DNA of 55,573 nucleotides. Source: a virus. Shown here piece by piece: positions 1 to 55,573 of this stretch; position 1 is the stretch's first letter, and each line of letters opens with the position of its first letter. The position numbers were made by a program, and so were the translations under genes. Where the stretch lies: positions 1 through 55,573 of the IMG/VR virus record IMGVR_UViG_3300036829_000239. One strand, written 5' to 3'. The notes under the pieces were generated by a model. That model had not been told where the DNA came from. It was given only the letters and a program-made list of their open reading frames with translations, and did no database searches.

Positions 1-314
1 GTGAAGCCCTCGCCGGCGCTGGAGGTGAGCTGGTTCAGCAGGCCGCGGGCGCTGAACCCGGAGCCCATGTCCAGGTAGGACCGGGCGCTGTCTACCGCCT
101 GCTGCTGGGCGACCGTCATCGGCGGGACGGCCGGGGCGGCGTGCGTGGCGGCCGGCGCCGCCGGGCTGGAGGCCGCCGGGCTGGATGCCGCCGGGTGCGG
201 GGTGCCCGCGGCGGTGGTGCACGCGGCGAGGCCGGCTGCTGCCGTCCCCGCGAGTGCCAGCGCCGCGATTTTGCCGGTAATGGTGCTGCGTGCCGTACGG
301 GTCGTGGTCCTCAT
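1..314 (-). CDS. Ltp-family surface lipoprotein, 3' end outside the window
   Basis: About 104 residues are visible. An N-terminal signal segment (residues 1-31, basic start then an Ala/Leu-rich core) ends in a lipobox LAAC with the lipidated Cys at 32. An Ala/Pro/Ser linker follows, then a segment reading SARSYLDMGSGFSARGLLNQ, which matches the repeat of the Ltp (host cell surface-exposed lipoprotein) family. The founding Ltp, from phage TP-J34, blocks DNA injection by superinfecting phages. That role is inferred here from family. Start chosen at ATG 312-314 behind a purine-rich leader. It is the last gene of a leftward promoter with the recurrent 12-bp motif at 362-373. Confidence 0.85.
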   Translation of the reverse strand, partial: MRTTTRTARSTITGKIAALALAGTAAAGLAACTTAAGTPHPAASSPAASSPAAPAATHAAPAVPPMTVAQQQAVDSARSYLDMGSGFSARGLLNQLTSSAGEGF

Positions 315-343
315 GGTGAGGTCCCCCTTCTCTCTCACCCCCC

Positions 344-374
344 ACCCTACCGTCCCCTGCCTACACTTGTGTAC
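344..374 (-). promoter_or_regulatory. Leftward promoter with 12-bp operator-like motif
   Basis: Read on the minus strand there is a GTACACAAGTGTA element (plus 362-374), then 14 nt, then GACGGTAGGGT with TAGGGT (plus 344-349) as a -10-like hexamer. The lipoprotein start lies 30 nt downstream. The same TAGGGT block and motif recur at 769-800. Promoter activity is inferred. Confidence 0.5.
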
Positions 375-458
375 TCCTGCCCGGCCGGGCTGCCCACCCG
401 GGCAGGCGGGAGGCCCCGCCCCCCGCGCGAACGGGGGACGGGGCCCGGGCCGCCGCGC

Positions 459-743
459 CTACGGTGACTGCCGCCGGCGCGAGTGCGCGTCAGCCTGCCG
501 GTACAGCTCCAGCAGGCAGGCGGTGAGATCCTGCACGACATGCGTCTCGTCGTGGCGCCCGGCGTTCCCCGGCTCGTCGCCGTACCGCCGGCCGGCCGGC
601 GTGGCCGCCGGCGGCGTGCCGATCACGATCATCCCGCTGTCGTACACGGTCACCCGGAGGTCGGCGTACACGCCTGCCCCGTCCCGCGTCTCGTGAACCT
701 GCTGCTCCATCACCCTGCGCGCGTGCTGCGTGGACCACGGCAT
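459..743 (-). CDS. Hypothetical 94-aa protein
   Basis: I do not recognise this protein. I chose the ATG at 743 (MPWSTQHARRV) rather than the longer open frame to 788, because a strong leader GGGGAGGAGAGAGGGGA lies just before it and the promoter motif at 788-799 would otherwise be coding. The N-terminal half looks like a small beta-strand domain (DLRVTVYDSGMIVIGTP), followed by a polar linker and an amphipathic helix near residues 70-88. It seems to be a single-gene leftward unit, ending 110 nt before the promoter of the Ltp gene. Confidence 0.6.
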   Translation of the reverse strand: MPWSTQHARRVMEQQVHETRDGAGVYADLRVTVYDSGMIVIGTPPAATPAGRRYGDEPGNAGRHDETHVVQDLTACLLELYRQADAHSRRRQSP

Positions 744-768
744 CTCGTTCCCCTCTCTCCTCCCCCTG

Positions 769-800
769 ACCCTACCGTCCGGCAGCACTCACTTGTGTAC
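769..800 (-). promoter_or_regulatory. Leftward promoter with 12-bp operator-like motif
   Basis: On the minus strand GTACACAAGTG is followed 15 nt later by TAGGGT (plus 769-774) inside the block GGACGGTAGGGT, identical to the block at 344-354. The ATG at 743 lies 26 nt further on. This is copy 2 of the recurring motif. Confidence 0.5.
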
Positions 801-909
801 TGTGCGGGCCGGGATGCCGGCCCGCCCCCGCCCCGGCCGCCCCGGACGCCCCTTTGGTACCCTCGGGGTGGGTCGCCCGGAGTTCTCGCCCGGGTTCCCC
901 TCTCTCAAG

Positions 910-943
910 AACGCCCCCCGCCGGGTAGCCGGCGGGGGGCGTT
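910..943. terminator. Strong GC hairpin, likely transcription terminator
   Basis: A perfect 15-bp stem (910-924 with 929-943) has a GTAG tetraloop and contains six C paired with six G. It lies 18 nt after the stop of the leftward gene ending at 961 and upstream of the next leftward promoter. Placement suits termination of the 1721-to-961 operon. There is no long U-tract, as is common in actinobacterial terminators. Confidence 0.65.
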
Positions 944-960
944 CGAGGTTCACGCGGGGG

Positions 961-1158
961 CTACCCGCGGCGGCGGGGCTTCACGGCGTGCAGGGCGAAC
1001 CCGGCGGCGAGCAGGAACACCCACCACGCCCCGGTCGCCCAGATCCCTGCGGTGCCGGTGCCCCACTCGATCGCCGGCCAGAACAAGAGCGCTGCGGCGC
1101 CGAGCATCCAGAACGGGTTGCCGGGGTGTACGAGCGACGGCTGCCTGCGGTTCGTCAT
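961..1158 (-). CDS. Small membrane protein, 65 aa, two transmembrane segments
   Basis: A short polar N-terminus is followed by two hydrophobic segments, roughly residues 17-30 and 40-58, then a basic tail (KPRRRG). This suggests an inner-membrane protein with a cytoplasmic C-terminus. The start ATG lies 1 nt after the stop of the upstream gene (1160-1345), so the two are probably translationally coupled. Function is unknown. Small two-pass proteins in early phage units are often exclusion or anti-host factors, but nothing in this sequence proves that. Confidence 0.6.
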   Translation of the reverse strand: MTNRRQPSLVHPGNPFWMLGAAALLFWPAIEWGTGTAGIWATGAWWVFLLAAGFALHAVKPRRRG

Positions 1159-1159
1159 G

Positions 1160-1345
1160 TCACTCGCCCCCCTCGTACCTGCCGCGGATCTTCTCGGTCT
1201 CGGCGTAGTAGCGGGCCATGTCGATCCGGCCGTCCAGCCGGCGGGCCAGCTCCGCTTCCTTCCGGTCCAGCAGCCGCCGGGTGCGGGCGACGGCGCGGAA
1301 CGCCTCGATCGCCAGGTCGGTGCTGACGGTCTGGGTCTCGCTCAT
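1160..1345 (-). CDS. Small hypothetical protein, 61 aa, helical
   Basis: The protein begins MSETQTVSTDLAIEAFRAVA and is almost entirely charged helix (runs of Arg, Glu and Asp), ending YEGGE. I chose ATG 1345 because GAGAGAGGGAGCAGCA precedes it, whereas the longer open frame overlaps the upstream gene. It lies in the leftward operon 1721-961 between an HTH protein and a membrane protein. Function not recognised; a coiled-coil or dimerising accessory protein is possible. Confidence 0.55.
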   Translation of the reverse strand: MSETQTVSTDLAIEAFRAVARTRRLLDRKEAELARRLDGRIDMARYYAETEKIRGRYEGGE

Positions 1346-1359
1346 TGCTGCTCCCTCTC

Positions 1360-1632
1360 TCAGTTGATCCGGTGCGCGTACCGCTTGCACGCGGTGGTGC
1401 CGCTGACGCCGAGGGCGAACCCGATGTCGGTCCACGTGTAGCCGGCGTCGCGGAGCCTGCGCGCGGTGCGGAGCGCCGCGTCTTCCAGCTCGCGGGCGAG
1501 GTTCATCATCTCGGCCATCGCCCACGGGTCCTCCTCCGCTGCGCGGGTCTCCAGCGCGCGGACCTGGCGGCGGATGCCGGACACCAGCTCCTCGGTGTCC
1601 CTGCGCGGGCGGGCGGTCTGCCCGGTGCTCAT
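1360..1632 (-). CDS. HTH-containing small protein, 90 aa
   Basis: Residues 15-62 form a helical, acidic region. The C-terminal 25 residues contain a helix-turn-helix signature (GYTWTDIGFALGVSGTTACK), as in sigma-70 region 4 and related HTH folds: T-W-x-D-I-G-x-A-L-G-V-S. It is therefore a candidate DNA-binding protein. The ATG at 1632 overlaps the TGA of the upstream 30-aa gene (ATGA), which supports this start over the longer open frame. Being the second gene after a motif-bearing promoter, it is one candidate for the regulator of the 12-bp sites; that is inference. Confidence 0.6.
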   Translation of the reverse strand: MSTGQTARPRRDTEELVSGIRRQVRALETRAAEEDPWAMAEMMNLARELEDAALRTARRLRDAGYTWTDIGFALGVSGTTACKRYAHRIN

Positions 1633-1721
1633 CTGGTGGCGGCGGCGATCAGCACCGCGTACCCGGCGATTAGCAGGACGCACACGGTGCAGACCACGGC
1701 GGTGACGGTGCTGCGTGCCAT
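1629..1721 (-). CDS. 30-aa single-pass membrane peptide
   Basis: A very short reading frame encodes MARSTVTAVVCTVCVLLIAG and ten more residues, dominated by one hydrophobic segment (about residues 6-27) flanked by Arg. GAGGGGGA precedes the ATG at 1721. Its TGA overlaps the ATG of the HTH gene at 1632, the coupling typical of this genome. Function unknown. Another possible 5-codon frame starts at 1743 just upstream. Confidence 0.45.
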   Translation of the reverse strand: MARSTVTAVVCTVCVLLIAGYAVLIAAATR

Positions 1722-1768
1722 CTCAGTTCCCCCTCGTGCTCATCTGGCGGCTCCCTCTCTCACCCCCC

Positions 1769-1798
1769 ACTGTACCCGACCGGAACACACTTGTGTAC
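1769..1798 (-). promoter_or_regulatory. Leftward promoter with 12-bp operator-like motif
   Basis: On the minus strand GTACACAAGTGTG is followed after 13 nt by TACAGT (plus 1769-1774), a -10-like hexamer, then by the purine-rich leader GAGAGAGGGAG. It would drive the leftward operon 1721-961. Copy 3 of the motif (1786-1797). Confidence 0.5.
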
Positions 1799-1845
1799 TG
1801 CTGGCGGCTGATCTGACCTGGGGATTTAAAACGTTTTCCCAGGGA

Positions 1846-1954
1846 CCGTTCCCGCGGCGGGAACCGGTTTCCGCGGCTGAGCGCCTCACGGTCGGCTCAG
1901 GTGTCCCGGTTACCCCCCGGGACGTGCGGGGGGCTTACAGGCGCTCTCCGCCAC
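1846..1954 (+). repeat. Arm A of a ~108-bp inverted repeat (partner 17343-17450)
   Basis: Compared with the reverse complement of 17343-17450, the first 29 nt match with one mismatch and include the perfect palindrome GTTCCCGCGGCGGGAAC. The last 38 nt match with four mismatches. About 40 nt in between have diverged while keeping almost the same length (109 versus 108). This stretch has no gene. Immediately left of it is an A/T block containing AAAACGTTTT. Confidence 0.75.
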
Positions 1955-1978
1955 TCCGGCAGGCGCACCCCGGCGGGG

Positions 1979-2016
1979 CAAAAAAAGGCCGGCCACCCTG
2001 CGCGGCGGCCGGCCTT
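1979..2016 (-). terminator. Rho-independent terminator, leftward
   Basis: On the minus strand a 10-bp stem (AAGGCCGGCC, plus 2007-2016 with 1985-1994) and a 12-nt loop run straight into seven T (plus 1980-1986). It would stop transcription coming from the right before it reaches arm A and the leftward operon. It implies a leftward transcript from the 2.0-2.25 kb region that carries no obvious gene. Confidence 0.65.
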
Positions 2017-2039
2017 AAAGGCTCGCGTGTGAGGTGAGC

Positions 2040-2073
2040 CGGCGTTGAAGCTCTCTACCGGGAGTCAACGCCG
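2040..2073. other. Stem-loop in the control region
   Basis: A perfect 9-bp inverted repeat, CGGCGTTGA (2040-2048) with TCAACGCCG (2065-2073), encloses a 16-nt loop that can pair further (CTC with GAG). It lies next to the leftward terminator. It may be part of a small leftward RNA or a protein-binding site; no coding frame is evident. Confidence 0.4.
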
Positions 2074-2123
2074 AGGACACTACCAGGCCCGGCGGCCGGG
2101 CGGGGGAAGATAACGGGAAGTTG

Positions 2124-2162
2124 TTGACACGGGGTGTGATTACCCACTACAGCCCCTGTAAT
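2124..2162 (+). promoter_or_regulatory. Probable early rightward promoter and operator
   Basis: TTGACA (2124-2129) is a consensus -35. With an 18-nt spacer TACAGC (2148-2153) is a possible -10. The -10 overlaps a perfect 5+3+5 dyad, TACAG-CCC-CTGTA (2148-2160), followed by the palindrome GTAATTAC. GACACGG (2126-2132) and CCGTGTC form a wider inverted pair. Arrangement suggests a regulated promoter for the gene at 2293 and the downstream early block. Confidence 0.55.
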
Positions 2163-2232
2163 TACTGGGCGTTATGCCTGTGCCGTGTCCGCCCGCGGGG
2201 GTAGGGTTTCACCACACGGGGGGGAAAATTTA

Positions 2233-2263
2233 GGCCGGCCACCTTTGCCCTAGGTGACCGGCC
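2233..2263. terminator. Hairpin in the leader of the first early gene
   Basis: GGCCGG (2233-2238) pairs with CCGGCC (2258-2263), and CACCT (2240-2244) with AGGTG (2252-2256), with one internal mismatch and a 7-nt loop. Read leftward it is followed by TAAATTTT, so it could be a leftward terminator. Read rightward it lies about 15 nt upstream of the AAGGAG ribosome site and might act as an attenuator. Confidence 0.4.
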
Positions 2264-2292
2264 CCGAACTACCCTGCGAAGGAGTTCTTTCG

Positions 2293-3237
2293 TTGAGTAC
2301 TGTATCAGCCCCGGTATCCACATGTCCGCAGACCCCCGTGATGGACGAGCCGTACCGGTCGCCGGAGGGCACCTTCGAGCGCATCCGCAAGTCGGTGCTG
2401 GAGGACTACACCCTCACCGGCGATGAGATGCAGGTTTTGATGTACGCCGCCGCCAAGCCTCCCGGCTGGGAGTTCCACGAAGGCGCGGTAGTCCGCGAGA
2501 CCGGGTGGACCGCGTACAAGGTCGGGAAGGCGTTCACCGGCCTTCGCAAGCGGGGCTACCTCAGGCGCGAGCAGGAGCGCGACGAGCGGGGCCGCGCCGT
2601 CCGGTGGGTCACCACGCTGAACCGCGATGTGCTGATAGCCCCGGACAAACCGCAGGCCAGGACCACACTCCCGGGATACGGCATTGTGGCTGTGACCAGC
2701 GAGGACACCAGGTCTTCCCAGGTCGGGACCACAATGACGGAAAACCACTCAGTGGAATTTCGACCCCCTAGAGAGAACTCAGGGTTTAGCGACGACTCAC
2801 CAAACCCAACCCGTAGTCCCGTAGTCAGTCATCTGCAGGTACGTAACGCGCGGCCGGCCGGCGACGATGACCTGATTCCAGCCGTCACCGCCGCAGTCCG
2901 CGCGAAGACCGGGCGGGAGATCCCCCCGGACCTGGCCTCCGCCGTCGCCGCGAAAGTGCTCGCCCGGGCCGGGAGATCCGGGACACCCGTGCACCGCCCC
3001 GCCCGCTACGTCGCTGCGGCGGTGGAGGACGAACCGGACCTGTACGCCGAACTGCTGCTCGACCCCCCGCCGCCGCTCGCCGCAATCCTCGCCGCCGGGC
3101 CGGCGTACGGCGGCGGGCATCACCCGTTCGACCCGGACCCGAACGGTGACTGCCGGCAGTGCCCGCTGAAGGAATCGAACTCGTGCCACGATACGGGACA
3201 GGCGCTTGATCCCCGCCTGGAGGCGGTGCTGGCGTGA
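2293..3237 (+). CDS. Winged-helix DNA-binding protein, possible replication initiator, 314 aa
   Basis: The first rightward early gene. I chose TTG at 2293 because GAAGGAG lies 8 nt before it; ATG 2341 (MDEPYRSPEG) is an alternative. Following MDEPYRSPEG there is a winged-helix-like segment: a helix pair, a turn motif (ETGWTAYKVGKAFTGLRKRG), then a basic wing (YLRREQERDERGRAVRW). This resembles HTH proteins at the head of replication modules in actinobacterial phages and integrative elements. The middle is polar and disordered. The C-terminal region ends with a Cys/His cluster (HHPFD, CRQC, SNSCHD), a possible metal site. Replication initiation is inferred from position and fold. Confidence 0.65.
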   Translation: MSTVSAPVSTCPQTPVMDEPYRSPEGTFERIRKSVLEDYTLTGDEMQVLMYAAAKPPGWEFHEGAVVRETGWTAYKVGKAFTGLRKRGYLRREQERDERGRAVRWVTTLNRDVLIAPDKPQARTTLPGYGIVAVTSEDTRSSQVGTTMTENHSVEFRPPRENSGFSDDSPNPTRSPVVSHLQVRNARPAGDDDLIPAVTAAVRAKTGREIPPDLASAVAAKVLARAGRSGTPVHRPARYVAAAVEDEPDLYAELLLDPPPPLAAILAAGPAYGGGHHPFDPDPNGDCRQCPLKESNSCHDTGQALDPRLEAVLA

Positions 3238-3569
3238 CCGGGGTCCGTGAAGCGCCCCGCGAGCTGCTGGCCCTCGCCGCCGCGATGCGCGGGGACTGGG
3301 ACCGGGACGAGACCCGGGACGCGCTGCTGGCCTGCCGCGCCGCCGGCTGGGAGTTCACCCGGACCGTCCTCGCGGTGGCCCGCCTGCTGGTCCGGGAGGA
3401 CTCCGCGCCGCGGGAGCTGGTGCACGCGTGCAAGCCCCCGTTCGCCGCCCCGGGGCGTCCCGGCAGCCTGGACGCCGGCCTGCGGTCGGAGGCCCTGCAA
3501 GCCGCCGAGGCCGCCACGAAGGCACAGCGGCGGCGGGCACGCGGCCTGGAGCCCGGGAGCCCGGCATGA
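3234..3569 (+). CDS. Hypothetical helical protein, 111 aa
   Basis: The GTG start at 3234 overlaps the previous TGA, so the gene is coupled to the winged-helix gene. The protein is alpha-helical, with repeated WDRDETRDALLA-like and FTRTVLAVARLLVRED segments and a basic C-terminal tail. I do not recognise a domain. The helix pattern and position suggest a partner of the upstream DNA-binding protein, for example a loader or accessory factor, but this is context only. Confidence 0.6.
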   Translation: MTGVREAPRELLALAAAMRGDWDRDETRDALLACRAAGWEFTRTVLAVARLLVREDSAPRELVHACKPPFAAPGRPGSLDAGLRSEALQAAEAATKAQRRRARGLEPGSPA

Positions 3570-3847
3570 ACGACCGGGCACGATGGCTGGAGCGCCGCTG
3601 GCTGCAGCGGCGGCGGCTGGAGCGCCGCCGGCAGGCCCTCACGGAGCGGGACCGCGTGATCGGCGCCGAGGCCGCCCGCGCGCACGCAGCCGCCCTCGTC
3701 GGCGAGGCCGTCGCCGCGCTGGCCGGCGCCCTCGGCCCGGGTAAGTACCCGGTGTGCCGGCGCTGCCGGCGGGCGGTCCCGCCGGACCGGCGGACCTGCC
3801 CGCACTGCGGCGCGAAAGACAGGAACGAGGAAGGCGGCGGGCAGTGA
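3566..3847 (+). CDS. Zinc-ribbon protein, 93 aa
   Basis: ATG 3566 overlaps the previous stop (ATGA). Residues 1-30 are strongly basic (WLERRWLQRRRLERRRQAL), followed by an Ala-rich helix. A zinc ribbon lies at about residues 63-83: C-R-R-C, then C-P-H-C. A basic helix plus a zinc ribbon suggests nucleic-acid binding. Part of the coupled early chain starting at 2293. Confidence 0.65.
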   Translation: MNDRARWLERRWLQRRRLERRRQALTERDRVIGAEAARAHAAALVGEAVAALAGALGPGKYPVCRRCRRAVPPDRRTCPHCGAKDRNEEGGGQ

Positions 3848-4387
3848 ATGAGTGACAATGTGACGCCGTTCCGGCGGCGTGAGCCGGAGCCGCCGCCGGC
3901 GGATGAGGCGGCGCTGCACCGGCGCGTACAGCAGGCACAGCCCGGTGCCAGGGCGCTCGCAGCCGGGCAGGCCGCAGCCCGGCGGGAAGGTTACCTGGCG
4001 GCGCTTGCCCGGCAGAAGAACGAACGGCTCATCGCCACCGGGAAGATAGTCCCGGCCCGCATCACGATGGCCCTCGACCTGCGCGGGCTGGAGGGCCCGG
4101 AGGTAGACCTCATGTGCGGCGCCGCCGAGCCCGACGTGGACATGTGGGAACTCGGCCTGGCCGTGCCCTCACCGGAACAGCTGGCCAGGCTGGCCGCGCT
4201 GACCGGCTTCACCGTGGCGTGGTTCTACCACCCGGTGAAACCGGGACCGCTGACGGGATCCGTTTACATGTGCGGCCCCGGCGGGTGCGAGGCCGGCGAG
4301 CCGGACGTGGTAGACGAGAACGGGGTGCTGCTCTACGGCGGCAGGCCGCGCGGGCTTCCGCCGGCCGCGCAGGGAACGCTGTTCTAG
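3848..4387 (+). CDS. Hypothetical protein with HTH-like C-terminal half, 179 aa
   Basis: ATG 3848 lies one base after the previous stop. The N-terminal 70 residues are helical and rich in Arg, Ala and Gln. Residues 75-130 contain a pattern like a degenerate Cro/C1 HTH (MALDLRGLEGPEVDLMCG, then PSPEQLARLAALTGFTVAWF), as seen where a protein reads out class or age of a regulator. The C-terminus includes CGPGGC. It closes the first early sub-operon, before the motif-bearing promoter at 4401. Function not assigned. Confidence 0.6.
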   Translation: MSDNVTPFRRREPEPPPADEAALHRRVQQAQPGARALAAGQAAARREGYLAALARQKNERLIATGKIVPARITMALDLRGLEGPEVDLMCGAAEPDVDMWELGLAVPSPEQLARLAALTGFTVAWFYHPVKPGPLTGSVYMCGPGGCEAGEPDVVDENGVLLYGGRPRGLPPAAQGTLF

Positions 4388-4400
4388 CGCCGGCGCCGGT

Positions 4401-4436
4401 TTGAGCCCGCAGAGCCCCGTACTATACACTTGTGTG
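4401..4436 (+). promoter_or_regulatory. Rightward early promoter overlapping the 12-bp motif
   Basis: TTGAGC (4401-4406) and TACACT (4425-4430) are separated by 18 nt. The putative -10 is the left half of the motif TACACTTGTGTG (4425-4436). A protein bound at the motif would block this promoter. The DUF932 gene starts 62 nt downstream. Confidence 0.5.
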
Positions 4437-4498
4437 TGTTGGGCAGGCGGAGGGGACGGTCCTCCCCGCAGCCCGCAGCCGCGGGAGAGGCGGAGCAC

Positions 4499-5656
4499 AT
4501 GAGCGAGAACATCACCACCATCAGCCGTACCGGCCTGGAGGGCCTCCGGGAACTGCTCACCACGCAGCGGACCCGCCGGGTCGACCTGATCGCCCCGGCC
4601 GCCAGGATCAGCTACGACGGCGGCATGCTGCGCGTGGACACCGACCAGGTGGTCATGTCCGGCGACGGCGTGACCAGCGCCGGCGGCTGGTACGCCCCGA
4701 CCGGCGTGTTCGACGAGGGCGCGGGGGAGACGCTCGGCGTGCCCCGCCAGTTCATGCGGAAGCTCCGGGAGGAGGGCCGGACCGAACTCCTCGACCAGAC
4801 CGTCAACCACTTCCTGCACGGCAGCAGCGACGGGACCGTCCCCGGCGACCCCCGCAGCTTCATGACCCGCCTGTTCCGGGGAGACGACACCGGCGGCGGC
4901 GTCGCCCGCGCGTTCCTCTCCGACCGGTACAAGCCGATCGACCACCTCGACGTCCTCGTCTCCGCGCTGAACGGGATCCGCGACGCGGGCGCAGCCGTGG
5001 AGATCGGCCGCTGCGACATCACCGAGCAGCGGATGTACGTGCAGGTGAGGTCACCGGAGGTGGCCGCGCTCGCCCCGGAACTCCTGAAGGGCTACCGGTC
5101 CCCCTACACCGGCGCGGCCGCCGATGACAACCCCGTCGTGTTCGCCGGCTTCGTCATCTCCAACTCCGAGACCGGCCGCGGCGCCGCCACCCTCACCCCC
5201 CGCCTGACGGTGCAGGTGTGCGGCAACGGCATGACGCTGACCAGGGACGCGATGCGCGCCGTGCACCTCGGCACCAGGCACGAGGAAGGGATCGTCCGCT
5301 ACTCCGCCGACACGCTGGAGAAGGAACTCGCGCTGGTGACCGCCAAGACCCGCGACGCCGTCGCCACCTTCCTCGACGCGGACTACGTCACACGGCAGCT
5401 CCGCGCGATGGAGGAGCAGGCCGGGGCGAAGGTCACCCGGCCGGAGGAGACGGTGAAGCAGGCCGTCCGCGCCGCCGGGGTGCCGCTCGCGCTGGAGGAG
5501 GACGTGTTCGCCGCGTTCATCAAGGGCGGCCAGCTCACCGCCGGCGGCATCATGCAGGCCGTCACCGCCGTCGCCCGCGACCTCGGCGCGGACGCCGCCT
5601 ACGACCTGGAGGGCAGGGCCGCCGGCGTGCTGGCCGCCGCCGCCAGGCTCGCCTAG
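4499..5656 (+). CDS. DUF932 family phage/plasmid protein, 385 aa
   Basis: This looks like DUF932, a family common in phages and plasmids, often next to DNA-metabolism genes, with no established activity. Typical features are the N-terminal segment with TDQVVMSGDGV and a tyrosine-tryptophan core, the FLSDRYKPIDHLDVL block near residue 145, NSETGRGAATLTPRL near 225, and CGNGMTLTRDAMRAVHLGTR near 245. The last 100 residues are helical. ATG 4499 was chosen because GGGAGAGGCGGAG precedes it. It is the first gene under the promoter at 4401. Confidence 0.8.
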   Translation: MSENITTISRTGLEGLRELLTTQRTRRVDLIAPAARISYDGGMLRVDTDQVVMSGDGVTSAGGWYAPTGVFDEGAGETLGVPRQFMRKLREEGRTELLDQTVNHFLHGSSDGTVPGDPRSFMTRLFRGDDTGGGVARAFLSDRYKPIDHLDVLVSALNGIRDAGAAVEIGRCDITEQRMYVQVRSPEVAALAPELLKGYRSPYTGAAADDNPVVFAGFVISNSETGRGAATLTPRLTVQVCGNGMTLTRDAMRAVHLGTRHEEGIVRYSADTLEKELALVTAKTRDAVATFLDADYVTRQLRAMEEQAGAKVTRPEETVKQAVRAAGVPLALEEDVFAAFIKGGQLTAGGIMQAVTAVARDLGADAAYDLEGRAAGVLAAAARLA

Positions 5657-5736
5657 CCAGCCAGCAGAACGTCAGGGCGGCCCCGGCAGGGGTCGCCCTG
5701 ACCCGTACCGGGACAGAACGAAGGGAGCGGTGGAGC

Positions 5737-6042
5737 ATGGCGGAGATCGTGCACACGCTGATTTACGACGACGACGGCGTCCGGCTGCTGTTCATGGAGG
5801 ACATCGCCGTCAAGGCGCACGTCAAGGAATCCTCGGTCCGCAGCTACAACGCCGCCGCCCGCCGGAACCGCAGGAACCGGAAACCCATGCCGTTCGACAT
5901 GCCGCCCGCCACCCGGCGGGTCCGCCGCACGTTCATCAAGGGCGACGGGCAGCCGCTGGTCGTGCAGACCCCGGTGTGGCGGGAAGACAGGATCGACGCC
6001 TGGCTGGCGTCCCGCCGGCCGTCCGGCAGGGCGACCGCGTGA
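5737..6042 (+). CDS. Excisionase/AlpA-like HTH protein, 101 aa
   Basis: AAGGGAG precedes ATG 5737. The core has the MerR/excisionase-type winged-HTH pattern: hydrophobic strand, FMEDIAVKAHVKESSVRSYN (recognition region), a basic stretch (ARRNRRNRKP), then VWREDRIDAWLASRR, the usual final wing-helix with a conserved Trp. Such proteins bind and bend DNA, or act as small regulators. No integrase is visible, so a regulatory role is as likely as excision. The C-terminal TGA overlaps the next GTG. Confidence 0.65.
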   Translation: MAEIVHTLIYDDDGVRLLFMEDIAVKAHVKESSVRSYNAAARRNRRNRKPMPFDMPPATRRVRRTFIKGDGQPLVVQTPVWREDRIDAWLASRRPSGRATA

Positions 6043-6302
6043 CCCCGCCCGGCCCCCGCCGCGGCGACGGCCTGAACGACGCCGCCGTGCTGTTCCTCGT
6101 CACCTGGCGGAGCACCTTCCGCGACCTGTTCGCCTACTACGACTTCACCATGCAGTGCGCCGAGGCCGACGCCGTGTGCGCGCTGTACCGCGCGGCGGGC
6201 GAGGACGACACCGCGCAGGCCATCATGGAACTGCACGCCGCGCACGACACTGAAGAGGACGAGCACTACCGGCCCCCCGGGCAGAGGGAGCAGGACCCAT
6301 GA
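6039..6302 (+). CDS. Hypothetical protein, 87 aa
   Basis: GTG 6039 overlaps the previous TGA. After a short Pro/Arg-rich start the protein is helical (FLVTWRSTFRDLFAYYDF, then CAEADAVCALYRAAG) and ends in a highly acidic tail. I recognise no family. It lies between the HTH gene and the ParB-like gene in a chain that leads directly into the 7-deazaguanine island, and its last 4 nt overlap the next ATG. Confidence 0.55.
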   Translation: MTPPGPRRGDGLNDAAVLFLVTWRSTFRDLFAYYDFTMQCAEADAVCALYRAAGEDDTAQAIMELHAAHDTEEDEHYRPPGQREQDP

Positions 6303-6907
6303 CCGAGAACGCGTTCCGCCTCGCCGCGCAGACCTACGACGAGGCCATCCCGCTCAGCGACCTCACGGAACATCCCGACAACCCGAACCAGGGGGACATC
6401 GGCGCCATCGCCGAGTCGCTGGACGAGCACGGCTTCTACGGCGCCGTGATCGCCCAGCGGTCCACCGGCCGCATCCTCGCCGGCAACCACCGGTACCGCA
6501 CCGCGCAGCTCAAGGGCGCGCCGTCCGTCCCCGGCTTCTGGCTGGACTGCGACGACGACGAGGCCAGCCGCATCCTGATGGTCGACAACCGGACCACCCA
6601 CCTGGCCACCTTCGACGAGGCGAAGCTGGTGGAACTCCTCACCTCGGTGGCCGGCACGCCGAAGGGCCTGGCCGGCACCGGCTACGACGGCGACGACCTG
6701 GACGACCTGCGGCAGATGCTGAACCCGCCGGACCTCGGGAAGCTCGGCGGCGGCGGCGGCCCGTCCGAGGACGACCTGTGGCCGGTGCTGAAATTCAAGG
6801 TGCCGCCGGACAGGCGGGACCGGTTCTACGAGATCACCGACGACGCCGCCGACACGACCGACGCCGGCCGGTTCCTGCACCTCCTCGGTGCCGCGGAGGA
6901 GCAGTGA
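6299..6907 (+). CDS. ParB/Srx-type nuclease-fold protein, 202 aa
   Basis: The N-terminal 110 residues match the ParB N-terminal domain: LTEHPDNPNQGDIGAIAESL, then a strand, then ILAGNHRYRTAQLKG with the ParB box G-N-H-R (62-65), then the DDDEASRILMVDNRT helix. Stand-alone ParB-like proteins of phages have been linked to nicking, CTPase or protein-modifying activities; which applies here cannot be read from the sequence. The C-terminal part has a Gly-rich hinge and an acidic domain. It sits immediately before the dpdA island and is coupled to it. Confidence 0.75.
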   Translation: MTENAFRLAAQTYDEAIPLSDLTEHPDNPNQGDIGAIAESLDEHGFYGAVIAQRSTGRILAGNHRYRTAQLKGAPSVPGFWLDCDDDEASRILMVDNRTTHLATFDEAKLVELLTSVAGTPKGLAGTGYDGDDLDDLRQMLNPPDLGKLGGGGGPSEDDLWPVLKFKVPPDRRDRFYEITDDAADTTDAGRFLHLLGAAEEQ

Positions 6908-7065
6908 GCGCGGCAAGGACGCTCCCGGCCGCGTGCCCGGTGTGCGGCGCGGAGCCGCGCCGGCCGTGCCGGAGGCTGGAGAACACCTACGGCGCGCGGG
7001 TGCCGCGGGAGCTGTCCGCCGTGCACAGGCGGAGACAGGAGACCTTCGATGCCCGCTCAGCCTGA
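6904..7065 (+). CDS. Small zinc-finger protein, 53 aa
   Basis: GTG 6904 overlaps the preceding TGA. The protein has one CPVCGAEPRRPC knuckle (two Cys pairs, x2 and x6 spacing), then a basic helix with ELSAVHRRRQE. This is a common type of small actinophage zinc-finger protein with a conserved final His. Likely nucleic-acid binding; its location between ParB and DpdA is suggestive only. It overlaps the start of dpdA by 17 nt. Confidence 0.55.
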   Translation: MSAARTLPAACPVCGAEPRRPCRRLENTYGARVPRELSAVHRRRQETFDARSA

Positions 7066-7990
7066 CGGCGTGTGGCGGGTCCTGGTCTCCTACTGGTACT
7101 GGAAGAAGCGGGACCTCGGCAAGTTCGCCGGCTCGCCGTGCCCGGTCCGGCTGTTCGCCGACTCCGGCGCGTACTCCGCGCACACCCTGCGCGGCGGAGG
7201 GGAAACCATCCGGCGGGAAGACTACGCCGCCTGGCTGAAAGACTGGGGGCGGCACCTGACCGTGATGGCCAACCTCGACGTGATCGGGAATCCCCGCGAC
7301 ACCGCCAGGAACCAGCTGTGGTTCGAGGAGCGCGGCCTGCCCGTCATCCCCGTCTACCACGGCACGTCCCCGCTCGCGGAGCTGGAGGCGCTGTGCCGCG
7401 ACCACAGGTACGTCGCGGTCGGCGGCACCGCGTCGCTGCACGGCCGCAAGGCGCTGCTCGCGTTCACCGCGAAATGCGCGCTGATCGCCCGGGAGCACGG
7501 CGCGGTCCTGCACGGCTTCGGCCGGTCCGGTAACGAGGACCTGCTGTCCATCCCCTTCTACTCCGTCGACTCGTCCTCGTGGATGCAGGGCGCGCGGTTC
7601 GGGCAGCTGCAGGTGTTCGACGGCCGCCAGATCCGCTCCCTGCCCGTCGCGGAAGCGGTGAGGCAGCCCGTCCTGCTCCGGCAGCACGGCGCCGACCCGC
7701 AGCGGATGAGCCGGGCCGACTACGGCAACCGGGGCACCAGGTTCGGCTACAAGCGCCCGGAGGAGGAGTTCTGGCGGGAGAAGCACGAAAGCCTGTTCGT
7801 CGCCGCCGTCGCGTGGAAGCGGTTCGAGGCGTACCTCCGCCGCCGGCACGACGTCGCCCCGCCGCCCGGCCAGCCTGCCGCAGACCGGGGGACGGTCACC
7901 TGGTTCGCCGACGACGTGTTCCGCCACCACCAGCAGGCCATGCGCGCCGTCGCATGGCTGTCGGGAAAGGACGCCAGTGAAACCGCGTGA
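7049..7990 (+). CDS. dpdA: DNA 7-deazaguanine transglycosylase DpdA, 313 aa
   Basis: A member of the tRNA-guanine transglycosylase superfamily that exchanges guanine for a 7-deazaguanine (preQ0 or a derivative) in DNA. Family marks: FADSGAYSAHT (D38-S39-G40, base-recognition loop), MANLDVIGNP with the candidate nucleophile D77, GGTAS phosphate loop near residue 133, LHGFGRSG near 152, and the DSSSW block near 172. Length is near that of short phage DpdA proteins. ATG 7049 follows a purine-rich site. It is the first enzyme in a five-gene set that can make its own preQ0, so modification of phage DNA against restriction is the expected role. Confidence 0.88.
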   Translation: MPAQPDGVWRVLVSYWYWKKRDLGKFAGSPCPVRLFADSGAYSAHTLRGGGETIRREDYAAWLKDWGRHLTVMANLDVIGNPRDTARNQLWFEERGLPVIPVYHGTSPLAELEALCRDHRYVAVGGTASLHGRKALLAFTAKCALIAREHGAVLHGFGRSGNEDLLSIPFYSVDSSSWMQGARFGQLQVFDGRQIRSLPVAEAVRQPVLLRQHGADPQRMSRADYGNRGTRFGYKRPEEEFWREKHESLFVAAVAWKRFEAYLRRRHDVAPPPGQPAADRGTVTWFADDVFRHHQQAMRAVAWLSGKDASETA

Positions 7991-8981
7991 CCACTTCCGG
8001 TGCACCCTCCAGGACACCGGCAGCCCGCTCACCGCAGCCGCGGCGCTGCTGCCCGACATCGGGGTGGCCATGCAGCGCGCCCCCGGGCTCAGGCTGCCCC
8101 GCTGGGGCGCGGTCCTGCACCACGACCGGCGGACGGTGGACGCGCTCCGCCCGGTGCCGGTCCTCGGCGGGGCGTGGGCAGCGCACTACGCGCAGGACGA
8201 GCTGACCCACCCTCCCGGTACCTACGGGCCGCCGGAGCGGGCAGGGCTGCCCCCCGGCGCGTGCATGGCCTACTCCGGCGGGCCGGACTCGTTCATCCTC
8301 TGGCGGCTGCTCGGCCAGCCCCGCGCCGTGTACCTCGACGTGGGCAACGCCGCCGCCGGCGAGGAGCAGCAGCGGATACGGCTGACGGAGGCCGCCTACG
8401 GCGGCGGGTTCACCGCCGTCCCCGGCGGCCCGCCGATGCCGGAACTGCCGACCGGGTGGATCCCGTACCGCAACCTCCGGCTGATCCTCGCCTGCGCCCA
8501 GTTCTCCCCCGACGTCGTCCTCGGCCGGATCGCCGAGTGGGGGCCGGACAAGAACCCCTCGTTCTTCCGCCGGACCGAACGGCTGCTGGCGTCCTCCCGC
8601 GGCGGCCGCTTCCAGGCCGCCGCCGACCTCCCGAGGGTGAGGATCCACACTCCCGCCGGCCACCTCACCAAGACGCAGCTCGTCCGCCGGTACCTGGACG
8701 AGTTCGGCGGCGGCGGCGCCGCGGGCAGGGAACGCGCGGTGCGCGACCTGACGGACCTCACCTGGTCCTGCTACGGCCCCGGCCCCCGCTTCTGCGGCAA
8801 ATGCGGCGGCTGCTGGTGCCGGCGGGTCGCGTTCGACGGCAACGGGATAGACGAGTCAGGCCGGTACGAGCAGACGCCGGTCCGCGGCGACTACTACAAA
8901 CGGCTGCACCCGGCCGACTTCCGGCCGTCGATGGTGCCGATGTACATCAAAAGGGCGAGGGAAATGCGGGGCACGGGATGA
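7977..8981 (+). CDS. queC: 7-cyano-7-deazaguanine (preQ0) synthase QueC, N-terminally extended, 334 aa
   Basis: QueC converts 7-carboxy-7-deazaguanine to preQ0 with ATP and ammonia. The PP-loop SGGPDS is at residues 100-105, the PYRNLRLILACA segment matches the substrate-binding region, and the zinc site is Cys 265, 273, 276 and 279 with an extra Cys 281. Bacterial QueC is about 220-230 residues, so about 95 N-terminal residues are additional. They contain no N-terminal Cys or class-II amidotransferase features, so this is not a Gat-QueC. GTG 7977 overlaps dpdA by 14 nt. Confidence 0.87.
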   Translation: MKPRDHFRCTLQDTGSPLTAAAALLPDIGVAMQRAPGLRLPRWGAVLHHDRRTVDALRPVPVLGGAWAAHYAQDELTHPPGTYGPPERAGLPPGACMAYSGGPDSFILWRLLGQPRAVYLDVGNAAAGEEQQRIRLTEAAYGGGFTAVPGGPPMPELPTGWIPYRNLRLILACAQFSPDVVLGRIAEWGPDKNPSFFRRTERLLASSRGGRFQAAADLPRVRIHTPAGHLTKTQLVRRYLDEFGGGGAAGRERAVRDLTDLTWSCYGPGPRFCGKCGGCWCRRVAFDGNGIDESGRYEQTPVRGDYYKRLHPADFRPSMVPMYIKRAREMRGTG

Positions 8982-9391
8982 GCGACGAGAGCGGCTGGAC
9001 GATCTCCAAGACGTTCCGGTTCGACGCCAGCCACCAGCTTGCCGGGCTGCCGTCCGCGCACAAGTGCTCCCGGCTGCACGGCCACACCTACGCCGTGACG
9101 CTGACCCTGGCCGCCGCCGGGGTGAACGGCCCCGGCTTCGTCCTGGACTACGCGGACCTCGCCCCGTTCAAACGGTACGTAGACGAGCACCTCGACCACC
9201 GGCACCTCGGCTGCCAGCCGCTGTTCGACGCCGCCGGCAAGCCGGCGGCCGAGCCGGCGCTGAACTTCAACCCGACCGCCGAGCTGCTCGCCCGCCACCT
9301 CTGCGACGTCGCCGCCGGCTTCTTCGGCAGCCTCGTGCACTCGGTCGAGGTTAAGGAGACCGAGGCCACCTCGGCGGTCTGGTACCGGTGA
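8978..9391 (+). CDS. queD: 6-carboxytetrahydropterin synthase QueD, 137 aa
   Basis: QueD turns dihydroneopterin triphosphate into 6-carboxytetrahydropterin. Zinc ligands are visible: FDASHQL (His near 17) and RLHGHTY (two His near 32-34), with the catalytic Cys in HKCSRLHGH. LDYADL, LDHRHLG, NPTAELLARHL and the C-terminal VKETEATSAVWY all match the family. Full length. ATG 8978 overlaps the queC stop. A 151-nt GC-rich gap follows before queE, the only real gap inside the island. Confidence 0.9.
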   Translation: MSDESGWTISKTFRFDASHQLAGLPSAHKCSRLHGHTYAVTLTLAAAGVNGPGFVLDYADLAPFKRYVDEHLDHRHLGCQPLFDAAGKPAAEPALNFNPTAELLARHLCDVAAGFFGSLVHSVEVKETEATSAVWYR

Positions 9392-9542
9392 CGGCGGCCC
9401 GCCGCGGAGCCCGGACGGCAACGCTCCCACCTGCGGAAACGTCCGCCGGGCCGGCGCGGGTGTCACCGTACCCGGGACGGCCCCCGTCCCGGCAGAACGC
9501 GCCCCGGCCCCGGCGCGGGCCGGTTACGGAGAGTGAGGGGAA

Positions 9543-10340
9543 ATGGCTGTGCCAGGCACGGTGAAATATGAGAAAGACGGCTCCCGCCAGGCCGGGAACA
9601 CCCTCGTCGTCAACGAGGTCTACGGCCCCGTCTGGCAGGGCGAGGGGCCGTCCGCCGGCCAGTTCGCGTCGGTCGTCCGGCTGATGGGCTGCAACCTCGC
9701 CTGCCGGTGGCAGAAGCCGGACGGCACCGTGTCGGCCTGCGACGAGGCGCAGACCTGGGACGCCAGCCGGTACGACCTCCGCCGGCAGGCAAACCGGACG
9801 GAGACGGCGGAGATCGCCCGGCGGGCGCTGGCCTGCTTCCCGCACCTCGTCATCATCACCGGCGGCGAGCCGCTGCTGCACCAGCGGCAGCCCGGCTTCG
9901 GCGAGCTGGCCGGCCGCCTGCACCACGCCGGCGCCGCCGTCGAGGTCGAGACGAACGGCACGCAGGCACCCGCCGGCTGGTGGACGCCGCTCATCCGCCG
10001 GTGGAACGTCTCCCCCAAGCTGTCCTCCTCCGGCACCGGCCACCTCACCGCCGCGAACCCGGCCGCGCTGGAGTGGTTCGCCGGCGACCGGCGGGCGGTA
10101 TTCAAATTCGTGTGCACGAGCTGCGCCGACGTGGACGAGGTCGCCGGGGTGTGGATGCCGCGGTACGGCCTGCCGCCGGCGCGGGTGTGGATCATGCCGG
10201 CCGGCACCGCCGCCGCCGGGATCCTGGACACCGCCCGGGACATCGCCCCGTCCGTCCTGCACTACCGGCTCAACCTCACCCTCCGCCAGCACGTCCTCGT
10301 CTACGACGCCACCGGGGAGCCCCGTGACAGACGGACCTGA
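9543..10340 (+). CDS. queE: 7-carboxy-7-deazaguanine synthase QueE (radical SAM), unusual cluster spacing, 265 aa
   Basis: QueE converts 6-carboxytetrahydropterin to 7-carboxy-7-deazaguanine using a [4Fe-4S] cluster and SAM. NEVYGPVWQGEG at the start, the GGEP SAM motif (107-110), EVETNGT near 153 and NVSPKLSSSG near 172 are diagnostic. The usual CX3CX2C cluster motif is here Cys50-x3-Cys54-x11-Cys66, a 9-residue insertion between Trp56 and the third Cys. After it the sequence resumes as CDEAQTWD, the normal continuation. ATG 9543 has GTGAGGGGA before it. Confidence 0.87.
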   Translation: MAVPGTVKYEKDGSRQAGNTLVVNEVYGPVWQGEGPSAGQFASVVRLMGCNLACRWQKPDGTVSACDEAQTWDASRYDLRRQANRTETAEIARRALACFPHLVIITGGEPLLHQRQPGFGELAGRLHHAGAAVEVETNGTQAPAGWWTPLIRRWNVSPKLSSSGTGHLTAANPAALEWFAGDRRAVFKFVCTSCADVDEVAGVWMPRYGLPPARVWIMPAGTAAAGILDTARDIAPSVLHYRLNLTLRQHVLVYDATGEPRDRRT

Positions 10341-11889
10341 CCTGCCGCGGGCCGAGCCGGCCGCCGCGCTGCTGCTGTCCCGCCTCGGCATCGACATCAC
10401 CGGGCAGGACACCGCCCGCACCCCGCACCGGTTCTGCGCCGCGCTCGCCGAACTCACCCGGCACCTCCGCGACCCGTTCGACGCCGCCGCCGTCCTCGCC
10501 CGCCAGTTCGACCCGCCGTCCGGGCACCCGCAGATCATCGTCCTCAAGGACATCCGCTTCACGAGCCTGTGCCTGCCCAGTAAGCAGCTCGTGGACGCCG
10601 TCGGCGGCCAGAAGCGCGCCAGCGCCGTCACGGCCGGAGACAAGCTGTGGACGCTACATGACGGCCGTGCCGTCCAGACCACGGTCTCCGCGATCCAGTC
10701 CCGCCCGGCCCGTGAACTAGTGACGGTGACAACTGAGTCCGGGACGTTCACCTGCACTCCCGATCACCCGTTCGCCACGCCCGGCGGATGGCTGGAGGCC
10801 AAGGACCTTTCCGGCCAGATGGTCGAGTGGACGGCGCCACGGCAATTGCGCCGCCGCCGGTATCAGCCGACCACCGGCTACGACTTCGGCTACACGGTCG
10901 GTGCGGTGACAAGTGACGGCTCGGTCTCCGCCCGCGCAATCAGCTTCGTAGTCAATGATTTCGATTTCACCAAGCGATTCGCGGCGGCATTCACGCGGTC
11001 ATTCGGGGTAGAGCCGGAGATCGAGCCGGTCAGCCGTCCCAGCGGCTACAGCGGCCTGGATGCTCCCGGCTACCGGGTCCGCATCGTCTCGTCGTACCTC
11101 GCGGACCTGTTCAGGCAGTATCTCGGCGGCGACGCCCATCACATGAGGCAGCGGTTTCCCCGCGTGGTGCTAGCTGACCTGGAGACCTTCCTCGGCTTCC
11201 TCGACGGCTACATCGACGGAGACGGCTACCGGCCCTCCGGCAACAACGGGCGCTGGTCACGGTACATCGTGTCCGGTAACGAGCCATTTCTCCGGGAACT
11301 GGCCGAGGTGACGCACAGCCGGTCGTTTGCCCGGCACCCGTCCGGCACCACCCGGCTCGGAGTCGCCGACTCGTGGGTCCGGAAGCACGGCTTCGTTCCC
11401 GAATCACATCGCACGGACCTGGTGGAAAGCAAGTGGACCCGCGTGCTGTCCGTCCTGAACCGTGCCGCCACGGGCGGCAGGCCATTCACCGTCTACTCGT
11501 TCACCTGCTCGCCGTATCCGACATTCCTGGTCGGCGGCCACCTGTCACATAACTGCGAGCACCACATCCTCCCCTTCACCGGCACCGCGACGGTGGGGTA
11601 CCTGCCGCAGCCGGGAGCGAGAGTCGCCGGCGTGTCCAAGCTCGCCCGCCTCGTCGAGGGCTTCGCCGGCCGGCCGCAGATGCAGGAACGCCTCGGCCAG
11701 CAGATCCTCGAAGCGCTCGAAGGCAACCTCGCCATCCAGGGCGCCGGCTGCGTGATCGACGCGGCGCACACCTGCCTCACCCTGCGCGGCCCCCGCTCCG
11801 CCTCCGCGCACATGATCACCTCCCACCTCACCGGCTGCTTCCTGGAAGCCCCCGTCCGGCAGGAGTTCCTCGCCCTCGCCCGGGAGTAG
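10324..11889 (+). CDS. folE: GTP cyclohydrolase I FolE precursor with in-frame intein, 521 aa
   Basis: FolE catalyses the first step, GTP to dihydroneopterin triphosphate. Residues 1-82 and 411-521 are FolE. The N-part contains DTARTPHRFC and KDIRFTSL. The C-part contains CEHHILPFTGTATVGYLP, SKLARLVEGFAGR, QMQERLGQQI and HTCLTLRG. Zinc ligands would be Cys411, His414 and Cys484. The spliced protein would be 193 aa, normal for the family. An intein of 328 residues (10570-11553) separates SL from CEHH, so the enzyme cannot form its metal site until splicing. GTG 10324 overlaps queE by 17 nt. Confidence 0.9.
   Translation: MTDGPDLPRAEPAAALLLSRLGIDITGQDTARTPHRFCAALAELTRHLRDPFDAAAVLARQFDPPSGHPQIIVLKDIRFTSLCLPSKQLVDAVGGQKRASAVTAGDKLWTLHDGRAVQTTVSAIQSRPARELVTVTTESGTFTCTPDHPFATPGGWLEAKDLSGQMVEWTAPRQLRRRRYQPTTGYDFGYTVGAVTSDGSVSARAISFVVNDFDFTKRFAAAFTRSFGVEPEIEPVSRPSGYSGLDAPGYRVRIVSSYLADLFRQYLGGDAHHMRQRFPRVVLADLETFLGFLDGYIDGDGYRPSGNNGRWSRYIVSGNEPFLRELAEVTHSRSFARHPSGTTRLGVADSWVRKHGFVPESHRTDLVESKWTRVLSVLNRAATGGRPFTVYSFTCSPYPTFLVGGHLSHNCEHHILPFTGTATVGYLPQPGARVAGVSKLARLVEGFAGRPQMQERLGQQILEALEGNLAIQGAGCVIDAAHTCLTLRGPRSASAHMITSHLTGCFLEAPVRQEFLALARE
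10570..11553 (+). other. LAGLIDADG intein within FolE, 328 residues
   Basis: The intein starts with Cys (CLPSKQLV) and ends LVGGHLSHN followed by extein Cys+1, so all splice-junction residues are present (C1, penultimate His, terminal Asn, C+1). Block B is TCTPDHPF with the conserved T and H. Two LAGLIDADG-type helices with intact acidic residues are seen (FGYTVGAVTSDGSV near precursor residue 188; FLGFLDGYIDGDGY near 289), so the homing endonuclease looks complete. Codon use is slightly less GC-rich than the flanking FolE, consistent with mobile origin. Confidence 0.9.
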
Positions 11890-11891
11890 GT

Positions 11892-11903
11892 TACATTTGT
11901 GTA
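11892..11903 (+). promoter_or_regulatory. Copy of the 12-bp motif between folE and the next gene
   Basis: TACATTTGTGTA differs at one base from the common form. It lies 3 nt after the folE stop and is followed directly by the GAGAGAGAGGAG leader and GTG 11923. No separate -35/-10 is obvious, so it may be an operator acting on read-through or a very compact promoter. Confidence 0.45.
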
Positions 11904-11922
11904 CGAGAGAGAGGAGAACGAG

Positions 11923-12120
11923 GTGACTGACGCACAGCCGGAGCTACCCTCCCCGGTGGTGAAGCGGGCCCTCATCGACATCGAGCTGGCCGACGGCACC
12001 CGGCGCCGGTACGAGGTGGACAACGCCATCGGCCATATCCAGGTCGGCACCGGCTTCACCCGCACCATCGCCTTCATCTTCGATGAGCCGTCGATGGTCC
12101 GGGAGCCGCCCCGTGACTGA
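11923..12120 (+). CDS. Hypothetical protein, 65 aa
   Basis: GTG 11923 was chosen because GAGAGAGAGGAG precedes it; an in-frame GTG at 11899 lies inside the operator motif and has no site. The protein looks like a small beta domain (VKRALIDIELADGTRRRYEV, then GFTRTIAFIFDEP). No family recognised. It is the first gene after the folE-adjacent motif and overlaps the next gene by 8 nt. Confidence 0.55.
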   Translation: MTDAQPELPSPVVKRALIDIELADGTRRRYEVDNAIGHIQVGTGFTRTIAFIFDEPSMVREPPRD

Positions 12121-12547
12121 GATGTGCCGGTCCTGCCACGCCGAGATCGACTGGGCCACCAGGGACCCGGGTGCGGCGAACAAGGACGGCTGGACAGGTG
12201 ACCGGCCGAAGAGCAACCCGGTAGACCACGACAGCGCAGACGACCCCAAAGGCAACCTGGCGGTCTGGCGGGACGAAGGCGGGGTGACGCTGGAGTGCGG
12301 CTGCTACCTGCGAGCCGCGGAGCTGCGCTCCGCGCCGCACGTAGTCCCCCCCACGGCAGGGGCCGGGGTGCTCTGCCCCACCTGTCACCTGGCGTCCGCC
12401 GTCAGGCAGGTCCACCCGAACACGGGCGCGCTGCACTACCGGTACCTGAAGAAAGGGGACGAGCTGCGCCCGGGAGAGCACCGGGGCAGGTCGCATTTTT
12501 CGAGCTGCCCGAACGCAAGGCAGCACAGGAACAGAGACAATGCCTGA
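12113..12547 (+). CDS. Zinc-ribbon-like hypothetical protein, 144 aa
   Basis: GTG 12113 lies inside the end of the previous gene. The N-terminus reads CRSCHAEIDWA, the widespread CxxC-type motif of actinophage small proteins. A second set (CGCY, then CPTCHLAS) lies around residues 61-92, and a final Cys near 132, so one or two metal sites are likely. The region between is polar and charged. Function not recognised. Confidence 0.6.
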   Translation: MTEMCRSCHAEIDWATRDPGAANKDGWTGDRPKSNPVDHDSADDPKGNLAVWRDEGGVTLECGCYLRAAELRSAPHVVPPTAGAGVLCPTCHLASAVRQVHPNTGALHYRYLKKGDELRPGEHRGRSHFSSCPNARQHRNRDNA

Positions 12548-12571
12548 CACACACCCAGGGGACCGCTCCAC

Positions 12572-12973
12572 ATGACCTACGACGACAACGGCACCGCCAA
12601 AAAGCTCACCGCGGTAGACGACACCATCGTCACCTGCCGCGCCTGGGGACACGACTGGCCCAGCCGCAAGCTCCGCCCCGGCCGCAGGCTGCCCAGGGGA
12701 TTCGTCCCCCGCAGGCAGGTCGACGGCACCGTCCTCATCACCGAGACGTGCAACGGCTGCGGGAAGAAACGCTGGTACCTGACGGCGCCCGGCGGCGCCT
12801 TCGACCGCGACTCCGTACGCCGGTACGTCGACCCGCCCGGCTGGGTCGTCATCCACACCGACGACGACGTCTCCCGGCGGGACTTCCAGCACGAGGTGTT
12901 CCGCCGGGTGAACGAGGAGATCACCGCCGCCGCCGGCGCCGCACCCGAGGAGGAAGAGGAAGGCAATGCGTGA
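12572..12973 (+). CDS. Hypothetical protein with one CxxC, 133 aa
   Basis: AGGGGA precedes ATG 12572. The protein contains TCRAWGHDWP (about residues 21-30) and ETCNGCGKKRWYL (about 58-70), suggesting a single zinc-binding site formed by a CxxxxH and a CxxC. This pattern is common in uncharacterised actinophage proteins. The C-terminus is helical with an acidic tail (EEEEEG). It overlaps the Lsr2-like gene by 8 nt. Confidence 0.6.
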   Translation: MTYDDNGTAKKLTAVDDTIVTCRAWGHDWPSRKLRPGRRLPRGFVPRRQVDGTVLITETCNGCGKKRWYLTAPGGAFDRDSVRRYVDPPGWVVIHTDDDVSRRDFQHEVFRRVNEEITAAAGAAPEEEEEGNA

Positions 12974-13361
12974 AGTCGAAATCAAACTCTACGACGACCT
13001 GGACTACGCCGAGTCAGGCCGCAAGACGGAGGCCGCCGTCACCGTCACGGTCGGGCTGGACGGCACCTGGCGGCAGCTGGACCTGTCCCAGGAGCACGGC
13101 GAGCAGCTCGCCAAGCTGCTCCAGCCGTACCTGAACGCCGGGCACCCCCCGGACAGCCCTCCCGAGCCGCGCAGGAACAGCGGCACGCCGAAGGGCGGGA
13201 AGATCTCCCGGGAGTCGCTGGAGTGGGGCAAGGCAATCCGCGAGTTCGCGAAGGCGAACGGCTACTCCTACACCACCACCACCGGGAAGCTCTACTACTC
13301 GGTGAAGCTCCGCGAAGCCTACGCCAGGCACCTTGAAACCCAGGCCGGGAGGGAGCAGTAG
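12966..13361 (+). CDS. Lsr2-like nucleoid/silencer protein, 131 aa
   Basis: Lsr2 is the actinobacterial xenogeneic silencer, an H-NS analogue. The N-terminal half matches its dimerisation domain: VEIKLYDDLDY, then VTVTVGLDGTWRQLDLS, then EQLAKLLQPYLNAG. A Pro/Gly/Lys linker follows. The C-terminal half matches the DNA-binding helices (WGKAIREFAKANGYSYTT, then LREAYARH). The minor-groove RGR loop of host Lsr2 is replaced here by TTTGKLYY. It may modulate host silencing or bind DNA differently; no activity is shown. GAGGAAGAGGAAGG precedes ATG 12966. Confidence 0.72.
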   Translation: MREVEIKLYDDLDYAESGRKTEAAVTVTVGLDGTWRQLDLSQEHGEQLAKLLQPYLNAGHPPDSPPEPRRNSGTPKGGKISRESLEWGKAIREFAKANGYSYTTTTGKLYYSVKLREAYARHLETQAGREQ

Positions 13362-13568
13362 ATGACCACGGGATGGACGCAGAACACCGGGAAGCTCCGC
13401 TGGGAGTACCGCGACGGTTACGGCACCCTGCTGATGGAAACCACCCAGTACGAGATCGACTTCGGCCCCGCCGTCACGGCCGGCGAGTGCACCCGGCGCG
13501 GCATCCCCCTGCCCCCGCCGCTGCAGCCCGCCTCCCGGACAGCCGGGCCCGGGGAGGAGAGACAGTGA
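13362..13568 (+). CDS. Hypothetical protein, 68 aa
   Basis: ATG 13362 directly follows the stop of the Lsr2-like gene, with GGGAGGGAG inside the end of that gene. The protein has a beta-rich first half (LRWEYRDGYGTLLMETTQYE) and a Pro-rich tail. No known family. Its TGA overlaps the next GTG. Confidence 0.5.
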   Translation: MTTGWTQNTGKLRWEYRDGYGTLLMETTQYEIDFGPAVTAGECTRRGIPLPPPLQPASRTAGPGEERQ

Positions 13569-13744
13569 CCAGCACCGAAGTCCGCCGCGACGGCCAGGTC
13601 AAAGCCGTGTTCGACAGCGGAGACGAGACCGACGACCACAACGCCGCCTTCAAATGGCTGCTGCAGCACCAGCCGCAGAGCGTGGACTGGGCCTGCCGGC
13701 ACGAAGGCTGGTCCATCGTCACGGTCCCCGGGGACCGGCCGTGA
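13565..13744 (+). CDS. Hypothetical protein, 59 aa
   Basis: GTG 13565 overlaps the previous TGA and GGGGAGGAGAGACA precedes it. The pattern VRRDGQVKAVFDSGDETDDH, then AAFKWLLQHQPQSVDWACRH is reminiscent of small phage proteins that carry one helical hairpin. No function assigned. Confidence 0.5.
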   Translation: MTSTEVRRDGQVKAVFDSGDETDDHNAAFKWLLQHQPQSVDWACRHEGWSIVTVPGDRP

Positions 13745-14091
13745 GCGTGTCGTGGGAACACAACGACGGCACCCGCCAGTGGGAACTCACCCGCCGCGAG
13801 CCGGGCGCCGGCGCCGGCCGGGTCCTCGCCTGCGTGCTGGACGAGCTGCTCGGCGGCGTGGCACCCGGCGCGCTCCGGCAGGTCGCCGCCCGGCTGAAAG
13901 ACCGGGTCGGCTCCGTCCCGCCGCCGCTGGAGCCGTACGCGCCCCCCGCCCCCGGAACGGCAGGCCGCCCCCGGCAGGCCCCCGCAGGGGAGGAGGAATA
14001 CCGCACCAGGACCGGCCGGGTGCTGCGCGAGGCCGAGCTGGACGCGCTGGCCGGCGAGGCGGAGCACGGCTACGACCTGGAGAGCCCGTGA
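13741..14091 (+). CDS. Hypothetical protein, 116 aa
   Basis: GTG 13741 overlaps the previous TGA. The first 65 residues look structured (SVSWEHNDGTRQWELTRREP and a long helix with LACVLDELLGGVAPGALRQV). The rest is a Pro-rich linker and an acidic helix. No domain recognised. It lies directly upstream of the TerS-like gene with a 4-nt overlap. Confidence 0.55.
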   Translation: MSVSWEHNDGTRQWELTRREPGAGAGRVLACVLDELLGGVAPGALRQVAARLKDRVGSVPPPLEPYAPPAPGTAGRPRQAPAGEEEYRTRTGRVLREAELDALAGEAEHGYDLESP

Positions 14092-15029
14092 CGGAGCACC
14101 CGCTGCAGCCCCCCGGCTACCTCAACGCCGAGGGCCGCGCCATCTGGGCGGACTACCTCCGCGAGATCATGGCCGCCGGCACCGCCGTCCACGTCAACGG
14201 CTCCCGCCTGCTGGAACTGGTAACAGCAACACAGCGGCACAACCGGGCCGCCGCGCTCCTCGCGCAGACCGACATCCTCGTAGACCGCGACGGCACCCCG
14301 GCACCCAACCCCGCCCTCGCCGTCCAGGCGCAGGCCGCCTCCGCCATCGAACGGCTCCGGAAAGAGTTCGGGCTGACCCGCCGGCAGCTCCCCCCGCAAG
14401 CGACCCGGGCCCCGCACGCAACCCCGCAGAACGAGGGCCGCTGGTGCGGGCAGCACGGCCGGCGGGAGTGCACCAGCAGCCGGTCGCGGGGACGCGGGGA
14501 ATGCCACGGCCCGGCGGTCCTCGGCTTCCCCCGCTGCCGTCAGCATCTCGGGCTGCGACCGGAGACGTCGCCGGAGCACCTCGCGGCCGTCGAGCAGCGC
14601 GCGAACCCCCTCGCGGGCGAGCCGATGGACATCACGCCTTTGCAGGCGCTGATGTGGCGGGTCCGGGTGCTGGCCGGGGAGGTGGCCCGCCTCGACGCGG
14701 TGGTCGCCGCCGTGGCGGAGGAGGACCTGGTGTTCGGGGTGATCAGCGAGACGGAGGAGGAGGGAGACACCCCGGCCCGGCGGACCACCCGCGGCGCGCG
14801 GCTGTCCCAGTGGCTGGTCCTGCGGGAGTCGCGGGAGCGGATGCTGCACTCGGCGTGCGAGTCGGCGATCCGCGCCGGGGTGCAGGAGCAGGTGGTGGAC
14901 CTTTTGAAGCAGGAGGCGGCAACACTGCACCGTGTCCTGGTCGGCGCGCTCGGCAGGCTGGGCATCGAGCCGGACGACCCGCGGATCCCGGTGGTGCTGC
15001 CCGAGGTGATCAGGGAGCTGACGGCATGA
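14088..15029 (+). CDS. terS: P27-type small terminase-like protein with Cys/His domain, 313 aa
   Basis: Residues 1-105 match the P27 (terminase_4) small-subunit pattern: LNAEGRAIWADYLREI, a helix ending in LAQTDILVD, then PNPALAVQAQAASAIERLRK and FGLT. Small terminases recognise phage DNA and load it on TerL. Residues 120-155 add a metal-site candidate (WCGQHGRREC, then GECHG, then FPRCRQHLG), and the remaining 150 residues form a long helical region. The gene lies about 9.7 kb from TerL, unusual for a terminase pair. GTG 14088 overlaps the previous TGA. Confidence 0.65.
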   Translation: MTEHPLQPPGYLNAEGRAIWADYLREIMAAGTAVHVNGSRLLELVTATQRHNRAAALLAQTDILVDRDGTPAPNPALAVQAQAASAIERLRKEFGLTRRQLPPQATRAPHATPQNEGRWCGQHGRRECTSSRSRGRGECHGPAVLGFPRCRQHLGLRPETSPEHLAAVEQRANPLAGEPMDITPLQALMWRVRVLAGEVARLDAVVAAVAEEDLVFGVISETEEEGDTPARRTTRGARLSQWLVLRESRERMLHSACESAIRAGVQEQVVDLLKQEAATLHRVLVGALGRLGIEPDDPRIPVVLPEVIRELTA

Positions 15030-15238
15030 CCGAGACGGAATGCGCTGCCCGCTGCGGCTACTACAGCCACGGCCGGGACCTCGCCGACCATGAGCGGTAC
15101 GAGCACGCCGACTGCCCGCGCTGCGGGGCCAAGGCTCCCGCTGCGGACGAGTACGGCGAGGCGTACTCCGTCACCCACAGGCCGGACTGCCCGCGGCTCG
15201 CGCCCGGCCACAGGTACGAGGACGAGGAGGCCGGATGA
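15026..15238 (+). CDS. Small Cys/His protein, 70 aa
   Basis: ATG 15026 overlaps the previous stop. Cys residues pair as CAARC, CPRCG and a later DCPRL, with several His (HGRDLADHERYEHADC), indicating two possible zinc sites. Same general class as the many zinc-finger miniproteins of this early block. Function unknown. Confidence 0.55.
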   Translation: MTETECAARCGYYSHGRDLADHERYEHADCPRCGAKAPAADEYGEAYSVTHRPDCPRLAPGHRYEDEEAG

Positions 15239-15254
15239 CCGGGGAGACGGCCGC

Positions 15255-15416
15255 GTGACCGGCGACGACCGCTGGGGGATCTGGATGACGACGGAGGAGA
15301 CACCGGCGGGTGACCGGGGCTACCGGTTCTGCTGCTGGCTGGACTCGTGGATGATCCCGATCCTGGCAGTGGCGATGATCACCGTCGTCCTCGTGGTCTG
15401 GGGGCTGACGGCGTGA
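15255..15416 (+). CDS. Single-pass membrane miniprotein, 53 aa
   Basis: A hydrophobic segment (about residues 33-50, MIPILAVAMITVVLVVWG) ends the protein. GTG 15255 follows GGGGAGACGG, a leader that recurs before the gene at 15762; ATG 15285 (MTTEETPAG) with GGGGGA is an alternative start. The stop overlaps the next GTG. Function unknown. Confidence 0.5.
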   Translation: MTGDDRWGIWMTTEETPAGDRGYRFCCWLDSWMIPILAVAMITVVLVVWGLTA

Positions 15417-15556
15417 CGGGTCAGCAGCGGGAGATCATCCGCCGGTGCTGGCACGCCGGGTACGCGGACGAGGAGATCGCGGACCGGGCGCGGGTGACGA
15501 TGGCCGAGCTGGACATCTACCTGAACTGGTGGTGCGACCGGGGGTGCCCGGCGTGA
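15413..15556 (+). CDS. HTH-like miniprotein, 47 aa
   Basis: GTG 15413 overlaps the previous TGA. The sequence QREIIRRCWHAGYADEEIAD then RARVTMAELDIYLN fits a small helix-turn-helix: helix, A-D-E-E-I-A-D-R-A-R-V-T, recognition helix. Two further Cys close to the end (WWCDRGCPA). A small DNA-binding role is plausible. Confidence 0.5.
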   Translation: MTGQQREIIRRCWHAGYADEEIADRARVTMAELDIYLNWWCDRGCPA

Positions 15557-15765
15557 CCCGGCTGTGCGAGGCCAGGGACCGGGGCACCGGGCTGTGCCCG
15601 CAGGAGGCCGCCGGGTGGCTGGAAGGCGGATGCGTGCACGAGCACGTGGAGGGCGGGTGGCTGTGCGCGGCCCACGCCGCCAGCCGGCGCGTGCTGTGCA
15701 GGCAGTGCCTGGAAGGACCGCGGCCGCATGTATGCCCGCTGGTGACCGGGGAGACGGCCGCGTGA
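15553..15765 (+). CDS. Cys/His miniprotein, duplicate copy 1, 70 aa
   Basis: Begins VTRLCEARDRGTGLCPQEAA and contains CVHEHVEGGWLCAAHAA then LCRQCLEGP. Nine Cys/His positions are shared with the next gene, so the two are tandem paralogs. The pattern C-x8-C, CxHxH, C-x3-H, CxxC suggests a structured zinc protein. GTG 15553 overlaps the previous TGA. Confidence 0.55.
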   Translation: MTRLCEARDRGTGLCPQEAAGWLEGGCVHEHVEGGWLCAAHAASRRVLCRQCLEGPRPHVCPLVTGETAA

Positions 15766-16013
15766 CGCGGCGGTGCGAGGCCAGGCACCTGCTGGCGGGG
15801 CCGTGCGGCCAGGAGGCCGCCGGGCGGTTCGCGTCGGCGTGCGTGCACGAGCACGTGAAGGCCGGATGGCTGTGCGCGGCCCACGCCGCCATGCCGGGCA
15901 CCGCGGTCTGCCGCAGCTGCCTGGAAGGGCCGCAGCCGCATCAGTGCCCCGTGCAGATCACGGAGCTGACGGCGGCGGGCAGTGACACACGCGAGAGGAA
16001 CGGGAATGAGTGA
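15762..16013 (+). CDS. Cys/His miniprotein, duplicate copy 2, 83 aa
   Basis: Paralog of the preceding gene: CEARHLLAGPCGQEAAGR, then CVHEHVKAGWLCAAHAA, then VCRSCLEGPQPHQCP. The C-terminus is longer (AGSDTRERNGNE). GTG 15762 follows GGGGAGACGGCC, the same leader as at 15238-15254. Function unknown. Confidence 0.55.
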   Translation: MTRRCEARHLLAGPCGQEAAGRFASACVHEHVKAGWLCAAHAAMPGTAVCRSCLEGPQPHQCPVQITELTAAGSDTRERNGNE

Positions 16014-16263
16014 CACGTACGCGCCGACGGGCCTTGAGGACGCCGTCATCGAGGCGCTGATGAACACCGACGACACGCTGCACCACGACCTGGTGGCGCT
16101 GGCGCGGCAGGTGCACGGCGGCGGCCTGAAGTACGGGTCGGACCGGGCGCTCGGCGAGGCGATCCGCGACGAGTACGGCGAGGCGGTCTGCGGCCTGCTG
16201 GCGGCGTCCGTGAACTGGGCCGTCGTCGGGCGCTGGTACCGCGAGGAGGCCGGGCGCCAGTGA
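16006..16263 (+). CDS. Hypothetical helical protein, 85 aa
   Basis: ATG 16006 is preceded by GAGAGGAACGGGA and overlaps the end of the previous gene by 8 nt. The protein is helical, with EDAVIEALMNTDDTLHHDLV then RALGEAIRDEYGEAVCGLLA. No family recognised. The last base pairs overlap the next GTG. Confidence 0.55.
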   Translation: MSDTYAPTGLEDAVIEALMNTDDTLHHDLVALARQVHGGGLKYGSDRALGEAIRDEYGEAVCGLLAASVNWAVVGRWYREEAGRQ

Positions 16264-16568
16264 CGGGCGGCGGGCGGCCGGACCCCGGGTACCGGCAGGA
16301 GGCGGAGCGGGTCGTGAACGGCGTGCTGGCCCGGCATCCGGCAGGCAGCGGCGGCCTGGCCGGGGAGGTGGTGGGCGCGCTGCGCGCGGCGGGGCTGCTC
16401 GTCCCCGCGCCGGAGACGGAAGCCGGGCAGACGGCGTTCGACATCGCCCGCGTCACCGCGCTCCGCGTGAAGGCCGGCCGGCCCGGCGGGTCGTGGGAGG
16501 AGGCGGCCGTGAACCTCGCGACCGCGTTCGAGCAGCTCACCCGGAAGATGGCCCGCGACCAGCGGTGA
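16260..16568 (+). CDS. Hypothetical protein, 102 aa
   Basis: GTG 16260 overlaps the previous stop. The protein has two helical regions (QEAERVVNGVLARHPAG; GQTAFDIARVTALRVKAGRP) and a third near the C-terminus (EEAAVNLATAFEQLTRKMAR). It is directly upstream of and coupled to the Xre-type regulator. No function recognised. Confidence 0.55.
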   Translation: MTGGGRPDPGYRQEAERVVNGVLARHPAGSGGLAGEVVGALRAAGLLVPAPETEAGQTAFDIARVTALRVKAGRPGGSWEEAAVNLATAFEQLTRKMARDQR

Positions 16569-16990
16569 CAGAGAGAGGGGAGCCGGTGGAACAGGCCAGG
16601 AGAGTCCCGGAACCGACCGCCTTGATCGCCGGGCGGGTCAGGGAACTGCGGACCAGGCGCGGGTGGTCCGCCGGCCGGCTGGCTGAGGAGATGCGCGCCG
16701 CCGGCGTCGACTGGAACCGTGGCGTGGTCACGAAGCTGGAGAACGGCTACCGGGAGGACGTGTCCGTCGCCGAGCTGCTGGCGCTGGGGCAGGTGCTCCA
16801 GTGCCCGCCGGTGCACCTCATCGTCCCGCCGGACGCGGACACCTACCGGGTGACGGCAGGCACCGAACTGCCGGCCGCCGCCGCCCGCGACTGGATCAGG
16901 GGGAAAACGGTGCTGTCTGGCCACGAAATCCGCAACTACCTCGCCGAACTGCCGAGGGGGGAGGCGGAGGGCCTGTGGAACACCGTGTAG
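16565..16990 (+). CDS. Xre/Cro-C1 family HTH regulator, 141 aa
   Basis: The HTH_3 signature is clear: IAGRVRELRTRRGWSAGRLA, then EEMRAAGVDWNRGVVTKLEN, then VSVAELLALGQVL, the standard five-helix fold, around residues 18-75. The C-terminal part has PVHLIVPPDADTYRVT and may dimerise. Likely a transcription regulator; it is a strong candidate for acting at one of the early operators. GTG 16565 overlaps the previous TGA; GTG 16586 with GAGAGAGGGGAG is an alternative. Confidence 0.75.
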   Translation: MTERGEPVEQARRVPEPTALIAGRVRELRTRRGWSAGRLAEEMRAAGVDWNRGVVTKLENGYREDVSVAELLALGQVLQCPPVHLIVPPDADTYRVTAGTELPAAAARDWIRGKTVLSGHEIRNYLAELPRGEAEGLWNTV

Positions 16991-17175
16991 CCGTGCTGGA
17001 CGACTGGGACGACGCCTGGCGGGAGGCCGGGGAGTTCCTGGAGGCCGCCAGGAAACGGGACCTGCCGGGCGTGCGGGTGACGGTGAAGCCGGTGAGGCTG
17101 CCCGGCCGGGAACGGCGGGCGCGGAAGGCGTGGGGCGTGTACGTCATCACCCCGGACGGCGGGGGCACGGCATGA
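16975..17175 (+). CDS. Hypothetical protein, 66 aa
   Basis: GTG 16975 with GAGGGGGGAGGCGGAGG before it overlaps the end of the regulator gene; GTG 16993 is the other choice. The protein reads DDWDDAWREAGEFLEAARKR then VRVTVKPVRLPGRERRARKA then WGVYVITPDGGG, a helix followed by a basic beta hairpin. Unknown function. Confidence 0.5.
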   Translation: MEHRVAVLDDWDDAWREAGEFLEAARKRDLPGVRVTVKPVRLPGRERRARKAWGVYVITPDGGGTA

Positions 17176-17399
17176 GGGTGCCGTTCGGGGCCCTGATGGA
17201 GTTCGCGGCGGCGCTGACGGGCGAGGACGGGAGCAGGACGCTGGGCGAGCTGGCCCGGCAGGCCGGCGAGGAGGACGCGTGGCGCCTCGCCGACGCGATC
17301 GACGCAGTGCAGGTGATGCGCGGCCGGGCCGCGTACATCCGCGTGGCGGAGAGCGCCGGCAAGCCCGCCGCACGTCCCGGGACACGCGAGGACCCGTGA
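17172..17399 (+). CDS. Hypothetical helical protein, 75 aa
   Basis: ATG 17172 overlaps the previous stop. Mostly helical (FGALMEFAAALTG, GELARQAGEEDAWRLADAID). Its last 19 codons lie inside arm B of the 108-bp inverted repeat, so the repeat is partly coding here and non-coding at 1846-1954. Last gene of the early rightward block. Confidence 0.55.
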   Translation: MRVPFGALMEFAAALTGEDGSRTLGELARQAGEEDAWRLADAIDAVQVMRGRAAYIRVAESAGKPAARPGTREDP

Positions 17400-17450
17400 C
17401 AGGGCAGGGAGCCGCCCGGCGGCGGAAACGGGTTCCCGCCGCGGGAACGG
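17343..17450 (-). repeat. Arm B of the ~108-bp inverted repeat (partner 1846-1954)
   Basis: The reverse complement of this segment aligns end to end with 1846-1954: 29/30 matches including palindrome GTTCCCGCGGCGGGAAC, a diverged middle, and then a block (GGGACGTGCGG then GCTCTCCGCCAC) near-identical. It spans the 3' end of the preceding gene and 51 nt of non-coding DNA. Confidence 0.75.
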
Positions 17451-17462
17451 CCGGCGGGTAAA

Positions 17463-17479
17463 CGGGCGGGCCCCGCCCG
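17463..17479 (+). terminator. Short GC hairpin, possible early terminator
   Basis: CGGGCG pairs with CGCCCG across a 5-nt loop, 60 nt after the last early gene. It is short and has no U-tract, so only position supports it. Confidence 0.3.
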
Positions 17480-17565
17480 GATTGCCCGGCTCAGTCCCGA
17501 TACGGGCGGATATCGTGACCGAGCCGGGCCGGGCCGCCACCTGCGCTGACAGGGGAGCAGGCCCG

Positions 17566-17682
17566 GTGAGCGCGCGCCGGCGAGGCGGGCGGGCCGGCGC
17601 CCGGGAACCGCAGGCCGGGGCGCCGGCCGGAACACGAACGCACCACACACCCGAGGAGCATCATGTCCTCCGGAGATCATAG
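17566..17682 (+). CDS. Possible 38-aa basic peptide
   Basis: GTG 17566 follows AGGGGAGCAGGCCC. The frame encodes a very basic peptide (VSARRRGGRAGAREPQAGAP then TRTHHTPEEHH). It has no recognisable domain and lies in the early/late gap, so it may be chance coding in GC-rich DNA. Confidence 0.2.
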   Translation: MSARRRGGRAGAREPQAGAPAGTRTHHTPEEHHVLRRS

Positions 17683-17756
17683 CCGCCGCCGCGGCATGCG
17701 CGACCGCGCGGCTACCATGTGTCATGATCGAAGCGCGGGCTCAGACGTGCCGCCTA

Positions 17757-17799
17757 GCCTGCCCCCCGGACGCCCGACCCACACGTGCGGGGGGCAGGC
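17757..17799 (+). other. Perfect 12-bp stem-loop before the first late gene
   Basis: GCCTGCCCCCCG (17757-17768) pairs fully with CGGGGGGCAGGC (17788-17799) across a 19-nt loop. The AGGGGAG ribosome site of the next gene starts about 7 nt after it. Either a terminator separating early from late transcription or a translation-control or mRNA-protecting element in a late leader. Confidence 0.5.
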
Positions 17800-17818
17800 C
17801 CATCCAGGGGAGCGAACC

Positions 17819-18034
17819 ATGCCAGCGATGCAGGGGCATCTCGTGCAGTGCAACCAGTGCGGCAGGCAGGCCGTCGTCACAGGCGGGCAGAACGTGCACG
17901 ACGCCCTCGACTGCCCGTGCTGCCCCACCTCGACCCACACCCACGCCGGCCCGGACCAGCAGACGGTCACCCCGGCGTGCCGCAACGTCACAGTGCTCGG
18001 CAACGCCGTTGTCGTGCCCGCGCTGGGAGAGTGA
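17819..18034 (+). CDS. Small Cys-rich protein, 71 aa
   Basis: ATG 17819 was chosen because CAGGGGAGCGAACC precedes it; a longer frame from 17663 would extend through the hairpin. The protein has QCNQCGRQ near residues 10-17 and DCPCCPT near 31-37, a compact zinc-binding arrangement, then a beta-rich tail (VTVLGNAVVVPALGE). First gene of the late block, before structural genes. Might be a small capsid or assembly protein; unproven. Confidence 0.55.
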   Translation: MPAMQGHLVQCNQCGRQAVVTGGQNVHDALDCPCCPTSTHTHAGPDQQTVTPACRNVTVLGNAVVVPALGE

Positions 18035-18037
18035 CCT

Positions 18038-18514
18038 ATGGCCGGCATGACCGACGCCAACGCGACCGGGAACAACCTCGTCCCGTTCCTCCTCCAGCTC
18101 ATCTACGGGTACACCCCCACCTCCGGCACGGCGGTCATCTCCTCCACCGGCACCGGCGCGCCGGCGTCTAAGACGCTGACGCTGCCGTACAAGCTGCGGC
18201 TCACCACCACGTCGCCGACTTCAATTGCCAACGGCGCGGAGCTGACGGGCACCGGGTACACGGCAGGCGGCGCGTCGCTCGGCGCGAGCGCCTTCACCGG
18301 GTTCTCCAGCCGCGTCGTCACCAACGCCAACAGCGTGTCCTGGGCTGTCGGTTCCACCTGGACAGCGGTCACGTCCGCGGAGATCGTGGACTCGACTGCC
18401 ACCCCGCTGCGGCTCGCGTTCGGTGACCTGCTCACGCCCGTCACGGGCGCTGTCAACGGCGACACGGTGTCGTTCGCCGCCTCCAGCATCACGATGACCG
18501 CGACGACGTGGTGA
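18038..18514 (+). CDS. Structural protein, phage fibre/decoration beta-fold, 158 aa
   Basis: The pattern is that of small phage structural proteins annotated as tail fibre or Gp80-like decoration: LPYKLRLTTTSPTSIANGAE, then GYTAGGASLGASAFTGF, then WTAVTSAEIVDSTATPLRLA, ending in VNGDTVSFAASSITMT. These are beta-sandwich units arranged on virion surfaces. ATG 18038, with a GGAGAG site. Part of a cluster of structural genes placed before TerL. Confidence 0.65.
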   Translation: MAGMTDANATGNNLVPFLLQLIYGYTPTSGTAVISSTGTGAPASKTLTLPYKLRLTTTSPTSIANGAELTGTGYTAGGASLGASAFTGFSSRVVTNANSVSWAVGSTWTAVTSAEIVDSTATPLRLAFGDLLTPVTGAVNGDTVSFAASSITMTATTW

Positions 18515-18520
18515 CCTGAC

Positions 18521-19105
18521 GTGTCCGGGTACACGATGAGCCAGGGCGAGGTGCTGTGGGCATCCGCGCAGGCCGGCACCAACGACACGTACGCGGCCGG
18601 CACCGAGCAGTCCCTGATGGGCGGCCTGGCGCCGTGCGTGATCCCCGCGTTCTACTTCCTGAACAACACCTCCGTCGGGCGGACGCTGAAGCTGCGCGCC
18701 TCGGGGCTGATCACCTGCGTCTCGGCGGTCACCTGGACGTGGAACGTGCGGCTGTTCCCCACCAACACGTTCGCCGCCGGCGGCGGCATCGCGCTCGGCG
18801 CGACCCCGGCGCTGACCGCCCCCTCGGCGGTCACGCTGGCGCCGTGGTTCATGGACGTGGACATCGTGATGCGGAACGTCAACGCGGGCGCCGCGTCGGT
18901 GATCTGCGCGCAGGGCGAGGTCCGGTCCACGACGGGCCTGGCTTCCCCGTTCGGCGGGCCGATGCCGCCGGCGAACACCTCACCGCAGAACAGCACCTAC
19001 GACAACTCGCTGAACTACTTCCTGCACGTCACCCTGGCGTCCAGCTCGGCGTCGGCGTCCAACCTGGCGAACCTGCAGATGGCGAAGCTGTACGGCGAGA
19101 ACTGA
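18521..19105 (+). CDS. Virion structural protein, 194 aa
   Basis: A beta-rich, Ser/Thr/Ala-rich protein with VLWASAQAGTNDTYAAGT, FYFLNNTSVGRTLKLRASG and a C-terminal NSTYDNSLNYFLHVTLASSS. This low-charge composition is typical of phage capsid or fibre surface proteins. GTG 18521 directly follows the previous gene. No specific family identified. Confidence 0.6.
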   Translation: MSGYTMSQGEVLWASAQAGTNDTYAAGTEQSLMGGLAPCVIPAFYFLNNTSVGRTLKLRASGLITCVSAVTWTWNVRLFPTNTFAAGGGIALGATPALTAPSAVTLAPWFMDVDIVMRNVNAGAASVICAQGEVRSTTGLASPFGGPMPPANTSPQNSTYDNSLNYFLHVTLASSSASASNLANLQMAKLYGEN

Positions 19106-19140
19106 CCTGAGGTGGACCTGACGGGCTGAGGCGGTGAGGC

Positions 19141-22100
19141 ATGGCGTTCAACGTCACCGCCACGTTCGGCACCGCCACTGACGGGGGGCTGCTCCGCGTC
19201 CTCGCGCTGACCGGCGCGGTCGAGGGCGGCGGCGCGGCGGCCGGGGCGTTCGCGTCGTCCGGCGCGGCGAAGTCCGTCATCACCCCGGTCTTCACCAACT
19301 CCTACATCGTCTACGTCAACGACTACGACAACTCCGGCACCGCCGGCACGTTCCTCGCGAACACCACGGCGATCGACAACCTGCACGTCGGCACCGTCGG
19401 GGAGTACACCGGGTTCTTCAACGGCACCGTCACCGCCGGCGCCGCCACCGCGGCGATCGGCGTGTCCGCGCCGACCGGGATCAACGGCTGGTGCCTGTAC
19501 GAGGTGCCGTCCAGCGGCGGGTCGACCCCGGTGCGGGACACCGTCAACGAGCCGGCGGCGCCGGCGTCGGCGTCCACCGGCACGTCGCTGACCGTGACGA
19601 CAGCGGGGAACTTCGCGGCCGGCACCGTGCTGGTCGCGCTGGTCGTGTGGGACGAGAACGGCGCCACCCCGGTTGCGCCGGCGGTGTCCGACACGTCCGG
19701 GCTCGGGCTGGCGTGGACGCTGCGCCGGCAGGCGGCCGGCGGCGACACCAGCTCGTGGATCTACACCGCGACGGTGCCGGCCGCCGCCGCGCCTCCCGCC
19801 GGCCGCCGCCAGCCCGGCGGCCGGCGGTACCGCCGGCGGTACCGCCGGCGGCAGCAGCCGGTCACGCCGGCGGCGGCGGCGGCCGGCACCACCTGGAACG
19901 GGGCCGCGTCCTGGGCCGGCACCGGCGCGCTCACCGCCGCAGCCGCGACCGCCCGGCCGCGCGCCGCGGCGCTGTCCGGCACCGGCGCGCTCGCCGCGGC
20001 GGGGGCCAAGACGGTGCCCGGCGCGGTCGGCTGGACGGGTACGGGCAGCCTCACCGCGGCCGGCACGCATGCCGGGGCGGCCGTCACGCTGGCCGCCGGC
20101 ACCCCGGTCGGCACCCAGCTCAGCACCAGCAACGCGTCCGCGATCACCGGCGCGTACGGGCAGACCCCGGCCGCCGGGAACCTGCTCGTTGCCGTGTACA
20201 CCGCCGCCGCGCTCGGCACCGGGGCGATGTCGGAGACGGTCACGCCGTCCGGGTGGGCGCCGCTGCTCGCCGGGCCGGTCTTCAACGCCACCGCCGGCTC
20301 CTCGAACACGTTCACCGACGCGTGGGTGCGGACCGCGACCGGCACCGGCACGGACCCGGCGCCGCAGTTCAACTTCGCCGGCGGCTCCGGGCACAAGCTG
20401 CAGACCGTCACCATCTTCGAGCTGGCCGGCGCGAACACCGCGTCGCCGCTGGACGACTCCGCCGCCTACCAGTCCGGCGGGTCCGCGGCCACCGTCGCCT
20501 TCTCGGTGACGACGGCCGGCGCCCCGGCCGGGCCGGGCGAATTCGCGATCTCCGCGTTCACGCAGGCCGACTCCGCCGTCGCGCAGGCGTGGACGGAGGG
20601 CAGCGGCTTCACCCCGGCGGCGTTCTACCAGTCCGGCACCAACGAGCTGGCCGCGCAGGTCAACTACAAGACAGCCCCGGCCGCCGGCGGGCCGGTCACC
20701 GACTCCGGCCAGTTCACCGCGAACACGTCGTCGTTCGGCGCCGGGCTGCTGCTCATGATCGCCGGGTCCGGGGCCGCCGCCCACCACGGCACGGCGGCAT
20801 GGGCGGGCACCGGCACGCTCGCCGCGGCGGGGGCCAAGACCGCCCCGGGCGCGGCCGGCTGGTCGGGCACCGGCACGCTGACCGCGGCCGGGGCGACCGT
20901 CCGGCCGCGCGCCGCCGGGTGGACGGGTGCCGGCACCGCCACCGTCACCGGGAACACGGCCCGGCCGCGCGCCGCCGCGTGGTCCGGCACCGGGTCCTCC
21001 GCGGCGGCCGGGCAGAAGACGGCCCCGGGTGCCGCCGGCTGGGTCGGCAGCGGGACGCTCACCCCGCAGCCGTCCGTCACCCGCACCCGCACCGCGGCGC
21101 TGTCCGGCGCCGGCACCTGGTCCGCCGCCGCCGTGCACTCCGCCGGCCACCCCGCCGCCGCCGCCTGGGCGGGCACCGGGACGCTCGCCACCGCCGGCCA
21201 GACCGCCCGGCCGCGCGCCGCATCATGGACGGGCGCCGGGTCGCTGGCCGCGGCCGGCGCCAAGACCGTCCCCGGCGCCGCCGCGTGGACCGGCGCCGGC
21301 AGCTGGACGGCCGCCGGCCAGGCCGCCCGGGCACGCGCCGCGGCGTGGACGGGGACGGGCACGCTGGCCGCCGCCGGGACGCGGACAGCCGGCATCACCC
21401 GCGTGCAGGACGTGTCCACCGGCAAGCTCACCACCCACACCGCGTCGTACACCATCCCCGTCACCTCGGCCGCCGGCCACGTGCTGACGCTGGCCACCGA
21501 GGCCTACCACAACGCGAACACGCCGTTCACCATCACCTCCGTCACCGACAGCGCCGGCAACACCTGGCGGTACCCCGCCGCGCAGAACAGCCAGAACCCG
21601 CCGTCCGCCGGCAGCTTCTACGCGGCCGGCGGGTACACGGCGCTCGCCGCCGTCGCCTGCTGCCTGAACGGCGACCAGGGCTCCGGGCAGGTGCAGGCCG
21701 TCACCCAGGTCACCGTCACGTTCTCCGTCGCCCTGTCCAACGGGGTGCTGTTCACCGTGCAGGAGTGGGGCAGCATCCCCGCCGGCCTGACCGTCGACGC
21801 CGCGGCGTCGTCCAGCACCCAGGCGACGGCGGCGAGCCTGGCGACCCCGGCGCTGACCCTCGCCGGCGGCAACGACATCGTGGTGGCCGAGGCGGCCGAA
21901 AACGTCGGCTGGACGTCGGTCGACGCGCCGTTCACGATGGTGGCCGGCTCGGACACCGGGTGGGTCATCACCAGCGCCGCCGGGACGGCGCAGGCCACCT
22001 TCCGGGGTACCAGCCAGGTGTACGAGGCGGCTGCGATCCTCGGCCTCGGCGTGGCCGGCGCCGGCCACGCCGCGACCGCGGCGTGGTCCGGGACGGGCAC

Positions 22101-23238
22101 GCTCGCCGCCGCGGCGGGCACGGCCCGGCCGCGCGCCGCGGCGTGGTCCGGGACCGGGACGGCCGCGGTCGCCGGCAGCACCACCCGCGTCCGCACCGCA
22201 TCGTGGCAGGGCACAGGATCACTGGCGGCCACGGCCCACAAGGCCATCCCCGGCGCGGCTGCCTGGAACGGCACGGGCACGTGGACGGCGGCCGCCGTCC
22301 ATTCCGGCCAGCACCCCGCCGCGGCGCCGTGGAGCGGCACCGGCGCGATGGCCGCCGCCGGCGGCACCACCCGGACGCGGACGGCAGCCTGGTCCGGCAC
22401 GGGCGCGCTCAGCCTTGCCCCGCATACCGCCCGGCCGCGCACCGCATCATGGGCCGGGACCGGCACACTGGGCGGGACGGCGCACAAGGCCGTCCCCGGC
22501 GCCGCCGCCTGGACGGGGGCCGGCAGCGCCGCGTTCAACGGCGTGCACTCCGGCCTGCACCCGGCGTCCGCGGCGTGGTCCGGCACCGGGCAGCTCACCG
22601 CCGGGCAGTCCGTCACCCGCGCCCGCACGGCCGGCTGGTCCGGCGCCGGCACCCTGACGGCCACCGCGCACAAGCAGGTCCCCGGCGCGGCCACCTGGAC
22701 GGGCGCCGGCACGCTCGCCGCGGCGGGAAGCAAGACCGTCCCCGGCGCGGCGGCCTGGTCCGGCACCGGCACCCTGACGGCCGCCGCCGTCCACTCCGGC
22801 ACGCACGCCGCGGCGGCGGCGTGGGCCGGGTCCGGGTCGCTCACCGCGGCCGGGCACAAGCAGGTGCCCGGCGCGGCGCAGTGGTCCGGGTCCGGGTCGC
22901 TCGGCGGTACCGGGCACAAGACGGCACCGGGCACCGCGCTGCTCACCGGTGCCGGCACGATGACAACCGGCCGGGTCGTCACCCGCAGGCGCACCGCCGC
23001 GTGGACGGGCGCCGGCACCCTGCACCTCACCTCCGTCGTCACCCAGCCGTCCACCCGGCTCGGCGGCCTCGCGGCCGGCGCGCCGCACGGCCGGTGGGCG
23101 GCCGGGGCACCCCGCGGCCGGTGGGCGGCCGGGGCACCCCGCGGCGGCGGCTGGGGAACTGACGGGGAGCCGCACGGGCGTTACGCTGCCAGTAGCCCGC
23201 ACGGCAGGTGGGCCGCCGGCGGAGAGCCGCACAGCTAG
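19141..23238 (+). CDS. Giant repeat structural protein (fibre-like), 1365 aa
   Basis: The domain order is: N-terminal beta domain (1-215), an Arg-rich low-complexity joint (about 218-240), repeat block 1 (about 249-315), globular domain (316-545), repeat block 2 (548-750), second globular domain (751-975), repeat block 3 (975-1296), and a C-terminal tail with five PHGRW/PRGRW-type motifs. Repeats have a period of about 20 residues with conserved W-[ST]-G-[TA]-G and an Ala-rich arm. The two globular domains resemble each other (NSAsn-rich, Trp and Gly). This is likely a long extended virion fibre or an adhesin. Start ATG 19141. Confidence 0.75.
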   Translation: MAFNVTATFGTATDGGLLRVLALTGAVEGGGAAAGAFASSGAAKSVITPVFTNSYIVYVNDYDNSGTAGTFLANTTAIDNLHVGTVGEYTGFFNGTVTAGAATAAIGVSAPTGINGWCLYEVPSSGGSTPVRDTVNEPAAPASASTGTSLTVTTAGNFAAGTVLVALVVWDENGATPVAPAVSDTSGLGLAWTLRRQAAGGDTSSWIYTATVPAAAAPPAGRRQPGGRRYRRRYRRRQQPVTPAAAAAGTTWNGAASWAGTGALTAAAATARPRAAALSGTGALAAAGAKTVPGAVGWTGTGSLTAAGTHAGAAVTLAAGTPVGTQLSTSNASAITGAYGQTPAAGNLLVAVYTAAALGTGAMSETVTPSGWAPLLAGPVFNATAGSSNTFTDAWVRTATGTGTDPAPQFNFAGGSGHKLQTVTIFELAGANTASPLDDSAAYQSGGSAATVAFSVTTAGAPAGPGEFAISAFTQADSAVAQAWTEGSGFTPAAFYQSGTNELAAQVNYKTAPAAGGPVTDSGQFTANTSSFGAGLLLMIAGSGAAAHHGTAAWAGTGTLAAAGAKTAPGAAGWSGTGTLTAAGATVRPRAAGWTGAGTATVTGNTARPRAAAWSGTGSSAAAGQKTAPGAAGWVGSGTLTPQPSVTRTRTAALSGAGTWSAAAVHSAGHPAAAAWAGTGTLATAGQTARPRAASWTGAGSLAAAGAKTVPGAAAWTGAGSWTAAGQAARARAAAWTGTGTLAAAGTRTAGITRVQDVSTGKLTTHTASYTIPVTSAAGHVLTLATEAYHNANTPFTITSVTDSAGNTWRYPAAQNSQNPPSAGSFYAAGGYTALAAVACCLNGDQGSGQVQAVTQVTVTFSVALSNGVLFTVQEWGSIPAGLTVDAAASSSTQATAASLATPALTLAGGNDIVVAEAAENVGWTSVDAPFTMVAGSDTGWVITSAAGTAQATFRGTSQVYEAAAILGLGVAGAGHAATAAWSGTGTLAAAAGTARPRAAAWSGTGTAAVAGSTTRVRTASWQGTGSLAATAHKAIPGAAAWNGTGTWTAAAVHSGQHPAAAPWSGTGAMAAAGGTTRTRTAAWSGTGALSLAPHTARPRTASWAGTGTLGGTAHKAVPGAAAWTGAGSAAFNGVHSGLHPASAAWSGTGQLTAGQSVTRARTAGWSGAGTLTATAHKQVPGAATWTGAGTLAAAGSKTVPGAAAWSGTGTLTAAAVHSGTHAAAAAWAGSGSLTAAGHKQVPGAAQWSGSGSLGGTGHKTAPGTALLTGAGTMTTGRVVTRRRTAAWTGAGTLHLTSVVTQPSTRLGGLAAGAPHGRWAAGAPRGRWAAGAPRGGGWGTDGEPHGRYAASSPHGRWAAGGEPHS
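19888..20085 (+). repeat. Repeat block 1 in the giant protein gene
   Basis: About three 60-bp units encoding W-x-G-T-G-x-L-x-A-A-(A/G)-x(3-4)-PRAAA/PGAVG. Confidence 0.6.
20785..21390 (+). repeat. Repeat block 2 in the giant protein gene
   Basis: About ten 60-bp units; one unit is two residues longer (AVHSAGHPAAAA). The codons GGCACCGGCACGCTC or close variants recur in most units. Confidence 0.65.
22065..23035 (+). repeat. Repeat block 3 in the giant protein gene
   Basis: About sixteen 60-bp units, with the AVHSG-H-insert units recurring every few repeats, giving a higher-order pattern. Confidence 0.65.
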
Positions 23239-23248
23239 GAGCAGCGCC

Positions 23249-23530
23249 ATGCTCGTCCTGTCCACGTCCACCGAGTACCTGCTGATCCCGCTGACCGGCC
23301 CGGTGTCCGACCTCACCGCGTACCCGGTGAAGATCGCGCTGGTGCCGGCGGGCGGCGGCGAGCCCGCCGACGGCGACTACCAGGCCGCGCAGTGGATCGG
23401 CGGCGAGGCTGCGATCCTCCTGTCCGGCTTCGCGCCCGGCGAGTACATGGCGTACACCCGCATCCAGGCGTCCCCGGAAGACGTCCGGCTGGCCGCCGGC
23501 CGGGTCCGGATCGGGGACGCCCGGATGTGA
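23249..23530 (+). CDS. Small structural or head-tail protein, 93 aa
   Basis: ATG 23249 follows AGGAGCAGCGCC. The protein begins MLVLSTSTEYLLIPLTGPVS and has an alternating beta pattern with a central WIGGEAAILLSGFAPGEY. Small actinophage structural proteins of this length and type sit next to the fibre or terminase genes. No specific assignment. Confidence 0.6.
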   Translation: MLVLSTSTEYLLIPLTGPVSDLTAYPVKIALVPAGGGEPADGDYQAAQWIGGEAAILLSGFAPGEYMAYTRIQASPEDVRLAAGRVRIGDARM

Positions 23531-23560
23531 GCGGCGGTGCCCGGGGCTTAGCCTGGGGGG

Positions 23561-23614
23561 CGGGCGTGGCGACCTGAAGCCGCGGGCGGGACTGATCACC
23601 CGCCGCCACGCCCG
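23561..23614 (+). terminator. Large perfect-stem hairpin before the tRNA
   Basis: CGGGCGTGGCG (23561-23571) pairs with CGCCACGCCCG (23604-23614); an inner GCGGG (23582-23586) can pair with CCCGC (23599-23603). It lies 30 nt after the small structural gene and may terminate or process its transcript. Confidence 0.5.
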
Positions 23615-23652
23615 CTAACCTTCAGTGCTGGCCTAGTCCCCGGGAGGCGGGT

Positions 23653-23658
23653 TACGAT
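23653..23658 (+). promoter_or_regulatory. -10-like hexamer before the tRNA
   Basis: TACGAT ends 6 nt before the tRNA's first base, the distance expected between a -10 box and +1. No good -35 is visible. Confidence 0.35.
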
Positions 23659-23664
23659 GCGTTC

Positions 23665-23738
23665 CGCGGAGTGCAGCAGTGCGGAAGCCGGCCCGGTTCA
23701 TGTCCGGGATGCCGCGGGTTCAAATCCCGTCTCCGCAA
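23665..23738 (+). tRNA. tRNA-Met (anticodon CAT), initiator-like 5' end, 74 nt
   Basis: The cloverleaf is complete: acceptor CGCGGAG (23665-23671) with CTCCGCA (23731-23737), D-stem CAGC/GCCG with one A:C mismatch, anticodon stem CCCGG/CCGGG with loop TTCATGT, variable ATGCC, T-stem GCGGG/CCCGT with loop TTCAAAT. Discriminator A, no encoded CCA. The C1:A72 mismatch is the hallmark of bacterial initiator tRNA, but the three G:C pairs (GGG/CCC) of the anticodon stem are not as in initiators. So it is either an atypical initiator or a CAT-elongator (Met or Ile2). Confidence 0.85.
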
Positions 23739-23796
23739 CCGGCGGCCCGCGCGCCGGCCGCCCCCCCGCGCCGGCGCCGGCCGCCACCCCGCTGCC

Positions 23797-25377
23797 GTGA
23801 CCGCCGCGCTCGGCTCCCCCTGGGAGTACGTGGCCCGCGCGTTCCTCCCCAGGCCCCGCCGGTACGCCGACCCCGGGCACGTGGCCGCCGCGCTGGACCC
23901 GCGCAGGCACGGGTCCACGCCCGCCCTCGGCCTGATCGACCGGGCGCTGGTGCAGCTGATGGAGCCGGACTCCGGCGCCAACGCGCTCGCCGTGTTCCTC
24001 CCGCCGCAGGAAGGCAAGAGCCAGAAGTGCTCCCGGCGGTTCCCCGAATACCTGCTCGACCACGACCCGTCGCTGCGGATCGCGATCGTAAGTTACGAGC
24101 AGGACACCGCGCTGCGGTGGGGCCGGGACATCAAGCAGGACGTCGCGCTGCACCCGTGCCGGGACGCGGCGCCGGAGGAATGCCGGCGGGACTGCGGCGG
24201 CCTGCACATCTCCATCCGCCGGGACTCGGCCGCCGCCGGGCGGTGGGAAACCCCCGCCGGCGGCGGCGTCTACTGCGTCGGCGTCGGCGGGCCGCTCACC
24301 GGCAGGCCGGTCGACGTGCTGATCGTCGACGACCCGGTGAAAGACCGGGTGGCCGCCGAGTCGCCGACGATCCGGCAGACGGCGTGGGACTGGTGGGAGT
24401 CGGTCGCCCTCACCCGGCTCGCCCCCGGCGCGAAAGTGGTGCTGATCCAGACCCGCTGGCACGAGGACGACCTGGCCGGCCGGATCCTGTCCCGGCCGTC
24501 GCCGCTGAACTGGCGGGTGCTCCGCATCCCCGCGATCGCCGACGCCGGCGACGACCCGCTCGGCCGGGTGCAGGGGCAGGAGCTGGAGTCGGTCCGGCAC
24601 CGGGCACCCGGCTACTTCGCGAACCTGAAGGCGAACATGTCCGCCTACGTGTTCTCCGGCGTCTACCAGCAGTCCCCGGCGGCGGCGGAGGGCAACTTCT
24701 TCCGCCGGGCCACGTTCCGGTACTGGCGGTGGATGGAGCCGTGGACGGACGGCCGGGAGCGGATCTGGCTGGAGGACCACGAGGTCACCCTGGCCGACAC
24801 CTGGCGGTTCATCACGATGGACTTCGCCGCGTCGGTCAAGACCGGCTCCGACTACACGGTCGCCTCCGCGTGGGCGATCTCGCAGGCCGGCGACCTGGTC
24901 CTGCTGGACCGCCGCCGGGACCGGGTCCCGGACCACGCGCACTTCCAGCTTGCCGAGGGGCTGCGCACCCAGTGGGCGGTCGGCCAGGTGTACGTCGAGT
25001 CGAACTACTGGTCGTCCACGTTCGTGTCCGACGCCCGGGACCGGGGCGTGCCGGTCGCGCAGCTCCGCGCGGACACCGACAAGGTCACCCGGGCGATCCC
25101 CGCCGCCGGCCGGGTGCACTCCGGCAAGGTGTTCTTCCCCGCCGAGGTCCCGTGGGCGGAGGAGTGGGCCGACGAGCTGGCGATCTTCCCCCGCGGCGCG
25201 CACGACGACCAGGTCGACACCCTCGCCTACGCGGCGCGCATCGCCGTCGCCGAGTGGACGCCGGCCGCGACCCCGCCGCGCCCGGGACTGACCGCTGAGG
25301 AACGGACGGTCGCCGCCGCGCACACCGCGCACACCGGCGGCGGCGGTGACCTGGACATCATGAACGTGCCCTGGTGA
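23797..25377 (+). CDS. terL: Terminase large subunit, 526 aa
   Basis: The packaging motor ATPase/nuclease. The Walker A-like loop PPQEGKS is at residues 69-75, Walker B VLIVDD near 174-179, and a coupling motif follows. In the nuclease half, MDFAASVKTGSDYT carries D342, VYVESNYW is present near 412, and HDDQVD near 469-474 completes the acidic triad. GTG 23797 was chosen because the earlier open frame runs through the tRNA gene; it lacks a clear Shine-Dalgarno site, so the start is uncertain. Confidence 0.88.
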   Translation: MTAALGSPWEYVARAFLPRPRRYADPGHVAAALDPRRHGSTPALGLIDRALVQLMEPDSGANALAVFLPPQEGKSQKCSRRFPEYLLDHDPSLRIAIVSYEQDTALRWGRDIKQDVALHPCRDAAPEECRRDCGGLHISIRRDSAAAGRWETPAGGGVYCVGVGGPLTGRPVDVLIVDDPVKDRVAAESPTIRQTAWDWWESVALTRLAPGAKVVLIQTRWHEDDLAGRILSRPSPLNWRVLRIPAIADAGDDPLGRVQGQELESVRHRAPGYFANLKANMSAYVFSGVYQQSPAAAEGNFFRRATFRYWRWMEPWTDGRERIWLEDHEVTLADTWRFITMDFAASVKTGSDYTVASAWAISQAGDLVLLDRRRDRVPDHAHFQLAEGLRTQWAVGQVYVESNYWSSTFVSDARDRGVPVAQLRADTDKVTRAIPAAGRVHSGKVFFPAEVPWAEEWADELAIFPRGAHDDQVDTLAYAARIAVAEWTPAATPPRPGLTAEERTVAAAHTAHTGGGGDLDIMNVPW

Positions 25378-25407
25378 CGGGGGCGTGACCTACGCTGGTG
25401 GGGACGG

Positions 25408-25947
25408 TCAGGTCGTCCCTATTGAGGGCGGGGTGGTGCTGTGGCGGGCACGATAACGCGCCGCGCGTTCCCTGGCCTTGGCCCTGATCCGTTCAGCCTT
25501 AGCCGGGTCTTGCATGTCGCGGTGGTACGTGGCCGCGACCCTCTCGCGGTTGCAGGTGGCGCACTCCCGGCCGCCTCGGGATCGGTCGATAAGGTTGCCC
25601 TCCACAAGCGGGTGTCCCTTGGGACAGCACTCAGCCTGCGCCCGCGCAGCCGCCGAGGTATTTCCGCGCAGAAGATTCACGCGGTGGGTCACGGGCTCAA
25701 GGTGCGCCGGATTAGAGCAGCAGCGCCACCTGCACCCGTTCGCCGCCACGTGGTCGAGTTCCAGCCCGTCAGGTACCGGCCCGACCAGCAGCCGGTACAC
25801 GACGATGTGTATCCGGTCGGAACGCCCCTCCCAGTGGACACGCCCGTAGCCTGCCGGGTCGCAGTACCCTGTCCATATCCAGCAGCCGGTCAGCAAGTCG
25901 ACGTGCATGTTCGCGGTAATACGCTGCGGAAGCTCTCTCGGTATCAC
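25408..25947 (-). CDS. HNH homing-type endonuclease, 179 aa
   Basis: The HNH core reads CWIWTGYCDPAGYGRVHW, then VYRLLVGPVPDGLELDHV with the catalytic His in ELDH, then CSNPAHLEPV with Asn and His. The C-terminal half has CPKGH and CATC zinc pairs and a long basic helix. It is leftward, against all neighbours, and less GC-rich, as expected for a mobile insertion. GTG 25947 chosen just before the core; a TACTAT hexamer lies upstream and may be its own promoter. Confidence 0.75.
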   Translation of the reverse strand: MIPRELPQRITANMHVDLLTGCWIWTGYCDPAGYGRVHWEGRSDRIHIVVYRLLVGPVPDGLELDHVAANGCRWRCCSNPAHLEPVTHRVNLLRGNTSAAARAQAECCPKGHPLVEGNLIDRSRGGRECATCNRERVAATYHRDMQDPAKAERIRAKARERAARYRARHSTTPPSIGTT

Positions 25948-25989
25948 GTATGGATAGTACGTGACTATGTAGAGGGGAGGTGATGCCGA

Positions 25990-26101
25990 ATGCCTCCTCG
26001 AACTAAGCCGCCGACCAGCGACATCGGAAGGCCCGACCTGACGTACGGAACGTGGGGCCAGGGCCTCCAAGTCGAGTGGTGGTTACTGAGAGACCTCCGG
26101 C
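25990..26101 (+). other. N-terminal piece of the portal gene in another frame
   Basis: ATG 25990 with GGGGAGG 7 nt before it opens a frame reading MPPRTKPPTSDIGRPDLTYG then WGQGLQVEWW. That is how DUF935-type portals begin. The main portal frame, extended left of ATG 26141, reads SGDLIWPQSVITYGRMRHDP back to a TGA at 26087-26089. The two join if one nucleotide is skipped between 26089 and about 26102. Either a real mutation, a sequencing or assembly indel, or a programmed +1 shift. Confidence 0.7.
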
Positions 26102-26140
26102 GATCTCATCTGGCCACAGTCAGTTATTACTTATGGAAGA

Positions 26141-28195
26141 ATGCGCCACGACCCGCAGCTGAAGGCGGTCCTGTCGGCGTACAAGCTGCCGATCCTCCGC
26201 GCCACCTGGGCGGTCGACCCGGCCGGGTGCCGGGACGAGGTGGTCACACGGGTCTCCGACAACCTCGGGCTGCCCGTCCTCGGCGTGGACAGCCCGCCCG
26301 GCGCGGCGCGCCGCCGCGGCGTCATCTGGCAGCGGCACCTCAAGGACGCCCTGAAGTTCCTGGAGTTCGGCCACGCCGTCTTCGAGCTGCGGTACCGCAT
26401 CGAAGCTGACGGGTTCGCGTCGCTGGACAACCTCGGGCCGCGGATGCCGTGGACGATCGCGGAGATCAAGATCGACGACCACGGCCTGGTCGAGTTCATC
26501 CGGCAGACCACCCAGCTCGACCCGATCCCCGCCGGCCGGCTGATCTGGTACGTCGGCGACCAGGAAGGGTCCAACTGGGCGGGCATCCCGATGATGCGGG
26601 CCGCGTTCGGCGCCTGGCTGCTGAAGCACGAGACGTGGCGGGTGAACGCCACGTCGATCCGCCGGTTCGGGATGGGCGTGCCCACCGTCGAGGCGCCGCA
26701 GGGCGCGACGCAGACGATGGTCGCGCAGGCGCAGCAGCTCGCGTCCAGCATGCGGACCGGGGACAGCGCCGGGATGGGCATCCCCGCCGGGTTCAAGGCG
26801 TCGCTGATGGGCGTCACCGGCTCCGTGCCGGACGCGCTCGGGTTCATCCGCTACCTCGACCAGAGCATGGCGAAGATGGCCCTCGCCGGGCTGATCGAGC
26901 TGGGCCAGACGCAGACCGGCTCCCGGGCGCTCGGCGACACGTTCATGGACCTGTTCCTCCTGTCGCTGCAGGCCGTCGCCGACGACATCGCGACGACCGC
27001 CACGTCCGGGCAGACGGGCATGCCGGGCATCGTCACCGACCTGGTCGACCAGAACTGGGGCGAGGACGAGCCGGCGCCCCGCGTGGTGTGCACCGACGTG
27101 GGCGAGAACTACGAGATCACGGCGCAGTCGCTGGAGCAGCTGACCATCACCGGCGCGCTGTCCCCGGACGAGAACCTGGACACGTGGGTCCGGAAGACGT
27201 GGCACCTGCCGGAACGGAAGGGCCAGTGGATGCCGACCTCCCGCGGCGTCCCGGCGGTCGCGCAGCAGAAGAAGTCACCCACGCCGGGGCAGGCGGCGGA
27301 GATCGCGCAGGCAGACGACACCGCGCAGGCCCCGCCGGCGCGGCAGCCGGCGCAGACGCAGCAGGCGCAGACGACGGCGGCGTCCGCGCCGACCCGGGCC
27401 CAGGCCGCGTACCTGGAAGCGTCCCGGTTCGACGCCGCCGCGCACCAGCAGGACTGGGAGCTTGCCCTCGCCCACCTGCTGCTGCAGTACCGCGGCGTGC
27501 TGTCCGCGCAGCGCACCGACCTGGTGGACCGGGTGATCACCGCGATGCAGGCCGGCCGGCCGCAGGACTTCGCGCTCGTCCCGCCCGCTGCCGGCGACGG
27601 GCCGTCGATCGTCGCGCAGGCGATGGACCGGGTCGCGCAGCAGGCGGCGGCCGCCCTCGTCGCGGAGGCCGCCGATCAGGGCGTGACGATCGGCCTGGAC
27701 CGGGTGCGGATCGACGCGGCCCAGCTCGGCGGCGTCGCGCAGGCCCGGTCGGGCGTCGCCTCCTCCTACCTGGCGCAGCAGGCCGGGTCCAAGGCGCTGC
27801 AGGTGTACGACCCGACCCCGGCCGGGTTCGCCGCCGCCGCCGACGAGGTGGACCGGTACCTCGCGTCGCTGTCGGACGCCACGCTGCGCGACCAGCTCGG
27901 CGCGGCGCTGACCGCCGCGCAGAACCACGGCCGGATCGCCGTGCTGGAGGCCGCACCCGAGAGCGCGGGCACCGCCAGGTACGTGGCCGCGGAGTTCCTG
28001 GACAAGAACACCTGCGAGAACTGCCGGAAGATCGACGGCACCGAGTTCGGTGACCTGGCCGAGGCGGAGGCCGCGTACCCGACGGGCGGCTACTCCGCGT
28101 GCCTCGGGCTGATGAGATGCCGGGGCACCGTCGTGCCGGTGTGGGGCGGCAACGACACGATGCCCCGGCACGCATCGGCGGGCAACGCGCAGTGA
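26141..28195 (+). CDS. Portal protein (DUF935/Mu gp29-like) fused to MuF-like domain, 684 aa in this frame
   Basis: Portals form the dodecameric DNA gateway. The frame contains AYKLPILRATWAVDPAG (clip/stem type start), GHAVFELRYRI near 87, LIWYVGDQEGSNWAGIPMM near 132, and long helices up to about residue 400. Residues 560-684 match the Mu gpF/minor head domain: EFLDKNTCENCRKIDGTEF (Cys 624 and 627), a YP.GGYSACLGLMRCRG segment, ending VPVW. Portal-MuF fusions are known in actinophages. ATG 26141 is probably not the true start (see the N-terminal piece at 25990); about 50 residues would be missing without a frame shift. Confidence 0.8.
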   Translation: MRHDPQLKAVLSAYKLPILRATWAVDPAGCRDEVVTRVSDNLGLPVLGVDSPPGAARRRGVIWQRHLKDALKFLEFGHAVFELRYRIEADGFASLDNLGPRMPWTIAEIKIDDHGLVEFIRQTTQLDPIPAGRLIWYVGDQEGSNWAGIPMMRAAFGAWLLKHETWRVNATSIRRFGMGVPTVEAPQGATQTMVAQAQQLASSMRTGDSAGMGIPAGFKASLMGVTGSVPDALGFIRYLDQSMAKMALAGLIELGQTQTGSRALGDTFMDLFLLSLQAVADDIATTATSGQTGMPGIVTDLVDQNWGEDEPAPRVVCTDVGENYEITAQSLEQLTITGALSPDENLDTWVRKTWHLPERKGQWMPTSRGVPAVAQQKKSPTPGQAAEIAQADDTAQAPPARQPAQTQQAQTTAASAPTRAQAAYLEASRFDAAAHQQDWELALAHLLLQYRGVLSAQRTDLVDRVITAMQAGRPQDFALVPPAAGDGPSIVAQAMDRVAQQAAAALVAEAADQGVTIGLDRVRIDAAQLGGVAQARSGVASSYLAQQAGSKALQVYDPTPAGFAAAADEVDRYLASLSDATLRDQLGAALTAAQNHGRIAVLEAAPESAGTARYVAAEFLDKNTCENCRKIDGTEFGDLAEAEAAYPTGGYSACLGLMRCRGTVVPVWGGNDTMPRHASAGNAQ

Positions 28196-28230
28196 CACCC
28201 GGATGCGCCGGGTAATGCCAGGTTTACGCA

Positions 28231-28250
28231 GGGCTGATGCATACTGGGTC
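28231..28250 (+). promoter_or_regulatory. Possible promoter in the 88-nt gap before the protease gene
   Basis: TGATGCATACTGGG resembles an extended -10 (CATACT at 28240-28245). A similar CATACTG occurs at 48223. There is no clear -35, so support is weak. Confidence 0.25.
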
Positions 28251-28283
28251 TTGACATTCCTCGGCTAGAGGAGGCGGCGCGGC

Positions 28284-30815
28284 ATGACCAGCGAGCGGCT
28301 CCCGGCCCCTTCCCCGGATGCCGCGGCCGGGCGGAGCGACGGGCAGTTCACCGCCGGGCTGGCCCACGAGAAGGTCGGGCACACCGGCCAGGGACTCTGG
28401 CATCACAAGAACATGCAGCTCCCGGCGTACATCCAGCACATCGCCAACGACCTCATCCAGGGCGGCATGGCCGAGTCCCGCGCCATCGCCACCGCCGTCT
28501 CCCGGTGCAAGGTGTGGTGCGCCGGCGGCGGCGGCGTGAAACCGGACACGAAGGCGAAGGCGTGCGCGGCCATCGCGGAGTGGGAGAAGCTGAAGGTGCA
28601 GTCCCATGCGGCCGGCGGCGGCCCGGCGACGGCGGAGGAGGCCGCCGCGGGAGCAGGCGCGGCGGCATGGAACGAGGCGCTGCACCCGCGCGTCCCGTCC
28701 GGCGCCGGCGGCGGCCAGTTCGCCCCGGGCGGCGGCGGGAAGGCGCCCACCAACGCGAACCCGGTGGGCAACGGCGCGGGCGGCCAGACGGTGACGGACC
28801 TGCAGAAGCGGCTGAACCAGCTCGGCTACAAGGTGAAGACGGACGGCAAGTTCGGCGGGAAGACCGAGGCCGCGGTCAGGCAGTACCAGAAGGACCGCGG
28901 GCTGAAGGTCGACGGGCTGGTCGGGCCGAAGACCACGGCGTCGCTGCGGTCCCCGTCCCGCAAGCGCACCACCAAGCCGGGGCAGCCGCCGGGGCCGGGC
29001 CGGAACCCGACGCCGCAGCAGCAGCTCACCCGCCGCGCCGCCGCCCCGGCGCTGGTCACGATGCCGGGCGTCGACCTGATGGCAGCCGGGTCGTGGGAGC
29101 TGTCCACCGGCAGGCAGACGTTCACCCGGCAGGACATCGCCGACGCGATCGACGCGGCCGGGTGCCCGGCGGTCGGCGACCCGGTGATCAAGCTCGGGCA
29201 TGTCGACCCGCGGTTCGACGGGCAGCCCGCGATCGGCCGGGTGACGAACCTGCGCACCGACGAGTCCGGGATGAAGCTGGTCGGGGACCTGGCCGGGCTG
29301 CCCGGCTGGTTCGCGGAGATCGCCGCCGCCGCCTATCCCCGCCGGTCGGTGGAGGGTGCGTACAACTTCCGCTGCCAGACGGGGCATAAGCACCCGTTTG
29401 TCCTGACGGGCCTGGCGATGCTCGGCGTGACGGCGCCGGGGGTCGGGGTGCTGAACGAGCTGCCGGACGTCGCCGCGCTGTACGGCGTGCAGGCCGAGGC
29501 GCGGGGTGAGGGCGAGTCGTGGCGGTTCGCGTCCGACAACCTGGATGAGGAGGGTGAGCCGGTGGCTGTTACCGAGGAAGACGTGCGCCGCGCCTACTAC
29601 GCGGCCGGCGCGCCGCCGGACTGGTGGATCGCCGAACTGCACATGACCCCGACGCAGCTCATCGTGAGCGCGGGGGACGGGAGGATCTACCGGGTGCCGT
29701 TCCGCATCGCGGGGCAGGACGGCATCGAGTTCGAGCAGCCGGTGGAGCTGGCGTCGTACCAGGACGTGGCGGCAAGCCGGGCGACGGGCGCGGTGATCAC
29801 GTACGCGAGCGCGGCCGACTCCCGCAGCCTGGGCGGCGAGGACGGGGACGACGGGGATGCCGGGGACGACGGGGATGCCGGGGACGGCGACAGCGCGGCG
29901 GCGGCGGCGGACTCCAAGCCGTACGGCGACGTGAAGTACGCCGACCCGAAGAACGGCAAGTACCCGGTCGACACCGAGGCCCACGCGCGCGCCGCCTGGA
30001 GTTACATCAACCAGGACAAGAACGCGGCCCAGTACCCGATGAACGGCGTGACCCTCGCCGAGGTGAAGGCCGCGATCGCCGCGGCGTGCAGGAAGTTCGG
30101 CATCGACGTGAACGCCGCCGCCTCCGACGCGCCGGCGCTGGACGGCGACGACATGACCGGCGACAGGAACAACGCCGCGATGTCCCACGGGCCGGTCGCC
30201 GCGACCCACAAACATCCGCATGCGGCGATGGGATCGCAGGGCGGCGACAGCACGCACGACCACTCGCACACCCACAAGGGTGACGCGAGCCACGACCACG
30301 CCCACGCATCCGCGTCGGCAGGCAACAGGACAAGGAAGGGAGGCTCGGAAGTGGATTTCACTGACGAGCAGATCGCCAGCCTGCGCGAGAAGCTGGGGCT
30401 GGGCGAGGACGACGAGCTGACCCCGGACGCGCTGATCGCGGAGCTGGGCAAGGAGCCGGTGGCCGCGTCGGGCCGGAAGCTGCCCGCCGGCGTAATGCTG
30501 GTGGAACGCGAGGCGTGGGACGCAATGAACCGGCGGGTCGAGGCCGGCGAGCAGTTCCGCGTCAAGAAGCAGCATGAGGAACGCGACGAGATCATCGACC
30601 GGGCGGTCCGCGACGGGAAGTTCTCCGCCGCCCGCCGGACGCACTGGGCGCGGCTGTGGAACGCCGACCCGGACGGCACCCGGGAGGTCCTCGCCGGCCT
30701 GCAGAAGAACGTCGTCCCGGTGGGCGACATCGGGTCCGGCGGCGGCAGCCTCGACGACGACGACTTCGACCGGGAGTTCGCCGCGCTGTGGGCTCCGGGC
30801 ACCTTCAAGAAGTGA
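28284..30815 (+). CDS. Multidomain capsid maturation protease/scaffold, 843 aa
   Basis: The order is: a lysis/structure-like N-terminus with a LPAYIQHIANDLIQGG repeat domain (40-105), a peptidoglycan-binding (PG_binding_1) domain (169-226: DLQKRLNQLGYKVKTDGKFG, then KVDGLVGPKT), a Mu I-type protease-like domain (262-396: GSWELSTGRQTF, IKLGHVDPRF, PAIGRVTNLR), an acidic linker, a DUF6582-like domain (549-610: KYADPKNGKYPVDTEAH), a His-rich stretch (634-676), and a helical C-terminal scaffold (690-843). It sits where head protease/scaffold genes usually are. GAGGAGG precedes ATG 28284. A peptidoglycan-binding domain in this protein is unusual. Confidence 0.7.
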   Translation: MTSERLPAPSPDAAAGRSDGQFTAGLAHEKVGHTGQGLWHHKNMQLPAYIQHIANDLIQGGMAESRAIATAVSRCKVWCAGGGGVKPDTKAKACAAIAEWEKLKVQSHAAGGGPATAEEAAAGAGAAAWNEALHPRVPSGAGGGQFAPGGGGKAPTNANPVGNGAGGQTVTDLQKRLNQLGYKVKTDGKFGGKTEAAVRQYQKDRGLKVDGLVGPKTTASLRSPSRKRTTKPGQPPGPGRNPTPQQQLTRRAAAPALVTMPGVDLMAAGSWELSTGRQTFTRQDIADAIDAAGCPAVGDPVIKLGHVDPRFDGQPAIGRVTNLRTDESGMKLVGDLAGLPGWFAEIAAAAYPRRSVEGAYNFRCQTGHKHPFVLTGLAMLGVTAPGVGVLNELPDVAALYGVQAEARGEGESWRFASDNLDEEGEPVAVTEEDVRRAYYAAGAPPDWWIAELHMTPTQLIVSAGDGRIYRVPFRIAGQDGIEFEQPVELASYQDVAASRATGAVITYASAADSRSLGGEDGDDGDAGDDGDAGDGDSAAAAADSKPYGDVKYADPKNGKYPVDTEAHARAAWSYINQDKNAAQYPMNGVTLAEVKAAIAAACRKFGIDVNAAASDAPALDGDDMTGDRNNAAMSHGPVAATHKHPHAAMGSQGGDSTHDHSHTHKGDASHDHAHASASAGNRTRKGGSEVDFTDEQIASLREKLGLGEDDELTPDALIAELGKEPVAASGRKLPAGVMLVEREAWDAMNRRVEAGEQFRVKKQHEERDEIIDRAVRDGKFSAARRTHWARLWNADPDGTREVLAGLQKNVVPVGDIGSGGGSLDDDDFDREFAALWAPGTFKK

Positions 30816-30818
30816 GCC

Positions 30819-31280
30819 GTGGCTGACTACACGCCGGTCTACATCCCGGGCCGGGTCATCACCCTCACCGCCTTGACGGCGGTGACGGGCGGGGACCTGC
30901 TCGTCGTGGCAGGCAACGGCCAGGCCGCTAAGGCGAGCGCCGTTTCGCAGGTCATCATCGGCGTGGCTGCCGACGACACTCCGGCCAACGGCCGGGTCAC
31001 GGTGTACGGGCGCGGCACGGTGCACGAGTCGATCGCGGACGGTTCGATCACGGCGGGCAAGCTGCTCATCTCGACTGCTACGGCTAACCGCCAGGTCGCA
31101 GTCAAGTCCGAAACGCCCCTGGCCACCCAGGACGTGACCGCTTCGCCGACGAACATCACGATCAACGCGGCGATCAACGCGGTCGTGGCTGCGGTCAACG
31201 CCGAAAATGACCGCGACGTTATCGGCGTGGCGCTCACCGGAAATCCGGACGGTCTCAAGGTCCGCTGGATGGAGTTCTGA
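30819..31280 (+). CDS. DUF2190 capsid decoration protein, copy 1, 153 aa
   Basis: Begins MADYTPVYIPGRVITLTALT and has DUF2190 features: GGDLLVVAGNGQAAKAS, then IGVAADDTPANGRVTVYGRG, then GSITAGKLLI. Such proteins decorate capsids and stabilise them. GTG 30819 directly follows the protease/scaffold gene. Its codons are less GC-rich than those of neighbours, as are those of the next two genes. Confidence 0.75.
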   Translation: MADYTPVYIPGRVITLTALTAVTGGDLLVVAGNGQAAKASAVSQVIIGVAADDTPANGRVTVYGRGTVHESIADGSITAGKLLISTATANRQVAVKSETPLATQDVTASPTNITINAAINAVVAAVNAENDRDVIGVALTGNPDGLKVRWMEF

Positions 31281-32125
31281 TGCCGGACACGGACAACAGG
31301 GCTGTCGCCACCGTCACCGGCTTCGCTCAGGTCATTACGCCTGGTGCGGCCGATGTCGTGATGTCCGATGACTTCAGCGGCACCAGCCTGGATACGCAGA
31401 AGTGGACCTTCACGGATAAGTCGCTTGGGTTCCTTTCCGTCAACGAGTCTGACGGCCAGCTCCAGGCTTCGGTGAACATCACCAGTAGCGGCGGCCTGTG
31501 GGTGGTTGCCCAGACCGCCGGTTCTTACAATCTGGCAGGCGGCTACGTTCAGGCACGCCTGGCGGCACTTTCCGCCGTGTCCGGCAGCCTCAATGTGGAC
31601 GTGTACCTGGACAGCTACATCAACGGAACGTTCGGCCCGCAGGGCAGCGGGCCGTATATCGGCCTCAAAGGCACTGACGGCGGGACCGTTGTTCTCGTCT
31701 CCAGCCTGGGGAGCGTCCCGTGGTCTGCCGAATCGATGGGCTGGGTGCGGCTCCGCACCTGGCAAGGTCAGGTCTACTACGAGGTTTCGCCGGACGGGTC
31801 TTCCTGGACGACGCTGTGGACTGATGCCGAGGCTGCGGGCGTCGTGACCCCGGCACTCATCTTCTCGGCCGGGCCAACTTACTACCCGCCTGGAAACCTG
31901 AACGGCACCGCCGGAGTCGCGGACTTTGAGGTTGCGCAGATGCCGCCAAATCCGCCGACCCCGGTGGTCACAGCCCGCGCCGCCGTCGTCGCCTCGGACG
32001 GGCACGTAGTCAGCCTGCCTGGCGTTACTGCCCCGTTCACTTACGGCGACCACATCGGCAACATCGTCATCGATGCGGTTCGCGCCGCTGCCGGTGACCC
32101 GCAACTCGACGTGACGATTTTTTAG
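31280..32125 (+). CDS. Lectin/LamG-like virion surface protein, 281 aa
   Basis: Residues 25-215 match a concanavalin/LamG-type jelly roll: MSDDFSGTSLDTQKWTF, GGLWVVAQTAGSYNLAGGYV, then DVYLDSYING, YYEVSPDGSSW and a GVADFEV end. Residues 220-281 add a small domain. It lies between the two DUF2190 genes, so it is probably a capsid surface adhesin. ATG 31280 overlaps the previous TGA. Lower GC than neighbouring genes suggests recent acquisition. Confidence 0.65.
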   Translation: MPDTDNRAVATVTGFAQVITPGAADVVMSDDFSGTSLDTQKWTFTDKSLGFLSVNESDGQLQASVNITSSGGLWVVAQTAGSYNLAGGYVQARLAALSAVSGSLNVDVYLDSYINGTFGPQGSGPYIGLKGTDGGTVVLVSSLGSVPWSAESMGWVRLRTWQGQVYYEVSPDGSSWTTLWTDAEAAGVVTPALIFSAGPTYYPPGNLNGTAGVADFEVAQMPPNPPTPVVTARAAVVASDGHVVSLPGVTAPFTYGDHIGNIVIDAVRAAAGDPQLDVTIF

Positions 32126-32136
32126 GAGGCAGGCCA

Positions 32137-32550
32137 GTGGCCGATTACACGCCAGTCAACAGTGACGCTGCCGCGTTCACCGCGACCGTAGGGGCGACCC
32201 CCGTCTCAGGCGGGATGCTGGTTGAGGTTGGAGCCCTAGACGGCACGGTGATCCCGGCAGGCGGCACCAAGCGACCCATCGGCGTGGCGGCGTTCGACGC
32301 GATCTCCGGCCAGCGCGTCACCGTCTACCTTCTGCCGGGGATGATTCACGAAGTGCTCGTCAAGAGCGGCGTGACTATCGGGCTGGGAGCGCCCGTCATC
32401 CCCTCGACATCAAGCGCTCCCCAGCTCGGGCAGGCCGACACCGGGGTGCTAGCCACCGTCGCGGCGGCCGGCACCCTGATCGGCATCGCGCTCAAGGCGA
32501 GCGCTGCTGGCGACGGCACCTCCGTCAAGGTCCGGTTCATCGGGGCCTGA
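32137..32550 (+). CDS. DUF2190 capsid decoration protein, copy 2, 137 aa
   Basis: Begins MADYTPVNSDAAAFTATVGA; GGMLVEVGALDGTVIPAGG and IGVAAFDAISGQRVTVYLLP match copy 1 and DUF2190. It is shorter than copy 1 by 16 residues. AGGAGG precedes GTG 32137. Duplication with the lectin-like gene between the copies suggests insertion into or beside an ancestral decoration gene. Confidence 0.75.
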   Translation: MADYTPVNSDAAAFTATVGATPVSGGMLVEVGALDGTVIPAGGTKRPIGVAAFDAISGQRVTVYLLPGMIHEVLVKSGVTIGLGAPVIPSTSSAPQLGQADTGVLATVAAAGTLIGIALKASAAGDGTSVKVRFIGA

Positions 32551-32596
32551 GCCCCGGCAGGCAAACGCCCGGCTAGGGCAAAAGGAGTGATGACAG

Positions 32597-33520
32597 ATGC
32601 CAGGTACCTACCCGGCAGCACCGCCCACCCTGTCGGGCGATCTGGAGACCATCAGCCGGTTTCTCCAGTCCCCGACGCAGATCCGGCGGCGGCTTCGCGA
32701 CTTCCGCGACCTGCGGTTCGTGTCCGACCAGGTCCTCACGCAGCGGTTCAGGACGTCGGGCGGCGCGGCGCTGTACGAGCTGAGCGAGCCGTTCCTCACC
32801 GACCGCACCGTGGAACAGGTCGGGGCCGGGGCCGAGTACCCGTTCGCGAACATGCCGACCGGCACCGCGGGCATCGCGGCCGTGTCCAAGTGGGGCCAGA
32901 AGGTCCGCGTGACCGACGACGAGATCGCGAGGAATATTTACGCGGGACAGACGATCGACCGGGCGCTGCGCAAGACGGTCAACTCGATCATCGGGGCGGT
33001 CGACGGCATCACGATGTCCACGATGGCCTCGACCATCACCGACAACGTGACTACCTCGGTCACCTGGAACGCGGGTGTCACGGCGCACATCCTCCAGGAC
33101 ATCCTGCTGGCGAAGGCGCACGTGTACGCCAAGAACCTCGGCTACAAGCCGGACACGCTGCTGGTGGACGACACGCACTACGCGTACATGATGTCGGACA
33201 CGAACGTGACGAACGCGCTGCGCCGCGAGACCACCGACAACCCGATTTACACCGGCACCATCGAGGTGATCGCGGGCCTGACGATCGTCGTGTCCCCGTC
33301 TGTCGCCTTCACCGGCAAGCCGCTGGTGCTCGATGCGACGCAGCTCGGCGGCATGGCCGACGAGGCTGACTCCGCTCCGGGTTACGCGGTGTCGGACCTG
33401 GGTGTCGAGGTCAAGAGCATCCGGCTGGAATCCAACGACGCGTGGGACCTTCAGGCCCGCCGCAAGACCGTCCCGATTGTCCAGGAGCCGGGCTCGGCCT
33501 GCACCATCACGGGCACCTGA
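32597..33520 (+). CDS. Major capsid protein (HK97 fold), 307 aa
   Basis: HK97-type features: an N-terminal helical arm, a FLTDRTVEQVGAGAEYPF segment, WGQKVRVTDDEIARNIYAG (E-loop/P-domain), KNLGYKPDTLLVDDTHYAYM, GTIEVIAGLTIVVSPSV, and the C-terminal IRLESNDAWDLQARRKTVPI. The size is usual for a 300-aa actinophage capsid. No long prodomain, as the scaffold/protease is a separate gene. AGGAG at 32582 serves ATG 32597. Confidence 0.85.
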   Translation: MPGTYPAAPPTLSGDLETISRFLQSPTQIRRRLRDFRDLRFVSDQVLTQRFRTSGGAALYELSEPFLTDRTVEQVGAGAEYPFANMPTGTAGIAAVSKWGQKVRVTDDEIARNIYAGQTIDRALRKTVNSIIGAVDGITMSTMASTITDNVTTSVTWNAGVTAHILQDILLAKAHVYAKNLGYKPDTLLVDDTHYAYMMSDTNVTNALRRETTDNPIYTGTIEVIAGLTIVVSPSVAFTGKPLVLDATQLGGMADEADSAPGYAVSDLGVEVKSIRLESNDAWDLQARRKTVPIVQEPGSACTITGT

Positions 33521-33538
33521 CCAGGGGAGGAGTTCCTG

Positions 33539-33793
33539 ATGGCGAAGTACGTGGTGACGGCACCCCGCGTGGTGCTCACGACCATGACAATGGACGGGGT
33601 CCGGGCGATCGGCCTCTTTGCGGGTGCCCCGGTGCCCGACGATGTGCCGCCTGAGCAGATCAGGCATCACCTGGACAACAACCTGATCGCGGAGGTGCCG
33701 GAGCCCGCTCCGCCTGCCCGGCCGGCACCGGCTAAGGCGGAGGGCGACAAGCCGGCGGGGAAGCCTGCCGCCGCCCCGGGCAAGCAGGGCTGA
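33539..33793 (+). CDS. Small head protein, 84 aa
   Basis: ATG 33539 follows GGGGAGGAG. A short beta-rich start (MAKYVVTAPRVVLTTMT) is followed by an acidic helix and a Pro/Ala/Lys tail. Proteins of this type with a C-terminal disordered tail often lie directly after capsid genes as decoration or connector components. No specific family identified. Confidence 0.6.
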   Translation: MAKYVVTAPRVVLTTMTMDGVRAIGLFAGAPVPDDVPPEQIRHHLDNNLIAEVPEPAPPARPAPAKAEGDKPAGKPAAAPGKQG

Positions 33794-33796
33794 GCC

Positions 33797-34297
33797 GTGC
33801 CGGGTGAACCGTGGGCCCCGCTGCTCTCCGACGTCGCGAGGCACATTCCGACGAGGACGCGGGACACCAGGTCGCCGGGCAGCGACCGGATGCTCGGCAC
33901 GTTCACCGCGAGCACCACGCCGACGGACGAGCAGGCGCAGCAGGTCATCGACGACGCCGTGGCCGGGCTGGAGGCGGCCGCGGGCGACATCCCGGACATG
34001 ATGACGACGTCGCCGGACCTGGCCGTGGCGATGCGCACCTACGTGGAGTGGCGGGCGGCGGCCGACATCGAGCTGGCCTACCCGAACCGGGACGCCGACC
34101 TGCAGATGGCCGACCGGCTGACCGCGCGGGCGGAGGCGGCCTACCAGGTGGTGATGCAGGGGCTGGCGGCGATCGGCGGCGGCACCATCGACGTGCTGCC
34201 GGACTGGGCGTTCCCCGACCCGCCGCCGTACGCCGACCAGTCGCCCGGCAGCGGCATCGAGTTCCTCGTCAAGCCGGTGGTGATCCCGGATGGCTGA
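33797..34297 (+). CDS. Head-tail connector (adaptor) protein, 166 aa
   Basis: GTG 33797 follows the previous stop. Residues 5-60 fold as helix and loop, then EQAQQVIDDAVAGLEAAAGD and VEWRAAADIELAYPNRDAD; this helical layout matches phage head-tail adaptors such as gp6/gp15 families. The C-terminal part (DWAFPDPPPYADQ) is conserved in actinophage connectors. Gene order (capsid, small, adaptor, gp10-like) supports the call. Confidence 0.65.
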   Translation: MPGEPWAPLLSDVARHIPTRTRDTRSPGSDRMLGTFTASTTPTDEQAQQVIDDAVAGLEAAAGDIPDMMTTSPDLAVAMRTYVEWRAAADIELAYPNRDADLQMADRLTARAEAAYQVVMQGLAAIGGGTIDVLPDWAFPDPPPYADQSPGSGIEFLVKPVVIPDG

Positions 34298-34697
34298 CGC
34301 AGTCGTGTTCGATGACGCCGCGGTGGCGGGGCTGGCCGAGAACGTGAACGTGCGGGCGGTGGTGGACCGGGTGGCCGCCGACGCGGTGCGGACGATGAAG
34401 TTCCTGGCCCCGGTGTCCCCGCCCGGGCCGCTGCACCGGTCGGGGAACCTGCGCAGCTCGATTCACGCGTTCCGGCAGCCGGGCGGCGAGATCGTCGTGG
34501 GGCCGACCGCGGACTACGCGGAGTACGTGGAGTACGACACCAGGCCGCACATCATCACCTCCCGCGGCCCGTGGCCGCTCCGGAACCGGGAAACCGGGGC
34601 TGTTTTCGGCCGGGTCGTGCACCATCCGGGGACCCGCGGCCAGCATTTCGTGGAGAAGACGGCCGACAGCTTCGAAGGCAGGGTGTATCACGCGTGA
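34290..34697 (+). CDS. HK97 gp10-like tail completion protein, 135 aa
   Basis: The family pattern is clear: TMKFLAPVSPPGPLHRSGNL, then SSIHAFRQPGG, then VGPTADYAEYVEYDTRPHII and RGQHFVEKTADSFEGR. gp10-like proteins form the head-tail interface or tail terminator region. ATG 34290 overlaps the previous gene by 8 nt. Also found after adaptors in many siphoviruses. Confidence 0.75.
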   Translation: MADAVVFDDAAVAGLAENVNVRAVVDRVAADAVRTMKFLAPVSPPGPLHRSGNLRSSIHAFRQPGGEIVVGPTADYAEYVEYDTRPHIITSRGPWPLRNRETGAVFGRVVHHPGTRGQHFVEKTADSFEGRVYHA

Positions 34698-34894
34698 ACT
34701 ACCAGGCTGGGCCTCCGGCGTCATGCCCGCCGCTGGCGGGGATGCCCCCGCTGGCGACGGCGCAGGGTGCCGCGCGCCCGGCCCAGCCTGAGCGTGTCCC
34801 GGCCTCCCGGCCGGTGCTGGGGGTGTCGGCCAGGGTCGGGCGCTGGACGCTCAGCGTTGCCCTCCGCGCCGAGCGCAGGGGGGTGCCGCGGTGA
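34694..34894 (+). CDS. Possible small protein, 66 aa
   Basis: GTG 34694 overlaps the previous TGA, as in real coupled genes, and its stop overlaps the next GTG. The product is low-complexity (Pro, Ala, Arg), with no recognisable fold. It may be a genuine small protein or fortuitous coding that bridges two genes. Confidence 0.4.
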   Translation: MNYQAGPPASCPPLAGMPPLATAQGAARPAQPERVPASRPVLGVSARVGRWTLSVALRAERRGVPR

Positions 34895-35328
34895 GCGTCG
34901 CCGCGCAGGCCGCGATCCGGGCGTGGATCAACGGTCGCGCTGACCTGGTCGGGGACGGGCTGCCGCTGGCGCGCGGCGCGTACCTGCGGGAGCAGCGGTC
35001 CCCGGCGGACGGCGGGTACGCCGTCATCTCCCGCACCTCCGAGGGCGTCACGTCGATCGTCGCGGAGCCGGCCCCGGTGCTGGCGGTGGCGCGGATCCAG
35101 TGCCTGGTGTACGCCGGCACGGAGGAGGCGTCGGAGGCGGCGGCGGCGGCGCTCCGCTCCGCGTTCGAGACGCTGGAGGGCAACCCGGAACCGTGCGGCG
35201 GCACCGGGGTCACCGTCCTCACCGCGGACAACCACATCGGCCCGCTGTTCGTCCCGCATGCCGGTGACACCGGTGAGATCTACAGCTTCCAGGTGAATGC
35301 GGACTTCGTGCTCCGCGACGACTCATAG
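34891..35328 (+). CDS. Tail terminator-like protein, 145 aa
   Basis: The protein begins with a helix (QAAIRAWINGRADLVGDGLP), then beta strands (GGYAVISRTSEGVTSIVAEP; VLAVARIQCLVYAGTEEASE), a helix (AAAAALRSAFETLEG) and final strands (IYSFQVNADFVLR), which is the gpU/gp17 tail-terminator arrangement. Position after the gp10-like gene and before the tail tube fits. GTG 34891 is coupled to the upstream frame. Confidence 0.65.
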   Translation: MSVAAQAAIRAWINGRADLVGDGLPLARGAYLREQRSPADGGYAVISRTSEGVTSIVAEPAPVLAVARIQCLVYAGTEEASEAAAAALRSAFETLEGNPEPCGGTGVTVLTADNHIGPLFVPHAGDTGEIYSFQVNADFVLRDDS

Positions 35329-35346
35329 GAGACCTTAGGAGACCAG

Positions 35347-35715
35347 ATGACCGCATACCCGATCATCGACGGGGCCGACCGGGTCACCGGCGTGGACCTG
35401 TCCGCCACGCTGGGTTCGCCCACTACTTCCGACACCTTCCCGCCGGGCGGCGACGTCTACCTGCGGGTGAAGAACGGGGCCACCGGGGCGGTTACCGGGA
35501 CGATCACGTGGCCGACCGCGACGGACGCGTACGGCGTCGGCAAATCCAGCCTGGTGCTGAACGGCGGCGCCGCGATCCCGGTCAGCTCCGACCGGATCTT
35601 CGGCCCGTTCCCGGCGGCGGAGTTCGCCGACCCCAGCGACGGCCAGGTCCACATCACGTGGACGGGCACGCTCACCGCGACGAACGTCGGCGTGTACCGC
35701 GCGACCAACGGCTGA
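35347..35715 (+). CDS. Beta-sandwich virion protein, 122 aa
   Basis: A small beta domain: YLRVKNGATGAVTGTITWPT, then KSSLVLNGGAAIPVSSDRIF, then GQVHITWTGTLTATNVGVYR. Homologues of this kind occur near capsid or tail-tube genes as decoration or connector proteins. ATG 35347. Function unconfirmed. Confidence 0.6.
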   Translation: MTAYPIIDGADRVTGVDLSATLGSPTTSDTFPPGGDVYLRVKNGATGAVTGTITWPTATDAYGVGKSSLVLNGGAAIPVSSDRIFGPFPAAEFADPSDGQVHITWTGTLTATNVGVYRATNG

Positions 35716-35726
35716 GGAGGCCAGAC

Positions 35727-36044
35727 ATGGCAAGGGCGAAGCAGCCGCCGGCTGCACCGGAGCCGGACGACGAGTTCGTGCCCCCGTTCTACGAGGCCAC
35801 GGAGGACCTGTTCATCTACAACCCGGAGGCGGGTGTGATGCCGGGGGCGGCGTTCCGCAAGGGCGACCGGGTACCGCCGGGCGGGCTGCTGCCGGAGTGG
35901 GGCGGCAAGCTGAAGGTGCCCGCCGCGTTCGAGGACCGGCTTCCGCCGCCGCAGCCCCCCGCACCGCAGGCGCCGCCTGCCGCCGGTCCTGACCAGCAGC
36001 CGCAGGCTGACGCCAACGCCGACGAGTCGGCAGGGAAGGAGTAA
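35727..36044 (+). CDS. Small protein with disordered Pro-rich tail, 105 aa
   Basis: The structured part (residues 14-75) reads EFVPPFYEATEDLFIYN, MPGAAFRKGDRVPPGG and GGKLKVPAAFEDR, typical of a small beta-rich phage protein. The tail is Pro/Ala/Gln/Asp. GAGGAGG precedes ATG 35727. It lies just before the tail tube. No specific family. Confidence 0.55.
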   Translation: MARAKQPPAAPEPDDEFVPPFYEATEDLFIYNPEAGVMPGAAFRKGDRVPPGGLLPEWGGKLKVPAAFEDRLPPPQPPAPQAPPAAGPDQQPQADANADESAGKE

Positions 36045-36046
36045 CG

Positions 36047-36619
36047 ATGGCACGCGGAACACCGGCTAACCTGTCGCTCGGCCCCGGCACCTTGTACATC
36101 AACAACCTGAACGGCACGGAGCCCACCGACCTGGTCACGGCGTGGACATCCCTATCACCGAATCCGTGGACCGCGCTGGGGTACACCGACCAGGGCAGCA
36201 CGTTCAAGTACACGATCGCCACCGGCAACGTCACCGTCGCCGAGGAACTGGACAACGTGTCGATTCAGACGACCGGCCGCAGCTCGGACCTGACGTTCGC
36301 GCTGGCGGAGATCACGGCCACGAACCTGATGCGGGCGATGAACGCACCCAACGGGGCGGTCGTTACGGCCGGCGGCGTCGCCACCATCGAGCCGCCGGAC
36401 CTGGGCACCGAAACCCGCCGGATGCTCGGCTGGCAGGCTGAGGACGCCTCGGAGCGGTGGATCTTCCGGCAGTGCTTCCAGTCCGGCGACATGACGATCC
36501 AGCGGCAGAAGGGCGCGAACAACGCCACGCTGGCGCTGGACTTCTCGCTGGAGAAGCCCTTCACCGGCCTGAAGCTGTTCAAGGTCATCATGTCCACGTC
36601 CAACCCGAACAGGTCGTAG
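36047..36619 (+). CDS. Major tail tube protein, 190 aa
   Basis: The tail-tube fold is suggested by LSLGPGTLYINNLNGTEPTD, WTALGYTDQGSTFKYTIATG, VSIQTTGRSSDLTFALAEIT and the C-terminal ATLALDFSLEKPFTGLKLF, with the LGYTDQG-type strand used in many actinophage tube proteins. AGGAG precedes ATG 36047. Followed by two chaperone genes and the tape measure. Confidence 0.75.
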   Translation: MARGTPANLSLGPGTLYINNLNGTEPTDLVTAWTSLSPNPWTALGYTDQGSTFKYTIATGNVTVAEELDNVSIQTTGRSSDLTFALAEITATNLMRAMNAPNGAVVTAGGVATIEPPDLGTETRRMLGWQAEDASERWIFRQCFQSGDMTIQRQKGANNATLALDFSLEKPFTGLKLFKVIMSTSNPNRS

Positions 36620-36627
36620 AAAAAAAG

Positions 36628-37077
36628 ATGTCCACGTTGTCTGGATCCATCAGCTCCCCAGTGCTGGGCGCTGATGGTCTGCCGCGCGATCTACAGCTCT
36701 CGTTCAGTGAGGCGGATCTCCCCACATCCAACGGCTACAGGCCGTGTCACTACCGATGGGACCTGGCCAGCGCAACCTACACGGCGGTTGTGTACTCCCC
36801 GTCCGGGGGCTCTCCCACCACCTACTGGACGGGCCAGGCCTTCTTCGATTCGGAAGATCTCGGGTGGTTCCGGCCCAACGCGGACAAGGTAGTCGATAGC
36901 GCTCTGGGGTTCGCCACGTGGGGCGACCCCAGCGATTTCGTTGGCTGGGAGCAGTTGCCCGGGTGGCATTTCGAGTGCACCGCCACCGTCACGGGGACCA
37001 TCACCAACGTGGACAGCGGCGCCGTAAGCGCGGCAATCACAAGGACGACTGATGTCGAAATAGCGGGGATGCCATAG
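36628..37077 (+). CDS. Hypothetical virion-associated protein, 149 aa
   Basis: Beta-rich with YRPCHYRWDLASATYTAVV, WTGQAFFDSEDLGWFRPNAD and CTATVTGTITNVDSGAVSAA. Codons are clearly less GC-rich than those of the tail tube and chaperone genes around it, so it may be a recent insertion. Only a seven-A run and a G lie between the previous stop and ATG 36628, with no normal ribosome site. Likely a structural moron; unproven. Confidence 0.55.
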   Translation: MSTLSGSISSPVLGADGLPRDLQLSFSEADLPTSNGYRPCHYRWDLASATYTAVVYSPSGGSPTTYWTGQAFFDSEDLGWFRPNADKVVDSALGFATWGDPSDFVGWEQLPGWHFECTATVTGTITNVDSGAVSAAITRTTDVEIAGMP

Positions 37078-37079
37078 CA

Positions 37080-37610
37080 ATGCGTGATTTCGCGAGCAAG
37101 CCCAAGAACGAGGACGGCAGCGGCGCCGCGCCGCGGGTAGCGGAGCACGCCTTCAAGCTGGACGGCGAGTCGTTCACCGCCCGGATGGTGATGAACGCGG
37201 ACGCGACGCTGGCGTGGTCGGAGTTCGCGGACAGCGCCCTGCAGACGCAGGAAGACATCAACTCCCCGGCCGGCGCCGCGTTCTTCTCGCAGTTCTTCAA
37301 GCTGGTGATGCAGGGCGGCGAGTACCAGCGGTTCCGCGCGCACCTGAAGCAGCACGACACCGACGCGGACGTCCTGCTGGAGATCATGCTGGACGTCCAG
37401 GAGGCGATAGAGGCTGAACTCGGCGGGGAAGCCGGGCGCCCTACGCAGCCGTCGTCGTCCTCCTCCGGTGGGCGTACGGCGACGGACGGGCGGAGGTTGG
37501 AGATCATCTCGCTGGCCGCGGCCGCCGGCTCGGACGGCGAAGTCGAGTTCGCGCCGCAGAGCCGGACGGTGCGGAAGCAGGCGGCCAAGACCAAGCGGAA
37601 GCCGGCCTGA
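37080..37610 (+). CDS. Tail assembly chaperone, upstream (G-type) product, 176 aa
   Basis: The layout is: DGESFTARMVMNADATLAW, WSEFADSALQTQEDINSPAG, FSQFFKLVMQGGEYQRFRAH, VLLEIMLDVQEAIEAELGG and a Ser/Arg-rich tail. The N-terminal pattern is that of siphovirus G proteins, which sit between tube and tape measure. ATG 37080. A second product by frameshift with the next frame is expected. Confidence 0.7.
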   Translation: MRDFASKPKNEDGSGAAPRVAEHAFKLDGESFTARMVMNADATLAWSEFADSALQTQEDINSPAGAAFFSQFFKLVMQGGEYQRFRAHLKQHDTDADVLLEIMLDVQEAIEAELGGEAGRPTQPSSSSSGGRTATDGRRLEIISLAAAAGSDGEVEFAPQSRTVRKQAAKTKRKPA

Positions 37611-37633
37611 GCGAGCTGTGCGACGCGGCGGAG

Positions 37634-37846
37634 GTGACCTGGGGGCGGCTGGCGGACCGGCAGGACCAGCTGCACCTCCTCGCGCTGGTCGCGCGCGGGC
37701 AGGGCTGCGAGGGCATGGAGGACTACCGGCCCCCGTCCGAGGCGCTGCGGGAGTTCCTGCGGGAACCGCCGGCACCGGAGGCCGCCGGGGCGGCACGCAG
37801 GATGACGGTGGAGCAGTTCCTAGCGCAGGCCGGAGGTGACACCTGA
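37634..37846 (+). CDS. Tail assembly chaperone, downstream (T-type) segment, 70 aa
   Basis: The -1 frame relative to the G gene is open from at least 37562 through the G stop (37608-37610) to 37846, reading LSELCDAAEVTWGRLADRQD then QLHLLALVARGQGCEGME. This matches T-type extension segments read by -1 frameshifting in siphoviruses. I see no standard slippery heptamer near 37560-37610, so whether it is a frameshift product or a separate gene from GTG 37634 remains open. Its stop overlaps the tape-measure ATG. Confidence 0.55.
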   Translation: MTWGRLADRQDQLHLLALVARGQGCEGMEDYRPPSEALREFLREPPAPEAAGAARRMTVEQFLAQAGGDT

Positions 37847-40800
37847 TGGCGACCGGGTCAGTGGCCGACGTGTATCTCCGGCTGCGGGTGGACAGCCGGC
37901 AGCTCAAGAAGGACATCGAGGAGGGGGCTAAGGGCTCCTCCGGTTCCGCGAACATCGACCTCAAGGTCAACAAGGATGCCCTCGTCAAGGACATCGGCGA
38001 CAGCCTCAAGAAGGTTGACGCTACCGGGGCCGGGAAGCGGATCGGCGGTGACCTGGGGAGCGCGGCGGGCAGGGAGTCGTCCGCCGCTATGCGCAGTGAT
38101 TTCCTGCGGGCGAACTGGGAATCGCTCGGCGGCGTGGTGGGCAAGGCGCTGGGGTCGTCGGCGGGCGACACGGCGGCCAAGGAAGCGCCGGAGCGTACCC
38201 GCCGGGGTTTCCTGGGCATCGACTGGGGCGGTATCGGGCGGATCGCGGGGCGGGCGCTGGGGGGCGGCGCGGGTGACGGCGGAGAGTCGGGCGGCAAGAG
38301 CTTCGGGGAGAAGTTCGCCAGCTCGGCGGCGAAGAACATCACGGTGAAGCGGACGCTGATCACCGCGGCGGTCGGCGCGGCGCTGGCGGTCGGCCCGGCG
38401 GGCATCGCGCTGGGCGCGGCGGCCGCCGGCGTCGGCATCGGGGTGGCGCTCGTCGCGGGCATCATCTCCTCCATCGACAAGCAGAGGAAGACGGTCCAGA
38501 CGCAGCTGGACAAGCTGCTGACGGTGAAGAACCCCAGCGGCGACCAGAAGCAGCAGATCGCCGACCTGCAGAAGCAGCTCGCGGTGCTGAACCAGCAGGC
38601 GGCGGCGTACGCGCGGGTGACCGGCGCGGCGCGCGGGGTGCGGGACACGCTGATCGCGACGCTGACGGTGTCGCTGAAGAACAGCGGCATCCTGGAGGCG
38701 TTCTCCCGGGCACTGCAGGCAACAGGGACGTGGATCGCCGGGCACCGGGCGCTGTTCACCGCGTTCTTCGCGGCGGCGGCCCCGTACGTGCCGGTGCTGA
38801 CGAACTTCTTCCTCCGGCTGGTGGGCACCCTGCTGCCGCAGATGACGGCGCTGATGCAGCGGGTGCAGCCCGCCGTGCAGCACGTGCTGGACGCGTTCAT
38901 CGGGTTCGTGAGGACGGGCGTCGGCGGGTTCCTCACGCAGGTGGGGACCGGGGCGGGCGTGTCGGCGGGCGCGTTCGGGAAGATGCTGGTCGCGCTGGCC
39001 CCGCTGCTGCCCGCGATCGGGCAGTTGGCGACGCTCACGGCGCAGCTCGTGAACCGGTTCCCGATCCTGATCCCGGTCATCGGCGGGCTGCTGGTCGCGG
39101 TGAAGGTCGCGGCGGCGGTCAACGTGCTCAGCAGGGCGTTCGACGTGGCGAAGGCCGCGGCGATCGCGCTCGGGATATCGATGGACACCATCCCGTTCGT
39201 CGCGATCGCCGCCGGCATCGCCATCGCCGCGGTGCTGATCATCACGCACTGGGGTGCGGTGCAGCGTTTCCTGGTCGCGGCGTGGCACGCCATCTACGGC
39301 GGTGCCGTCGCGCCGATGATCAACTTCTTCACCAACACCATCCCGCACGCGGCCGGGCTGGTGCTGAACTGGCTGAAGGCCAACTGGCCGTACATTGCCG
39401 GCTACCTGGGCGGCCCGGTCGGCATTGCCGCCGCGGTCATCTACAAGCACTGGGGGACGATCCAGAACACGTTCACGGCGGGCTGGCGGTGGCTGCTGTC
39501 CAACGTGTGGACGCCGGTGTTCAATTTCTTCACCCGCACCTTCCCGGCGTGGCTGGGCGCGGCGGCCCGGTTCGTGCTGAACGTGTTCGTGAGGCCGTGG
39601 CAGAACCTCCTCGTCTCCTCCTGGCGGTGGCTGCTGGCCAGCGTGTGGACGCCGGTGTTCAACCTGTTCACCCGCACCCTCCCGAGCTGGTTCGACGCTG
39701 CCGTCCGGTTCGTGCGGTCCCGGTTCGTGGTGCCGTGGCAGAACCTGCTGTCGGCGTCGTGGCGGTGGCTGCTGGCCAGCGTGTGGACCCCCGTCTTCAA
39801 CTTCTTCACCAGGACGCTGCCGCAGTGGCTGGGCACCGCCGTGAACTTCGTCCGGTCCCGGTTCGTCGTCCCGTGGCAGAACCTGTTCTCCGCGTCCTGG
39901 GCGTGGCTGACCGGGCACGTGTGGAACCCGGTGCGGGACTTCTTCACCAGGACGCTGCCGTCGTGGTTCGACACCGCGGCGGGCAGGATCGGGCAGGCAT
40001 GGCAGAAGATCCAGAACATCGTGCTGGCCCCCGTCAAGTGGCTGTTCCAGAAGGTGTTCGACCCGCTGGGCACCGGGTTCGACAACATCACCAGCGCGCT
40101 CGGGCTCGGCAAGCCGATCAAGGTCCCGGTCGTGGCGGGCTGGGCGGCCGGCGGCAGCCCGGGGAGGATCTTCGCGGGCACGCACGGCACCGCCGACGAC
40201 GTGCTGGCACGCGTGTCGCGCGGTGAGACGATCGTGTCCGCGGCGCACTCCAGGGTGCTGGCCCCCGCGTTCTCGGCGGTCGGCGTGCCCGGCTACGCGG
40301 CGGGCGGCATCCCGAACCCGGTCAGCAGCATCACCGGGGCGGCCAAGAGCGTGATCGGCGCGGCGAAGGGCGTGATCGGCAAGGCCGTGGACACCGGGAA
40401 GATCGCGGCGGCGATAGCGACCGGGAACACCACGGCGCTGGTCAACGCGGTCACCCAGCTCATCGCGGGCAAGTCGTACCCGGGGGCGGTCGGCGACATC
40501 GCGCGGATCCTGACCGCCGCGCCCAAGGCGATCGTCAAGGACATGGCCGGCTGGCTGATCGGGTCGGGCAGCGGCCAGGGCGGCGGGGGCTACAGCGCGG
40601 GGAGCGTGCCGAACGTCGGGTCGGGCGTGGCGCGGTGGCGGGGCATCGTGCTGCAGGCGCTGTCGCTGCTGCACATGTCCGCCGGCCTGGCGTCCCGCAT
40701 CCTGTACCAGATGCAGACCGAGTCGGCCGGCAACCCCAACGCGATCAACAACTGGGACATCAACGCCAAGCGCGGCGACCCCAGCCGCGGGCTGATGCAG

Positions 40801-41199
40801 GTCATCGGGTCCACGTTCGCCGCGTACCACGTGGCCGGCACGTCCAGTAACATCTACGACCCGCTCGCGAACGTGGCGGCGGCGGTGAACTACGCCCGGC
40901 ACGTGTACGGGCCGTCGCTCGGCGCGCTCGGCTCCGGGCACGGCTACTACGACGGCGGGCCGATCACCGAGCCGATTGTGGGGATCGGCGCGTCCGGCCG
41001 GCGGTACACGTTCGGGGAGGGCGGGTCGCAGGAGCACGTGGTGTCGCAGGCCACGATGGCGGCGCTGGTCGCGGAGCAGCGCCGCACCAACGCGCTGCTG
41101 GAAGCGCAGCCCGCGCGGACGGCCGGCGGGGTGGCGGCGGCGGTCAGCGGCGCGCGGGGCCTGGAGATGCAGAACGCGCGGCGGGGGGCGGGCCGGTGA
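37846..41199 (+). CDS. Tape measure protein with SLT domain, 1117 aa
   Basis: Determines tail length and carries tail-tip enzymes. N-terminal helical TMP region, Ala/Gly hydrophobic segments (about 160-220, 430-490), four exact 46-residue Trp-rich repeats (547-730), Gly-rich linkers and, at about 935-1040, a soluble lytic transglycosylase domain: YQMQTESAGNPNAI with catalytic Glu near 960, SRGLMQVI near 981, and ANVAAAVNYARHVYG. Enzyme function suits cell-wall penetration during infection. ATG 37846 overlaps the chaperone stop. Confidence 0.85.
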   Translation: MATGSVADVYLRLRVDSRQLKKDIEEGAKGSSGSANIDLKVNKDALVKDIGDSLKKVDATGAGKRIGGDLGSAAGRESSAAMRSDFLRANWESLGGVVGKALGSSAGDTAAKEAPERTRRGFLGIDWGGIGRIAGRALGGGAGDGGESGGKSFGEKFASSAAKNITVKRTLITAAVGAALAVGPAGIALGAAAAGVGIGVALVAGIISSIDKQRKTVQTQLDKLLTVKNPSGDQKQQIADLQKQLAVLNQQAAAYARVTGAARGVRDTLIATLTVSLKNSGILEAFSRALQATGTWIAGHRALFTAFFAAAAPYVPVLTNFFLRLVGTLLPQMTALMQRVQPAVQHVLDAFIGFVRTGVGGFLTQVGTGAGVSAGAFGKMLVALAPLLPAIGQLATLTAQLVNRFPILIPVIGGLLVAVKVAAAVNVLSRAFDVAKAAAIALGISMDTIPFVAIAAGIAIAAVLIITHWGAVQRFLVAAWHAIYGGAVAPMINFFTNTIPHAAGLVLNWLKANWPYIAGYLGGPVGIAAAVIYKHWGTIQNTFTAGWRWLLSNVWTPVFNFFTRTFPAWLGAAARFVLNVFVRPWQNLLVSSWRWLLASVWTPVFNLFTRTLPSWFDAAVRFVRSRFVVPWQNLLSASWRWLLASVWTPVFNFFTRTLPQWLGTAVNFVRSRFVVPWQNLFSASWAWLTGHVWNPVRDFFTRTLPSWFDTAAGRIGQAWQKIQNIVLAPVKWLFQKVFDPLGTGFDNITSALGLGKPIKVPVVAGWAAGGSPGRIFAGTHGTADDVLARVSRGETIVSAAHSRVLAPAFSAVGVPGYAAGGIPNPVSSITGAAKSVIGAAKGVIGKAVDTGKIAAAIATGNTTALVNAVTQLIAGKSYPGAVGDIARILTAAPKAIVKDMAGWLIGSGSGQGGGGYSAGSVPNVGSGVARWRGIVLQALSLLHMSAGLASRILYQMQTESAGNPNAINNWDINAKRGDPSRGLMQVIGSTFAAYHVAGTSSNIYDPLANVAAAVNYARHVYGPSLGALGSGHGYYDGGPITEPIVGIGASGRRYTFGEGGSQEHVVSQATMAALVAEQRRTNALLEAQPARTAGGVAAAVSGARGLEMQNARRGAGR
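39484..40035 (+). repeat. Four 138-bp tandem repeats in the tape measure gene
   Basis: Units start at 39484, 39622, 39760 and 39898, exactly 138 nt apart (46 codons). Each begins TGGCGGTGGCTG (TGGGCGTGGCTG in the last) and encodes W-R-W-L-L-x-x-V-W-T-P-V then F-F-T-R-T and later W-Q-N. They vary by substitutions only. Confidence 0.8.
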
Positions 41200-41480
41200 G
41201 GTACGACGGCGCGTACTCGATGCTGACGTACACGACGGACGACGGGAGGTACTCCCTCGCGGTGTGGAACGGGCGGGACGGGGTGATCCCGGACGTGATC
41301 ACGCTGGGCAGCGGGCTGGCCGCGCAGCTCGCCTCCTTCACCTACGAGGGGCCGGGCTGGGTGCCGCCGGACGGCACGGCGACGATCGACGAGGTGGCCC
41401 CGCTCCCGGACCCGGTGCCGGGCGCTTCTGAGCTGGCGCTCGGCTGGCCGGGGCAGCCGTACCTGAACGCGGGGAGCTGA
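41196..41480 (+). CDS. Minor tail protein, 94 aa
   Basis: GTG 41196 overlaps the tape-measure stop. The protein is beta-rich (YSMLTYTTDDGRYSLAVWNG, LASFTYEGPGWVPPDG) and short, a type that often precedes distal tail proteins. Function unconfirmed. Confidence 0.6.
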   Translation: MRYDGAYSMLTYTTDDGRYSLAVWNGRDGVIPDVITLGSGLAAQLASFTYEGPGWVPPDGTATIDEVAPLPDPVPGASELALGWPGQPYLNAGS

Positions 41481-41483
41481 GAC

Positions 41484-44400
41484 GTGGCCGATTCGCTGAG
41501 GCTGTGCAACCTGTTCGAGCTGCTCGGCGGCGGCGTCCCCTCGCAGCTCACGATGTGCGCCGGGGCGGTCTTCCGGCTCGGCAACGCCTACGACTTCGGG
41601 TCGCCGCAGCCGGTGGTGGATTTCGTGGCCACGCTGACGGGCGACGGGGAGCGGCCGTTCGGGTGGCGGTACTCCAACCGGACGCTGACGCTGCCGCTGG
41701 TGATCATCGTGCCGTCGACCGGCAGCCCGGCCGCGGACAGGCTGACCCTGGCCGGGGCGCGGGAGGCGCTGATGCAGGCGGTCAGCGCGGACTCCTTCGA
41801 CCTGGTGTGGGCGCCGGACGGCTCCGACGGCACGCTGAACACGGTGTTCGAATGCTGGAAGGCGAAGGCGTCGACCATCTCCTACGACATCAAGCAGGAA
41901 CGGCAGCTCGTCTCCGAGCTGTCGGTCACGTTCGACGCGATGCCGTTCGGCCGGTCCGACACCCTGTCGTCGCTGAACTTCGACTCGCCGGTCGCGGGCG
42001 TGACGCCGCCGCTCGCGCAGAACGTGGTGGACGACTACACGTCGTTCTCCACCACCACGCAGGGCACGTGGTGGACGACGTCGCCGGTCACGGCGTACGG
42101 CACGGCGTCGGCCCGCTGGCACCACGACCTGTCCGACGACAAGTCGCCGCTGCTGTACACCCACACCCTGTCGCCGGCGGAGAACATCACCGGGCTGAAC
42201 AAGGTCACGTTCTGGTTCGGGCTGGGTGCCGACACCAACGAGCGGTACCGCGGCTGGAAGTCCGGCCTGGTGCATTTCGTGGTGATCCTGCGGGACAACC
42301 TGTCGCGGACGCTGACGTTCTCCGTGCAGCAGGTGTGCAGGGCCAGCTCGAACAATAACTGGCCGGTGTGGAACCGGGTGTCGCTGCCGGTCCCGCAGGG
42401 CAGCAGCGCGTTCACCTACTCCAACGTCGTGGCGTACTCCGTCAAGGCGTGGTCGGACGTGCGGACGCTGACGTCCGGGAAGTTCACCGTGCTCCGGCAC
42501 ACCGGGTACCTGGCCGGGCTGATCGCCACGCCGACGGCGGCGCCGCGCCGGCCCGCGTCCGACCGCGGCGGGGACTACCTGCTGTACGGCATCGAGGGCA
42601 CCGCGCCGACGCCGCTGAACCTGCACCTGCAGCTCGGCTTCCAGCAGCTCGTCCCGGCCACGCAGACGGTCACGCTGCAGGGCGCGCCGGGCGCCGCGCT
42701 GACGTACACGGCGCCGGCGGAGAACCCGAACTGGCTGTACGGCGACACGGCGGACGGCGAACGCGGCACGACCGGGACGTGGACGGGGTCGGACGGGGCG
42801 GCCGCGAACGCGACGGTGACGAACTCGACGACGCTCGCGCACTCCGGCACGCACGCGATCAGGGTCGTGCCCGCGTCCGGCGGGACCAGTGCGGTGATCG
42901 CGTCCTGCCCGGCGTCCGTCATCAGCTCGGCGGGGGTGCCGTGCCAGCCGGGCGACCGGATCGCGCTGCGGACGTGGGCGCGGGCCGGGTCGACCGGCCG
43001 GAGCATCACCGTCGCCGCGGAGTTCTACAACTCCGGCGGCACGTCGACCGGCACGCAGGCCCTGTCCGCGGTGACGGACTCCTCCGGCTCGTGGACGCAG
43101 ATCAACGGGCGGGTGACCGCCCCGGCGAACGCGGCGTTCTGCCGGATGCTGATCACGACCGCGACCCCCGCGACGTCGGAGATCCACTACTTCGACGACA
43201 TCTACCTGTCCCGGGCGGTGCAGGCCACCGTGATCGGCGTCGGCGCCGGCGGCGCCGGCGGGTCGACCGCGCCGAGCAACGTGTCGGCGCAGGGCGGCGG
43301 CGGCGGCGAGATCGCGTGGGAGACGAACCTGGACCTCAACCCGGGTGCCGGCCACGCCTACGTGATCGGGAAGGGCGGGGTGCCCGCCCAGTCCGGGTCG
43401 AACGGCGGCGCCGGCGGCGACAGCACGTTCGCCGGGCTGTCGGCGACGGTGACCGCGAACGGCGGCGGCGGCGGCCTGAACGAGCTGACCGCCGACAACG
43501 TGGACGCGCCGGCCGGCACGAACAAGGGCACCGGCTCGTCCAACGCGCATCATTTCGACGGCGGGAACGGCGGCGCCGGCACGTCCCCGGGGACGCTGCT
43601 GTGGGCCGGCGGCGGCGGCGGCGCGGCGTCCGACGGCGGCGCCGGCGCGGCCGGCGGGTCCCCGGCCGGCGGCGCCGGCGGCAACACCGGGGCGCTGGGC
43701 GTGCAGGGCGGGCAGGGCTCGGCGGGCAACACGGCGGCGACCGGGTACTTCCCCGGCGGCGGCGGCGGCGGGGCCACCTCCGGGTCGGTCAACGCGCACC
43801 CCGGCAGCGCCGGCGCGAACGGCATGATCAAGATGATCATCACCACCTTCACGGCGAAGCAGACGTTCCCGTGCGCGCTGGTGCACAAGCTGTCACCGCG
43901 TTCCGGCATCCGGGCGAAGGCGGTGGTCCCGGTCGGCGCCGGGCAGGACCCGCCGGACGGCCGGGAGTACACGGTGGACGCCGCCGACGGGCAGCCCGCC
44001 CGGTACCAGGGCACCTACTCGCTGCTGCTGGTGAACTTCTCGTGGAACGGGACGGCGAACCGGACGGTGACGGCGACGGTCCGGCAGCACGAGGCGGCCG
44101 GCGGCGCGGTGTCGGCGGTGGCGCTGGCGCAGCCGGCGGCCCCGGCGAACGTGCCGAACGGGATGCTGTGGCTGGGCGAGGTGACGCTGCCGTTGAAGGA
44201 CATGCCGGCGGAGAACACCGACTCCTATTTCACCGTCGCGGTGAACTCGGGGAACAGCGCCGACCGGTTCCTGGACCTGCTGCTGATCGACACGCAGGGG
44301 CAGCTGATCGTGGTGAACCTGCCCGGCTCCGGGTACACGGACTACTACTTCGACGCACCCGACCTGTCGCGGGACCTCGGGCTGGTGCTCGGCACGATGA

Positions 44401-44564
44401 CCGACAGGTCGGCGGCCGTGTCGGTGGCGGCCAACACGTTCATGTCCGGCGGCCCGATGCGGCTGCTGCCGGGCGACAACGTGTTCACCGTCTACTCGCC
44501 GACCGGCATGCCCGGCCTGGAGGGTGACTACTGGCCGCGCTGGTGGCACGAGCGCCTGAGTTAG
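41484..44564 (+). CDS. Distal/minor tail protein with polyglycine domain, 1026 aa
   Basis: N-terminal 300 residues match distal tail proteins of actinophages (SLRLCNLFELLGGG, WRYSNRTLTLPLVIIVP, VFECWKAKASTISYDIKQER). Residues about 430-580 resemble a carbohydrate-binding jelly roll (WLYGDTADGERGTTGTWTGS, ADNIYL-like end). Residues 582-785 are a Gly-rich segment with runs such as GGGGGEIAWETN and AGGGGGAASDGGAGAAGG, typical of polyglycine II phage domains. The remainder is a beta domain. GTG 41484. Confidence 0.75.
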   Translation: MADSLRLCNLFELLGGGVPSQLTMCAGAVFRLGNAYDFGSPQPVVDFVATLTGDGERPFGWRYSNRTLTLPLVIIVPSTGSPAADRLTLAGAREALMQAVSADSFDLVWAPDGSDGTLNTVFECWKAKASTISYDIKQERQLVSELSVTFDAMPFGRSDTLSSLNFDSPVAGVTPPLAQNVVDDYTSFSTTTQGTWWTTSPVTAYGTASARWHHDLSDDKSPLLYTHTLSPAENITGLNKVTFWFGLGADTNERYRGWKSGLVHFVVILRDNLSRTLTFSVQQVCRASSNNNWPVWNRVSLPVPQGSSAFTYSNVVAYSVKAWSDVRTLTSGKFTVLRHTGYLAGLIATPTAAPRRPASDRGGDYLLYGIEGTAPTPLNLHLQLGFQQLVPATQTVTLQGAPGAALTYTAPAENPNWLYGDTADGERGTTGTWTGSDGAAANATVTNSTTLAHSGTHAIRVVPASGGTSAVIASCPASVISSAGVPCQPGDRIALRTWARAGSTGRSITVAAEFYNSGGTSTGTQALSAVTDSSGSWTQINGRVTAPANAAFCRMLITTATPATSEIHYFDDIYLSRAVQATVIGVGAGGAGGSTAPSNVSAQGGGGGEIAWETNLDLNPGAGHAYVIGKGGVPAQSGSNGGAGGDSTFAGLSATVTANGGGGGLNELTADNVDAPAGTNKGTGSSNAHHFDGGNGGAGTSPGTLLWAGGGGGAASDGGAGAAGGSPAGGAGGNTGALGVQGGQGSAGNTAATGYFPGGGGGGATSGSVNAHPGSAGANGMIKMIITTFTAKQTFPCALVHKLSPRSGIRAKAVVPVGAGQDPPDGREYTVDAADGQPARYQGTYSLLLVNFSWNGTANRTVTATVRQHEAAGGAVSAVALAQPAAPANVPNGMLWLGEVTLPLKDMPAENTDSYFTVAVNSGNSADRFLDLLLIDTQGQLIVVNLPGSGYTDYYFDAPDLSRDLGLVLGTMTDRSAAVSVAANTFMSGGPMRLLPGDNVFTVYSPTGMPGLEGDYWPRWWHERLS

Positions 44565-44568
44565 TACC

Positions 44569-45054
44569 GTGGATACCATGGTGCGGATACCGCTGGTCGG
44601 CCGGATTGGCGCGGGCCTGTATGCGATGGTCGATGACGAGGACTATGAGATGCTGGCGGGGCACCGCTGGCGTCTTGACCGGGGTAATCACCCGGATTAC
44701 GCAAAGACGGGCCGCGAGAGGGTGGTGCGGATGCACGCGATGATCATGGGGATTCCGCGTGCCGATCACATCAACGGCGATGGGCTGAACAACCAGAGGT
44801 CGAATCTCCGGGCGGCTGCGCCGCGACAGCAGCAGATGAACAGGCGGAAACAAGCCGCCCGCTGCTCGTCCCGCTTCAAGGGTGTTTTCTGGTACAAGCG
44901 TTCGGGGCGGTGGCAGGCGAACATCAGGCTCGACGGCAAGCAATATCACCTGGGCTACTTCACCGATGAGGTTGAGGCGGCGCGGGCATATGACGCCGCA
45001 GCGGCTGTGATGTTCGGGGAGTTTGCGCGGCTGAACTTCGAGAGGCTGCCATAG
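44569..45054 (+). CDS. HNH endonuclease with AP2 DNA-binding domain, 161 aa
   Basis: HNH part: VVRMHAMIMGIPRADHINGD then GLNNQRSNLR (catalytic His in DHINGDGLNN). C-terminal AP2 domain: SRFKGVFWYKRSGRWQANIR then YHLGYFTDEVEAARAYDAAA. HNH-AP2 proteins are homing endonucleases. It lies between two minor tail genes and has lower GC than its neighbours. GTG 44569 or ATG 44578 are both possible starts; no ribosome site is obvious. Confidence 0.85.
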   Translation: MDTMVRIPLVGRIGAGLYAMVDDEDYEMLAGHRWRLDRGNHPDYAKTGRERVVRMHAMIMGIPRADHINGDGLNNQRSNLRAAAPRQQQMNRRKQAARCSSRFKGVFWYKRSGRWQANIRLDGKQYHLGYFTDEVEAARAYDAAAAVMFGEFARLNFERLP

Positions 45055-46134
45055 ATGGACGAGTCCCAGCCGGTCGTCGCGACGGCCCGGGTCGACGGGA
45101 CCGGCCTGTACTACCTGGGGCACATCGGCGCCGTCGAGCAGCTGACGTGGACCGACACGATGCCGGGCGGGCCGGCCGCCTTGTCCTGCCAGCTGGACGC
45201 GGACCCGGACACCCGGCACGAGGCGCTCTCCCCCGGCCGCCGGGTGTACGTGTACCGCGGGTTCAGCACGGTGTGGGAGGGGCGGATGCTGGAGCCCGCG
45301 CCCGGCGACGGCGGGTGGAGCATCACCGCGGACGGGATGGGCGTGCTCGGCAACTACTACCGGGCCGACTGGGTGACGTGGACGCCGGGCAGCGTGGTCG
45401 CCCGCGCGGCGAACCGCGGGCTGCGGTGGACCTCCGGCTCCCTCACGGGCGGGTACACCGCGCAGCCGCAGGACTCGGGGACGGTGACGGTGACCGACGC
45501 GATGAACCAGTTCACCCAGACGCAGTCCACCACCTGGCGGGTGCACCGGGTGCAGGCCGGCTGGCAGGTGGACATGGTGCCCGTTCCCGCGGTGCCGACG
45601 CGGATGCTGGTGACGAGCGTGCCGCAGGCCCGCACCCTCGCCGGCTACGTGAACGGCCTGTACGTCAAGTACCAGTCGAAGGCCGACACCGGCAACACGG
45701 CCGCGGCCACCTCGTTCCAGATCCCCGTGCTGCCGGACTCGATCGCCCGCCACGACCGGATGGAGCAGTTCTGGGACGTCACCTCCTCGGGGGTGCTGAC
45801 CGGCGCGGCGGCGCTGGCGCTGGGGCAGCAGGCGCTCGCCAAGTACCAGTCGGCGTCGTACGCGGCGGCGATCACCGCGTCCCCCGGCCAGTACCAGACG
45901 ACGGGCGGGGTGCCGGTCGACCTGGCATGCGAGCATGCCGGGGAGGTGGTGCAGCTCGTCCTCGCGGACGGCCCGTACGGCGGCGAGGTGTACCCGTGGC
46001 CGCCGGTCGTCTTCCCGGTCGGGCAGGTGAAATACGACGCGACCGCGGGGACGCTGGAGATCACCCCGTACCAGTCGTGGAAGGACGACTTCGGCAGCGT
46101 GATGACGATCCTCGCGCCGGCGGCGCCGGCATGA
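45055..46134 (+). CDS. Minor tail protein, 359 aa
   Basis: Actinophage minor tail features: WTDTMPGGPAALSCQLDADP, then RRVYVYRGFSTVWEGRMLEP, then AMNQFTQTQSTTWRVHRVQA, and C-terminal GGEVYPWPPVVFPVG and ITPYQSWKDDFG. Central baseplate or tail-fibre attachment role is expected from position. ATG 45055 immediately follows the HNH-AP2 stop, so the insertion left this gene intact. Confidence 0.75.
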   Translation: MDESQPVVATARVDGTGLYYLGHIGAVEQLTWTDTMPGGPAALSCQLDADPDTRHEALSPGRRVYVYRGFSTVWEGRMLEPAPGDGGWSITADGMGVLGNYYRADWVTWTPGSVVARAANRGLRWTSGSLTGGYTAQPQDSGTVTVTDAMNQFTQTQSTTWRVHRVQAGWQVDMVPVPAVPTRMLVTSVPQARTLAGYVNGLYVKYQSKADTGNTAAATSFQIPVLPDSIARHDRMEQFWDVTSSGVLTGAAALALGQQALAKYQSASYAAAITASPGQYQTTGGVPVDLACEHAGEVVQLVLADGPYGGEVYPWPPVVFPVGQVKYDATAGTLEITPYQSWKDDFGSVMTILAPAAPA

Positions 46135-46781
46135 CCGACCTGCAGACCCTCCAGGCGCAGGTCAACTACCTGGCCTCCCGCGTCGGCGGCCTGGCCGGCC
46201 GGGCCGCCGCCGTCGTCGGCACCGACGTGCCGGCGACGGCGATGTCGGCGACCACCACGTCGTTCGCGAACCTGACCCGGGCGTACACGATCCCCGGCGG
46301 CGACCCGGCCGCGAACTCCGTCTACCGGCTGTCGGCGTGGGGCGACCTGCTCGTCGGCACGTCCACCTCCGCGGTGTACACGTGGTCGGTCGCCGCGTAC
46401 GGGATGAACGCCGCGTCGGGCACCCCGCTGGCCGCCTGCTCGATCGGGGCGTCGTACCTGGCGAACGCGCTGGCGCTGTCGTTCGAGTGGAAGCTGGAAG
46501 CGGCGCTGCTGGTCAAGACGGCCGGGTCCGGCGGCGTGATCGACACGTTCCTGGCAGGCGACATCGCCCTCTACCACGGCACGATGGCGGCCGCCACCAA
46601 CCTGGGCAACCTGCTCACCGGCGGGCAGCCCAACTCGCTGGCGCTGGCCGGCGGGCAGGGAGACACCGCGGTGGACACGACGGCGGCCACCACCATCGCG
46701 CTGCAGGGGCAGTGGGGCGGCGCGACACCCGGCGCGAACTGCCGCGGATTCGGCAGCACTCTGGAGAGGATCGGCCCGTGA
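46131..46781 (+). CDS. Tail fibre-like protein, 216 aa
   Basis: A short coiled start (LQTLQAQVNYLASRVGGLAG) is followed by a C1q/jelly-roll-like domain (NSVYRLSAWGDLLVGTSTSA, then SYLANALALSFEWKLEAALL, ALQGQWGGATPGANCRGF). Small trimeric fibre proteins share this arrangement. ATG 46131 overlaps the previous stop. Confidence 0.65.
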   Translation: MTDLQTLQAQVNYLASRVGGLAGRAAAVVGTDVPATAMSATTTSFANLTRAYTIPGGDPAANSVYRLSAWGDLLVGTSTSAVYTWSVAAYGMNAASGTPLAACSIGASYLANALALSFEWKLEAALLVKTAGSGGVIDTFLAGDIALYHGTMAAATNLGNLLTGGQPNSLALAGGQGDTAVDTTAATTIALQGQWGGATPGANCRGFGSTLERIGP

Positions 46782-47125
46782 GCGTAGGCGCGCAGTCGAA
46801 CAAGCAGGACATCGACCAGACCCTGACGGACCTGGCGGTGGCGTTCCGCAACCTGTGCCAGCGGTCAGTCAACCTGTCCACCGAGGTCAACGGGCAGGGC
46901 GACGGGCTCACCGTGCTGGTGTCGCTGGGGTACTCCGATACGCCGAACCCGGGCAACCCGGGCGGCCAGTCGGACGCGGCGTGGGCGCTGCAGGCCCTCG
47001 CCTACCTCAACACCGTCGCCGGGGTGTACTACGGGACGGTGCAGCAGGGCGGGCAGAACGGCACCGGCGCGGCCACGTTCGACTTCCACAACGCGCTGTC
47101 GCTGCTGTGGGCCGGGAATACCTAG
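46778..47125 (+). CDS. Minor virion protein, 115 aa
   Basis: Helical start (KQDIDQTLTDLAVAFRNLCQ) then AWALQALAYLNTVAGVYYGT and NALSLLWAGN. Probably a small tail or fibre accessory protein. GTG 46778 overlaps the previous stop; it converges with the leftward gene at 47122 and shares 4 bp with it. Confidence 0.6.
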   Translation: MSVGAQSNKQDIDQTLTDLAVAFRNLCQRSVNLSTEVNGQGDGLTVLVSLGYSDTPNPGNPGGQSDAAWALQALAYLNTVAGVYYGTVQQGGQNGTGAATFDFHNALSLLWAGNT

Positions 47126-47634
47126 CCGCCGGCGGCGGCGGCGCGGGTGACGGCGGTGCAGTCGCGGGCCGCGTTGACCTGCTCCACGAACGCGATGAAC
47201 TGCCTGGCCCTGGACAGCGTTTCCGGGTCGGTGGCGCCCTCGCTGAGCACGGCCAGCAGCGCGGCGGCGCCCTGCTTCTGCACGGCCGGGTCACCGGACA
47301 GCACCCTGATGAAGTCCTCCGCCGTTTTGGTCTGCCGGGCGGTGGGCTGCGCGGGCTTGAGCAGCAGCCGGACGAACCCGTCCCAGATGGCGGTCTGCTC
47401 CGACCGGTAGGTGTTGCCCGCCTGGCAGGTCCGGACGGTCACGCCGTGGACGCTCTCGATGTTCTGCCACAGCAGCACGCCGCCGACGGCGAGCAGCACG
47501 AACGCGGAGATCAGCGCCCACACGATGAGCCGGTACCGGCGGACGGCCTTCTCCAGCCGGGTGACCGTGGTGAACGCGCGGCGTGCCAGCAGCGACTCGC
47601 TGTCCTCCTGCGGGTCCCGCCTAGGGCCTGGCAT
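47122..47634 (-). CDS. Single-pass membrane protein, 170 aa
   Basis: Leftward. A basic N-terminus (residues 1-33), then one strong membrane segment (about 36-56, LIVWALISAFVLLAVGGVLL), then an external-type helical domain with two Cys (VRTCQAGNTYRS; ARDCTAVTRAA) that could form a disulfide. ATG 47634 overlaps the upstream gene by 14 nt. Lies next to the lysis region. Function unknown; spanin, exclusion or envelope-stress roles are possible. Confidence 0.6.
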   Translation of the reverse strand: MPGPRRDPQEDSESLLARRAFTTVTRLEKAVRRYRLIVWALISAFVLLAVGGVLLWQNIESVHGVTVRTCQAGNTYRSEQTAIWDGFVRLLLKPAQPTARQTKTAEDFIRVLSGDPAVQKQGAAALLAVLSEGATDPETLSRARQFIAFVEQVNAARDCTAVTRAAAAGG

Positions 47635-48193
47635 GGCTGTCGCCCCCCTGCATCATGCCGAGGCTGGCCAGCAGGATCGACGCCCACACCCGGTCTCCCT
47701 CCAAGACGGGGAAGCCCGGCTCCCCGCCCTCGGGCAGCCCGGTGATGTACTGCAGGCTGGCGCGGAGTTCGGCCAGCTCGGCTGCCGTCATCGCGGGCCC
47801 GTCGCCGTCCGCGAACGCCGTGAACTTCTCCAGCAGCCGGTCCAGGGCGAGCCGGCCGGGGTGCGGGGCGTGCAGGTTCCGGGCTGCCTCCTTGCCGAGC
47901 ACCGCCCAGAACATGTCGACCTTCGCGCGTGTCTCCGCCATGTCGCGGTCCTGCCGCGACATGTTCTCGGCCAGTTCATGCTGGCTGTCCCCCATCCGCT
48001 TCACCTGGTCGGCGAGCAGCGTCACCTGCGTGGTGAGCGGGTGCAGCGCCTCGCTGATCGCCTGCCGCCGGCCGTCGGTCATGTCCTTCTTCCGGTCGGC
48101 GCGGCCCCCGGCCCGGTAGGCGAGGAACGCGACGACGGTGCCCGTCACGGCGGCCAGCACCCCCATCACGGCGACGGCGTCGCCCACGGTCAC
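47621..48193 (-). CDS. Membrane-anchored coiled-coil protein, 190 aa
   Basis: Leftward. The N-terminal membrane segment (about residues 4-26, DAVAVMGVLAAVTGTVVAFL) is followed by a basic patch and a long coiled coil (about 34-85, LTTQVTLLADQVKRMGDSQH). The C-terminal 90 residues are mixed helix. GTG 48193 follows GGAGGGAAAC. Divergent from the endolysin gene. Topology recalls phage inner-membrane lysis or spanin-like proteins but no family match is seen. Confidence 0.6.
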   Translation of the reverse strand: MTVGDAVAVMGVLAAVTGTVVAFLAYRAGGRADRKKDMTDGRRQAISEALHPLTTQVTLLADQVKRMGDSQHELAENMSRQDRDMAETRAKVDMFWAVLGKEAARNLHAPHPGRLALDRLLEKFTAFADGDGPAMTAAELAELRASLQYITGLPEGGEPGFPVLEGDRVWASILLASLGMMQGGDSHARP

Positions 48194-48216
48194 GGGAGTT
48201 TCCCTCCGTCAGCCCC

Positions 48217-48245
48217 GCGTCACATACTGATACGGTCAGGATAGA
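48217..48245. promoter_or_regulatory. Possible divergent promoter region
   Basis: The 83-nt gap between the leftward membrane gene and the endolysin gene is A/T-richer than its surroundings. It contains CATACTGATACGGTCAGGAT, with -10-like TACGGT in the rightward and TATGTG in the leftward sense. No clear -35 boxes. Confidence 0.35.
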
Positions 48246-48276
48246 CCGGACAGCAGTCCGAGAGGCGGAACCGCCC

Positions 48277-49110
48277 GTGACCAGAACCATGTACGACGGC
48301 ATCAACTCGCTTGCCGCCGGGATCCGCGCCCGCTTCCCCGACGCCGCGATGGTCGGCTGCTACATCGACGGCCACTTCGCGTGGACGGCCGAGCAGCGGG
48401 ACCTGTTCCCCCACGCCGTCCGCGTGGCCATCGCCGTGCACTCCTCCACCAACGCGGGCGACGTGATCGACTGCGAGACCGGCGACGCCACCCCCGCCCA
48501 GGCGGCGCAGTGGGTGCGGATGCGGCACGCCGCCGGCTACTGCCGGCCCACCGTGTACTGCTCCCGGTCGGTCATCCCCGCCGTCCGGAAGGCCACCGGC
48601 AACCTCCTCCTCACCCGCGACTATGACATCTGGTGCGCCGACTACACCGGCAGCGCGCACCTGGTCGCCGCCCCCGGCACGCCTGCCGCGGCGTGCGCCG
48701 CGACGCAGTGGGCAAGCACCAGCGGCTGGGACGTGTCGGCCGTCTACGACGACGGCTGGCCGCACCGCGCCGGGCCGCAGGCCCCGCCGCCGGCCGGCTG
48801 GCACTTCTACCCGGTCCGCGGCCTGGCCGTCGCCGGCGCCGGCCCGTCGTCGGTGAAGCTCACCTGGCAGTCCCCTGACGGCCCGCCGGGAGCCGCCGCC
48901 GTCGGCAGGTACCAGGTCACCATCCGGCAGGGCGGCCGGGACCTCCCGACCTACCCCCGGTACGCGGCCAAGACGGCGGTGACGGAGACCGTCCAGTTCG
49001 GCTCCCTGCCCCGCGGCTCGCACCTGGACGCGATGGTCCGGGCGATGGAACACGACGGCAGCCACGCCGGCACCTGGGCCGTCACCGCGTTCACCACCAC
49101 CACCGGTTAG
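48277..49110 (+). CDS. Endolysin-like TIM-barrel hydrolase with Fn3 domain, 277 aa
   Basis: Residues 1-165 resemble GH25/DUF1906-type glycoside hydrolase-like folds: MYDGINSLAAGIRARFPDAA, AHVRVAIAVHSSTNAGDVID with an acidic strand end (VIDCETGD), CRPTVYCSRSVIPAVRK, YDIWCADYTG, AATQWASTSGWDVS. Residues 175-277 form a fibronectin III-like domain (SVKLTWQSPDGPPG, VTETVQFGSLPRGS). Placed next to a holin-like gene, this is the likely peptidoglycan-cutting endolysin. GTG 48277. Confidence 0.75.
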   Translation: MTRTMYDGINSLAAGIRARFPDAAMVGCYIDGHFAWTAEQRDLFPHAVRVAIAVHSSTNAGDVIDCETGDATPAQAAQWVRMRHAAGYCRPTVYCSRSVIPAVRKATGNLLLTRDYDIWCADYTGSAHLVAAPGTPAAACAATQWASTSGWDVSAVYDDGWPHRAGPQAPPPAGWHFYPVRGLAVAGAGPSSVKLTWQSPDGPPGAAAVGRYQVTIRQGGRDLPTYPRYAAKTAVTETVQFGSLPRGSHLDAMVRAMEHDGSHAGTWAVTAFTTTTG

Positions 49111-49120
49111 GACCCCCCTC

Positions 49121-49444
49121 ATGCTCACCCCCCTCGCCGTGTCCGTCACCAGGACCTGGGCGGCGCTCGCCGCCGGGTTCCTCATCACCTGGGGCGTCAA
49201 CCAGGGCCTCGGCCTGGACACGTCGCTGACCTCGCCTTTGACGGAGGTCCTCACCACCGCGTTCACCGCCGGCTGGTACCTGGCGGTGCGGGTAGCCGAG
49301 CATTACGTCCCGCAGGCCGGCTGGCTGCTGCTCGTCGCCGCGAAACCGGACTACCCGGCGGTCACCGCGGCGAAAACGCCGGCGCACGCCGCCCCCGCAG
49401 CCAGCGTCCCCCGGCAGGGCGGAGAGCCCCCTGTCAACGGCTGA
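49121..49444 (+). CDS. Holin-like membrane protein, 107 aa
   Basis: Two hydrophobic segments (about residues 10-28 and 40-57 region with LTTAFTAGWYLAVRV) and a polar C-terminal tail (KTPAHAAPAASVPRQGG). Size and the position 10 nt after the endolysin suit a holin that times lysis. Some actinophage holins share the ITWGVNQGLGLD region. ATG 49121. Confidence 0.7.
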   Translation: MLTPLAVSVTRTWAALAAGFLITWGVNQGLGLDTSLTSPLTEVLTTAFTAGWYLAVRVAEHYVPQAGWLLLVAAKPDYPAVTAAKTPAHAAPAASVPRQGGEPPVNG

Positions 49445-49737
49445 CCCTCCCCCCGCGGCGGGGGACACCGGACCGGGGGTTCCGTCCCGCCGGCGGTACC
49501 GGCCCGCCCCGCCCCGGCCGCACCCCGCCCCGTCCCCCGGCCCCCGCCCCGCCGGCCCGCTCTCACCCCCGGCCGTCGCCTCCCCGCCCGCCGCCGGCCC
49601 CCTGAGCACGGCTGATTGCTGTTATCAGCTGTTAAGTCCGTTTTCTCCCCGGGCACGGAACTCCGCCCCGGGGGGTACCGGCTGAGCTACCCGGCCGGGC
49701 TGGCTCATACCCCCGGGGCGGAGCCCCCGCGCCGATC
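49445..49737. other. Non-coding junction between late and leftward early genes
   Basis: 293 nt without a credible gene. Contains C-rich pyrimidine tracts, a hairpin at 49647-49673, and a segment that resembles, in reverse, the 5' half of a tRNA (TAGCTCAGCCGGTA) but does not fold as one. It separates convergent transcription units. Confidence 0.5.
49647..49673. terminator. Convergent terminator hairpin
   Basis: CCCCGGG (49647-49653) pairs with CCCGGGG (49667-49673) over a 13-nt loop; on the left is TTTTCT, so in the leftward reading A-rich sequence follows. It sits between the rightward lysis genes and the leftward block. Confidence 0.5.
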
Positions 49738-49920
49738 CTACGGCGCCGGGACGGAGTGCCGGCCGTCCTCGCTGCCGGGGCAGGACTCCGGGCTGCCGGC
49801 CCCCGCCCGGACGAGGCGCAGCCGGCCCGCCTTGTCCCGGGTGATCAGCTCACCGCACCCGGCGCAGCGCGCCGGGACGGTCCACGGCGGGTTCGCGGTC
49901 CACCGGTCACGCTCGCTCAC
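49738..49920 (-). CDS. Small zinc-finger protein, 60 aa
   Basis: GTG 49920 overlaps the previous stop. The protein has CAGCG (residues 19-23) and a later Cys (CPGSEDGRH), a single possible metal site, with a WTANPPWTVPARCAGCGELI start. This is a common short actinophage type. Last gene of the leftward operon. Confidence 0.55.
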   Translation of the reverse strand: MSERDRWTANPPWTVPARCAGCGELITRDKAGRLRLVRAGAGSPESCPGSEDGRHSVPAP

Positions 49921-50192
49921 CGCGGCGGCCCTCCCCCGTGCACCGCCTGCCGGCATGCGGCGATCCCCGCCAGGAACGCCTGCGCCTCCCACGGGCCGGC
50001 CAGGTCGACCTCCCGGCCGCCGGCGAGGGTGACGACATACAGCGGCACCTCCCGGGTACCGGACTCGTCCTCGCGGACCCGCCGCCACTCCCTGATCAGC
50101 CCGGCCTGCCGGTGGCCCGCGAACGCCGCCTCCATGCTGCGGTGGGAGAAGGTCCCGCCGTCGCGGGCCCGGTACTGCACGCTCGCGCTCAC
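49917..50192 (-). CDS. Hypothetical protein, 91 aa
   Basis: Begins MSASVQYRARDGGTFSHRSM; beta-strand pattern with REVPLYVVTLAGGREVDLAG and a C-terminal helix. GTG 50192 overlaps the stop of the upstream gene. No family recognised. Confidence 0.55.
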   Translation of the reverse strand: MSASVQYRARDGGTFSHRSMEAAFAGHRQAGLIREWRRVREDESGTREVPLYVVTLAGGREVDLAGPWEAQAFLAGIAACRQAVHGGGPPR

Positions 50193-50575
50193 CCGCCCCG
50201 CGCCTTCCGCTCGGCTGCTTCCACCAGCGCGCGGAACCGCTGCCGCACCGCCGGCTCCGGGCTGTCATCGAAGAACAGCTCGGCCTCGCCGTCACCGTGG
50301 TACTCGCCGTCGGTGAGCCGGAGGAGCATGCGGGCCTCCACGAAGACCGGGTTGGCCATCCTGCCGCCGTCCGGCGCGATCCAAACCTGGTAGTGGGTGT
50401 CGTAGGCGTAGCCGGCTTCCAGCAGCGCCCACCCGGCGAGGCACGCCCGGGTGCCGCAGGTGTGCCGGGTGATGAGCTGCTGGCCCGGGATGCGCCCCTG
50501 CACCCACTGGTCCATGTCGAATGCGGCGTCGTCCTCGATCGCGCCGAGCACCCTGCGTCCCAGTGCCGCGTCCAT
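50189..50575 (-). CDS. DUF6197-like hypothetical protein, 128 aa
   Basis: The pattern DAAFDMDQWVQG, HTCGTRACLAGWALLEAGYA and MLLRLTDGEYH matches a family of uncharacterised actinobacterial phage and host proteins with a CGTxxCxAGW core. ATG 50575 was chosen over the longer open frame because it overlaps the upstream stop (TGATG). Function unknown. Confidence 0.6.
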   Translation of the reverse strand: MDAALGRRVLGAIEDDAAFDMDQWVQGRIPGQQLITRHTCGTRACLAGWALLEAGYAYDTHYQVWIAPDGGRMANPVFVEARMLLRLTDGEYHGDGEAELFFDDSPEPAVRQRFRALVEAAERKARGG

Positions 50576-50751
50576 CACTCGCCTGCCTCTCTGTCCGGCG
50601 TGAGTTCCGTGCGGCCGAACAGCCAGTCGGTGCCGCCGCCGTCCCACCTCACCAGCGTCTCAGGCGACGCACCCTCCGGCATGACGCGGAGCACGGTGCC
50701 GCGCCGGCCGTAGGCGGCGTCCACCACGCGCTGGCCTTCGCTGACCGTCAT
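50575..50751 (-). CDS. Small hypothetical protein, 58 aa
   Basis: A short frame encoding MTVSEGQRVVDAAYGRRGTV, LRVMPEGASPETLVRWDGGG and TDWLFGRTELTP: an SH3-like five-strand pattern ending in Trp-Leu-Phe. ATG 50751 lies 2 nt after the upstream stop and the TGA overlaps the next ATG. Real gene by coupling and pattern, function unknown. Confidence 0.55.
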   Translation of the reverse strand: MTVSEGQRVVDAAYGRRGTVLRVMPEGASPETLVRWDGGGTDWLFGRTELTPDREAGE

Positions 50752-50752
50752 C

Positions 50753-51031
50753 TCAGATTCCCCTCTCCCGTGCCCACAGCCCGTCGTCGCTGGTGACCCC
50801 GATGCCGTGCTCCGCGAGGAACGTCTGCACCGTCTCGTCGGTGACCGCGACCTTGCTGCCGGCGAGCCTGACGGTGAGGTGGTGCAGCGCCGCCCGGTGG
50901 CCGGCGTGGAACGCCTGGGACGCCAGCGTCGCGGAGCTGTCGTAACCCGTCCCGGCGGCGTCGAACTCGTCGGCGATCATCGCGATCTGGATGCCGGACG
51001 GGGCGGCGGGGTCGATGTCGCTTATCGCCAT
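50753..51031 (-). CDS. Hypothetical helical protein, 92 aa
   Basis: Begins MAISDIDPAAPSGIQIAMIA; helical with HAGHRAALHHLTVRLAGS and a C-terminal TFLAEHGIGVTSDDGL. ATG 51031 overlaps the end of the previous gene; the longer frame upstream is an artefact. No known family. Confidence 0.55.
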   Translation of the reverse strand: MAISDIDPAAPSGIQIAMIADEFDAAGTGYDSSATLASQAFHAGHRAALHHLTVRLAGSKVAVTDETVQTFLAEHGIGVTSDDGLWARERGI

Positions 51032-51438
51032 GACGGCTTCCTGCTCCGGCGGAGCGCGCCCCTGGCCTCCGCCACGATGTCCCCGACCGTCTGCGGGGTG
51101 GTGGAATGCCGGATCGCGGAGCGCTCCGGGCTGTGCCCGCGCATCAGCACGTCGTCGGCGATCTCGTCCAGCAGGTCCGGCGCCCAGCCCGCCCAGTCCT
51201 CGATCCTGGCGGCCTCGGTGCGGAGCGGCTGCCGGGCCATCCAGTCGGCGAGCTTGTTGACCTCGTACCGCATGCCGGTGCCGGCGGTGACGATCTGCTC
51301 GACGGAGTCCAGCATCCTGTCCGAGGACGCGCTTGTGCCGCGCTCCGGGAGCTGGTGCCGGTCGCGCAGCCGGCGCAGCCGTTCCCGGTCCCCGGCGGAC
51401 GGCTGCCTGCTCGCGCCGTAATGCCGTGTGGTGCTCAT
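51022..51438 (-). CDS. Hypothetical protein, 138 aa
   Basis: A basic start (SRQPSAGDRERLRRLRDRHQ), then a helical centre (MLDSVEQIVTAGTGMRYEVN, LADWMARQPLRTEAAR), ending in a basic tail. ATG 51438 lies 43 nt after the motif-bearing promoter, with GAGAGAGAGGGGACC before it. First gene of the leftward operon that ends at 49738. Confidence 0.55.
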   Translation of the reverse strand: MSTTRHYGASRQPSAGDRERLRRLRDRHQLPERGTSASSDRMLDSVEQIVTAGTGMRYEVNKLADWMARQPLRTEAARIEDWAGWAPDLLDEIADDVLMRGHSPERSAIRHSTTPQTVGDIVAEARGALRRSRKPSWR

Positions 51439-51480
51439 AGTGGGAGGTCCCCTCTCTCTCGCGTTGCCCTCTCACCTCTC

Positions 51481-51501
51481 ACAATACCTCACACTTGTGT
51501 A
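51481..51501 (-). promoter_or_regulatory. Leftward promoter with 12-bp motif
   Basis: On the minus strand ATACACAAGTGTG is followed after 5 nt by TATTGT (plus 51481-51486), a -10-like hexamer, then by a GAGAGAGAGGGGA leader. Copy 6 of the motif (51490-51501). Confidence 0.5.
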
Positions 51502-51533
51502 TCCGGCGCGCGATGCGCGGTCCGGGCGGGCGC

Positions 51534-52175
51534 CTAGTTGCTGCTGGTCAGGGTGCGCAGGTACGCCTGTATCTGCTGGGCCTTGGGCTGGCCTACCCGC
51601 ATCTCGTCCCGGATGCGGCGGATACCCGGCACGGACCCTTCCGCCAGGTCGACGGAGAACATCTTCTCTGCCTTCTTACGGTGGCCGTTCAGCCCTGCGA
51701 ACGCGGGTACGGGCTTCCCGGGTACGGGCTCCCCGGATACGGGGTTCTCGGGTACGGGGTTCTCGGGTACGGCGGGTACAGCCGGGCCCCCGGGTACGGG
51801 CCCGGGCTTGCCGGTGCCGGACCGCACCATGCCGATGAATATCTCGCTGGCCAGGATGAACGCGACGGCGGGCCACGCGGACAGCAGCGCGCCGACCGCG
51901 CCGTGCTGGGCTCCGTAGGCGACGTTCGCGGCGACCGTGGCGGCCACGCCGAGTACGAGCCCGGAGCGGCTGAGCCCCGGCCGGGCCCCGGCCATGAGCG
52001 CGAGCGAGCTGGACAGGATGAGCCCGTCCACGCTGAACGGCAGGAGGTCGGCCGTACCCGGGGTGTACCCGTGTGCCAGGGCGAGGGTATGGATGTGCTG
52101 GAAGCTCACGACTGCGGCGATCACGGATACGGCAAGGACAGTGAGCCCGGCCGCCCAGCTATAGATGCGGTTCAA
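51534..52175 (-). CDS. DUF2637 membrane protein, 213 aa
   Basis: DUF2637 proteins are four-pass membrane proteins found with actinobacterial transfer and phage elements. Visible: four hydrophobic segments (about 6-24, 43-60, 66-90, 95-115), a Pro-rich linker of repeated E-[NP]-P-V-P-type units, and a C-terminal HTH-like region (IRDEMRVGQPKAQQIQAYL). TTG 52175 chosen because GAAGGAACCCCCC precedes it and the frame before it is unrelated. Function unknown; a membrane-associated regulator fits. Confidence 0.7.
   Translation of the reverse strand: MNRIYSWAAGLTVLAVSVIAAVVSFQHIHTLALAHGYTPGTADLLPFSVDGLILSSSLALMAGARPGLSRSGLVLGVAATVAANVAYGAQHGAVGALLSAWPAVAFILASEIFIGMVRSGTGKPGPVPGGPAVPAVPENPVPENPVSGEPVPGKPVPAFAGLNGHRKKAEKMFSVDLAEGSVPGIRRIRDEMRVGQPKAQQIQAYLRTLTSSN
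51706..51800 (-). repeat. 15-bp tandem repeats in the DUF2637 gene
   Basis: Units like GGGTACGGGCTTCCC repeat with a 15-nt period five to six times and encode the Pro-Val-Pro-Gly-Lys/Glu linker. Expected to vary in copy number between relatives. Confidence 0.6.
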
Positions 52176-52210
52176 GGGGGGTTCCTTCGTCGGATGGCAG
52201 TTGACATCCC

Positions 52211-52229
52211 ACCATACCCACTTGTGTAC
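52211..52229 (-). promoter_or_regulatory. Leftward promoter with 12-bp motif
   Basis: On the minus strand GTACACAAGTG is followed after 2 nt by TATGGT (plus 52211-52216), a -10-like hexamer. The DUF2637 TTG start is 36 nt downstream. Copy 7 (52217-52228). Confidence 0.5.
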
Positions 52230-52245
52230 GGAGGTGCTGCCCTGT

Positions 52246-52485
52246 CTACAGCGGCGGCAGGTCCTCGACGGCGCGGGGCGGCGCCGCCGCCGGCGGCAGC
52301 GGCCGGTACTCCGCCCACGGCCCCGGGTAGTCCTCGCCGGCGGACAGCGCCTCGTCCAGCGCGTCGAAGTCCCCGGCGAGCGCGGCGACGTCCTGCTGGC
52401 CGAGGTAGCCGCGCTGCTTCCACTTGGCCACCAGCCCGCGGAGCGCGGCGAGCAGGTCGTCCTGCGACGGCTCGTACCAGCCCAC
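52246..52485 (-). CDS. Hypothetical helical protein, 79 aa
   Basis: Helical with MGWYEPSQDDLLAALRGLVA, then QDVAALAGDFDALDEALSAG and a Pro-rich end. Distal gene of the leftward group that starts at 53930. GTG or ATG start at 52485 (ATG). Function unknown. Confidence 0.55.
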   Translation of the reverse strand: MGWYEPSQDDLLAALRGLVAKWKQRGYLGQQDVAALAGDFDALDEALSAGEDYPGPWAEYRPLPPAAAPPRAVEDLPPL

Positions 52486-52486
52486 G

Positions 52487-52678
52487 TCAGTCGTCCCCGG
52501 GCAGGCCGGCGGGTTCGGCGTCGTCCTCGTCGTTCACGAACGCGTCCCCCTCCCGGTCCGGGTCGTAGGGGATGAACCCGGCCTTGTCGAGCGCGGCGGC
52601 CAGCTTGCGGACGGCCTCCTGCCCGCTGCCGGCCTCGATGTCCGCGACGACCGGCACCAGCGTGTTCCACAGCGCCAC
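52487..52678 (-). CDS. Hypothetical acidic protein, 63 aa
   Basis: GTG 52678. Reads MALWNTLVPVVADIEAGSGQ then AVRKLAAALDKAGFIPYDPD and ends in an Asp/Glu-rich tail. No domain recognised. It lies one base before the next gene and 4 nt from the previous one. Confidence 0.5.
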   Translation of the reverse strand: MALWNTLVPVVADIEAGSGQEAVRKLAAALDKAGFIPYDPDREGDAFVNDEDDAEPAGLPGDD

Positions 52679-52682
52679 CGGG

Positions 52683-53174
52683 TCAGCCCCTGATCATGGG
52701 CAGCGCGGGGCCGGGTTTGCCCAGCCAGAACGCCGCCTGCCGCAGCCGCAGCGCCTCGGCCACCTCCGGGGCCACGCTGCCGGTGACCCGGCTCAGCCCT
52801 GCCAGCGAGCGCGCCCGCAGCGCGCGGATCTTCCGGCCTTCCACCAGCGGCAGGCACTCGTCGCACGCCGCCCACCAGCCGTCGTCGGTGACGTCCAGCG
52901 TGCCCGCGCCGGCCACCTCGATGGTGAGCGCGGCGCGCTCCAGCAGCGGGATCGCCCACGGCGGGTGCCTGGCGTCACAGAAGTCGCACATCAGGATCGC
53001 CGACCCGGACGGCATCACGACCGGCACCGGGTCGTGGCCGGTGCGCCCCGGCCCGGCCAGCGGCGAGTCCAGCGCGCCCGCGTGGCGGAAGACGGTGCCG
53101 GCCGGGCCGCCGATGATGTTGACCTTGAGCCGGCACCTGGCGCATACCAGCTCGCGGCCGTCAGGCTTGCTCAC
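52683..53174 (-). CDS. Multi-CxxC zinc protein, 163 aa
   Basis: Three CxxC pairs: CARC (residues 11-14), CDFC near 63 and CDEC near 104, with His/Trp nearby (DARHPPW), so one or more zinc sites. The rest is mixed (TIEVAGAGTLDVTDDGWWAA). ATG 53174 overlaps the previous stop. Function unknown. Confidence 0.6.
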   Translation of the reverse strand: MSKPDGRELVCARCRLKVNIIGGPAGTVFRHAGALDSPLAGPGRTGHDPVPVVMPSGSAILMCDFCDARHPPWAIPLLERAALTIEVAGAGTLDVTDDGWWAACDECLPLVEGRKIRALRARSLAGLSRVTGSVAPEVAEALRLRQAAFWLGKPGPALPMIRG

Positions 53175-53515
53175 GGCTCCTCCTCCCCCGGAGGGTCGGT
53201 CATGACGATGCCGCCGATGCGGCCCATGACGCGGAGGAAGTTATTCCGGTGGCCGTGCAGCTCCCAGAACCCGCCGCAGATCGCCGGGCCGGACTCCGGG
53301 TGGTCCCCGTACGGCAGCGTCGAGTGGCAGATGATGCCCTGGCTGCCTTCCCGGAGCGCGTCCTGCGTCATCTGCCGCAGGCGGCCGGGGGACAGGCGCA
53401 TCAGGTTGCCGGGGCGGTAGATGCAGGTGGCGCACTGCGCGTTCAGTACCCGGGCCTTGCGGCTGTGCGGGTCGCAGGCGCTCACCGGCTCACCCGGCAA
53501 CGTCTTTCCATTCAT
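53171..53515 (-). CDS. Cys-rich protein with possible metal cluster, 114 aa
   Basis: Four spaced Cys form a candidate metal site: CATCIYRPGNLMRLSPG (residues about 28-31), IICHSTLPYG near 63 and AICGGFWELHG near 79. Similar proteins occur in many actinophages and read CxxC...C...C with the RPGN box. Metal type and activity unknown. ATG 53515 overlaps the previous gene by 26 nt. Confidence 0.6.
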   Translation of the reverse strand: MNGKTLPGEPVSACDPHSRKARVLNAQCATCIYRPGNLMRLSPGRLRQMTQDALREGSQGIICHSTLPYGDHPESGPAICGGFWELHGHRNNFLRVMGRIGGIVMTDPPGEEEP

Positions 53516-53930
53516 CGATGCGGGCCAGGATTTCGTTCATCCCGGCCGTGAAGCTCATGCGCATGAGGACGTACTCGTCGGTTCCCGCGGGCTCCATCTC
53601 CGCGACGGCGAGCCATTCGGAGAAGGCTTCGCCTGTCTCCTCCGAGTCGTACCCCACCTGGTACGGCTCGTCCCTCTCGCCTGCCAGCGCGGCCCTGACC
53701 CGGTCGGCCAGCCGGCCGCGTTCCCAGTCCATGCCGTCCGCCACCCGGCACGCGAAGTGCGCGATACGCGGGGAGGAGGCGAGCAGTTCCGCCGCCTTCG
53801 CCTCCACCCGGTGCACCGGCCACCCCGGGTTCAGGATCGCGACCTGCCCGCAGACCGCCGTCAGCGCTTCCTCGCACGCCTCCGGGCCGGCGGCGTGGTC
53901 CCCGCTTTTTTCCGGCTTGCTCTCGCTCAT
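53490..53930 (-). CDS. Hypothetical protein, 146 aa
   Basis: ATG 53930 was chosen because GGAGAGGACCCGGG precedes it and the operator motif lies further upstream. Acidic helical product (CEEALTAVCGQVAILNPGWP; RVADGMDWERGRLADRVRAA) with RMSFTAGMNEILARIDEW near the end. First gene of this leftward group. No known family. Confidence 0.6.
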   Translation of the reverse strand: MSESKPEKSGDHAAGPEACEEALTAVCGQVAILNPGWPVHRVEAKAAELLASSPRIAHFACRVADGMDWERGRLADRVRAALAGERDEPYQVGYDSEETGEAFSEWLAVAEMEPAGTDEYVLMRMSFTAGMNEILARIDEWKDVAG

Positions 53931-53977
53931 GCCCGGGTCCTCTCCCGTTGCCGTGCCCTCTCCCGGCACCAAAATTA

Positions 53978-53992
53978 CCATACACAAGTGGA
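53978..53992 (-). promoter_or_regulatory. Leftward promoter with 12-bp motif, opposite orientation
   Basis: Here the sense (minus) strand reads CCACTTGTGTATGGTAA; TATGGT (plus 53978-53983) serves as -10. This copy (53981-53992) is inverted relative to copies 1-3 and 6-7, showing that orientation is not fixed and favouring a protein-binding site over a plain promoter element. Confidence 0.5.
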
Positions 53993-53999
53993 GGCCCGC

Positions 54000-54236
54000 T
54001 TACCTGCCGGCGCGCTGCCCGCCGGGGGCCGGCGGCCAGTCCGGGTCTGCCTGCTCCGGCGCGACCCAGGCCGCCGCCGGCGGCTGCGGGTCGCTGGCCT
54101 CCACCCAGGCGGTCAGCGCCTCGACTGCCGCCTGCTGCAGCGTCAGCCCCTTCATCGCCGCCGCCGCCTTCACCCGGCGGTGCAGGTCCTCCGGGAACGG
54201 GGCCACCTGCAGCGCCTTCGCCCTCTCCCTAGCCAT
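54000..54236 (-). CDS. Ribbon-helix-helix protein, 78 aa
   Basis: The RHH fold is clear: strand (ALQVAPFPEDLH), helix (RRVKAAAAMKG), helix (TLQQAAVEALTAWVEA), then a disordered Pro/Gly tail. RHH proteins of the Arc/CopG class repress operators as dimers on short palindromes. It is directly upstream of a copy of the 12-bp motif, so it is the best single candidate for binding those sites. ATG 54236 overlaps the HNH gene by 8 nt. Confidence 0.75.
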   Translation of the reverse strand: MARERAKALQVAPFPEDLHRRVKAAAAMKGLTLQQAAVEALTAWVEASDPQPPAAAWVAPEQADPDWPPAPGGQRAGR

Positions 54237-54570
54237 CGTCTGTCGCTCCTTCCTGCCACGGGACCATCCGGAGGTCGTCGGTCAGCAGCACGGGGCCGAG
54301 CCGCCAGTGCAGCGCCGGCACCAGCTCCGGCAGCCGGTACCGGGACACGATCCAGCCGCCTGCCTCCGCCTCGCCGCGGTGATGGTGCATCCACCCGTGG
54401 CAGCCCGTCGTGCCGGTGCCGCACGCGGTGATGCGGTTCCGGGGGGCGTCCGGGCCGCCTCCGCTCCGCAGCTGCCGGTGGTGGCAGCTGCGGGGGAAGG
54501 AGTAGACGCTGCGGCCGCATCGGAAGCACTTCTCGTCGTCGCGCCGCAGCACGAGCGCCTCCACCCTCAC
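54229..54570 (-). CDS. HNH endonuclease, 113 aa
   Basis: CFRCGRSV (zinc pair), CHHRQLRSGGGPDAPRN (catalytic region with His-His), TACGTGTTGCHGWMHHHR (final His/Asn set) mark a small HNH nuclease with zinc. This class is frequent in phage genomes; in recombination modules it may assist DNA processing. GTG 54570 adjoins recT by one base. Confidence 0.75.
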   Translation of the reverse strand: MRVEALVLRRDDEKCFRCGRSVYSFPRSCHHRQLRSGGGPDAPRNRITACGTGTTGCHGWMHHHRGEAEAGGWIVSRYRLPELVPALHWRLGPVLLTDDLRMVPWQEGATDDG

Positions 54571-55573
54571 TAGCCCGCCTGCTGCTCGTGAGAGGAGACC
54601 TGTTCTATCACCTTCCGGGCAAATGCGGTGATCTGCGTCGTGATCGAGCCGAGGCCGGGGTCCTCGAACAGGCCGGCGAGCCAGTCTTCCAGCAGGCCGG
54701 CGGCCTGCACGGCGGCGGCGGGGGTGAGACGGCCGGGGTCCAGGTAGCCGGCGGACGGGCTGCCGCCGTTCATCAGGCCGGTGAGGACCGCGAGCCGGAC
54801 CGGTTCGTCGCTGCCGCCGCCGAAGCCGTACTCCCGGAACGCGGCGCGGATGCGGCCCAGCGCGTCCCGCCTGTCAGCCTGGGTGTACCTCGCGGGCGGC
54901 TCCGCGCCGCGGTCAGGCTCCGGCTCCGCCCCGGCGCGGGGCTGTTCCGGCTCCGCCTCCGGTGCGTGCTCTCCGGGCGGCCCGGGTTCCACCTCCCCGG
55001 CCACCGCGTGCCCCGGCTCGCCGGGTGCCGGGCCGGGGCCGTCGATCTCCTTCCGCTCCGGCGCGTCGGTCACCGCCGGCATGGTGCCGTCCGCTGCCGC
55101 CGCCCGCATCGACGCGGCGAGGTACTCCGCGGAGTGCGGCACCAGGTCGAACAGCCGGTGGATCGCCGTCTTGCGCCACATGTCCGGCGTGTGCGGCCCC
55201 TCGTCCGGCCACCCCGGGCCCCAGAACTTGTCGGTCTTCGCGAAGGACCGGTGCCGGGCGATCTCGGACCGGCCGAGGACGGCCGGCTGGGAGTAGCCGC
55301 CGCCGGCCATCGCCGCGTACGCGTACACGCCGGTGAGCGGCCCCCGGTCGTCGGTCCCGGCGAGGCCCTCCTGCCCGAATTCGTTGGCGTGGATGACGTG
55401 GTGGGGGAGGTCCATCTGTCCCGGGCGCCAGATGAACGTGTCGTTCGCGCGCACCGTGTGGCAGTGCACGGCGGTGACGCCGCCGGCCCGGTAGATCTGG
55501 TCGACCTCGCCCTTCCAGCTCACGATGCCGGTGACCTCGTAGATCTTGTCCCGGGAGTTGAAGAACGCGACGA
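54570..55573 (-). CDS. recT: RecT-type single-strand annealing protein, 5' end outside the window
   Basis: 334 codons are visible, and the frame is still open at the window edge. RecT signatures: VAFFNSRDKIYEVTGIVSWK, then KGEVDQIYRAGG, LPHHVIHANEFG, VYAYAAMAGGGYSQPAVLGR, RHRSFAKTDKFWGPGWPDEG, and MWRKTAIHRLFDLVPHSAEY. After about 150 residues comes a Pro/Glu-rich disordered linker and a C-terminal helical domain ending HEQQAG. Anneals complementary single strands during phage recombination and replication. Start codon lies beyond 55573. Confidence 0.85.
   Translation of the reverse strand, partial: VAFFNSRDKIYEVTGIVSWKGEVDQIYRAGGVTAVHCHTVRANDTFIWRPGQMDLPHHVIHANEFGQEGLAGTDDRGPLTGVYAYAAMAGGGYSQPAVLGRSEIARHRSFAKTDKFWGPGWPDEGPHTPDMWRKTAIHRLFDLVPHSAEYLAASMRAAAADGTMPAVTDAPERKEIDGPGPAPGEPGHAVAGEVEPGPPGEHAPEAEPEQPRAGAEPEPDRGAEPPARYTQADRRDALGRIRAAFREYGFGGGSDEPVRLAVLTGLMNGGSPSAGYLDPGRLTPAAAVQAAGLLEDWLAGLFEDPGLGSITTQITAFARKVIEQVSSHEQQAG

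Follow-up and report, generated by a model that had tools for sequence, protein, structure and literature searches.

What is a 328-codon insertion doing in the FolE gene of a phage, directly before the cysteine of the CEHH motif, and how did it get there? We examined this locus in the window, the whole stretch of 55,573 nucleotides that was analysed (IMG/VR virus record IMGVR_UViG_3300036829_000239). We conclude that the insertion is very probably a mobile class 1 LAGLIDADG intein, which splices to leave FolE and has homed between bacterial and phage folE at one fixed site.

The FolE precursor gene and its insertion

The gene lies in a group of 7-deazaguanine genes, with the following features.

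7049–7990, + strand: DpdA-like transglycosylase gene (phrog_887, 2.8e-38)
7977–8981, + strand: QueC-like gene (PF06508, 2.8e-9)
8978–9391, + strand: QueD-like gene (PTPS, 2.3e-24)
9543–10340, + strand: QueE-like gene, overlapping the start of folE (phrog_2076, 1.6e-48)
10324–11889, + strand: FolE precursor gene, 521 aa from a GTG start (open frame without internal stop, Pfam)
10324–10569, + strand: N-extein of FolE, residues 1–82, ending IRFTSL (Pfam, alignment)
10570–11553, + strand: intein, 328 aa, with Hint splicing domain and LAGLIDADG homing endonuclease (motifs, Pfam, predicted fold)
10570–10572, + strand: Cys1 of the intein, block A, CLPSKQ (invariant in 50/50 relatives)
10756–10767, + strand: block B, TPDH, intein residues 63–66 (T63 and H66 invariant in 50/50)
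10888–10926, + strand: first LAGLIDADG motif, GYTVGAVTSDGSV, acid D116 (motif assignment)
11197–11226, + strand: second LAGLIDADG motif, FLDGYIDGDG, acid D218 (motif, Pfam)
11485–11553, + strand: blocks F and G, FTVYSFTCSPYPTFLVGGHLSHN, with invariant Cys313, His327 and Asn328 (relatives' alignment)
11554–11886, + strand: C-extein of FolE, residues 411–521, starting CEHH (Pfam, alignment), followed by the stop codon at 11887–11889
11554–11556, + strand: Cys+1 (Cys411), at the position of zinc ligand Cys110 in E. coli FolE (alignment)
11773–11775, + strand: Cys484 of FolE, in the HTC motif, another expected zinc ligand (present in the sequence)

The exteins match Pfam GTP_cyclohydroI (PF01227, 2.1e-42), and this family profile and the Cys, His and Cys zinc-ligand positions mark FolE as a GTP cyclohydrolase IA. 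The insert occupies residues 83–410 (984 bases, in frame), with the junctions IRFTSL/CLPSKQ on the N side and HLSHN/CEHHILPF on the C side. It matches LAGLIDADG_3 (PF14528) at 4.7e-6, above the cut-off, and the Hint families below threshold. Once joined, the exteins can be aligned with intact phage FolEs with no gap where they meet, so the insertion has no counterpart in these homologues and its flanks join to an intact protein, as in class 1 inteins. The closest are L012 (62%) and L013 (57%), in which inspection of the open reading frames gives the gene order QueD-QueE-FolE. Matches of the FolEs of phages Rinkes, Funsized and Typha that run into the C-terminus of the intein (query residues 389–410) were rejected as fortuitous, since the FolEs of these phages carry no insertion.

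In an alignment with E. coli FolE (1fbx/1gtp) the C-extein starts at residue 110; zinc is bound in that enzyme by Cys110, His113 and Cys181. Since Cys411 aligns with Cys110, the +1 nucleophile of splicing is also at a zinc-ligand position, and the other expected ligands are present as His414 and Cys484. The alignment thus places the intein directly before the zinc-ligand cysteine of CEHH. An earlier note, drawn from the letters of this DNA, had described a FolE insert with an N-terminal Cys, a TPDH block B, two LAGLIDADG motifs and an HN/C junction, and had taken the extein Cys+1 for the first zinc ligand; its coordinates and motifs were correct, the predicted fold agrees with the intein assignment, and the ligand claim is borne out by the alignment. 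The uninterrupted relatives and the homology to known inteins that it proposed looking for were both found.

The same note had placed folE in a 7-deazaguanine cassette, and the neighbours identified with Pfam and PHROG agree: FolE, QueD, QueE, QueC and DpdA-like genes lie together in what is predicted to be a phage 7-deazaguanine DNA-modification cassette. All seven further viral records tested carry a DpdA-like gene as well, both the five that have the FolE intein and the two that lack it, so the phage hosts of this intein are 7-deazaguanine cassettes. The virus is a tailed phage by its portal gene, with best matches mostly to Gordonia, Mycobacterium and Arthrobacter phages, and is a virus of high-GC bacteria. 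Elsewhere in the window, a 1365-aa open frame (19141–23238) has no Pfam match and one weak PHROG match, and an 843-aa open frame adjoining the portal gene (28284–30815) has a peptidoglycan-binding domain and DUF6582. A related intein-bearing viral contig has an upstream TnpB-like (IS605 OrfB) frame, judged by eye (L011:2137–3339), and the record of another FolE-intein viral contig, L021, holds two adjacent DpdA-like stretches with an in-frame stop in each (G210:C1:121777–123730).

Eight intein residues (C1, T63, H66, C313, F319, G323, H327 and N328) are kept in all 50 aligned relatives, and the joint retention of C1, T63, H66, H327 and N328 places the insert far beyond chance. The insert has a nucleophile at residue 1, TxxH in block B, a C-terminal HN and Cys at +1. 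Cys1, present in 50/50, makes the intein class 1 and rules out class 3, which has no residue-1 nucleophile and a WCT triad. Block F residue 310 is Ser in the window intein and in 45/50 relatives; class 1 inteins usually have aspartate there. Cys313 (11506–11508), also in block F, is outside the standard splicing residues despite its invariance.

An AlphaFold2 model of the intein built on the relatives' alignment (mean pLDDT 91.6, pTM 0.83) has a Hint fold plus a LAGLIDADG domain. Foldseek with this model placed homing-endonuclease inteins on top (TliVMA, 7qsu, E 1e-19), followed by LAGLIDADG enzymes such as I-DmoI, and the predicted splicing part superposes on the Mtu RecA intein (2in0) with Z 19.7 and an rmsd of 1.7 Å over 131 residues. 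A search of PDB sequences with the single intein sequence gave nothing significant; the family profile matched solved inteins. Both LAGLIDADG motifs carry their catalytic acids, as expected of a homing endonuclease; the LAGLIDADG acids are kept in 38–40 of 41 full-length relatives, D116 in 39 and D218 in 40. Across six pairs of relatives dN/dS is 0.06–0.19 in the endonuclease part as in the splicing part, which indicates that selection also acts on the endonuclease.

As a long branch separates the window intein from its relatives, we infer its activity from them. It is very improbable that this phage carries an intein that has decayed or can no longer splice, with FolE activity supplied by the host; the host likely has its own FolE, but the reading frame is open and all invariant splicing residues, both endonuclease acids and the zinc-ligand positions of the exteins are intact.

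Distribution and descent of FolE inteins

To place the intein among other folE genes, we scanned 84,980 prokaryote species, at one genome per species, together with IMG/VR, using a degenerate DNA pattern for the junction HN/C(E/D/A)HHxxPF, which needs HN before the Cys and misses inteins with other ends. Insertions at the same folE site were found in 61 bacterial contigs, mainly from Pseudonocardiaceae and Rokubacteria but also from several other phyla, and in 14 viral contigs. When translated, each of these stretches encoded FolE, its Cys immediately preceded by intein blocks F and G; the N-junction was located in 67/75, the others being cut off by the stretch fetched. The FolE intein belongs to a large allelic family and not to one phage. 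The setting in a phage folE described in the earlier note stands, but the insertion is not phage-restricted, as the family also occupies bacterial chromosomal folE. A two-sequence profile scan of bacterial genomes selected by peptide patterns gave no match.

Intein lengths fall into three groups: 322–340 aa (one of 296) with LAGLIDADG, mini-inteins of 141–192 aa, and phage forms of 256–279 aa. The last group and one mini form of 161 aa share only 16–28% identity with the window intein and match Intein_splicing in 8/8 and HNH_3 in 6/8 members, so they form a separate lineage at the same site. These eight IMG/VR contigs (L014, L015, L016, L018, L019, L025, L026 and L027) thus hold a distinct, mostly HNH-type intein at an identical FolE position. 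The shortest of the set, a 141-aa intein with a TPHH-like block B in a Poribacteria contig (L033:710–1132), is possibly near-minimal.

An IMG/VR scan for FolE sites that did not require HN gave at least 120 sites, and 80/80 among the matches listed were uninterrupted. In about 24 of 200 sampled Pseudonocardiaceae species a strong intein match was found (13 full-length, 11 mini), a count made by match strength, with the location in folE not confirmed for each. The earlier note had supposed that loss of the insertion would be hard; this does not make it fixed, given the sporadic presence in that family and an endonuclease part that is often lost, as in the mini-inteins. In four of ten intein-bearing bacterial genomes examined (Actinokineospora globicatena, a Rokubacterium, Nitrospira sp. 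CR1.3 and Crossiella sp. S99.2), the intein-bearing copy was the sole FolE found, with no other FolE and no FolE2. Provided that no second gene is missing from these assemblies, splicing of the precursor is a necessity in those genomes. The intein-bearing folE has FtsH as its neighbour in Crossiella; in Nitrospira and in one Gemmatimonadote the neighbour is a PTPS/QueD gene.

Between the window intein and a Crossiella chromosomal counterpart the identity is 61%, against 38% for the FolE exteins; across the full-length actinobacterial chromosomal members of the sister clade the values are 53–61% for inteins and 33–43% for exteins. The unrooted intein tree groups the window intein with 14 inteins of actinobacteria (support 94/85) and the L011/L020 phage intein with Gemmatimonadota (93/84). 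The extein tree, in contrast, places the window FolE among empty-site phages (100/86 and 100/98), and an AU test rejects a single clade of window and actinobacterial exteins (p 1.2e-53). The same test left a common origin of the L020 and Gemmatimonadota exteins unrejected (p 0.13), so a second transfer there is only a possibility. Given the conflict between trees and the gap in identity, the simplest reading appears to be that the intein homed between bacterial and phage folE. An unrooted tree does not fix the direction; a move into the phage from an actinobacterial lineage is favoured. The GC3 of the intein (0.83, against 0.94–0.98 for the exteins and four other genes) fits a foreign origin. 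Low intein G+C as proof of recent arrival was weakened, as about 4.5% of equal window stretches are equally low.

Could the intein instead descend vertically with folE, from an ancestor shared by the phage and bacterial genes, with losses elsewhere and no homing? Intein identity does rise with extein identity among full-length members (r 0.78), which means that a large part of the family has been passed down along with its gene. Yet this origin is very improbable for the window intein, in view of the intein–extein disparity with Crossiella, the grouping of its extein with empty-site phages and the AU rejection.

Predicted splicing and homing

The mobile class 1 intein would act as follows. The phage would make a 521-aa FolE precursor, in which the Hint domain attacks via Cys1, the N-extein is passed to Cys411 and Asn328 cyclises, leaving a seamless 193-aa FolE. 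The spliced enzyme would then start the phage 7-deazaguanine pathway (FolE, QueD, QueE, QueC, DpdA). The codons flanking the insertion site are conserved, and it is near the CEHH codons, also conserved, that the endonuclease would be expected to cut a folE lacking the intein, after which repair copies the intein in. That the insert is instead an extra FolE domain, retained and never removed, is hardly credible: in-frame phage insertions identifiable as neither intein nor intron exist, such as the ShiLan element in a methylase (PMC11855218), but this insert has the Hint fold at the Z score given above and complete splice-junction residues, and its position right before a zinc ligand is expected to ruin the active site.

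The coincidence of Cys+1 with a zinc ligand of the product, together with the invariant extra Cys313, raises the improbable idea of metal- or redox-sensing control, whereby splicing would set the timing of FolE activity and hence of folate synthesis or phage DNA modification. The mycobacterial DnaB intein is blocked by zinc and by oxidation (PMC7360933).

These results extend the intein map by one host protein and one insertion site, for which the record is unusually complete (alleles of full length, mini alleles, empty alleles, and two separate lineages at one site), and provide a well-supported case of an intein common to bacterial folE and a phage DNA-modification gene. With an active-site ligand serving as the extein nucleophile, splicing could be followed simply through FolE activity, and this phage with its relatives in bacteria would be a natural system for studying host–virus homing.

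Comparison with known systems

In the open literature searched, we found no report of a GTP cyclohydrolase I (FolE) that carries an intein. A survey of mycobacteriophages describes inteins in DNA-modification and nucleotide-metabolism proteins, near active centres, and lists portal inteins (PMC5050341); the word cyclohydrolase is absent from its main text. The FolE insertion site is thus apparently unreported, in a kind of mobile element already known. Searched with the intein, annotated phages and plasmids gave portal-protein matches alone, or none; the best were the portal proteins of cluster C mycobacteriophages (Gizmo, ET08, Colt), at about 30% over 212 residues, in another host protein and at another site. 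The 7-deazaguanine cassettes of mycobacteriophages Rinkes and Typha and of Sphingomonas phage MMDA13 have FolE beside QueD, QueE and DpdA-type genes, as in the window, but unlike the window their FolE has no intein at CEHH/CAHH. The Mtu RecA intein shares the splicing fold at 21% identity, in a different host protein. The archaeal VMA inteins (TliVMA 7qsu, PhoVMA 7qst) and yeast PI-SceI have the same architecture as the window intein, a Hint domain split by a LAGLIDADG endonuclease, with Cys1 and a C-terminal HN; the window intein differs from them in host protein and site, is shorter, and shares 12–18% identity with them in structural alignments.
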